This document shows, in pieces, positions 1 to 32,423 of a DNA stretch of 32,423 nt. The position numbers and the translations under genes are program-made. The stretch's first letter is position 1, and the number at the start of each line of letters is the position of its first letter. The DNA comes from an uncultured Methanobrevibacter sp. (lineage in GTDB: Archaea > Methanobacteriota > Methanobacteria > Methanobacteriales > Methanobacteriaceae), in assembly GCF_902774605.1 (NCBI RefSeq), contig NZ_CACYJE010000015.1, positions 1 through 32,423 of the forward strand. Direction: 5' to 3'. The notes below the pieces were generated by a model. The model did not search any database and was not told where the DNA came from. It saw only the letters and a list, made by a program, of their open reading frames with translations.

Positions 1-300
1 CAGTTACAAACGGCAACTACTCCGGAACAGACTCCACAACATTCAACGTAGCAATCAAACAAACAAATGCCAAAGTCACCGTCGAAAACATAACCTACGG
101 CACCAATGCCAACATCATAATCAAAGCAGATGTCGACAGGGAATACTTGGTTTACGTTGATAACACACCATACACTGTACATGTCAAAAATGGTAGTGCA
201 AGCTTCACTGTTGGTGGCTTGACTGTAGGTGACCATGCTGCCAATGTCACAGTTACAGACGGCAACTACTCAGGAACAGACTCCACAACATTCAATGTTT
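1..300 (+). repeat. 249-bp tandem repeat inside the adhesin gene
   Basis: Bases 1-50 and 250-299 are almost identical (cagttacaRacggcaactac...), so one full repeat unit lies in the window and more probably lie upstream. The unit equals 83 codons, one Ig-like domain, and keeps the frame. Such repeats can change number by recombination. Confidence 0.8.
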
Positions 301-1373
301 CCAAGGCAAAATCAGAAGTCGACATTGAATTTGCAAACGAGACTACAGGCGCACCTTTACTGGAGTTCAGATTACCTTCAGACGCTAGTGGAAACGTGAG
401 CGTATATGTGAACGGCAAATTGTCACAAGTCGTTAACTTAACCAATGGAAGCGCAAATATCCTTGTCAAAGACTTGACTGTTGGATCCAATAATGTTACC
501 GTTGTCTACAGCGGCGATGACAATTATGATTCAATGAACAAGTCATTCACCGTAACCCGCAAGGCAACTATTGAGGCTTACGACATGACCAGAGGATACA
601 ACAGCGGATTGGATTATACCGCAAAACTGTATGATGCCAACGGATTACCGCTTGCAAACGCAAATGTGACAATCAAGGTTGACACAAACACATTCACTGT
701 CCAAACAGATTCCAACGGAGTCTTTAACTTCAACAATAAGCTGGCTGCAGGAGATTATGCAATTGCAATCGTCAACCCAGTAACCGATGAGTACAAGTTG
801 ACTAACCTCAAGATAGTCCCAAGAATCACTGAAAACAAGGACATGAGCATCTACTTCGCTGACAATGCCAACTATAAGGTCAGGATTGCAGGTGATGACG
901 GAAGCTATGTTGGAGCAGGAGAAGTCGTTAGCATGAATGTTGGAGGCAAGACCTACTCTGTTAAAACAGACAAAAACGGTTATGCCACCCTTAAGTTAAG
1001 TTTAACTGCTAAAAAACACACTATCACTGTAACATATAAGGGTTTCACCACTAAAAACAAGGTGACAGTCAAATCCATTGTCAAACCTGTTAAAAAGACA
1101 GTGAAAGTTAAAAAGACAGCCAAGAAACTTAAAATTAAAGTCAAACTCAAAGGCAAGAAAGTCCTTAAGAAGAAACGAGTTTACTTGAAGTTCAAGGGCA
1201 AGACCTACAAGGCAAAAACCAACAAGAAAGGAATTGCAACATTCAAAGTGCCTAAGAAAGTAATCAAGAAGCTTAAGAAAGGCAAGAAGTACAAGGCAAC
1301 CTTTACCTACAAGGCAAAAGTAAACGGCAAAACACTTAAGAACACTGCAAAATGCTATGTAAAAGCAAGATAA
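1..1373 (+). CDS. Adhesin-like surface protein, 3' part (5' end outside window)
   Basis: The reading frame is open from base 3, so this is the C-terminal part of a longer protein; the TTG at 147 is only an internal codon. It consists of Ig-like beta-sandwich repeats, then a segment that resembles a carboxypeptidase-regulatory/Big-type domain (around 'YDANGLPLANANVTIKVD'), and ends in the very basic module seen in other genes here ('FKGKTYKAKTNKKG', many KK pairs). The first 300 bases hold a near-identical repeat with a period of 249 bp (83 residues; 'VTNGNYSGTDSTTFNV' and 'VTDGNYSGTDSTTFNV'). Lysine-rich C-termini like this are typical of Methanobrevibacter adhesin-like proteins and are thought to bind the wall; that role is inference. 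The hairpin at 1382-1402 follows directly. Partner and ligand are unknown. Confidence 0.9.
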   Translation, partial: VTNGNYSGTDSTTFNVAIKQTNAKVTVENITYGTNANIIIKADVDREYLVYVDNTPYTVHVKNGSASFTVGGLTVGDHAANVTVTDGNYSGTDSTTFNVSKAKSEVDIEFANETTGAPLLEFRLPSDASGNVSVYVNGKLSQVVNLTNGSANILVKDLTVGSNNVTVVYSGDDNYDSMNKSFTVTRKATIEAYDMTRGYNSGLDYTAKLYDANGLPLANANVTIKVDTNTFTVQTDSNGVFNFNNKLAAGDYAIAIVNPVTDEYKLTNLKIVPRITENKDMSIYFADNANYKVRIAGDDGSYVGAGEVVSMNVGGKTYSVKTDKNGYATLKLSLTAKKHTITVTYKGFTTKNKVTVKSIVKPVKKTVKVKKTAKKLKIKVKLKGKKVLKKKRVYLKFKGKTYKAKTNKKGIATFKVPKKVIKKLKKGKKYKATFTYKAKVNGKTLKNTAKCYVKAR

Positions 1374-1381
1374 AAACTTTT

Positions 1382-1418
1382 TGAGGATTCTTTAAATCCT
1401 CACCTTTTCTTTTTTTTT
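1382..1418 (+). terminator. Hairpin plus T-tract after the adhesin gene
   Basis: An 8-bp stem (TGAGGATT at 1382-1389, AATCCTCA at 1395-1402) with a 5-base loop is followed by a T-rich run at 1405-1418. It starts nine bases after the adhesin stop codon. Confidence 0.75.
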
Positions 1419-1552
1419 AAAACACCATCGATTCATAAAATATTCACCCACACCAAGATGTTGAAAGCGCCCAAACGTCTTTTGATTGAATAAAAGCCAA
1501 CATTTAAATGAAAAATGTAACATAACATTAACTATTGTTAAGGAAGCGTTAA

Positions 1553-1819
1553 ATGTCAAAAGAAAAAAACCAGTGGAGCAGCAACATGTCCTTCATTCTG
1601 GCCATGATCGGTTCGGCAGTGGGTTTGGGAAACATTTGGAGATACCCTTATGTCCTATACTCAAATGGAGGAGGGGCATTTTACATCCCCTACATTACAG
1701 CAATATTGGTATTGGCAGTGCCTTTCTTAATTCTTGAATATGGCATGGGATATAATTTCAAATCATCATTTGCAAAGGGAATAACAAACATCAAACCGAA
1801 ACTACAGTATTTCGTATGA
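1553..1819 (+). pseudogene. Truncated sodium:solute symporter (SNF/NSS family), first ~88 residues
   Basis: The 88 residues match the N-terminus of neurotransmitter:sodium symporters: the 'GSAVGLGNIWRYPYVLYSNGG' type TM1 motif, then TM2 ('PFLILEYGMGY'). It lines up residue for residue with the intact symporter at 8540-10003 in this window (same 'VGLGNIWR', 'YVLYSNGGG', 'VPFLILEYG' blocks). It stops after 'KPKLQYFV', before TM3, whereas the family is about 480-500 residues with 11-12 membrane segments. No further symporter sequence follows; the convergent PD-(D/E)XK gene ends 47 bases downstream. An AGGA-type ribosome binding site (ttaaggaag) precedes the ATG, so the start is well preserved. 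A fragment with two membrane segments is very unlikely to transport anything. Confidence 0.85.
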
Positions 1820-1841
1820 AACATACTAAAAAAAGATAGAA

Positions 1842-1868
1842 CAGGAATACTGATAATCAGCATTCCTA
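1842..1868 (-). terminator. Hairpin at the end of the PD-(D/E)XK/coiled-coil gene
   Basis: An imperfect 12-bp dyad (AGGAATaCTGAT / ATCAGcATTCCT, 1843-1867) overlaps the stop codon at 1866-1868. On the minus strand it is followed by a T7 run near 1829-1835. Confidence 0.65.
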
Positions 1869-2822
1869 TTTGCTGGCCAACTGCTTTTTTAACCTGAAAA
1901 TTTCTTCCTGGAGAGTAGAATTAGCTTCTTCAAGTTGACTAATCCTATCATTAGCATTATGATTGACCGCTTCAAGTTTGCTAATCCTATCATTGGCATT
2001 ATGATTGACCGCTTCAAGTTTGCTAATCCTATCATTGGCCCTAATATTAATTTCTTCAACTTCTTTAACTTTGTTTTTGAAAAAATCAAGTGACTCAATT
2101 TTTTCAACAGTTCCTTCAGTAGTGTTTTCGTTCATGATAGTCATCACCCTGTTGAAATCTTCTTCATCATCGAAGTATGCATCCACCATTGCCCTTAAAA
2201 CAGAATACAATGTGAATTCCATTTTTGCAGACAACTGACCTGAAATCTCAGCATATATCTCCACGACTTCCTCAGTTACCTCACAGGCAATGTTCCTAGG
2301 AGCAAATAACGCAATTATTCCAAGATTCAATGCATCTTCATTACTGAATGTGCCTTGTTCTTTAAGTATATTCTTCACCATACTTAATCTTTTCTTATTA
2401 TCCTCCTCGCCAAGGTCTAGGAAGTATGGCCTAACAATATCTGAGAGAGAACGGCAATGGGACTGCACATGTTTTTCTTTTGGAATGTGTGAAGCAACAA
2501 ATGAGAATTGAGGCATGTTCTCATCATGTATCTGCTGAATTCCATATTTGCTTATCATCCGAATCTTATTTTCATCGACCGGTGTGGATTGATGCTCACC
2601 ATTCGCCACCATCGGCTCGAAAATCTGCTTATAATCCGGGTCAACTATATAAGAGCTATCCATTTCCCCCATGATTCCATCCTTTAAATATACTTTATTG
2701 TTTACTTTTTTCCTGAAAATTCCTGGAACTTTTAGACAGTTGTGCAGTTCTTTCGGATATTCATTGTTCATGATTGTGTATCCGAAATTGAATGGCTTAT
2801 CAACTTTTCTTTCTCGCATCAT
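1866..2822 (-). CDS. Rpn-like PD-(D/E)XK nuclease-family protein with C-terminal coiled coil
   Basis: 318 residues. The N-terminal ~100 residues carry what looks like a PD-(D/E)XK core: acidic residues around D61/D63 ('IVDPDY'), then E76-H-Q78 in 'NGEHQST', the E-x-Q form seen in Rpn/YhgA-like transposase-nuclease proteins. A helical middle follows (about 120-245). The C-terminus (about 255-318) is a coiled coil built on a 14-residue repeat ('NDRISKLEAVNHNA', three copies) encoded by a 42-bp DNA repeat. The start is supported by AAGGGG seven bases before the ATG at 2822. Rpn proteins are known or suspected DNA endonucleases that promote RecA-independent recombination; that activity here is inference. 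It converges on the truncated symporter, so its arrival may have deleted the rest of that gene. Confidence 0.65.
   Translation of the reverse strand: MMRERKVDKPFNFGYTIMNNEYPKELHNCLKVPGIFRKKVNNKVYLKDGIMGEMDSSYIVDPDYKQIFEPMVANGEHQSTPVDENKIRMISKYGIQQIHDENMPQFSFVASHIPKEKHVQSHCRSLSDIVRPYFLDLGEEDNKKRLSMVKNILKEQGTFSNEDALNLGIIALFAPRNIACEVTEEVVEIYAEISGQLSAKMEFTLYSVLRAMVDAYFDDEEDFNRVMTIMNENTTEGTVEKIESLDFFKNKVKEVEEINIRANDRISKLEAVNHNANDRISKLEAVNHNANDRISQLEEANSTLQEEIFRLKKQLASK
1928..2053 (-). repeat. Three tandem 42-bp repeats encoding a coiled coil
   Basis: Copies at 1928-1969, 1970-2011 and 2012-2053 each begin cttcaagtt and encode a 14-residue unit, two heptads less nothing, so copy number changes keep both reading frame and coiled-coil register. 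The middle and outer copies differ by only a few bases; the last half of the third copy has drifted. Confidence 0.9.
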
Positions 2823-3055
2823 CTAACCCCTTCTTAATTTTTTTTACCAGGAAAAAGATCTTTTTCGATAAAAATCCCATTTAAAATCGATAATGTTCCC
2901 AATCTTGAACAAATAATTTTAAGTAGGATTTCCAGGCAAATCCGGACATTGCCTAAACTAATATTTGTCTTCATTTAAAATAGGTGTTTTTGAAGTGCGA
3001 CTAGGCGTGTTGATGCATGTGCACACTTGTGCTTTTGTGAATTATTCAATTGTCC

Positions 3056-3083
3056 CATATGAATGTAACATAATTTACATATG
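3056..3083. promoter_or_regulatory. Imperfect palindrome upstream of the acetyltransferase
   Basis: CATATG occurs at both ends (3056-3061 and 3078-3083) and the inner bases TAA/TTA extend the dyad, giving an operator-like 28-base element about 33 bases before the ATG at 3116. No factor can be named. Confidence 0.35.
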
Positions 3084-3115
3084 TTCAGAATTGAAAACTA
3101 TTACCCGTGATTACC

Positions 3116-3676
3116 ATGAACATTTTTGAAAGAGAACTTGCCGGAGAGCTGATTTCAACAGATGATCAGGAATATGAAAAGATTTTGGAAATAATACTGG
3201 AGACAATGGGCCTGTGCCGTGAACTCAACTCAGGAGTCCATACCAAAGAGGAGAACCTTGAATACCTAAGCAGAATCATCGGAAAGGATGTTGACGAGTC
3301 AGTTTTTTTCATGCCCCCATTCTATGTGGACTACGGCAAGAACATAAGCATCGGGAAAGGCGTTGTAATCCAGCAGCTGTGCACATTCATGGATAGGGGT
3401 GGAATAACCCTTGAGGACGGGGTTTTCATAGCGCCTAAGGTGAACCTGACAACCCTGAACCATGACTTCAACCCTGAAAACAGGAGCGGAACCTATGCCA
3501 AGCCGATCCATATCAAGAAGAACGCATGGATTGGAATTGCCGCCACAATACTTCCTGGCGTGACAGTCGGCGAGAACAGTATTGTCGGTGCAGGAAGCGT
3601 TGTGACAAAGGACGTTCCGGACAATGCGATTGTTGCGGGAAATCCTGCAAAGTTCATTAAAAGAATTGATGAATGA
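3116..3676 (+). CDS. Maltose/galactoside O-acetyltransferase-like protein (hexapeptide repeat)
   Basis: 187 residues from the ATG at 3116 (an in-frame GTG at 3107 would add three; neither has a clear ribosome binding site). The N-terminal ~60 residues are helical. The rest is a left-handed beta-helix of hexapeptide repeats: '[17 protein letters not shown]', '[15 protein letters not shown]', '[18 protein letters not shown]', '[19 protein letters not shown]', then the usual closing '[15 protein letters not shown]'. The histidine in 'TTLNHDF' matches the catalytic His of the Maa/LacA/NodL group, which transfers acetyl from acetyl-CoA to sugar hydroxyls. The substrate cannot be read from sequence; wall or surface-glycan sugars are plausible. 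It stands alone, followed by a T-rich stretch at about 3690-3710. Confidence 0.88.
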
Positions 3677-3708
3677 ATCCATTCTTTTAACTTATTTTTT
3701 TATTATTA

Positions 3709-3790
3709 GTGGATTTAACCCTGTTTAATGGAATTTTAGCAGATTTGGAAGTCACATACTCTCAAACCAGATATGAACTGATTTCTCAAT
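3709..3790 (-). pseudogene. Decayed second copy of the PD-(D/E)XK gene's 3' end
   Basis: Bases 3712-3776 (tttaaccct...ttaatgga...) align with 3914-3980, the part of the neighbouring gene that encodes its C-terminal helix-turn-helix-like segment ('SGMSAEVIAKRAEVPLSRVK'). The copy contains stop codons in that frame and about 60% matching bases. It looks like the leftover of a tandem duplication or of an older element. Confidence 0.55.
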
Positions 3791-3883
3791 CATGTTTTAT
3801 TCTTTGAACGCCACCGGCTTGAAGAAACCGGATAATTCTTACAAATAATGTTAAAATATCCATAACAACTTGAAGAAAATGTA

Positions 3884-4702
3884 TTATTTTTTTGATTTCA
3901 ATTGTCTTTCAATAGCTTTAACCCTACTTAATGGAACTTCAGCACGTTTAGCAATCACTTCAGCACTCATTCCAGATTTAAGTAGATTTCTAACAATCTT
4001 ATTTTCTTTATTTTCTCCATACTCATGAATTAAGCTCATTCTATCACCCAATCTATCACACAAGATATTTCTTGTTTGTTCGTCATTAACAAATTTGTCC
4101 ACAATTAACCATTCAATCCCATAAGCCAATGCCTTGATTGAAGGTGCCAATCCATTCAATTCCAGCAATGTGTTAACAACATATTCTACATATCCGTCAA
4201 TATCACCTGTTTTTTCAATGATTGGCACTAAAGCGAATAGTATTAACTCTTTTTCAGTGATTTCATTATTGCTTTTTATTTTGTCGTTAATAGTATTAAT
4301 AATTTCATCACTGTCATATTCTGACAGGCCAATTATTTCATAAGTGAATGTATTATCCTTGTTCACATAGTAATGGACCTTTTTTGACTCCTCGACAGTA
4401 GTAAAAACACATAGATTCACTTCCTTTCCCATTCCATCGAATTTATAGTCTGATATTGCCACATATATATGGAATCTTTGATGATGTTTTTTTCCAACTT
4501 CTGTTGATTGGAGTTCTATTATCAGTATCTCATCATCCAATTCCAAAATTATATCCGGGACAAATGTTGCAGGGTCGAGTTGTCGCAGCTCGGTTGTCAT
4601 TATCTTGACTTTTTTAGATTTTTTACCCAGAATATCTAGAAATATTCTTGCATCGTCTTCATTGACGTTTTTAAATATCATGTCTTCCTGAAATCTTGAC
4701 AT
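3884..4702 (-). CDS. PD-(D/E)XK nuclease-family (Rpn-like) protein
   Basis: 272 residues. The core motif is clear: P49-D50 in 'FVPDIILELDDE', then E63-L-Q65 in 'LIIELQST', the D...E-x-Q arrangement of PD-(D/E)XK nucleases of the Rpn/transposase type. A helical region follows (about 130-235), and the C-terminus ('GMSAEVIAKRAEVPLSRVKAI') looks like a helix-turn-helix that could bind DNA. GAGAGG precedes the ATG at 4702 with good spacing. The gene has no partner in an operon. Members of this group are often multicopy, lone genes in archaea and bacteria; a role in recombination or defence is inference. It is not closely similar to the 1866-2822 gene outside the core. Confidence 0.72.
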   Translation of the reverse strand: MSRFQEDMIFKNVNEDDARIFLDILGKKSKKVKIMTTELRQLDPATFVPDIILELDDEILIIELQSTEVGKKHHQRFHIYVAISDYKFDGMGKEVNLCVFTTVEESKKVHYYVNKDNTFTYEIIGLSEYDSDEIINTINDKIKSNNEITEKELILFALVPIIEKTGDIDGYVEYVVNTLLELNGLAPSIKALAYGIEWLIVDKFVNDEQTRNILCDRLGDRMSLIHEYGENKENKIVRNLLKSGMSAEVIAKRAEVPLSRVKAIERQLKSKK

Positions 4703-4900
4703 TTTAAAAACCTCTCTAATTTACCTGATTAAATAATATATCTTTTAAATTATTTAAAATTAACTTTTAAGTTATAACAAAACTCTAATAAGTAAAATAA
4801 GTTTATATAATGACAATTTTTCATATCCAGTGCAATTTTTCACTCTAAAAGCAATATTACACTCCCAGACAACTTTCGCCCAGAATTCCATGAAACCTTT

Positions 4901-4930
4901 TAAAAAATGGTTTGAGGGGATTTCATCCCC
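4901..4930 (-). terminator. Hairpin after the small secreted-protein gene
   Basis: GGGGAT (4916-4921) pairs with ATCCCC (4925-4930) around a TTC loop, and a T6 run follows on the minus strand (4902-4907). It lies 14 bases past the stop of the gene at 4945. Confidence 0.65.
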
Positions 4931-4944
4931 GAAAAATAAGTTTT

Positions 4945-5388
4945 TTAGTAGGATTTGTACCATACGGTGGCCTTGTATGGAGTGTATCCCTTGATGAGTT
5001 TGGTGCTTATGTGGGCACCTGTTCCCTTAACGGTTTTTGTCTTTACCTTACCCTTCTTGTTCTTGAAGAAGAACTTCGCCTTTACGAACTTGGTGTGGTG
5101 GGGCTCGATGTCCCCGTCGATTCCGCTTCCAAGATACCATGCTGTCACGCCTGTTCCCTTGTCGAACTGCATGTTGCCTGTGTAGGTCACATAACCCGCC
5201 ACTGCATCGCCGTTCTTGAACTTGACGGCCTTAGGCCCCCATAGCACTGCCGGCTGGAAGTTGTGGATTTTGACTGTGACCTTCTTGGTTTTGGAGCCTG
5301 TGTCCCCTTTTGCGGCCGCTGCACCCACTATCAAGAGTGCGGCGATTATCACCAGAAGGATAATTATTGTCTTTTTGTTGAAATCCAT
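4945..5388 (-). CDS. Small secreted protein, single Ig-like domain
   Basis: 147 residues. It has an N-terminal signal peptide or anchor ('NKKTIIILLVIIAALLIVGAAAA') followed by about 120 residues rich in Lys, Thr, Gly and aromatic residues, with alternating patterns that suggest a beta-sandwich ('VTVKIHNFQPAVLWGPKAV', 'YTGNMQFDKGTGVTAWYLG'). There is no lysine-rich adhesin tail and no cysteine. No ribosome binding site is visible before the ATG at 5388, so a leaderless or near-leaderless transcript is possible. It is the last of four secreted-protein genes on the minus strand. Function unknown; export is the only firm statement. Confidence 0.75.
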   Translation of the reverse strand: MDFNKKTIIILLVIIAALLIVGAAAAKGDTGSKTKKVTVKIHNFQPAVLWGPKAVKFKNGDAVAGYVTYTGNMQFDKGTGVTAWYLGSGIDGDIEPHHTKFVKAKFFFKNKKGKVKTKTVKGTGAHISTKLIKGYTPYKATVWYKSY

Positions 5389-5422
5389 ATTTAATACTAT
5401 TGGTAATAAGTGCTTAAATAAC

Positions 5423-5866
5423 TTATTCCTTTATCACGATTTCGTCGAAAAGTTCCTTATCGGTTGCGGTTATTGTAACGAGCTTGCCTTCTTTAGGGTA
5501 GCTGAATATGAATATTCCGCTTTCATTGCCCAGGTAACCGTCGACATCGTTGATTGTTGTTTTTTCTCCACCCATTGCGCTTACGATTTCGTCTGTCACT
5601 TCGTATCCGCCATATTCTGCCACTAGTATGGATATTGCCTCAAACAAGCCTTTTTCGAAGAGCTTTTGACAGTAGGTGTATTCGACTCCGCCGGATGATG
5701 TTTTCTCGTTCACCGCTTCGGCTGTGACGTTTTCAACGAATCCATCCGGAATGTTGAATTCAAATTCATCCACCTGCACGGTGTTTTCATTGCTTGCGGC
5801 ATATATAATGCTTGTGCCTGCCATTATAACGAGCAGGCTTAGTATCACCAGTACCTTCTTGTTCAT
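5423..5866 (-). CDS. Secreted protein, member 1 of a three-gene paralogous family
   Basis: 147 residues from the ATG at 5866 (MNKKVLVIL...). The in-frame GTG nine bases upstream lies inside the AAAGGTGA ribosome binding site and so is not the start. Signal peptide about 1-23. The mature part has two landmarks shared with the genes at 6016 and 6696: an early 'VDEFEFNIPDGF' (compare 'GINFTIPTKY', 'GVEFTIPEGF') and a late 'DGYLGNESGIFIFSYPKEG' followed by 'KLVTITATD'. Between them this member has an extra helical stretch with one cysteine. The pattern suggests a small beta-rich domain outside the membrane. No known function is recognised. Confidence 0.8.
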   Translation of the reverse strand: MNKKVLVILSLLVIMAGTSIIYAASNENTVQVDEFEFNIPDGFVENVTAEAVNEKTSSGGVEYTYCQKLFEKGLFEAISILVAEYGGYEVTDEIVSAMGGEKTTINDVDGYLGNESGIFIFSYPKEGKLVTITATDKELFDEIVIKE

Positions 5867-6015
5867 TTGAATCACCTTTAATGTTAGGTGATTAATTGTT
5901 TATAGCTACATGTTAAAATAAGTTTTTTGAAAGGAAAACATTACATTGACTATGCAATTAGATTGCAATTATTTTAATTATCGAGTATTGCTGAGGACTA
6001 ATCATTTGCATTGAT

Positions 6016-6462
6016 TTAATCCTTGCCGATTGCACCGATCATCAGCGGCATGTTGGTTGATTTGATGACCACTAGCTTGCCATCCTCCCTGTATGAGAAT
6101 GTGTATGTTCCGTTCTTGTTGACAAGGTATCCTTTAACGGATCCGAGCATTGACTTTCCTGAGGAGATGTTTTTGGACTTGTCGGATTTCACCTTCTTGA
6201 TTTTGCCGTTGTCTGTGACCTTGATTTTGATCTTGTCGAAATCGCCCTTGAAGTCCATTTCACCGTAACCCTCATGGGTCATGTTATATTTTGTCGGGAT
6301 GGTGAAGTTGATTCCGTTGATTTCATGAATGTCAACTTCCTGGAATGCGAATGTCCCGTTTGTTGGGGTGAATGGTTCTGCATGAACAAAACCCATGAAA
6401 CCTACGATTATCAGTAGAGTGATTATGATTTTGATTTTCATAATCTTGAATTTAGCATTCAT
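6016..6462 (-). CDS. Secreted protein, member 2 of the paralogous family
   Basis: 148 residues from the ATG at 6462; a second in-frame ATG at 6441 (MKIKIIITLL...) gives a more typical signal peptide, and neither has a good ribosome binding site. The mature domain has 'INGINFTIPTKYNM' near the start and 'KGYLVNKNGTYTFSYREDG' near the end, as in its neighbours. A Lys/Asp-rich middle ('DFDKIKIKVTDNGKIKKV') sets it apart. The upstream intergenic DNA contains the unusual branched hairpin at 6603-6673. Function unknown; extracellular location inferred from the signal. Confidence 0.78.
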   Translation of the reverse strand: MNAKFKIMKIKIIITLLIIVGFMGFVHAEPFTPTNGTFAFQEVDIHEINGINFTIPTKYNMTHEGYGEMDFKGDFDKIKIKVTDNGKIKKVKSDKSKNISSGKSMLGSVKGYLVNKNGTYTFSYREDGKLVVIKSTNMPLMIGAIGKD

Positions 6463-6602
6463 CGTTTAAAAAATTTTTGAAAAAATAAATTACAATATAC
6501 CTTTAATTAGGAAACGGACAATTTAGGACAATTTTTAGGCATATAAAAATAATTATATCTTTAAATAAGACATTCGACTAACTAATTATTGTAACACATT
6601 CC

Positions 6603-6673
6603 CGTGTTGCACTAAAAAAAATTTTTTTAGTTTAAGTCCTAAAGGATCCATCCTTTCCTTTAGGCTTAACACG
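6603..6673. other. Branched inverted-repeat structure (possible RNA or element end)
   Basis: Three pairings fit together. CGTGTT (6603-6608) pairs with AACACG (6668-6673). TTAAG plus CCTAAAGGA (6632-6646) pairs with TCCTTTAGG plus CTTAA (6656-6669) with one bulged base. Between the two left arms sits a separate near-perfect 10-bp A/T hairpin (ACTAAAAAAA / TTTTTTTAGT, 6611-6631). The result is a three-way junction. It lies between two minus-strand genes, so it may simply end the 6696 transcript, but it is more elaborate than the other terminators here. Confidence 0.6.
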
Positions 6674-6695
6674 AGCTTGTTTTAAAAAAAATAGA

Positions 6696-7133
6696 TTATA
6701 ATATTACTTCGAAGAGTCTTGTTTCATTGGTGACTCCCACCAGTATTCCATTGTCATTGTGAACGTATGCGAAGTAGTGAAGGCCATCTTCAGTGTAGTT
6801 CCATCCCTTATGACCGTTGATATGGGTTTTTGTTGCCCCGTCCTTGTACAGCTCATCCAGGCTCATTCCCATCCAGTCTGATATTACTGTGATTTGGATT
6901 TCCCCTTTTGCCTCGTTCATGTAAAAGCAGGTGCTGCCGTCGGAGCCGAGGTCATTGTAGTCCTCGTGGTCTTTCAATTGTCCGAATCCTTCAGGTATTG
7001 TGAATTCCACCCCTTCGAATGTTATGTTGGTGGAGTTGTTTGAGTAGTCAATGTTATTTTCGGCATATGCATGTGACGCGAGGCATATTATTGCAAGCAT
7101 TGCCAGTAGAATAATTAGTTTATCGGTTTTCAT
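6696..7133 (-). CDS. Secreted protein, member 3 of the paralogous family
   Basis: 145 residues. AAGGAGA lies six bases before the ATG at 7133, the best start of the trio. Signal peptide about 1-24 ('LIILLAMLAIICLASHAYA'). The mature part shows the family marks 'GVEFTIPEGFGQL' and 'KGWNYTEDGLHYFAYVHND' followed by 'GILVGVTNETRLFEVIL'. It has several N-x-S/T sites near the N-terminus, one cysteine ('STCFYM'), and is acidic, unlike member 2. Order in transcription is member 3, 2, 1, then the 4945 protein, with gaps of 30-230 bases, so at least part may be separately transcribed. Function unknown. Confidence 0.8.
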   Translation of the reverse strand: MKTDKLIILLAMLAIICLASHAYAENNIDYSNNSTNITFEGVEFTIPEGFGQLKDHEDYNDLGSDGSTCFYMNEAKGEIQITVISDWMGMSLDELYKDGATKTHINGHKGWNYTEDGLHYFAYVHNDNGILVGVTNETRLFEVIL

Positions 7134-7361
7134 GCTCTTCTCCTTGGTTAACTATTGATTTTCATATAAGATAATGTTAACTATTTTATGAAAATTGCTT
7201 TTTAATAGCTTTTGGTATATAGTGCCATGAAACGATTGGTTTTGAAAATGATAAAACATTGAAATAATTCATTCAATGCTCAATTATTCAATATGAATTT
7301 AACAATACTATTAAAATAATTAGTCATAAAAGTAAGCATTGTGGTATTGATTTTGTTTTGA

Positions 7362-7401
7362 AAAAAAGAAAAGGGAAAATAAGGAGCATCACTCCTTATT
7401 T
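7362..7401 (-). terminator. Hairpin at the end of the broken adhesin
   Basis: A 10-bp stem (AAATAAGGAG 7377-7386, CTCCTTATTT 7392-7401) overlaps the stop codon, with a pyrimidine-rich T run following on the minus strand. Confidence 0.75.
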
Positions 7402-8075
7402 TTTGATTTTCACCTTGCACTTGACGACATTGTTGACTGTCTGATAGCCGTTGCAGAACTTGTGCTTGACAGAATAGGTCACCTTAACCTTGTAGGTCTT
7501 GCCTTTCTTAAGCTTTTTGAGGACTGTCTTCTTCTTGATAACTACCTTTGCAAGTCCTTTCTTGTTGGTCTTGGCCTTGTAGGTCTTGCCCTTGAACTTG
7601 AACTTGATGACCTTGCCGTTGGCCCATTTGAGGGTGGCCTTGATGGTTATCTTCTTGCCCTTCTTGACCTTGATGGTTTTCTTGACAACCTTGAGTGTCT
7701 GCTTGACAACCAGCTTATTTGATGTCTTGAATCCTTTATATTCAGCAGTTATAGTGTATTTTTTAGGAAGCAAAGTGATTTTAAGACTTGCATAACCGTT
7801 CTTGTCCACTTTAGCAACATAATGCACTCCGTTGGCTGTGATGTCAATGATTTCACCTTCAGGTGCGATCTTGCCGTCATCGACAACACTGAGATTGTCA
7901 TTTTATTCATTAGTCTCTTGTGATGATTGTTCATTTAAGTTTTCATCAATTGATATTACATCATCGTCTGCAATATTCAGTTGCATATCCAAGTCAGTAG
8001 CTGAAAACTTGCAGTCATGCAAACTAGGAATGCGAAAATCATACAGACCAGTATAATCGTCGATTTTTTCTCAAT
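7396..8075 (-). pseudogene. Short adhesin-like protein, broken by start loss, frameshift and stop
   Basis: Read together the frames give about 226 residues: signal peptide ('KKSTIILVCMIFAFLVCM'), an acidic linker ('LNIADDDVISIDENLNE'), one Ig-like unit ('VAKVDKNGYASLKITLLPKK') and the lysine-rich adhesin tail ('KFKGKTYKAKTNKKG'). Three lesions are visible. The codon at the expected start (8073-8075), five bases after a strong GGAGGAG, is ATT rather than ATG. One base is missing in an A run at 8004-8007. An in-frame TAA lies at 7903-7905. Without them the protein reads through smoothly. The isolated frame 7396-7827 (143 residues) lacks a signal peptide and could not be exported. Sequencing error could explain one lesion but hardly all three. 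Confidence 0.75.
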
Positions 8076-8299
8076 AGTAACTCCTCCAAAATATTTAATT
8101 TATGTACAAATACTCATTTTAGATTATTTTAATAATTGAATAATCATTAATATTTTCCTATAAAATATTATAAATGTATTATTATTTAATCTTAAAATGG
8201 AATAAATTCATAATTTATTAAAAAAAATGAATGAAGTTAAAAATAATTTACATTGGAAATATATAAAAAATAAATAGCATAGAAGACATAGCATAATCC

Positions 8300-8515
8300 A
8301 TGACTGAAAACTCATTAAGAAACGCAATATTCTCATTCATAATCCCCGGCCTCGGCCAGTACCTATGCAGCGACAGTAAAAAGGCAATGGCATTGTTTGC
8401 TGGAGCGGTCGCCCTGCACATTCTCATCTGGTTTTTCATGAACAATCCTGCGGGAAGCCTTATAAACACCGCCTATCATGCCTATGCGGGATATGATGCA
8501 TATAAGAATTATTAA
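8300..8515 (+). CDS. Small membrane protein with 'PGLGQ' motif
   Basis: 71 residues. The N-terminal hydrophobic stretch contains 'FIIPGLGQYLCSDSKKA', which matches the start of TM2/DUF5683-like small membrane proteins ('PGLGQ' followed by an aromatic). A second hydrophobic segment ('MALFAGAVALHILIWFFM') follows, and the C-terminus is polar with several tyrosines. Two membrane passes are predicted. No clear ribosome binding site is seen before the ATG. It ends 25 bases before the convergent symporter gene. The role of this group is not known. Confidence 0.65.
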   Translation: MTENSLRNAIFSFIIPGLGQYLCSDSKKAMALFAGAVALHILIWFFMNNPAGSLINTAYHAYAGYDAYKNY

Positions 8516-8539
8516 AAAAAGAGTAAGTTAAGCAAATGA

Positions 8540-10003
8540 CTATTCATCATTTGCCCTTGGTTTTATTTTTGTCAACACAACCGCAGCAACCATGACTGCA
8601 ACTATGATTATCACGTCGATCATTATCTCGAACTGCTTAGCGGTTGAGAACAGCTGAACGATACCTATGGCCCACATCACTATCAATACGACAGGAAGCA
8701 GGTACTTGATTACGAATGACCATATTGTGCCGACCTTGAATGTTGAGCACTCGTTGAGTGCAGGAATGAAATGATCCACACCATAGAACCATGCGAATAT
8801 TATACACTGGATACCTATTAATAAAAGTATGCCGAACTCGTTTACGAATGAGTCGATGATTCCCACAAGGTAGCTGCTGATACCGGTTGTCAATATCAAT
8901 GAAAAGATGCATCCGATAATGGACAATACTGTGGCTGTTTTTGTACGTGACCATCCAAGCTTGTCACCGGTTGAGTTGAGCATAGGCTCGAAGAACCCGA
9001 GTGCTGATGTAATTCCTGCAAAGAGTATTGCAAGGAAGAGCAGCGGTGCGAGTACACGGCCGATCGGACCCATGATGTTGAAAATCATCGGGAACACGAT
9101 GAATATGAGTCCAGTTCCTTCCGTAATCAGCTGTACCATCGGGGTTCCGGAGATGTGTGACATGTAACCGAGTATTGAGAACACTCCGAAAGCGGTACAT
9201 ATCTCAAACAGTGAATTGGATGCAACCACGATTAGCACGTTGTCAATTAGCTTTGAGTTTTCCGGAAGGTAGCTTGCATATGTCAGTGCGATTGCCTGAC
9301 CCATACTCAATGAGAAGATGATCTGTGCGAATGCTGCAAGCCAAATGTTGACGTCAGTCAATTTACCCCAGTCAGGTGACAGGAGTGTTGAAACACCCAG
9401 TCCCGCACCAGGCAGTGTCAATGCGTAGATGATTATGAACGCCATGATTATGAACAATGCAGGAATCAGGATTTTAGACACCATACCTATTCCCTTGTCA
9501 ACATTCCTATGTGAGATGAACCATAAAACCACCCATAATAGGAGCACGCCAACGGTTGTTGGTATAAGCAGGAAACTTGCATTTGACAGGTTTGAGCTTC
9601 CCCCGACAGTGCTGACGAAGTAGTTTGCTGCGTTTGTTCCCCAGCTGAACGTGAAGCTTGACCCGAGATACACGAGGTCCCAGCTCAGGATGACCATGTA
9701 ATATATTGTGACTACAAATACGAATAACACCAAAATCCAAGCTATAATCTCGAACTTCGGATTGATTTTGTTCATTATCTTCGAGAAAGATTCCTTGAAC
9801 GAGAATCCCACACCATATTCTAGTATTAAGAATGGGACTCCCATGATAGCAATAGCGATAAGGTAAGGGATGAAGAATGACCCTCCACCGTTAGAATAAA
9901 GCACATAACTAAAACGCCAGATGTTTCCAAGACCAACTGCCGCCCCAATCATAGCAAAAATGAATGCTATAGACGAATCCCATTGTGCTTTCTGTTCACT
10001 CAT
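8540..10003 (-). CDS. Sodium-dependent amino-acid transporter (SNF/NSS family)
   Basis: 487 residues from the ATG at 10003 (MSEQKAQWDS...). Longer readings add a non-membrane, non-homologous stretch and are not likely. The family signature 'AAVGLGNIWRFSYVLYSNGG' (from residue 21) forms TM1, which in LeuT-fold transporters holds the sodium and substrate sites through its unwound segment. TM6/TM8 region 'SLSMGQAIALTYASYL' and 'ASNSLFEICTAFGVF' also fit. About 11-12 hydrophobic segments span the protein, as in MhsT/TnaT-type prokaryotic members. It should import a neutral or aromatic amino acid with Na+; the substrate is not readable. A TATA-like TTTTATAT about 26 bases upstream of the ATG, and no ribosome binding site, suggest a leaderless transcript. 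Confidence 0.92.
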   Translation of the reverse strand: MSEQKAQWDSSIAFIFAMIGAAVGLGNIWRFSYVLYSNGGGSFFIPYLIAIAIMGVPFLILEYGVGFSFKESFSKIMNKINPKFEIIAWILVLFVFVVTIYYMVILSWDLVYLGSSFTFSWGTNAANYFVSTVGGSSNLSNASFLLIPTTVGVLLLWVVLWFISHRNVDKGIGMVSKILIPALFIIMAFIIIYALTLPGAGLGVSTLLSPDWGKLTDVNIWLAAFAQIIFSLSMGQAIALTYASYLPENSKLIDNVLIVVASNSLFEICTAFGVFSILGYMSHISGTPMVQLITEGTGLIFIVFPMIFNIMGPIGRVLAPLLFLAILFAGITSALGFFEPMLNSTGDKLGWSRTKTATVLSIIGCIFSLILTTGISSYLVGIIDSFVNEFGILLLIGIQCIIFAWFYGVDHFIPALNECSTFKVGTIWSFVIKYLLPVVLIVMWAIGIVQLFSTAKQFEIMIDVIIIVAVMVAAVVLTKIKPRANDE

Positions 10004-10021
10004 AAGGTTATTTATGTTACT

Positions 10022-10036
10022 TATTACATATAAAAT
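10022..10036 (-). promoter_or_regulatory. TATA-like box of the symporter gene
   Basis: On the minus strand the sequence TATTTTATATG is centred about 26 bases before the start codon at 10003, the normal distance from TATA box to transcription start. That implies transcription starting at or next to the ATG. Confidence 0.4.
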
Positions 10037-10040
10037 ATTA

Positions 10041-10418
10041 ATGAATGTTTTTGACAAATTTCTAATGGGCGACACCGCAAGCATAAACTGGTGCTTTGAA
10101 AACAGGCACTTCCTCCAGAGACTATCCGACAACGGCATAAAAAGAGAATACATTGTTGATTGCCTCATGGAAGAGGAGCCAATCAGTTGGGAGCATGTTG
10201 AAGCTGACAAGTATGCTGTAGTGTATGAAGCCCCATTGAACAAGGATTATAAGGAAATCAGAATACTCATGGCCTGCAGCAACAACAGCATCGACCTTGT
10301 GACAGTCATGAGGAACAATGAGACAACCACCACCCGACAGAACAGGCAGTACCAGTCAGATAAGAAAAAGGATTTGGAAAAGAAGCGACTGAAGGCATTG
10401 TCCAAGAGGAAATGGTAA
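10041..10418 (+). CDS. DUF4258-like small protein
   Basis: 125 residues from the ATG at 10041; the frame stays open upstream into the antisense of the symporter, but those residues are not similar to anything and overlap its start. The N-terminal half reads 'NRHFLQRLSDNGIKREYIV', the H-x3-R-x3-G-I pattern of DUF4258-type proteins, which resemble RelE/HigB-like folds and are sometimes found in toxin-like settings. Then comes a beta-rich part ('YAVVYEAPLNKDYKEIRIL') and a basic tail ('DKKKDLEKKRLKALSKRKW'). It is divergent from the symporter with only 37 bases between starts, and no partner antitoxin is adjacent. No ribosome binding site is visible. Confidence 0.55.
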   Translation: MNVFDKFLMGDTASINWCFENRHFLQRLSDNGIKREYIVDCLMEEEPISWEHVEADKYAVVYEAPLNKDYKEIRILMACSNNSIDLVTVMRNNETTTTRQNRQYQSDKKKDLEKKRLKALSKRKW

Positions 10419-10424
10419 AAAAAG

Positions 10425-10550
10425 TTATCCGTTTTCAAGTTCTCGAACGGAAAAGCCACTGATTCTGGCGGATTCCCTAATGCCTATTTCTTTTTTAAGT
10501 TTAAGGGCCATTGCAAACTTACCTTGACTAAAACCTTTATCAAGTGCATC
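10425..10550 (-). pseudogene. C-terminal remnant of an Rpn-like/PD-(D/E)XK gene
   Basis: The minus strand encodes 41 residues ending 'IGIRESARISGFSVRELENG' then TAA. This resembles the helix-turn-helix-like C-terminus of Rpn-type proteins, as in the 3884-4702 gene ('GMSAEVIAKRAEVPLSRVKAI'). An in-frame TAG precedes it at 10551-10553 and no start or upstream domain is present. Short, so only moderately certain. Confidence 0.5.
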
Positions 10551-10792
10551 CTAGTTGCTTTTTTTGTTTTTACATATTTTCCTCCCGAATTTCCGGAAAT
10601 TGCAAATTTGTTTACATGCACATACTACATTATATTCCAAATAATGGACAATATTTCAATTATATACAATATTGATAAGAATACATTAAATAATAATTTA
10701 TTAAATCAATATTATGAAGTAAAATCAAAATTGAAGAGTGATAAGAATTTTTCAAAGTGAAGGCAATAATGCTTAAAAAAAAGTGAATGTGG
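10551..10792. other. AT-rich gap, no supported gene
   Basis: A 78-codon plus-strand frame covers part of it (10524-10760), but it overlaps the remnant at 10425-10550, has no ribosome binding site, and its second half is low-complexity Asn/Ile/Lys. Nothing else is recognised. Confidence 0.5.
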
Positions 10793-10819
10793 AAAGCCAA
10801 ATATCTAGAATTTGGCTTT
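10777..10819 (-). terminator. Hairpin at the end of the glycosidase-like operon
   Basis: A perfect 10-bp stem (AAAGCCAAAT 10793-10802, ATTTGGCTTT 10810-10819) overlaps the stop codon at 10805-10807, and a T8 run follows on the minus strand (10775-10782). Confidence 0.8.
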
Positions 10820-12385
10820 CAGGAAATTGAAGTTGCAGCTTATTCCAATACGGAAAAGCACCACGCCATATGCTCCGCCCTTTTTAGCGGCCTTTGCATC
10901 CTTCAGGAGGCTGGATTGGGTCAGTTTCTTTGCGTTGTTGTCTGAATGGTATGACTGCAAGCCGGTCCACACCTGGGCGCCGTTGGACTGCTTGGTGAAT
11001 GTCTTGGTCACGGAGGTTATCCACTTGGTTGGCTTATGGTAATTGCCCTTGTAAACCATCGGCAGCAACACGTCAGCGTATTTGCTTATTGTTGAAACGT
11101 CCTGACCGTAATAGTAGGTCATCATTTTCGGCTCGGGCATAAGCGCCGCCGATACTATGCAGTTAGGCCTAATCTTGTGGATTTGAGTTGATGCCTTTTT
11201 CATGAAGTAGTTGATTGCACGGTTAGGGTCCTTGTAGAGGTGGGCTGTTCCGCCGAAGCGCACGTAATCGAAGTGTATACCGTCCACTCCCTTAATCTTG
11301 GCGTATCTTTTTGCTTCATTGATCTTGCCGTTTAAAAAGCCGTATTTAATCTTGTTTTTCTCATTGATCGGCCTTACCCATTTTCCGTTGGAGTAGCATA
11401 CCTGCATCCAGAGGTGAACTTTCATGCCATGCTTATGGGCTTTCTTGATGAATGACACCACGGATCCCTTGCCGTAGAGTGCTATCGCATGGACGTGGAG
11501 GAATATTTGCTTGGTTCCCTTCTTGGATAGTTTTTTAAGGCTTACGCTGTTCATATGGCTTGACCATAGCCAGTACCCGTTTCCCTTGCCCATCTTGGAT
11601 TTCACCTTTATCTTGCATGAGCCGGAGGATGAAAGGTACGGTGAGGTTTTCTTGAATGAGTACTTGACCTTATATGTTCCCTTCTTGAGCTTAAGGAATA
11701 TTTTGGCGTTTCCGTACTTGTTTGTCTTTACCTTGTAGGTTTTGCCGTTGACCTTTATTGTGACGTACTGGTTCTTTATGGCCTTGCCATTGGAATTAAC
11801 CAGCTTCACGTAGAACAGGCATTTTGAGCCTTGACGGTAGTTGATGTCCTTGTCGCCCTGCTTCAGCTTGGTCTTTACTGCCTCGTTGATTGTTATTCTG
11901 GATGAGGCTGAGGCGGGAGTGGTTTGATTGTCGCCTTCATATGTTATCTGGGCGGTGTATGTTCCCTTCTTGAGGTTGACGTTTAGGCTGACTTCACCGT
12001 TCTTGTCGGTGTTTTTGTTGTATGTCACGCCGTTGAGCACTATCTTTATCGGCTTTGATGAGAGTGCAGTGTTGTTTGATGTGAGCTTGATTTTGAGCGT
12101 GCTTGTGAATGTTGTGTAGCCATTTACGTTGGAGGTGGTGATTTTTGAGGTTGTCTTGACTGGCTCCTCACTGGACTCGTTGGCGCTTACCGGTTCGTTC
12201 TGGACTGTTGATTGAACAGGTTCCTCTTGAGCCTCCTCACTGATTATCTCCTCAGTGATTGGTACCTCCTGGGCCATGATTTCATCGTCTCCATCACTTA
12301 TGACTTCAGTGATGTTGTCTGTGGCTGACACTGCCGTTATGGACAGTGCCAACGTTATGAATATTAATAATAATAGTTTTTTCAT
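10805..12385 (-). CDS. Secreted TIM-barrel glycosidase-like protein with Ig-like repeats (second gene of pair)
   Basis: 526 residues. Signal peptide about 1-22 ('LLLLIFITLALSITAVSA'), an acidic linker (23-75), two Ig-like units (about 80-265; 'VTIKVNGKTYKVKTNKYG'), then a C-terminal domain of about 255 residues. That domain has the alternating pattern of a TIM barrel and the motifs 'GMKVHLWMQVCY', 'GVDGIHFDYVRFGG' (about 375), 'IVSAALMPEP' and 'DVLLPMVYKGNY'. This set fits the GHL10/DUF4015-like putative glycoside hydrolases, where the Asp of 'FDYVR' is a candidate catalytic residue. It starts two bases after the stop of the upstream paralogue, whose end supplies GAGG, so translation is probably coupled. 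Substrate unknown; wall or surface glycan is a reasonable guess. Confidence 0.8.
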   Translation of the reverse strand: MKKLLLLIFITLALSITAVSATDNITEVISDGDDEIMAQEVPITEEIISEEAQEEPVQSTVQNEPVSANESSEEPVKTTSKITTSNVNGYTTFTSTLKIKLTSNNTALSSKPIKIVLNGVTYNKNTDKNGEVSLNVNLKKGTYTAQITYEGDNQTTPASASSRITINEAVKTKLKQGDKDINYRQGSKCLFYVKLVNSNGKAIKNQYVTIKVNGKTYKVKTNKYGNAKIFLKLKKGTYKVKYSFKKTSPYLSSSGSCKIKVKSKMGKGNGYWLWSSHMNSVSLKKLSKKGTKQIFLHVHAIALYGKGSVVSFIKKAHKHGMKVHLWMQVCYSNGKWVRPINEKNKIKYGFLNGKINEAKRYAKIKGVDGIHFDYVRFGGTAHLYKDPNRAINYFMKKASTQIHKIRPNCIVSAALMPEPKMMTYYYGQDVSTISKYADVLLPMVYKGNYHKPTKWITSVTKTFTKQSNGAQVWTGLQSYHSDNNAKKLTQSSLLKDAKAAKKGGAYGVVLFRIGISCNFNFLKAKF

Positions 12386-12387
12386 CT

Positions 12388-14166
12388 CTATACCTCGTTG
12401 AAGTTAATGTAGTTGAAAAGCCCGTACCTGAAGAGTATCACACCGTATGCTCCGCCTAGCGCAGCTGCATCGGCATCTCCCATCAGTTCCTTGGCCGGCA
12501 GCTTCTTGAGTGATGCGTCTGACTTGTAGGTTTGAAGGCCGGTCCATATCTTGGCTTTCTTGGATTGCTTGGAGAATGTCTTGGTCACCCACTTGATCCA
12601 GGAGTGTCCCGCATGGTAGTTGCCCTTGTACACCATCGGCAGTATCGCATCAAGGTACTTGCCCATTGTCTGAATGTCCTGGGCATAGTACTTCTTCATG
12701 CTTGACGGCTCGGGCATGACGGCTGCGGAGAGGATGATTTTCTTGTTCACCTTATGAACCGCTTTTGTCGCCTTCTTGATGAAGGTGTTCACCGCCTTGA
12801 CGGCACCATCATACTTGTAGGCGTTTCCAGGATACCTCACGTAGTCGAAATGCACTCCGCTGACTCCCTTGACCTTGGCGAGTTTCTTGGCTTCCTTGAC
12901 CCGTTCATTTATAAGCTTGTAGTTGATCTTGCCCTTCTTGATTGGGTTGAACCATTTGTTTGACTTGTAGAAGACCTGCATCCACAGGTGAACCTTGATT
13001 CCATGGGCCTTGGATTCCTTTATCCATGACTCGACATGGGATTTGCCGTAGCGTTCAATGGCCTTGGCGTTGAGGAATATGTGCTTGAAGCCGTATTTCT
13101 TGAGCTTGTCGAAGTCGACTTTATTCATGTCTGTTGACAATAGCCACATTCCATTGTTTCTTGCCTGCTTTGGCTTGACCTTGATTTTATAGGTTTTTGA
13201 TGCCTTATTGTAGGTTGATGTTTTGCCGCAGGATGCCTTCACCTTATATGAGCCTGTCTTGAGCTTGATGGTGATTGTGGCGATGCCGTTCTTGTCAGTC
13301 TTTTTTGTGTAGGTTTTCTTGTTGATTTTGAATGTGACCTTCTTTTTGGCCAATGCCTTGCCTCTCACGTCTACTACCTTGACCTTGAACTTTCCGCTTT
13401 GCTTCTTCCTGTAGATTTTAGAATAATATTTTGTAATCTTGATTGGCACGCCTTTCTTGACTGTTATCTTGCTTGTGCCTGTTGACTGCTTGATGTTGTC
13501 CTCGCCGGCGTAAGTGTAGGTGATTGTGTATATTGCCCGGGAAACGTCCTTGATGCTTAAAGTGGCCTTTCCTTTGGAGTTTGTTTTCCTGACCATTGTT
13601 TTTCCAGCCATCTTGAAGGTCACTTCCCTTCCCTCCAACGGCATTCCGCCCACTGTCAATGTGACCGTGAAGGTGTTGGCCGCTCCGAGGTATGCGGTGT
13701 AGTCTGAGCCCTTGATCTTGGAGACTGTTGTGGATACGACCAGGAGCTCCTTTGAAAGGCTGCTTTGAGCATAAGCGTCATCGGAAAATGAGTACTTGAT
13801 AGTGTATGTTCCCTGATTGACATTAACCTTGTATTTGGCGACACCGTCATCTCCAGTCTGGATTTTGGTTGATTTCTTGTTGAGTTCAACTGTAATGGTC
13901 TTGTTTGCGATTCCAGTGCCGTTTTCATCAGTCAGTCTAACTGACACTTCATTTCCCTTAACCACCGTATCGTCATCGCTTTCAAGTGATGTTTTTATCG
14001 GTTCCGTTTGATTTTCACCTATTTGGCTTTGATCGGTTTCATCTAAAATGCCCCCATCAACTGGCATTTCAGACAAGTTTTCCTGTGTCCCGTTCACCTC
14101 GCCATAGGCGCTTGCTGCACCCATAATGGCAAGCATTATTGTGATTGCGGACACTATGAATATCAT
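12388..14166 (-). CDS. Secreted TIM-barrel glycosidase-like protein with Ig-like repeats (first gene of pair)
   Basis: 592 residues from the ATG at 14166; a ribosome binding site GGTGA is 20 bases away, and would fit an ATT codon six bases upstream (ATT-AAA-AAA-ATG) better, so the exact start is open. Signal peptide about 1-21, three Ig-like units (about 60-330; 'VTFKINKKTYTKKTDKNG'), and a C-terminal TIM-barrel-like domain (about 337-592) with 'GIKVHLWMQVFY', 'GVSGVHFDYVRYPG' (about 440), 'ILSAAVMPEP' and 'DAILPMVYKGNYH'. The catalytic-like domain is clearly paralogous to the downstream gene; this copy has one more Ig unit. It is thought to hydrolyse a glycan outside the cell. A TATA-like box lies at 14217-14228. 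Confidence 0.82.
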   Translation of the reverse strand: MIFIVSAITIMLAIMGAASAYGEVNGTQENLSEMPVDGGILDETDQSQIGENQTEPIKTSLESDDDTVVKGNEVSVRLTDENGTGIANKTITVELNKKSTKIQTGDDGVAKYKVNVNQGTYTIKYSFSDDAYAQSSLSKELLVVSTTVSKIKGSDYTAYLGAANTFTVTLTVGGMPLEGREVTFKMAGKTMVRKTNSKGKATLSIKDVSRAIYTITYTYAGEDNIKQSTGTSKITVKKGVPIKITKYYSKIYRKKQSGKFKVKVVDVRGKALAKKKVTFKINKKTYTKKTDKNGIATITIKLKTGSYKVKASCGKTSTYNKASKTYKIKVKPKQARNNGMWLLSTDMNKVDFDKLKKYGFKHIFLNAKAIERYGKSHVESWIKESKAHGIKVHLWMQVFYKSNKWFNPIKKGKINYKLINERVKEAKKLAKVKGVSGVHFDYVRYPGNAYKYDGAVKAVNTFIKKATKAVHKVNKKIILSAAVMPEPSSMKKYYAQDIQTMGKYLDAILPMVYKGNYHAGHSWIKWVTKTFSKQSKKAKIWTGLQTYKSDASLKKLPAKELMGDADAAALGGAYGVILFRYGLFNYINFNEV

Positions 14167-14215
14167 TTTTTTAATCGAAATTCTTTCACCATCCTACTTT
14201 AAGGTTATATGAAAA

Positions 14216-14229
14216 AACATATATAAATC
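14216..14229 (-). promoter_or_regulatory. TATA-like box of the glycosidase-like operon
   Basis: On the minus strand GATTTATATATG sits about 55 bases before the start at 14166, giving an untranslated leader of about 25-30 bases. Confidence 0.45.
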
Positions 14230-14417
14230 TTTTTAATAAATAAATCACTTTATACAAGGTTAAATCCTTGAAAATCAGTTAAAAATATATTATAATCATG
14301 TTTAAAAGAATAAATATTATAAAAATTAGAATAATAAGCTCATGTAACTTGAATTTAAGTTAGGTAAATTGATGATTAATGAGGCTAATATCATTTGCTT
14401 AAACATGTTTAAAATTA

Positions 14418-14460
14418 AAAATGGAATAAGTTTAACTGACAGCATCAGCCATCAGTTAAA
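14418..14460 (-). terminator. Hairpin at the end of the capA-like gene
   Basis: TTTAACTGA (14431-14439) pairs with TCAGTTAAA (14452-14460) across the stop codon; a short T-rich run follows on the minus strand around 14415-14420. Confidence 0.5.
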
Positions 14461-15512
14461 TTGAAAGTTAATTTGCCTGTTCCCTCATCGGTGATTTTCA
14501 TTTGACTGCATTGAGGGGATAATCCGCCTAAAAGGGAGCTTCCATCTTCAGGGCTCATGTGCTGAGGAAGATAGTTTGAAATGTAAATCGGATAGACTGT
14601 GCACTCTCCTGTGTTAGCGACGAGGTCTATCTTAACGAAGTAAGCGGAGTGTGTTGCAGTGTTGGACTGGTCGAATATGAAGTTTCCAAGACTGTAGAAG
14701 ATTGGCTTGCCATTGTACATTTCTATTCCCTGTGTGACGTGAGGGTGTGAGCCTATAACAATGTCTGCACCGTAGTCGATGAGTTCATGGGCGATTTTTT
14801 CCTGGTTCTCGTTCGGGGAGTTGGAGTACTCATTTCCGAAGTGCATGTAGGCGATTATCATGTCTGAATCATTGTTTTCACTGATTTGCGCCTTTGCATC
14901 CTCTGAGTCGTATGCTGAGTATCCTGGGTTTGAACCGTTTGCATATGGCATTGAATCGTAGGAGTATTCTGCGAAGTTCTCGGAGTCCATGTAGTTCAGG
15001 ATTGTGATCTTGCGCCCGTTGACCTCCTTGACCACTGCCTGGTGAGCCTGATCCTCGTTTTCACCGGCTCCCATTGGTGTGATGTCATTGTCCTTGAGGT
15101 TCTGGATAGTGTCCTTCATTCCCTGCACTCCATAATCAAGTGCGTGATTGTTTGCCAGGCCGGCCACCGTCAGGTTGTTCGCCTTCAATAATGGAACATA
15201 GCTCGGGTCGCATTTCAACGGCACATCGCCCTTAAGCGCATCGCCGGTGGCTGTTGCTGCGTTTTCAAAGTTCACCAGCAGCAAATCAACATTGGATGTG
15301 ACGTCGCTGACCCCGTTGAATGGTGAGGAGTCCATGCTCAACACATTGGGCATTTTCCTTGCAAACATGACGTCCCCTGTCACTGCGACGGATACGTTTT
15401 CCTTATCGGCCATCTTGACCTCCTGTGAATCATTGCCGTTGAACACTGTTGCCCATACGGCGATTATCACCAGTATTACAAGCACTATCAGCAGCACGTG
15501 TTTTATTTTCAT
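14445..15512 (-). CDS. capA: CapA/PgsA-type metallophosphatase-fold surface protein
   Basis: 355 residues. An N-terminal membrane anchor (about 5-25) is followed by the CapA fold (PF09587): 'VAVTGDVMFARKM' (metal-site Asp), 'LLLVNFENAAT', 'VAGLANNHALDYG', 'IIAYMHFGNEY', 'IVIGSHPHVTQGIE' and 'PIFYSLGNFIFDQ'. These are all the family's conserved blocks, so the active site seems complete. In bacteria CapA/PgsA takes part in making or exporting poly-gamma-glutamate; the archaeal role is not established, although poly-glutamate-like surface polymers are possible. It starts three bases after the ftsY stop codon, with AGAGG ribosome binding bases inside the ftsY end, so the two are co-transcribed. 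A separate capBC locus is not in the window. Confidence 0.9.
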   Translation of the reverse strand: MKIKHVLLIVLVILVIIAVWATVFNGNDSQEVKMADKENVSVAVTGDVMFARKMPNVLSMDSSPFNGVSDVTSNVDLLLVNFENAATATGDALKGDVPLKCDPSYVPLLKANNLTVAGLANNHALDYGVQGMKDTIQNLKDNDITPMGAGENEDQAHQAVVKEVNGRKITILNYMDSENFAEYSYDSMPYANGSNPGYSAYDSEDAKAQISENNDSDMIIAYMHFGNEYSNSPNENQEKIAHELIDYGADIVIGSHPHVTQGIEMYNGKPIFYSLGNFIFDQSNTATHSAYFVKIDLVANTGECTVYPIYISNYLPQHMSPEDGSSLLGGLSPQCSQMKITDEGTGKLTFNLTDG

Positions 15513-15515
15513 CCT

Positions 15516-16976
15516 CTACTCCTCTAGTAAAGCCGCCTCATCCTCTTCGGAGAAGAGCTGGTTGAGCATCCATTCAGGATCATATTCCATGATGTCATCA
15601 TATCCCTGACCTACACCGAGGAACATGATTGGCTTCTGGATTACGTAGCCGATGGAGAGTGATGCTCCACCCTTGCTGTCCGCATCGGCCTTGGTGAGTA
15701 TTACACCGTCGATGTCGATTGCCTCGTTGAACTTACGGGCCTGTTCGGTTGCATCGTTACCTGTAATGGCATCTCCGACGAAGATTACAAGGTCAGGTTT
15801 GGATACCCTCTTGATTTTCTTCATCTCATCCATGAGGTTGATGTTGGTCTGCATCCTTCCTGCAGTGTCGATTAGGACCAGTTCCTTGCCTTGGGCCCTT
15901 GCATGCTCAACTGCATCGAATGCCACAGCGGCAGGGTCTGAGCCTTTCTGGTGCTTGATGATTTTAACCCCGACGTTGTCTGCGTGATGGGTCACCTGTT
16001 CGATTGCTCCTGCACGGAATGTGTCTGATGCGGCTATGACTGGAGTGTATCCCTTCTTAAGGTAGTAGTTTGCGAGCTTACCGATAGTGGTGGTCTTGCC
16101 TGTACCGTTGATTCCGACGAACATGACGACCAGCGGTTCGCCTTGGGATTTTTTCTCCTCAATCATTTCAGTCATGGATTTGCCTGGAATTGAGATGATT
16201 TCCTCTACTGCATCCTTGAGCGCGTAGTAAGTGTATTCAGTTATGTCGTTGCTTCTTTTGATTTTCTTTCCGACAAGATTGTCCTTTACGCTTTCAACGA
16301 CCTCGGTTGCAACTTCCATTGCAACGTCCCCTTGGAGGAGTTCCATTTCAAGCTCGAAGAGTATGTCCTCAACGTGCTTTTCCTGGATGGTTTTTTCACG
16401 AACGAAGGAGAATATTCCGCCTTTTGCCTCGCCGTCAGCGGAGACATCTTTCTTGTCTTCACTATCCTTCTTGTTCCTGCTCCAGAAGTGAGATTTCTTC
16501 TCTTCTTTTGCTTCCTCTTCAGCCTCTTCGACTTCTTCAGCCTCCTCTTCTGTTTCATCCCCATCCTTATTCCTGCCGAAACTCCAGAAGCCGGATTTCT
16601 TCTCCTCTTTTGCTTCCTCTTCAGCCTCTTCGACTTCTTCAGCCTCATCTTCAGCCTTATCCTCATCCTTATTCCTGCCGAAACTCCAGAAGCCGGATTT
16701 CTTCTCTTCCTTAGCTTCCTCTTCAGCCTCAACAGGTGTTTCCTCTTCGATTGTTTGTGTTGCTTCACTTTCCTCTTCTTCAGGTTCCGGAAGAAGGTTT
16801 TCCTCTTCCTCCTCTTCTTTTTCCTCTTCTTCCTCCTTTTTTCTTCCGAATGAGAAGAATGAGAATCTTGAACCGGATTCCTCCTGAAGGTTGTCTTCTG
16901 CTTCTGCTTCTTCTATTAGTTCCTCTTCCAGCTTCTCACTGGTTCGTGAAAATTTCTTTTTTAATGATTCAAACAA
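15516..16976 (-). CDS. ftsY: Signal recognition particle receptor FtsY
   Basis: 486 residues from the TTG at 16976, which gives 'MFESLKKKF', the usual archaeal FtsY beginning; an in-frame TTG at 16988 would overlap the AGGTTGGG ribosome binding site. It is the GTPase that docks the SRP-ribosome complex at the membrane for co-translational export. The NG domain (from about 195) has the P-loop 'GINGTGKTTTIGKLA', 'DTFRAGAIEQ', G3 'DTAGRM' and G4 'TKADADSKGG'. The N-terminal ~185 residues are extremely Glu-rich and include three copies of a 34-residue unit with 'EAKEEKKSGFWSFGRNK' (the third 'SHFWSRNK'), so this acidic region is longer than usual. capA follows directly. Confidence 0.97.
   Translation of the reverse strand: MFESLKKKFSRTSEKLEEELIEEAEAEDNLQEESGSRFSFFSFGRKKEEEEEKEEEEEENLLPEPEEEESEATQTIEEETPVEAEEEAKEEKKSGFWSFGRNKDEDKAEDEAEEVEEAEEEAKEEKKSGFWSFGRNKDGDETEEEAEEVEEAEEEAKEEKKSHFWSRNKKDSEDKKDVSADGEAKGGIFSFVREKTIQEKHVEDILFELEMELLQGDVAMEVATEVVESVKDNLVGKKIKRSNDITEYTYYALKDAVEEIISIPGKSMTEMIEEKKSQGEPLVVMFVGINGTGKTTTIGKLANYYLKKGYTPVIAASDTFRAGAIEQVTHHADNVGVKIIKHQKGSDPAAVAFDAVEHARAQGKELVLIDTAGRMQTNINLMDEMKKIKRVSKPDLVIFVGDAITGNDATEQARKFNEAIDIDGVILTKADADSKGGASLSIGYVIQKPIMFLGVGQGYDDIMEYDPEWMLNQLFSEEDEAALLEE
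16466..16725 (-). repeat. 102-bp in-frame repeats in ftsY
   Basis: Three tandem units of about 102 bp (34 codons) encode an acidic helix ending in KKSGFWSFGRNK. Two units are nearly identical, the third (16470-16530) lacks the FG pair. The period leaves the frame intact. Confidence 0.8.
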
Positions 16977-17021
16977 AATTAATCCCAACCTAAATAGTTA
17001 GTTTATAATACTATTATTATG

Positions 17022-17036
17022 TTGCTTATATTATTT
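17022..17036 (-). promoter_or_regulatory. TATA-like box of ftsY
   Basis: AATAATATAAGC on the minus strand lies about 50 bases before the ftsY start, so ftsY has its own candidate promoter instead of read-through from pfdA. Confidence 0.35.
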
Positions 17037-17084
17037 AAAAAAATAGATTTGATTGGCTGCGCAGTGACAATGGTTTCGGTGTGA

Positions 17085-17120
17085 AAAAAAAGAAAGATAG
17101 GGGAATGGATGATTCCCTAT
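17085..17120 (-). terminator. Hairpin at the end of the giant adhesin gene
   Basis: ATAGGGGAAT (17097-17106) pairs with ATTCCCTAT (17112-17120) with one bulge, overlapping the stop codon; a T8 run follows on the minus strand (17084-17091). Confidence 0.75.
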
Positions 17121-20100
17121 TTTTTAATGGTTAACTTCTTGGTCAAGGTCGCTTTTCCGTAAGTCACAGTGTATTTAACCTTTTTGCCCACTTTCAATTT
17201 CTTGAGCATTGACTTTTTAACCTTCCAAGTTGCAACACCCTTCTTGTTGGTTTTAACCTTGTAGGTCTTCTTGTTGAACTTGATTTTAAGGGTTTTCTTT
17301 TTAATGTACTTGCCGTTTACTTTTTTCAGCTTGATTTTGATCTTAGTGACTTTCTTGGACTTTTTAACCTTCTTGTTGGATGCCTTGATCAATTGTGCGA
17401 TTTTAACCTTGTTAGTGGCTGATGCACCATTATATGTTGCTTTGATAGTGTAGGTTTTAACCTTTACCATTGTGTCGAGTTTTAAGCTTGCATATCCTTT
17501 CGCATCAGTTTTTACCTTAACGTTTTTGCCGTTGTAGCTGATGGTGACGTATTCACCGACAACAGCCTTGCCGTCCTTGGTTACCAGAACCTTGTAGGTT
17601 GCCTTTCCACTGTAGATTACTTTGATGTCTTTGCCTCCGGTGATCCTGTAGACTGGGTTTACTTTGGAGTTCTTGACTGTTATTTTAATGTCTTGAGTCA
17701 TTCCATCATATTTGCCGTCGCCTGAATAGGTTACGGTTGCAGGATACTCCCCATTCGGCAGGTCATTGATGTCGATGACTGCAGTGCCGTTTACCACTGG
17801 CACAGTGTAGTTTTTACCGCCAACGGTTACAGTGACATTGCCTTTGGCATCGGATGGCAGATTAACAATCACGGAGTCAGTGCCGTTTCCAGGCTGTGTG
17901 ATTCCACCAATCGGTTTTTTAGGATCCACTACTTCGATTTGAATGGTTTTAGTGTAGTTTCCATACTTGAAGGTCATCTCGAACTTATATGGAATGTCCG
18001 GCACTTGCAGGCTGAATGTTGCTTGGCCGTTTTCCAATTTACGACTATCCATTTCCAAACCGTCATATAATGCGGTTACTTCACCAGACAACAGGTCTCC
18101 GAGACTGGTTTTAACGATTACAGGTATTTGAATGGTTTCGTTAATGAATGCCACTTTATCACTTGCTTCGATAACCACGGTGACGTTTGAGTTTTTAACT
18201 GTAACATCCATGTTGCTTGTCATGGAATCGTACTTGCCGTCTCCGGAGTAGGTCAAGGTTGCAGGATATGTTCCATTAGGCAAGTCAGTGACGTTAACAA
18301 CAGCAGTACCGTTAACAACAGGTACAGTATAGTTTTTGCTTCCAACAGTCAATGTGACATTACCTTTGGCATCGGAAGGCAAACTAACAACAACATTGCC
18401 ATTTTCAGCTTGACTGATTCCCTCGATTGGGTTTTTAGGATCAACAACTTCGATTTTAATGCTTTTGCTGTAATCACCATACTTGACGATGAGATTAAAC
18501 TTGACTACAGCGTTAGGCACATGCACTTTGAATGTGGCTTCGCCATTATCCAATGCTAGAGTGGATAATACTGTTCCGTTTTCAAGTAAAAGACTCACTT
18601 CACCATACAACATGTCACCGAGACTGGTTTTAACAACTACCGGAATTGGAATGCTTTCATTGACGAATGCAATCTTGTCACCGGCTTCGATAACCACTGT
18701 GACGTTTGAGTTTTTAACGGTTACGTTCAGGCTTGTGGTCATGTTCCTGTAGATTTCATCTCCTGTGTAGATTACTTCTGCATTGTAGGTTCCGTTTAAT
18801 GATTCGTTGATTTTTATGAGTGCTGAACCGTTGGCCACTGTTGCAGTGTAGTTTTTGCCTGCAATGATTACAGTGACGTTTCCTGTTGCATCTTCAGGGA
18901 ATTTGATTTCAAGTGAATCGTCATCTGATTGGGTTATGTTTTCAATCGCCTTTTCAGGATTTGCAGGGTGAACCCATATCTCACGGGTCAGGTGCTCGAA
19001 TGTTAAGACGAGCATGAATGCCTCAGTGTGTTCGGAGGTGATGTCAAGGTGGAATGTGACTCTTCCTTGGGATAGGTATTGTGATTCCATGTCGGTCATG
19101 TTCACTTCACCTATGAGAGGGTCTCCGATTGTGTCGTGAATGTAGACCGGTATTTCCAGTGTTTCGCCGATGTGGCCTATGAATTTTTCATTCACTTCTA
19201 TTACGATTTCAGTGTAGGTTATGTTTATTCCTTTAATGTCGTTTCCTTCCATGGTCAGGTTATGATTGTTTGTCACATGTATTGCGGATTTGTTTGAGTG
19301 TGAATTGTCAATGTCATTGCTTTTGAGAATATTGTCCGGTCCGTCAACCCAGATGCTTGAACCATGGGCGTTTGCGGAATTGTTGGTGAAGTTGCTGTTT
19401 GCGACAGTTATATTGTCCCCTATAGTGTGGATGGCTCCACCGTAATCTGCAGTGTTGCTTGAAAATCCGCAGTCATCTATAGTTCCGTCGTCACTGTCGA
19501 AGTATACTGCTCCTCCATTGGAAGCTGTGTTTCCGGTGAAGTTGCATCCTTCCACTTGAGCCCCATCGCCGTCAACATATAATGCTCCCCCGTTGACGCC
19601 GGTGTTGTTTTCGAATTGGGAGTTGATTATTTTTCCTTCAGGCCCGTTCCAGTTTAATGCTCCTCCACGGTATTTGGCAGTGTTGTTTATGAACTTGCAT
19701 GAGTCCACGGTACAGTTTACAGCCCCGTGATCAATGGATAATGCCCCACTGCTTAATTCAGCCGTGTTATTAATGAATGTGATGTTTTTGATTAAAACCT
19801 CATTTGCAAATACTTTCACGGCTCCAACGTAACGGTTGGCCCTGTTATTTATAAAGGTACAGTTTTCAACAACACTGCAGTTGGCGTCCCTGTTAATTGC
19901 CAATCCTCCAATGTCCTGGCCGGATACTGAGTTGTTCATGAAATTACAGTTGCTCACAATACTTCTGGCTTGCAGGTTGACGCCCGCCACTGATTTTACA
20001 GCCTTGTTTGATGTGAAGCTGCAGGAGTCGATGGTGAGTGATGCGATAGCATTGATTGCACCGCCCTGATAGCCTGCACTGTTGTTTTTAAATTCATTGT

Positions 20101-20889
20101 TGATTACGGTAGCGTTGGCGTCGTGCCAGTAGTTGATGGCACCTCCGTTAGATGTAGCGGAGTTGTTGTAGAATTCACATTCTGATATTGTTGAGTTTGC
20201 ACCGTACATGAATATTGCTCCACCGTTAGAGCCTGCAGTGTTGTTGTAGAATGCGCAGTTGCTTATTGAAGCGTTGGCTCCCCACCAGTATATTGCTCCA
20301 CCATTATTGCTGGCGTTATTGTTGGCGAATACGCAGTCGCTTATTGTGCCGTTGTCCCCCCTCCAGTTTATGGCACCGTCGTATGTTCTTGAGTTTATGA
20401 ATTTAACTCCCTTGATGACGATATTGCTTGCGGTGATTCTCATGCTTGCTGATTGTGCAAAGTCGATGGTTGCAACCGCCTCATCATCCAGGCTTGATCC
20501 CCCGATTATTGTGAGATTGCTTTTTGATATTTGGATGTTTGAGTTTCCAGTGTAGTTCTTGCCGCCTAAAAAAATAGTGTCCCCTTCTTTGGCGGAGTTT
20601 ATCTTGTCTGTTATGTTCTGGAAGGTGTTTCCTTCAACCGTATGGTTTTCGCAAAGCACTTCCTGGCTTCCAGCTGTCAGTTTGTCGTTTTGCCCATCAA
20701 TCTCTTGTGAAACTGATTGGGTGTCTTCAAATTGTCCTGGCTTGCGCCCAGGTTGTCTGTGGATTCGATTGAATCCTTGCTTATATCGCTTTGGTCGAAA
20801 GTTATATTTTCTGCCGCAGCTATTGCGGATACAGATAATATTAAAGAAAGTATCAAAGCGATAATGAAAATTTTTTTTGTAACTTTCAT
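17117..20889 (-). CDS. Giant adhesin: beta-helix plus Ig-like repeats, signal peptide out of frame
   Basis: About 1257 residues if the frame is repaired. The natural start is the ATG at 20889 (AGAGGA ribosome binding site, seven-base spacer), giving signal peptide 'KIFIIALILSLILSVSAIA'. That frame ends after 70 residues, while the main domain is read one frame over and would start at 20896, inside the ribosome binding site, without a signal. A single missing base near the A run at 20729-20731 explains this. Order: polymorphic right-handed beta-helix (about 70-570; repeats like 'NNTAGSNGGAIFMYG', 'NNSATSNGGAINYW'), then Ig-like units with a 519-bp (173-residue) period ('NVTVTVGGKNYTVPVVNGTA'), then the lysine-rich tail. 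It is thought to be a wall-bound adhesin; the ligand is unknown. Confidence 0.85.
17640..18760 (-). repeat. 519-bp repeats in the giant adhesin
   Basis: The block around tgacgtttgagtttttaac recurs at 18181 and 18700, exactly 519 bp (173 codons) apart, with a third, more diverged copy near 17662. Each unit carries two Ig-like subdomains. Confidence 0.75.
20728..20732 (-). other. Probable frameshift site after the adhesin signal peptide
   Basis: Upstream frame reads '...NLGASQDN' and downstream frame '(F)EDTQSVSQEIDGQNDKL'. Adding one T to the TTT on the minus strand joins them smoothly. It is one of two adhesin genes here broken by a single missing T just past the signal peptide. Confidence 0.6.
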
Positions 20890-21642
20890 TATTCATTCCT
20901 CTTATATTATATTTAATTAATAAAAATTCGTGAAAACTATCATGAAATTGAGTTTATGAAATTATAAAATCAGCTTTTGCAATACAAAATTCAATAATAG
21001 TTATATTAACTGTATATCTTTTCTAGTATATAAATGTACAGTATAACTATCATTGATTTTAAAATTTTACAGTTTGAGAAAAAAAATAATATCCAATATC
21101 GAACTGGACAATTTTCAGAAAATCATTATCGAGAAATGTATGCATTCCAATAAATTATGGGAAAAAATATATACAGTAGGATAATTTCGATGAAAAAAAT
21201 AGACATCATTATATAATATTTTTTTGTTTTGATTTAAATCAAGATTGGAACATGAAGAAAAAAACAATAGATCATGAGCCCCACATTCCAATTTGATTTT
21301 AACTATTCATTGAATTTGCACTGCCCCACATGAGTAAGAGGTAATTGAAGATTCTCTTATGGAACAGTGATTATAGTATATACTTCATAGTATATAAATT
21401 ATTACATTGTCCAAAAAATTAAGTTTAAGCTATACAGTTTATTGCAAATATTGAAATATATTATATTTTTTTGCAATCCCAGTTGGACAATATCAATATA
21501 TAACATTGACAAGTGAAAACTAATACAAAATGCTTCATGAAAAATTGAAAAACATCTAAAAAACATTACAAAAACGATAGAGTTTTTGAACAATAAAACA
21601 ATGCATCTGCTTGAATTATGACAGTTGAAAAAAAGATGAGGA
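20890..21642. other. AT-rich intergenic region with a dyad around a TATA-like box
   Basis: About 750 bases without a supported gene. The one structured part is 20997-21050: arms ATAGTTATA-CTGTA and TACAG-TATAACTAT flank the TATA-like AGTATATAAAT (21025-21035), about 110-160 bases upstream of the adhesin start. A second AGTATATAAAT lies near 21388-21398. Two short GC-richer patches (GCCCCACAT at about 21278 and 21323) are unexplained. Confidence 0.4.
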
Positions 21643-21666
21643 TGCGGCGTGAAAGCAATCGCCGCA
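21627..21666 (-). terminator. GC-rich hairpin after the 455-residue orphan gene
   Basis: TGCGGCG (21643-21649) pairs perfectly with CGCCGCA (21660-21666), loop of ten bases, and a T7 run follows on the minus strand (21628-21634). It is about 80 bases past the stop at 21744. Confidence 0.7.
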
Positions 21667-21743
21667 CCGGAATTTAAGTTAAATTATACTATTTGCCTAA
21701 TCAATGAAACTAAAAAGGAAGTTATGCGGAAAAAAACTTGATT

Positions 21744-23111
21744 TCAAGTTTGCATCAATAGTCCATTAATGTTTGAAGATTCAATAATTGAAATTTCTAA
21801 AATAGTATCGTTTTGAGGTACTACTTCATTATCCTCGGGAGTTAATTGGTTAACGAACAGTGCACCGCATAAATGGCCGCTGACCATATCTGCACTGTCG
21901 CCTGTATGTTCTTCACTTCCTGCAATTGATCTTTCAAAAATACTATAGTTCCCATTAACCATTGCGCCGTTTTCGGATGGGGAGATTGCATGTTCATCCA
22001 TGGCGGCGAATCTCTCAGATGATCCCTTATCATGTTTATATAGGTTTGTACAATAATTTAAAGTATTTTGAAGATAATTATTAAAGAAATGTTCAATGCT
22101 TAAATTGGAGAATTCCACGATGATGGATCCATCAATCTGGAATGCATTAAAGGTCCTGAGGCGTTCGCATACCGGTGCGTCCTGCAGCCGCTCGTGATTG
22201 CATGAATCAACATGACGCTTGAATGAAGGTTCACAGTCATCCAGAGTCCCGTTTATATGATTATGTTTTACAATAAAGAAGGAATTTCCAATAATGTCTA
22301 TAATGAAATTTAAAATTGTTTGTTTTGATAAGCATTTAATACTCTGGACATTCCCATACGGTGTAGGGCATGATTCTTTCAATGCTCCAGCAGCGAGTGA
22401 AGCGTGGCCTTTAAGCCTTCCAATAGGCTTTAGCGCCGGCCCATCATATACCAGAACATCATCCTTAAAGAAAGTCCCTATCCATATTCCTGAAACCATG
22501 CTTGAATTCAAGCCTGCAATTGAGCAAACATCACTTTTGAGCTCATTTGAATCTTTTCCCGGCCCATATTCATCATAATAGGTTGCGCAAAATGAATAAT
22601 TATAATGCAAGTCGTTTATGGAAATCATGAAGTTTAACATTTTACGATTCGGATAGTTTGAAAAAAAGCTTTCGCCAACAGAATCAATGACATGGCCAAT
22701 CGGTTTTGAATTGGCATTTCCCATCAAATCATTGGAAACTATGGGTGTATTGAGGTATTTTCCATTGAAAAGATGATTTGCTGATGACATGTTCAAAAAA
22801 TCAGTGCCGATTTGGTCATTATGATCATTGACGGTTCTTGGCAAAGCGTCTGAAATTCCCATGAAACAGTGGTCGAAACATGAAAAATTTCTTGCTTTTA
22901 TATATTTGGGTGTTGTGAGATTTGGCTCGTTAAAATTAGGGTGTTCGATTTTTTCTTCGCTTGCATGTGAATTATGCGTTTCTTCAACACTTAATTCTAA
23001 AGATGATTCATGTAATGAGAGTGTTTCAATACCGTGTTGACTAGCGAAGCTTATGTTAATCCCTGGATGAGCGGATGCTGTTAATGTAACAACCAAGTAT
23101 TTTCCAATCAC
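21744..23111 (-). CDS. Unrecognised 455-residue protein
   Basis: I do not recognise this protein. It is supported as a gene by a complete AAAGGAGGTGA ribosome binding site five bases before the GTG at 23111 (the strongest in the window), a TATA-like box at 23162-23176, and a GC-rich terminator hairpin. The product is unlike its neighbours: rich in Asn, Ser, His and Asp, poor in Lys, with about 13 cysteines ('SFCATYYDEY', 'ESCPTPYGN', 'LDDCEPSF', 'HLCGALFV'), and without Ig-like or lysine-rich modules. The first 25 residues ('YLVVTLTASAHPGINISF') are only weakly signal-like. One moderately hydrophobic stretch ('LNFIIDIIGNSFFIVKHNH') is not a clear membrane segment. It lies in the island between pfdA and ftsY. 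The unusual composition suggests transfer or a fast-evolving role. Confidence 0.65.
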   Translation of the reverse strand: MIGKYLVVTLTASAHPGINISFASQHGIETLSLHESSLELSVEETHNSHASEEKIEHPNFNEPNLTTPKYIKARNFSCFDHCFMGISDALPRTVNDHNDQIGTDFLNMSSANHLFNGKYLNTPIVSNDLMGNANSKPIGHVIDSVGESFFSNYPNRKMLNFMISINDLHYNYSFCATYYDEYGPGKDSNELKSDVCSIAGLNSSMVSGIWIGTFFKDDVLVYDGPALKPIGRLKGHASLAAGALKESCPTPYGNVQSIKCLSKQTILNFIIDIIGNSFFIVKHNHINGTLDDCEPSFKRHVDSCNHERLQDAPVCERLRTFNAFQIDGSIIVEFSNLSIEHFFNNYLQNTLNYCTNLYKHDKGSSERFAAMDEHAISPSENGAMVNGNYSIFERSIAGSEEHTGDSADMVSGHLCGALFVNQLTPEDNEVVPQNDTILEISIIESSNINGLLMQT

Positions 23112-23140
23112 TTTTTCACCTCCTTTTATGTTGTTTTAGC

Positions 23141-23176
23141 TAGCCATTATTGTGGCTAATCTATATATTTATCATA
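23141..23176 (-). promoter_or_regulatory. TATA-like box and adjoining dyad of the orphan gene
   Basis: On the minus strand TATGATAAATATATAG (23161-23176) is centred 57 bases before the GTG. A 6-bp dyad (TAGCCA 23141-23146, TGGCTA 23153-23158) lies where transcription should begin, a position typical of repressor operators in archaea. Confidence 0.45.
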
Positions 23177-23409
23177 TCCTCATATAAATAATTTACTGGT
23201 GAAAAAAATAATCAGTTCGATATGAATTTAATTTATAATTATACAAACTAAATGTTTTATTGAGAAGAATATATTATCTGTATAATTTAAAATCTAGAAA
23301 AAATACGAAATCGCTTAAAATTATCCATAAATTACCTAAAAATATTAGATAATATCCAGAAAAATATACAGTAAATCATAATAATTTCAAAAAAATAAAC
23401 AAATCAAAT
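23177..23409. other. AT-rich gap, nothing recognised
   Basis: Very AT-rich DNA between the orphan promoter and the plus-strand frames. The direct signals here are only A/T runs; the promoter of the 23632 gene may lie in or after it. Confidence 0.4.
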
Positions 23410-23610
23410 ATGAAAAATTGTCAAAATCATCAAATCGACCATCAAACGCCAAGCGTTGGATTAAAAAACATATTGCCACTTCCCATCAAGACTGGGTCAA
23501 ATCAAAGCCAATTGATCGGGACAATGGTAAAAGCATCGCACCCTGAGGATTTTCATGTCCCATCCAATGCCATTCAAATATTGAATATAAAACATCAATT
23601 TAACAATTAA
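23410..23610 (+). CDS. Doubtful 66-residue frame
   Basis: This frame (MKNCQNHQIDHQTPSVGLKN...) stands out because its DNA is richer in G+C than the surroundings and its Asn/His/Gln/Ser-rich composition resembles the divergent orphan protein. There is no ribosome binding site and no recognisable domain. It could equally be the 5' leader of the gene at 23632 or a decayed piece of something else. Confidence 0.25.
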   Translation: MKNCQNHQIDHQTPSVGLKNILPLPIKTGSNQSQLIGTMVKASHPEDFHVPSNAIQILNIKHQFNN

Positions 23611-23631
23611 TATTTTGGAGGATTGAAAAAA

Positions 23632-24480
23632 ATGAAGTTAAAAACGATAAGTAAAATACTACTAGCAATACTTGTTTTGACGATAAGTCTAGGCGTTATT
23701 TCCGCAGCAGACAATAACGCCACAGTATTAGAAGCCCCAACCAACAATATAGACAAGAACGTTCTTGCAGACCATGATTGGGATGACGACTGGGACGATG
23801 ATGATGGTGACTGGGACGATGATGACCGCTACGAATGGGACAGGAATCATGGATACCACAAGAGCATGCCATCAAAAGTCAGCAAAGGAAAAATCAAGAC
23901 AAAAGTGGATGCAGATCCAATAACCGTGAAATACAAGAAGAACAGCTACTTCAAGATAAAAGTTGAGGACAGATACGATGACGACAATCCAATCGGCAAG
24001 GTTAAATTAAAAGTCAAGATTGGAAAAGGTTCCAAGGCAAAAACCTACAATGTCAAAACCAATTCCTATGGTGTTGCGAAAATAAACACTAAAGGATTGA
24101 AGACAGGAACCCATAATGTCGTGATAACATCAGCAAACAAGAAATACGACATATCAAAAAAATCCAAGATAATTGTGGCTAAGCAATACTCCGCAACAAT
24201 TAAAGGCACCAGCAAGAAAGTGTTGAAAAACAATGACATCGTAAAAGTGAAAGTCAGAAACGACGACGATGAAAAGGAATACAAGATAGTGCTTAAAAAG
24301 AAAAGCAAAAGCACAAAAATAACCAAGGCGGTTTTCTACTTCAAAAACAAGTACACCGGAAAAGTCATCATGAAAACGGATCATGCTGAATTCGACGATG
24401 GCAGATGGGACTTGCCTGAAGAGGACTGCTCATACAGATACGAACTGATGAAAGTGAAAGTATACTATATGTCAAACTGA
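23632..24480 (+). CDS. Secreted Asp/Trp- and Lys-rich protein
   Basis: 282 residues from the ATG at 23632, ten bases after GGAGG; the in-frame TTG at 23623 is too close to the ribosome binding site. Signal peptide about 1-26 ('ISKILLAILVLTISLGVISA'). Next comes a very acidic segment with Trp at regular places ('DWDDDWDDDDGDWDDDD', about 50-66), a pattern that could bind Ca2+ or other cations. The rest is Ig-like and basic ('KVKLKVKIGKGSKAKTYNVK', 'NSYGVAKINTKGLKTGTHNV'), the same module type as in the adhesins but without the usual terminal KGKTYKAKTNKKG block. It ends with 'YELMKVKVYYMSN'. It may act at the surface as a short wall-associated protein; function unproven. Confidence 0.82.
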   Translation: MKLKTISKILLAILVLTISLGVISAADNNATVLEAPTNNIDKNVLADHDWDDDWDDDDGDWDDDDRYEWDRNHGYHKSMPSKVSKGKIKTKVDADPITVKYKKNSYFKIKVEDRYDDDNPIGKVKLKVKIGKGSKAKTYNVKTNSYGVAKINTKGLKTGTHNVVITSANKKYDISKKSKIIVAKQYSATIKGTSKKVLKNNDIVKVKVRNDDDEKEYKIVLKKKSKSTKITKAVFYFKNKYTGKVIMKTDHAEFDDGRWDLPEEDCSYRYELMKVKVYYMSN

Positions 24481-24518
24481 ATGGGGAAAACATTTTCCCA
24501 TTTTTAACTTTTTTTAAA
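24480..24518 (+). terminator. Hairpin after the Asp/Trp-rich protein gene
   Basis: AATGGGGAAAA pairs with TTTTCCCATT (24480-24502) starting at the stop codon, followed by T runs. Confidence 0.65.
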
Positions 24519-24591
24519 AACAGATTAAAACCCGAACCATCGAGCCATTATAAGTCAGTGAAAAAAAATAGAAAAAGAAATAAGGATAATA

Positions 24592-25026
24592 TTAACCCAT
24601 AGGGGTCATATTACCTTGAGCGGCGGCTGCGATCTGCTCGGCTTGAGCCTGAAGATTGCCTGCAGCGTCAGTGACTTGCTGAAGGTTTGCAAGCATCTTG
24701 TCGAGACTGTCCTTTAACTCATCCTTTTGACCGGATAAGATTTCACGAGCTCCGGCAGCATCCTTTTTGACAGCAAGACCTGCACCGATGCTTACAATGA
24801 TTTCATCAGTGTCTTTCAATTCACCCTTGACGAATGATCCTGCACCGACCGGCACGAAAGCCTCAACACTGTCCTTGCCTTCAATGTCATCCAAGGTATT
24901 GAAGAGCGCATCGACTTCAGCCATGGAGGCCTGGATCAGTTCGATTTGCTGATGAATCAAATCCGCTTGTTGCCTGTACACATTAATTTCGTTGAGAAGA
25001 CTGTTTAATCTTTGTTGATCTTCCAT
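24592..25026 (-). CDS. pfdA: Prefoldin alpha subunit
   Basis: 144 residues, normal for the family. Two long coiled-coil helices (about 1-45 and 95-135) flank a beta-hairpin region ('KDSVEAFVPVGAGSFVKGEL', 'IIVSIGAGLAVKKD'), the alpha-type prefoldin layout with the G-A-G motifs. It assembles with beta subunits into a jellyfish-shaped hexamer that hands unfolded proteins to the thermosome. GAGG before the ATG at 25026. It is the last gene of the ribosomal/eIF6 run; the T-rich stretch following its stop (minus strand, about 24544-24575) may end the transcript. ftsY, its usual neighbour, is about 7.6 kb away here. Confidence 0.95.
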   Translation of the reverse strand: MEDQQRLNSLLNEINVYRQQADLIHQQIELIQASMAEVDALFNTLDDIEGKDSVEAFVPVGAGSFVKGELKDTDEIIVSIGAGLAVKKDAAGAREILSGQKDELKDSLDKMLANLQQVTDAAGNLQAQAEQIAAAAQGNMTPMG

Positions 25027-25048
25027 TCTAAACGCCTCTAATGTGGTT

Positions 25049-25273
25049 TTATAAAATTTCTTTTACAATTGGGTCTAAGACGTCTTCAGGAGCGATTTCC
25101 TCAATGGATTTGATGGAAATTTGGTTCCTGTTGATACCGTGTTTACTTCCGAATCTGGCATAGATTTTTTCTTCTATGTCCTTTTCGCTAGTAGCCTTGT
25201 ATTCTTTGGTAAACTCATGGTATTCGTCACCCATTACAAAAGTACCTTTAACTCTGTAAATTTTTGTTATCAT
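25049..25273 (-). CDS. rpl18a: Large ribosomal subunit protein eL18a/LX (L20a)
   Basis: 74 residues, the small archaeal LX form of eukaryotic L18a. Begins 'KIYRVKGTFVMGDEYHEFTK' and contains 'IYARFGSKHGINRNQISIK', both typical. GAGGG lies seven bases before the ATG at 25273. It sits 22 bases from pfdA and 25 from the aIF6 gene, in the conserved order of the archaeal L39e-L31e-aIF6-LX-PfdA cluster. Confidence 0.93.
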   Translation of the reverse strand: MITKIYRVKGTFVMGDEYHEFTKEYKATSEKDIEEKIYARFGSKHGINRNQISIKSIEEIAPEDVLDPIVKEIL

Positions 25274-25298
25274 ATAAAATCCCTCATGATATTATTAA

Positions 25299-25973
25299 TT
25301 AAAAATCATCATCTAAAAAGCCTAAGGCTTCCTCAACTCTAGCCATTTCAGGACCGGTACTGTCCTTTGCAACGATTGCACCATTGGAGTTTGCGATTAT
25401 GCATGCACCGACCAATGGTATTCCTCTTCCCACAGTACCTATATCTCCTTCAACACCAAATACTTCACGAGCGAAGTTAACTTCGGATTGGAGGGCGTTC
25501 TTGCTTATGAGAAATCCCCTGTTGGTCACTTTCAGGAGTGAGCCGATAATGTCGCTTCCGACAATGTGGCTTGTCTGCACATTGACGTCGAGGGTTTCCT
25601 CAAGCACCTGTATTGCCTCATCGCTTAAGAACGGACTTGCTATTGCTCCCTTGTCGTTTGCTGCCACGATGTTTCCCACTGCAGTGTATTGGCCAGGGAT
25701 TGTAGCGACGTTCAATCCTAAATCCTCAAATTGTTTAACTTCTCTATCTAAAACATGTGGGGAAACAACGATACCGTTTGAATTAGCTACAGATAAAGAT
25801 CCTATAAGGCTTGATCCTGAAATTGAGGATTTTATCACTTCAACATCCAATGTTTCCTTAATAATGTCTGCTTTCTCATCCAAGAGATTATAAGGCACGA
25901 TTGCCACGTCATCGGTTGCGGTTATGAATACCCCCACATTCGGATTTCCTACAATGTCAACTCTTTTTAACAT
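25299..25973 (-). CDS. eif6: Translation initiation factor 6 (aIF6)
   Basis: 224 residues, family length. It binds the large ribosomal subunit and stops it joining the small one before time. Five quasi-repeats of the pentein fold are visible, each with a '...N..G.lv...' pattern ('SVANSNGIVVSPHVLDREV', 'VAANDKGAIASPFLSDEAI', 'LKVTNRGFLISKNALQSEV', 'IIANSNGAIVAKDSTGPEM'). GAGG precedes the ATG at 25973. Adjacent to L31e and L18a/LX as expected. Confidence 0.97.
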   Translation of the reverse strand: MLKRVDIVGNPNVGVFITATDDVAIVPYNLLDEKADIIKETLDVEVIKSSISGSSLIGSLSVANSNGIVVSPHVLDREVKQFEDLGLNVATIPGQYTAVGNIVAANDKGAIASPFLSDEAIQVLEETLDVNVQTSHIVGSDIIGSLLKVTNRGFLISKNALQSEVNFAREVFGVEGDIGTVGRGIPLVGACIIANSNGAIVAKDSTGPEMARVEEALGFLDDDF

Positions 25974-26004
25974 ATTGTTTACCTCACATTTTGGTGTAGA
26001 TTGC

Positions 26005-26253
26005 TTATTCTGCTAAAGTAGCTGTTACAACACCATCATCATCTTTAACTGCTTTCACAGTAATTTTTGAAGGTATTTTTTGAATACCTCTTGCCCAAAT
26101 AACATGATTAACAGATTCGTCGATTTTAACATCGCTTGCTTTCATGTGTTTGGTTAAAAAGATTTTAATTTCCCTGATAGCTCTAGGAGCTCTGATAGTC
26201 CTTTTAATCTCTTTTACGTTTCTAAGTGGAATTGTGTAAACTCTTTCCTCCAT
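26005..26253 (-). CDS. rpl31e: Large ribosomal subunit protein eL31
   Basis: 82 residues. '[20 protein letters not shown]' and '[20 protein letters not shown]' followed by '[17 protein letters not shown]' are the classic L31e blocks. A GAGGGG ribosome binding site is seven bases before the ATG at 26253. It lies between L39e and aIF6, spaced by 17 and 31 bases. Confidence 0.96.
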
Positions 26254-26270
26254 AGTGATCCCCTCAATAA

Positions 26271-26426
26271 TTATAATTTAAGACTGTTTCTTCTCCAATG
26301 TCTAGGTTTAGGCCTGTATCTAAGTTTACGGTTGGTTTTAGCATAAGCCCAGATTGGAATTCTCCTGTTTTGTTTGTTTGCTTTTGCCATTCTTAATTTT
26401 TTAGCTAATGGTTTATTTCTACTCAT
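26271..26426 (-). CDS. rpl39e: Large ribosomal subunit protein eL39
   Basis: 51 residues, a typical length, in a frame too short for routine gene finding. It reads [18 protein letters not shown], then '[20 protein letters not shown]' and '[10 protein letters not shown]', the standard L39e sequence with its Arg/Lys-rich, extended structure that lines the peptide exit tunnel. GGTGAG lies just before the ATG at 26426. It belongs to the L31e-aIF6-LX-PfdA run. Confidence 0.97.
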
Positions 26427-26448
26427 TATACTCACCTTGTAATAATAA

Positions 26449-27030
26449 TTATTTATATCCTATAACACGAGTTTGATAATGCTCCGGGAATATGTCCAGA
26501 CTGTTTCCGCCCTTCTCGTCAATCAGTTCGCGTATCTCCACCTCGAAATCGGAACTTGTGTCCCTGTTGGATTTCTCCTTTGATATCTCAAAGAGGTTTT
26601 CGCTTATGAGCCTTATTGACTTGTGACCGAAGCTGTCGAGGTTTATGTATTGAACCTGCTTGCGGTCCTCCAGGCTTTTTATCTGATTGATGTTGAGCTT
26701 GGGGGTTCTGTCGTCTCTTCTTGTCCCGTCAGCTATAATGTCGTAATCCTCTGCCAGTCTTTCAACGGTTTGGGCGTGAATGTACTTGATTCCATCGTTT
26801 GGAAATCCGTCATTCATTATCATCTCACAGGTTTTGTCAAGAACTTCATAGTCCATCTTGAGGACATTGTGCTTGAATCCCAGTGATGCCGCTGATTTTT
26901 TTGCCGGAACGTATGAGTCGTATACGCCAAAGTTGGCGGTGAACATCTCCACGTCAAGTCCCAGTCTCTTAAGCATCACGCCAACCAGTGATGAGTCCTT
27001 GCCTCCACTATATAAGACAGCAGTCTTCAT
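26449..27030 (-). CDS. PP-loop ATPase (adenine nucleotide alpha-hydrolase superfamily)
   Basis: 193 residues. The N-terminal '[17 protein letters not shown]' (S8-G-G-K-D12-S) is the PP-loop that binds ATP and forms adenylated intermediates in tRNA-modifying, NAD and other amidating enzymes. '[16 protein letters not shown]' matches the second conserved block of the archaeal COG1365-type predicted ATPases. No zinc or RNA-binding extension is visible, so the substrate is unknown. It begins five bases after the end of the PDCD5-family gene, with AAGGAAA as ribosome binding site, and therefore shares the ribosomal operon; a role in RNA modification would suit the context but is inference. Confidence 0.82.
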
Positions 27031-27034
27031 GACA

Positions 27035-27391
27035 CTATTTCCTTGTTATTTTAATTTCTCTTTTTTGGCCTGCAATCTGTCTTAGCAAGACTTTCAGCTG
27101 CTCGTCGGTTACCTTGCCCCTCAGGCTTCCTGCCTGTGCTGACTGTATGAGCTGAAGTTCGATTTGATTAACCATTTCAGGTTTTGTCAACTTGAGATTT
27201 GCCAATCTCTGGCGAGCTTCAGGAGTCATTATCTGAGCAAGTATCTGTTTTTTCTGAGCCTCGAATTGCGCTTGTGCCTTTTGCTGTTGAGCCTGAGCCA
27301 TGGCCTGTTGTTGGGCCTGGTTTTGCGCAGCAGCCTGTTGAGCTTGTAATTCAGCCATTCTTTTTTGACGAATTTCATCTAAATCGCTCAT
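27035..27391 (-). CDS. PDCD5-family DNA-binding protein
   Basis: 118 residues. Starts 'SDLDEIRQKRMAELQAQQAA', a Gln/Ala-rich helix, and ends with a basic three-helix domain ('KKQILAQIMTPEARQRLANL', 'LIQSAQAGSLRGKVTDEQLK'), the structure known for the M. thermautotrophicus PDCD5 homologue, a double-stranded-DNA-binding protein of unknown exact role. GGAGAG precedes the ATG at 27391. S19e is 26 bases upstream, as in many archaea. Confidence 0.93.
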   Translation of the reverse strand: MSDLDEIRQKRMAELQAQQAAAQNQAQQQAMAQAQQQKAQAQFEAQKKQILAQIMTPEARQRLANLKLTKPEMVNQIELQLIQSAQAGSLRGKVTDEQLKVLLRQIAGQKREIKITRK

Positions 27392-27417
27392 ATCAAACTC
27401 TCCAAAAAATCATATAA

Positions 27418-27855
27418 TTAGTATTTTTCAAGTTCAGGAATGTCTTTAATTATTTCTCCGGAAATTTTATCTAAAAAGGATCTTCCTTGAGGAGTGACAA
27501 CTCTTCCGCCTTCTACTTTTTCCACATATCCTGCGTCTTCAAGTTGGTGGAGTGCAGTTCTGATTATGGATCCGCTTCCTCTCATGAATTTTTCAGGGCG
27601 TACTCCACGGTCTTTTTTGCCACCGTAGAATGTTCTTAAACTCATTACACCAACAGGTCCATCAATGTATACTCTTCTGATGATGGATGCAGTTCTGATG
27701 AACCACCAGTCAGCGTTTTCCGGTTTTCTTTCCTTGTGGACACCGGTTTTTACAAAATTGGACCATGCAGGAGATTCGATTTTATCATTGTTTTTAAATT
27801 CTTCTGCGACTTTTTCAATTAATAAATCTGCAGGTACATCAAATACAGTAGTCAT
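27418..27855 (-). CDS. rps19e: Small ribosomal subunit protein eS19
   Basis: 145 residues. The blocks '[19 protein letters not shown]', '[20 protein letters not shown]', '[20 protein letters not shown]' and '[20 protein letters not shown]' are characteristic; the second half is a winged-helix-like RNA-binding fold. TTGGAGA before the ATG at 27855. A 94-base spacer separates it from the YhbY-like gene. Confidence 0.97.
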
Positions 27856-27949
27856 ATTAATTCTCCAATATTTATTTATTATTGTAGCTTAATCCACTGT
27901 AAATTTAAGACCTAAAAAAATAGGGCCTGTAACTCTAAATTTATAATGT

Positions 27950-28207
27950 TTAAGGCTTTTTCTTGTAGATAACAGCGACGTGTCCTCTGACGTCAACGAG
28001 TTTCGCCCTTGTCTTGGAGACGATTTCCTCGATGTATGCGTCCTTGTCACGCGCGATATTTTTTGCAAATTTAAGCTTAACGATTTCATTGGCCTTGAGC
28101 TGGCGCTTGATTTCCTCTATAACGTTATCGTTCACGCCTGACTTGCCAATGTTAATTGTCATCGCATGAAGAGCTCTGTTCATTAATTCTTTCTTGTTTT
28201 GAATCAT
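27950..28207 (-). CDS. YhbY/CRM-domain RNA-binding protein
   Basis: 85 residues. The CRM fold shows as 'MNRALHAMTINIGKSGVNDN', 'ANEIVKLKFAKN' and 'KTRAKLVDVRGHVAVIYKKK'; the G-K-S-G in the first block corresponds to the conserved GxxG loop. Such proteins bind rRNA and help ribosome maturation in bacteria; the archaeal role is presumed similar. AAGGAGA precedes the ATG at 28207. Its first 56 bases overlap the end of the RNase P gene in another frame, so the two are translated in close coupling. Confidence 0.88.
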   Translation of the reverse strand: MIQNKKELMNRALHAMTINIGKSGVNDNVIEEIKRQLKANEIVKLKFAKNIARDKDAYIEEIVSKTRAKLVDVRGHVAVIYKKKP

Positions 28208-28541
28208 ATTTAGCTCTCCTTTTTAACTTCTTCTCCCTGTGGTAGGGAATCTTCATTGCTTGACCACATTCACCACAAAAAATGTTAACCTCTCCGTTAA
28301 CCAGCCGGACGGTGCAATTGTGACCAGGCTTGAGAAAGGACTTGCAACTCTTGCAATACCTCCGGGACCATTCACGGGGCACCTTGGTATTGTACTTGGT
28401 GGACAGCTTCAAAGCCAATTCGACATAGCGATTTGAGCGTTCGGGATGGGTGATGAATTCCATCTCAGCCCTGTTGAAGAGAATGTTCATTCTCTCAATC
28501 GCTATTTCAATCATCCACTTTGGTCGTTTTCCTCTACTCAA
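28152..28541 (-). CDS. rnp4: RNase P protein component 4 (Rpp21 homologue)
   Basis: 129 residues from a TTG at 28541 with GGGAGG seven bases before it. It is a protein subunit of archaeal RNase P, which trims the 5' leader of tRNA precursors together with Rnp1 and the RNA. Four zinc ligands are in place: C63 and C66 ('YCKSCKSF') and C89 and C92 ('FCGECGQ'). Helices at the N-terminus ('KWMIEIAIERMNILFNRAEM') pair with Rnp1 in known structures. It heads the operon that runs to pfdA. The end overlaps the YhbY-like gene by 56 bases, more than most overlaps here, through a polar tail ('ERINEQSSSCDDN'). Confidence 0.94.
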   Translation of the reverse strand: MSRGKRPKWMIEIAIERMNILFNRAEMEFITHPERSNRYVELALKLSTKYNTKVPREWSRRYCKSCKSFLKPGHNCTVRLVNGEVNIFCGECGQAMKIPYHREKKLKRRAKYDSKQERINEQSSSCDDN

Positions 28542-28674
28542 ATAATATCCTCCCTTGGAATGTAGGATATAATATTCAAAATTGAATTAAAATGATTTGC
28601 GCAAATTAAAACAAAAACCATAGTTAAGATAACCTTAGGTTAATATGAATATTAAGAATAAATATGTTCATGAC

Positions 28675-28689
28675 CCTTTATAAAGGTTG
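28675..28689 (+). promoter_or_regulatory. Palindromic TATA-like element
   Basis: CCTTTATAAAGG is a perfect 12-bp palindrome containing a good archaeal TATA box, usable in either direction. A GGGGTGAT ribosome binding site and a GTG (28711) lie downstream on the plus strand but open only a 22-codon frame that runs into the end of the VapC-like gene; the other direction faces rnp4 about 135 bases away. Confidence 0.3.
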
Positions 28690-28745
28690 TGAATTTAGGG
28701 GTGATTATCTGGTGAAATTGAATTCAATCGGAAAAATAAGAAGGT

Positions 28746-29144
28746 TCATGAAAACCCGCTTATCCTTCGGATGCCCCTGATGTTGCCAAAATCGGAATCA
28801 GTGGTTACAATTTTGCTTATTCCATATTTTTCCATGGACACTAAAATTGTGCAATCGGCAAAGTTGACACTTCCATTGAAAAACTTGAATTTCTCAATTG
28901 CTGAGAGATAATCATCTGTGGTTAGCCAATCGACTATGTCAAGATTGCACAATTCAAGAATCACCTCTTCAATGCTTCCCCGATAATTATTTTTCTTCAA
29001 AGCGTTTAACACTTCAACAAGGACAGTGATGTTAATGACTTTTGTTTCATTTTTCAAGTATGGTCGGATGTTGTTGGAGAAATTCTCATATGGGTCTCTT
29101 TTGAGTATTAATCCTTTAATGTATGAACTGTCTAGGAAAATCAT
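28746..29144 (-). CDS. VapC-like PIN-domain ribonuclease toxin
   Basis: 132 residues, usual for VapC. The four PIN acidic residues can be placed: D5 ('IFLDSSYI'), E44 ('VLVEVLNAL'), D97 ('NFADCTIL') and D116/D118 ('VTTDSDFGN'). Such toxins cut tRNA or rRNA when their antitoxin is lost. GAGGAA precedes the ATG at 29144. It follows the putative antitoxin gene by 30 bases, in the standard antitoxin-first order. It sits next to, and converges in position with, the rnp4 operon start region rather than being part of it. Confidence 0.88.
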   Translation of the reverse strand: MIFLDSSYIKGLILKRDPYENFSNNIRPYLKNETKVINITVLVEVLNALKKNNYRGSIEEVILELCNLDIVDWLTTDDYLSAIEKFKFFNGSVNFADCTILVSMEKYGISKIVTTDSDFGNIRGIRRISGFS

Positions 29145-29174
29145 TTAAATTCCTCGTGGTGTTTAATTGAAAGT

Positions 29175-29537
29175 TCAATCCCAACCTTTTTGACCTAAAC
29201 GTGCGAGATTGTCAAGGACATCATCACCTTCAGGTTTGTCATGGTCAAGCAGGTTCCAAATTTCATCACCATCAAGTTCATCAGGAATATCCTCAATTTT
29301 CTCCAGATTATCCCAAAGAGTATCGTTTACAACTTCTTCAAGAGTCCTGTCAGTTAATTTGGCCATTATATTTGCTTTTTCAACTACATTATCGTTTAAA
29401 CCTACCATTAACATTTCATCATCTCCGTTTTCGATTAATCCTTTGCGGACGTATTCTTCAACCAGACTGGAGCAGTCAAGTCCGGTTTCATTTGCATGCT
29501 TTCGCAAGTCTTCAAGCAGGCCATCATCAATCGTCAA
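29175..29537 (-). CDS. Putative VapB-type antitoxin with two ribbon-helix-helix-like segments
   Basis: 120 residues from a TTG at 29537 (TGAGGT ribosome binding site just before it; no ATG is available). Residues 1-38 ('VTLTIDDGLLEDLRKHANET', with the strand read just before the start) followed by 'DCSSLVEEYVRKGLIE' look like ribbon-helix-helix. Residues about 45-75 ('DNVVEKANIMAKLTDRTLEE' then 'VVNDTLWDNLEKI') repeat that pattern, so a single chain may mimic an RHH dimer. The C-terminus is acidic and probably contacts the toxin. Pairing with the PIN toxin downstream is inferred from spacing and size. Confidence 0.65.
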   Translation of the reverse strand: MTIDDGLLEDLRKHANETGLDCSSLVEEYVRKGLIENGDDEMLMVGLNDNVVEKANIMAKLTDRTLEEVVNDTLWDNLEKIEDIPDELDGDEIWNLLDHDKPEGDDVLDNLARLGQKGWD

Positions 29538-29787
29538 TGTTACCTCAGTGATGCTACCACAACTCCATAATCCTGATATAGTGTTATTTTTCAGTTTTTT
29601 GAGTATATAGACTTAACGATGAGAATTGCTTAAAGACCCATGCCGGCCAGTGAACGTTGGATTATGATATGTGCTTCAAGATATTTAAAGGGTTTTGAAG
29701 TGCACGGAAGCACACTTGCATAAAGTATATATAGTTCACGGTGAATGCAATATTTCCTTCACAGTGCAATAATATGCTTTTTTGGAC
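29538..29787. other. Intergenic region with short dyads
   Basis: It holds TATA-like CCTTTAAATATC (about 29677-29690, minus) that could serve the VapBC-like pair, a plus-strand AAGTATATATAG (about 29719-29730), inverted GTGAAC/GTTCAC (29650 and 29733) and a direct repeat of TTCAC(g/a)GTG(aat)GCAAT (29734 and 29759). No gene is seen; a small RNA cannot be excluded. Confidence 0.35.
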
Positions 29788-31071
29788 TCATCTCAACGAT
29801 CCTATTGGAATCACCATGACACCGTCCTTTCTAACCCTGGCAATATTATCCCCTGTTATAATTGCCAAAAAGCTTGGCTCGGGAATGTGAGTGTCGCCGC
29901 TGGCGATTTTTTGTTTTATTAACTTATCCATCTTAAGCAAGTTTTGAGCACCCTCTTCAATACGAGTATCACCCAGTTTGAACTCAATTAAACCATATCT
30001 ACCGTCATCAATCTCTAAAACACAATCCACTTCCAATGTTGTGTCATTGTAATAGTATAACTTTCCGCCCATTGACTGGGAATACACTTTCAGGTCACGG
30101 TAGCATAATGTTTCAAAGATGAATCCGAAAGTTTCAAAATCATGCAATAATTTTTCAGGATTGGTCCCCAATCCCGCAACCGCTATTGAAGGGTCTATGA
30201 ATTCTTTCTTTTCTGTTTTTCTTATCTTTTGTTTTGAGCGGAGATTCGCTTTCCATGCGGGAATGTTTTCAATGATGAATAATTTTTTTAAAATGGTTAT
30301 GTATGAATAGAATGTGGGCTCTGATATTTTACCGTAATTTTCCTCAATATCCGCTATTATTTTAGTGTTTGCGACCAATGTTGAAATATTGCGGGAATAT
30401 GATTTAAGTATTGCTTCAAATAAGTTGGAATCCCTTTTAACCCCATCAATCTTATAGGTGTCATCCCGACAGACATTATAGAAATAGGATGATGCAACCT
30501 TTAATTGATTGTCCTTATCCTCAATGTGCAACACTTCAGGCCAGCCCCCCCCCGACAAGCAAGAAAAATTATATCCTTTAGTGACAATTCCGATGAAACC
30601 CCATTAATTTTAACGTTTTCATCATTGAACAGATCCTTTAATGATATTTTGCCGTTTGAATCCCCACTCTCATACAGCTCATCGGCCTCATAATTAGCCT
30701 ATGGATTCTCCCAACAGCACTATGATCTATTTTGGAGTTGTCAACGATTGTGGAGCCGGTTAGGATATATAATCCATATTTCATCATTTTTGTCTACACT
30801 GTATCTTACAGCATCCCATAATTTTGGAACCATTTGCCATTCATCTATCAATACAGGTTTTCCCCTTCAAGAAGAATTAGCGGGTCGGCTTGTGCTAATT
30901 CAATATATGATTTGCCTCTTGTCGGATGTTGCAGTTCAATTATTGAGTTTGCAAATTGGGTGGCAGTTGTTGTTTTCCACACCATTTTGGTCCAACTATT
31001 AAAACCGCACCCATGAATTCAAGAATGTTGCTTAACTCATCATCAATGTAACGTTTTACATATTCCTTCAT
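29788..31071 (-). pseudogene. DUF4143-type AAA ATPase, broken by five single-base indels
   Basis: Read through, it is a complete ATPase of about 425 residues. It starts 'MKEYVKRYIDDELSNILEFM' at 31071, then Walker A 'VGPKWCGKTTTATQFANS', Walker B 'VLIDEWQMVPKLWDAVRYS', sensor region 'LYILTGSTIVDNSKIDHS', and the intact C-terminal DUF4143 part from 30558 ('FIDPSIAVAGLG', 'GFIFETLCYRDLKVYSQS', 'LEVDCVLEIDDGRYGLIEFK'). The indels are near 30973-30976 (inside Walker A), about 30855-30861, 30779-30781, about 30676-30680, and a C9 tract at 30545-30553. Such ATPases are common multicopy archaeal genes of unclear role. All lesions are single-base, with no nonsense mutations, so assembly error is a real alternative to decay. 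Confidence 0.78.
30545..30553 (-). other. C9/G9 homopolymer at a frame junction
   Basis: Nine G on the coding strand separate '...KDIIFLACRGG' in one frame from 'GGGWPEVLHIEDKDN' in the next. Seven or ten G would join them. This is by far the longest G/C homopolymer in the window. Confidence 0.7.
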
Positions 31072-31093
31072 TTTTATCATCCCATAAACTCAC

Positions 31094-31153
31094 TTAAGTG
31101 ATTATACTAAATCCATTTAAGTGATTATACTATTTATTTTTAAGTGATTATAC
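31094..31153. promoter_or_regulatory. Three direct repeats with 23-bp spacing upstream of the DUF4143 ATPase
   Basis: The 14-base sequence TTAAGTGATTATAC occurs perfectly at 31094-31107, 31117-31130 and 31140-31153, a spacing of exactly 23 bp (about two helical turns). It ends 22 bases before the ATPase start at 31071. On the gene's strand each copy reads GTATAATCACTTAA and contains a TATA-like core, so it could be an iterated operator or promoter. The exact spacing argues for a protein bound along one face of DNA. Confidence 0.75.
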
Positions 31154-31322
31154 CACATAGTCAAATATCATTCAAATATATTTAATTAACTTTTAAAAGA
31201 TTCTAAACCGTCAGCAACATTTAAAAATTAAATATTGTCCAACAATGAAAAAATGATGCAGCAAGGTTATGGGAATGAATTTGAATGGAATTCAGCTTCA
31301 AAAACATTAGCGATTGCAAATA

Positions 31323-31767
31323 TTAAGAAGAATGAAGATATTCTTCTTCATCATCATATAATTCATCTTCAATGTCGATTTTTTTAACGAACAACTCATT
31401 AACACGGTTTTTATACGGAATTTCTTTTTTATTCTTGTTGAATATTTCAACAAATATAAATCTGCTTTCTTCTTGGTCGAACAAAAATGTTATTCTAAAT
31501 CCAGACCTGGATCCCTTATTGATACCTTTGCAACGGAATTTTTTGATGATGAAATCCGGAACCGTAACATTGTTTTCAAGTCCGGAAATATGCATGCAGA
31601 TATGCGGAGCAAATTTGTCGGATTCGCTTAAATGTTGAATTAGAATATCATACAATTAGCTTAAAATCATCTTTTAATGTGGGGCAGTGATGTTTTGTGA
31701 GAATTTTGTTGAATTCTTTTTTAAACTTGTGATGGTATTCAAAAGTGTATCCTTTGTATTCAGTCAT
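31323..31767 (-). pseudogene. RelE/HigB-like toxin partner, split by a one-base insertion
   Basis: The first frame starts at ATG 31767 ('MTEYKGYTFEYHHKFKKEFN' to 'LKDDFKLIV') and stops at once near 31650. The second frame (from 31655) continues without loss: 'YDILIQHLSESDKFAPHICM', 'SGFRITFLFDQEESRFIFVE', 'YKNRVNELFVKKIDI'. Removing one G at about 31652 gives a smooth product of about 147 residues, whose middle ('GSRSGFRITFLFD' then 'IFVEIFNKNKK') resembles RelE/HigB-like toxins; this family call is tentative. The ATG overlaps the antitoxin stop by eight bases (ATGACTGA), the layout of coupled toxin-antitoxin genes. As sequenced the toxin would not be made in full. Confidence 0.65.
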
Positions 31768-32272
31768 CGTAATCCCTCACAGAGTATTCTGGATCTCGGT
31801 AAAATACTGATTCATAATTTAATGCTTCATTATCTTTTGCAAGTCTCCAAGGAATATCTCCGTGAGAATATTGACTTACTTCACCGGAATAGAAATGGGT
31901 GATTCTTTTAATGACGTCATTAATTACTTGTAATTCTTCATTTGACAGCAAATTAATATCCGGCTTTGTCAATGATGAATATTTGTATTTATTATAGTTT
32001 ATTACAAGTTCAGAGGATTCATTTATTTTACCTTCATCAACCAAATCATTGATTGCTTCAAAAAAATGTGAAGGAACAGGTCCCATTCTTTTCCTTAAAT
32101 AAGTTTCCCCACTAATCGGCTGTTCGTATTTTTCATAATTATCAAAATCAGAAAAGTATAATAATTTATATAATACGACCCTACCAAAATTGTCTTTTGA
32201 TTCGCATCTGCTTATTATATAATGCAGCATTGCTTTGAATTTTTCAGGATTATACACTATGTCTTCATTCAT
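31760..32272 (-). CDS. Panacea-domain (SocA-like) antitoxin
   Basis: 170 residues from the ATG at 32272, five bases after TTAGGAGGT; the longer frame to 32317 has no ribosome binding site. 'NPEKFKAMLHYIISRCES', 'VVLYKLLYFSDFDNYEKYEQ', 'ISGETYLRKRMGPVPSHFFE' and 'EELQVINDVIKRITHFYSGE' are the Panacea/SocA (formerly DUF4065) landmarks, with the conserved YLRKRMGPVP core. Panacea proteins act as antitoxins in several toxin-antitoxin systems with different toxin folds, sometimes as chaperone-type partners. It is followed immediately, with an eight-base overlap, by the split toxin-like gene. An IS end lies about 60 bases upstream and may have replaced its promoter. Confidence 0.8.
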   Translation of the reverse strand: MNEDIVYNPEKFKAMLHYIISRCESKDNFGRVVLYKLLYFSDFDNYEKYEQPISGETYLRKRMGPVPSHFFEAINDLVDEGKINESSELVINYNKYKYSSLTKPDINLLSNEELQVINDVIKRITHFYSGEVSQYSHGDIPWRLAKDNEALNYESVFYRDPEYSVRDYDD

Positions 32273-32324
32273 ATTATACCTCCTAAAAGTAATTCTGCTA
32301 TTTAGTATATTAATCACAACAATT

Positions 32325-32423
32325 ATTGAACTACCTCGACCTTGGCAGAGGTCGAGGATTCTTACTTCACGGGCTGGTACTTTCCCACGAAAGTAGTATT
32401 ACCGTGCTATCCCCCCAGTCCCT
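32325..32423 (-). mobile_element. Right end (omega-RNA region) of a probable IS200/IS605-type TnpB element
   Basis: The last bases form a compact structure. Stem 1 is CCTCGACCT (32334-32342) with AGGTCGAGG (32349-32357), loop of six. Stem 2 is TACTTTC (32378-32384) with GAAAGTA (32389-32395), loop CCAC. An outer helix, CACGG (32368-32372) with CCGTG (32402-32406), encloses stem 2. On the minus strand the order 'CCGTGAAGTAAGAATCC' + GACC hairpin + TAGTTCAA matches the right end of IS605/IS1341-like elements, which is also the 3' scaffold of the omega-RNA used by TnpB. The tnpB gene would lie beyond 32423 on the minus strand. The element end is about 32325-32330 by inference. Confidence 0.65.

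Follow-up and report, generated by a model that had tools for sequence, protein, structure and literature searches.

An ORFan in Methanobrevibacter and its closest described counterparts

Clusters of atypical genes in archaea contain ORFans (Cortez, Forterre and Gribaldo, 2009, PMC2718499). The orphan gene analysed here resembles the ORFans of that study in three respects, namely that no homologue was found, that its T-ending codons are atypical and that it lies in a lineage-specific insert. However, it differs from them in being long (455 aa), in having a GC content near the mean of its surroundings and in adjoining no recognisable mobile-element gene. Another described system that comes close is the islands of adhesin-like proteins in Methanobrevibacter. 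An adhesin and a secreted Ig-like protein lie in the same insert as the orphan, which, unlike the adhesin-like proteins of this genus, is Lys-poor and carries no clear signal peptide, beta-helix or Big domains. A likeness to the DUF447 family (PF04289; solved members 2ptf, 2nr4, 2iml and 3b5m) consists of a 31-residue motif-like alignment and of a DUF447-like gene in the same interval of one relative, and it is statistically no better than that of a shuffled sequence. Finally, the match to the phage family phrog_15194 spans about 70 of the 455 residues.

The window, which is the whole stretch of DNA analysed here (32,423 nucleotides), corresponds to the entire contig C15 of a 2.14 Mb MAG that is 96% complete. 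Relatives identified through pfdA were rumen and gut Methanobrevibacter, the nearest being RGIG8874 (94%); M. thaueri SIG17 stood at 92%. The coordinates of the orphan, its signals and its neighbours in the insert are listed in Table 1.

Table 1. Features of the pfdA-ftsY insert and of the orphan gene, in window coordinates
Feature	Position	Strand	Remarks
Lineage-specific insert	16989..24591		Between pfdA (24592-25026) and ftsY (start near 16970-16988)
Adhesin-like protein	17117..20896	-	Beta-helix, Big_3_5; part of insert
GC-rich hairpin	21641..21668	-	3' of orphan; -15.6 kcal/mol, z = -3.4
Candidate terminator	21734..21751	-	T7 immediately after a 7-bp stem; overlaps orphan stop codon
Orphan CDS	21744..23111	-	455 aa from a GTG start; free of internal stops
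Shine-Dalgarno AAAGGAGGTGA	23117..23127	-	5 nt ahead of GTG
Perfect dyad TAGCCA-N6-TGGCTA	within 23141..23159	-	At expected transcription start; putative operator or leader hairpin
TATA-like box AAATATATA	23162..23170	-	Consensus match only
Secreted Lys-rich Ig-like (Big_3_5-like) protein	23623..24480	+	Same insert, divergent from orphan

The orphan is an intact protein-coding gene

The orphan is a real, intact, protein-coding gene and not a misannotated frame. Its codon periodicity was pronounced (nucleotide by codon-position chi2 = 59, p = 7e-11), whereas the intergenic DNA on either side had none (p = 0.52 and 0.86). Codon log-odds at the locus were positive in the orphan frame only, and the longest open run in 300 mononucleotide shuffles of its sequence was 144 codons. 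That the frame is no functional gene, being for example a spurious long frame opposite a decayed gene on the plus strand, is very improbable. A 36-residue stretch does look like an aspartoacylase-like gene of L002 read in antisense, but its E value of 0.002-0.006 corresponds to chance across 67 genomes, and the largest frame on the opposite strand does not exceed 94 aa. Furthermore, the excess of G at the first codon position over the second and third is found in all five fifths of the minus-strand frame and thus spans its whole length, and a first-order Markov model predicts about 1e-6 frames of 463 codons by chance in a genome of 2.14 Mb.

The sequence-only reading had described a 455-residue, Asn/Ser/His-rich and Lys-poor protein with about 13 cysteines. 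Length and composition (Asn 9.4%, Ser 10.5%, His 4.6%, Lys 4.2%) agree with our analysis, while the cysteines number 11. The product has a calculated mass of approximately 50.4 kDa, a pI of 5.1 and 21 histidines. With no TM-like segment and no clear signal peptide seen, this acidic product is probably soluble, as predicted from its sequence.

Start region, terminators and codon usage

The start region of the orphan appears well equipped, judging by its sequence elements. Its Shine-Dalgarno sequence contains a 9-nt complement (AGGAGGTGA) to the 16S 3' end, taken as known for the group, and this match is the longest among the 28 window genes compared (at most 7 nt in the other 27). The TATA-like box sits just upstream of the dyad. 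The full ribosome binding site that had been claimed is present, as are the TATA-like box and the dyad at the predicted transcription start. The dyad occurs as a single perfect copy in the genome. A genome scan allowing 0-1 mismatches revealed no likely shared operator, its one further copy being located in an apparent coding sequence. As an RNA hairpin, the dyad had a z value of -2.7.

Downstream of the orphan, the GC-rich terminator that had been proposed stood up in part: the hairpin is strong, but about 9 nt separate the stem from its T-run and the terminator scan did not include it among its listed terminators, so it does not qualify as a canonical terminator. The alternative candidate at the stop codon is a weaker hairpin, with a folding energy no better than that of shuffled sequences (z = -0.4).

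The orphan favours T-ending codons in its NNY families (AAT 0.70, TAT 0.87, CAT 0.76, ATT 0.65), whereas the housekeeping and surface genes of the window favour C-ending ones; the window's accessory genes resemble the AT-rich orphan. Given this accessory-like codon choice, we accept a well-equipped start region but not the claim that the gene is well expressed, for which the Shine-Dalgarno and promoter strings had been the sole basis. By codon usage, high expression is not supported.

The orphan has no recognisable family

Searches of Pfam, NCBIfam, PHROGs, PADLOC and PDB sequences, in the case of Pfam and PHROGs also by segments, yielded no relative of the orphan. The PADLOC models of known anti-phage defence were equally without a match. 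Phage records, plasmid records and four IMG/VR scans gave no relative, nor did 67 genomes of the genus, 139 of the family and 152 of the phylum (overlapping sets). We found no paralogue in the same genome and no match in the Methanobacterium viruses psiM2 and Drs3, the latter search having been run without a positive control. A scan of GTDB contigs was also empty; it relies on exact matching of 8-residue peptides and so reaches close relatives only. As bacterial genomes outside the searched sets were covered by this peptide scan alone, a distant bacterial homologue may exist. DNA-level matches within the genus were short AT-rich stretches, mostly from the region upstream of the orphan. Overall, the whole protein has no database homologue at E < 1e-3, and the orphan is an ORFan, ordinary as a kind. 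These searches bear out the claim that it matches no known family in the five collections named first, and the suggestion of something undescribed holds only in the sense that applies to any ORFan.

Two weak matches in the genome searches were at chance level, one within a tyrosine-integrase-like ORF, named by eye from its sequence (G128), and the other antisense to an aspartoacylase-like gene (G031). Single-sequence AlphaFold2 modelling gave no usable fold, with pLDDT values of 34 for the whole protein and 37 for residues 130-365. For phrog_15194, residues 318-388 matched at E = 0.048 with the full protein and at 0.0029 with a segment trimmed after the fact; the best value among the controls (8 shuffles and 1 reversal) was 0.06.

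The alternating strand/helix pattern of the protein suggested internal repeats, for which self-alignment scored 37 against 37 +- 5.6 in shuffles. The same pattern yielded, by eye, the leads Pcc1, Roadblock and DUF447. Pcc1 (PF09341) was dismissed at an hhalign probability of 0.7%, shuffles behaving alike and the alignment containing some unrelated rows, and Roadblock/LC7 (PF03259) gave no match over the cut-off in 26 genomes of the genus. Many Methanobrevibacter genomes appear to encode, beside the canonical KEOPS subunit, another Pcc1-like protein that is divergent from it (20-27 bits; e.g. G000:C2:35861-36058).

The third lead would make the orphan a very diverged member of a common Methanobrevibacter family, such as the FMN split-barrel DUF447, masked by fast evolution and not newly acquired. 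Residues 113-143 align by hhalign with the N-terminal, flavin-binding DUF447 motif GxQYETIITTxNxxGxxNAAPIGVI, ending in PIG, and the pfdA-ftsY interval of the relative L150 holds a DUF447-like gene, assigned by its PIG motif and by alignment A1. However, the alignment score of 19.0 was equalled or exceeded by 13 of 150 shuffles, the likeness stops at these 31 residues with none over the rest of the protein, and a PF04289 search of the genome at E<=10 did not match the orphan. No profile match of the orphan to PF04289 rose above the cut-off, and we consider this origin improbable.

The pfdA-ftsY interval is an insertion hotspot

Across Methanobrevibacter, insertions recur between pfdA and ftsY, and their contents differ from genome to genome. 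The gap between the two genes measures 7.6 kb here, against 112-132 bp (to the FtsY N-terminus) in the five nearest genomes and 98-242 bp in most others. In this genome it contains the adhesin, the orphan and the secreted Ig-like protein, whereas differing inserts of 1.3-6.9 kb were found in at least eight genomes (L062, L068, L069, L072, L150, L151, L155 and L156). In L059, adhesins follow pfdA to the contig end, over more than 5.9 kb. The ORFs in the inserts of these relatives, named by eye, include adhesin-type, pyruvate-kinase-like, RNA-guided-nuclease-like and DUF447-like ones. A site that is empty in close relatives and variable in content elsewhere is the pattern expected of mobile-element cargo, and the earlier placement of the orphan in a lineage-specific island agrees with the empty site in the nearest genomes and with the failure to find relatives.

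We therefore favour, with a probability of about 0.62, the reading that this Methanobrevibacter lineage acquired the ORFan as cargo of the pfdA-ftsY insert. The insert would have brought the orphan into an interval where related genomes repeatedly hold unrelated accessory genes. With its own TATA-like box, operator-like dyad and strong ribosome binding site, the orphan is an apparent single-gene transcription unit, and on these grounds we propose that a repressor acting at the dyad probably controls its transcription, rather than transcription being constitutively high. The most likely source would be a mobile element or archaeal virus absent from databases. As for its role, an accessory, element-related one seems most likely; virus-host conflict, offered here as an example and a guess, is doubtful.

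Several observations count against the preferred reading. Neither the ORF list nor the Pfam scan revealed an integrase or a viral gene in the insert. The GC content of the orphan (37.6%) differs little from the mean of the window (39.4%), its 455 aa are long for an ORFan and the gene is known from one MAG only. In addition, some inserts of relatives consist of ordinary genes (DUF447-like, adhesins), so mobile elements need not drive this spot. No att repeats were recognised in 20897-24600, the segment where they were sought.

The company of the orphan in the insert invites another explanation, in which it would be an accessory protein of the adhesin island, surface-bound or secreted, whose signal peptide (MIGKYLVVTLTASA) is short and weak and whose ectodomain is glycosylated. 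Surface-type proteins flank it on both sides, its short hydrophobic start ends AxA-like, and it has 10 N-x-S/T sequons compared to 6.1 +- 2.2 in shuffles. Yet this excess is below 2 sd, the hydropathy over 10 N-terminal residues is 1.84 against 2.7-4.2 in window proteins with intact signal sequences, and the orphan has no Ig or beta-helix domain; the combination that marks adhesin-like proteins, a signal peptide with beta-helix or Ig-like repeats, was not found in it. Eleven cysteines are also unusual for an extracellular methanogen protein. We regard a surface or secreted location as unlikely.

Beyond the cargo reading of this one gene, the pfdA-ftsY interval, within a conserved ribosomal/SRP cluster, accepts accessory genes that differ from one Methanobrevibacter species to the next. 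This makes it a defined place to search rumen methanogens for undescribed genes of accessory or defence function, a result that can be reused. Among ORFans, long intact ones are less common than the usual short kind, and new protein families may well be sought among them. That the orphan represents a new fold or family engaged in virus-host conflict or cell-surface interaction at this hotspot of rumen Methanobrevibacter would be a long shot.

Other genes in and around the interval also had distinctive features. In the adhesin-like gene of the insert, the signal peptide (MKVTKKIFIIALILSLILSVSAIAAAENITF...) and the body are in different frames (window 20500-20900, minus strand), the frame shifting no more than about 70 codons into the gene; either the gene is broken, it undergoes phase variation or the assembly is wrong. 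The N-terminal linker of FtsY (15516-16988, minus strand) is acidic and contains tandem repeats (EEKKSGFWSFGRNKD...), and its length varies between related genomes. Further along, Ig-like (Big) domains occur together with a putative glycosyl hydrolase domain, DUF4015, in two adjacent paralogues (10805-14166, minus strand), which are kept beside capA-ftsY in most of the relatives examined.
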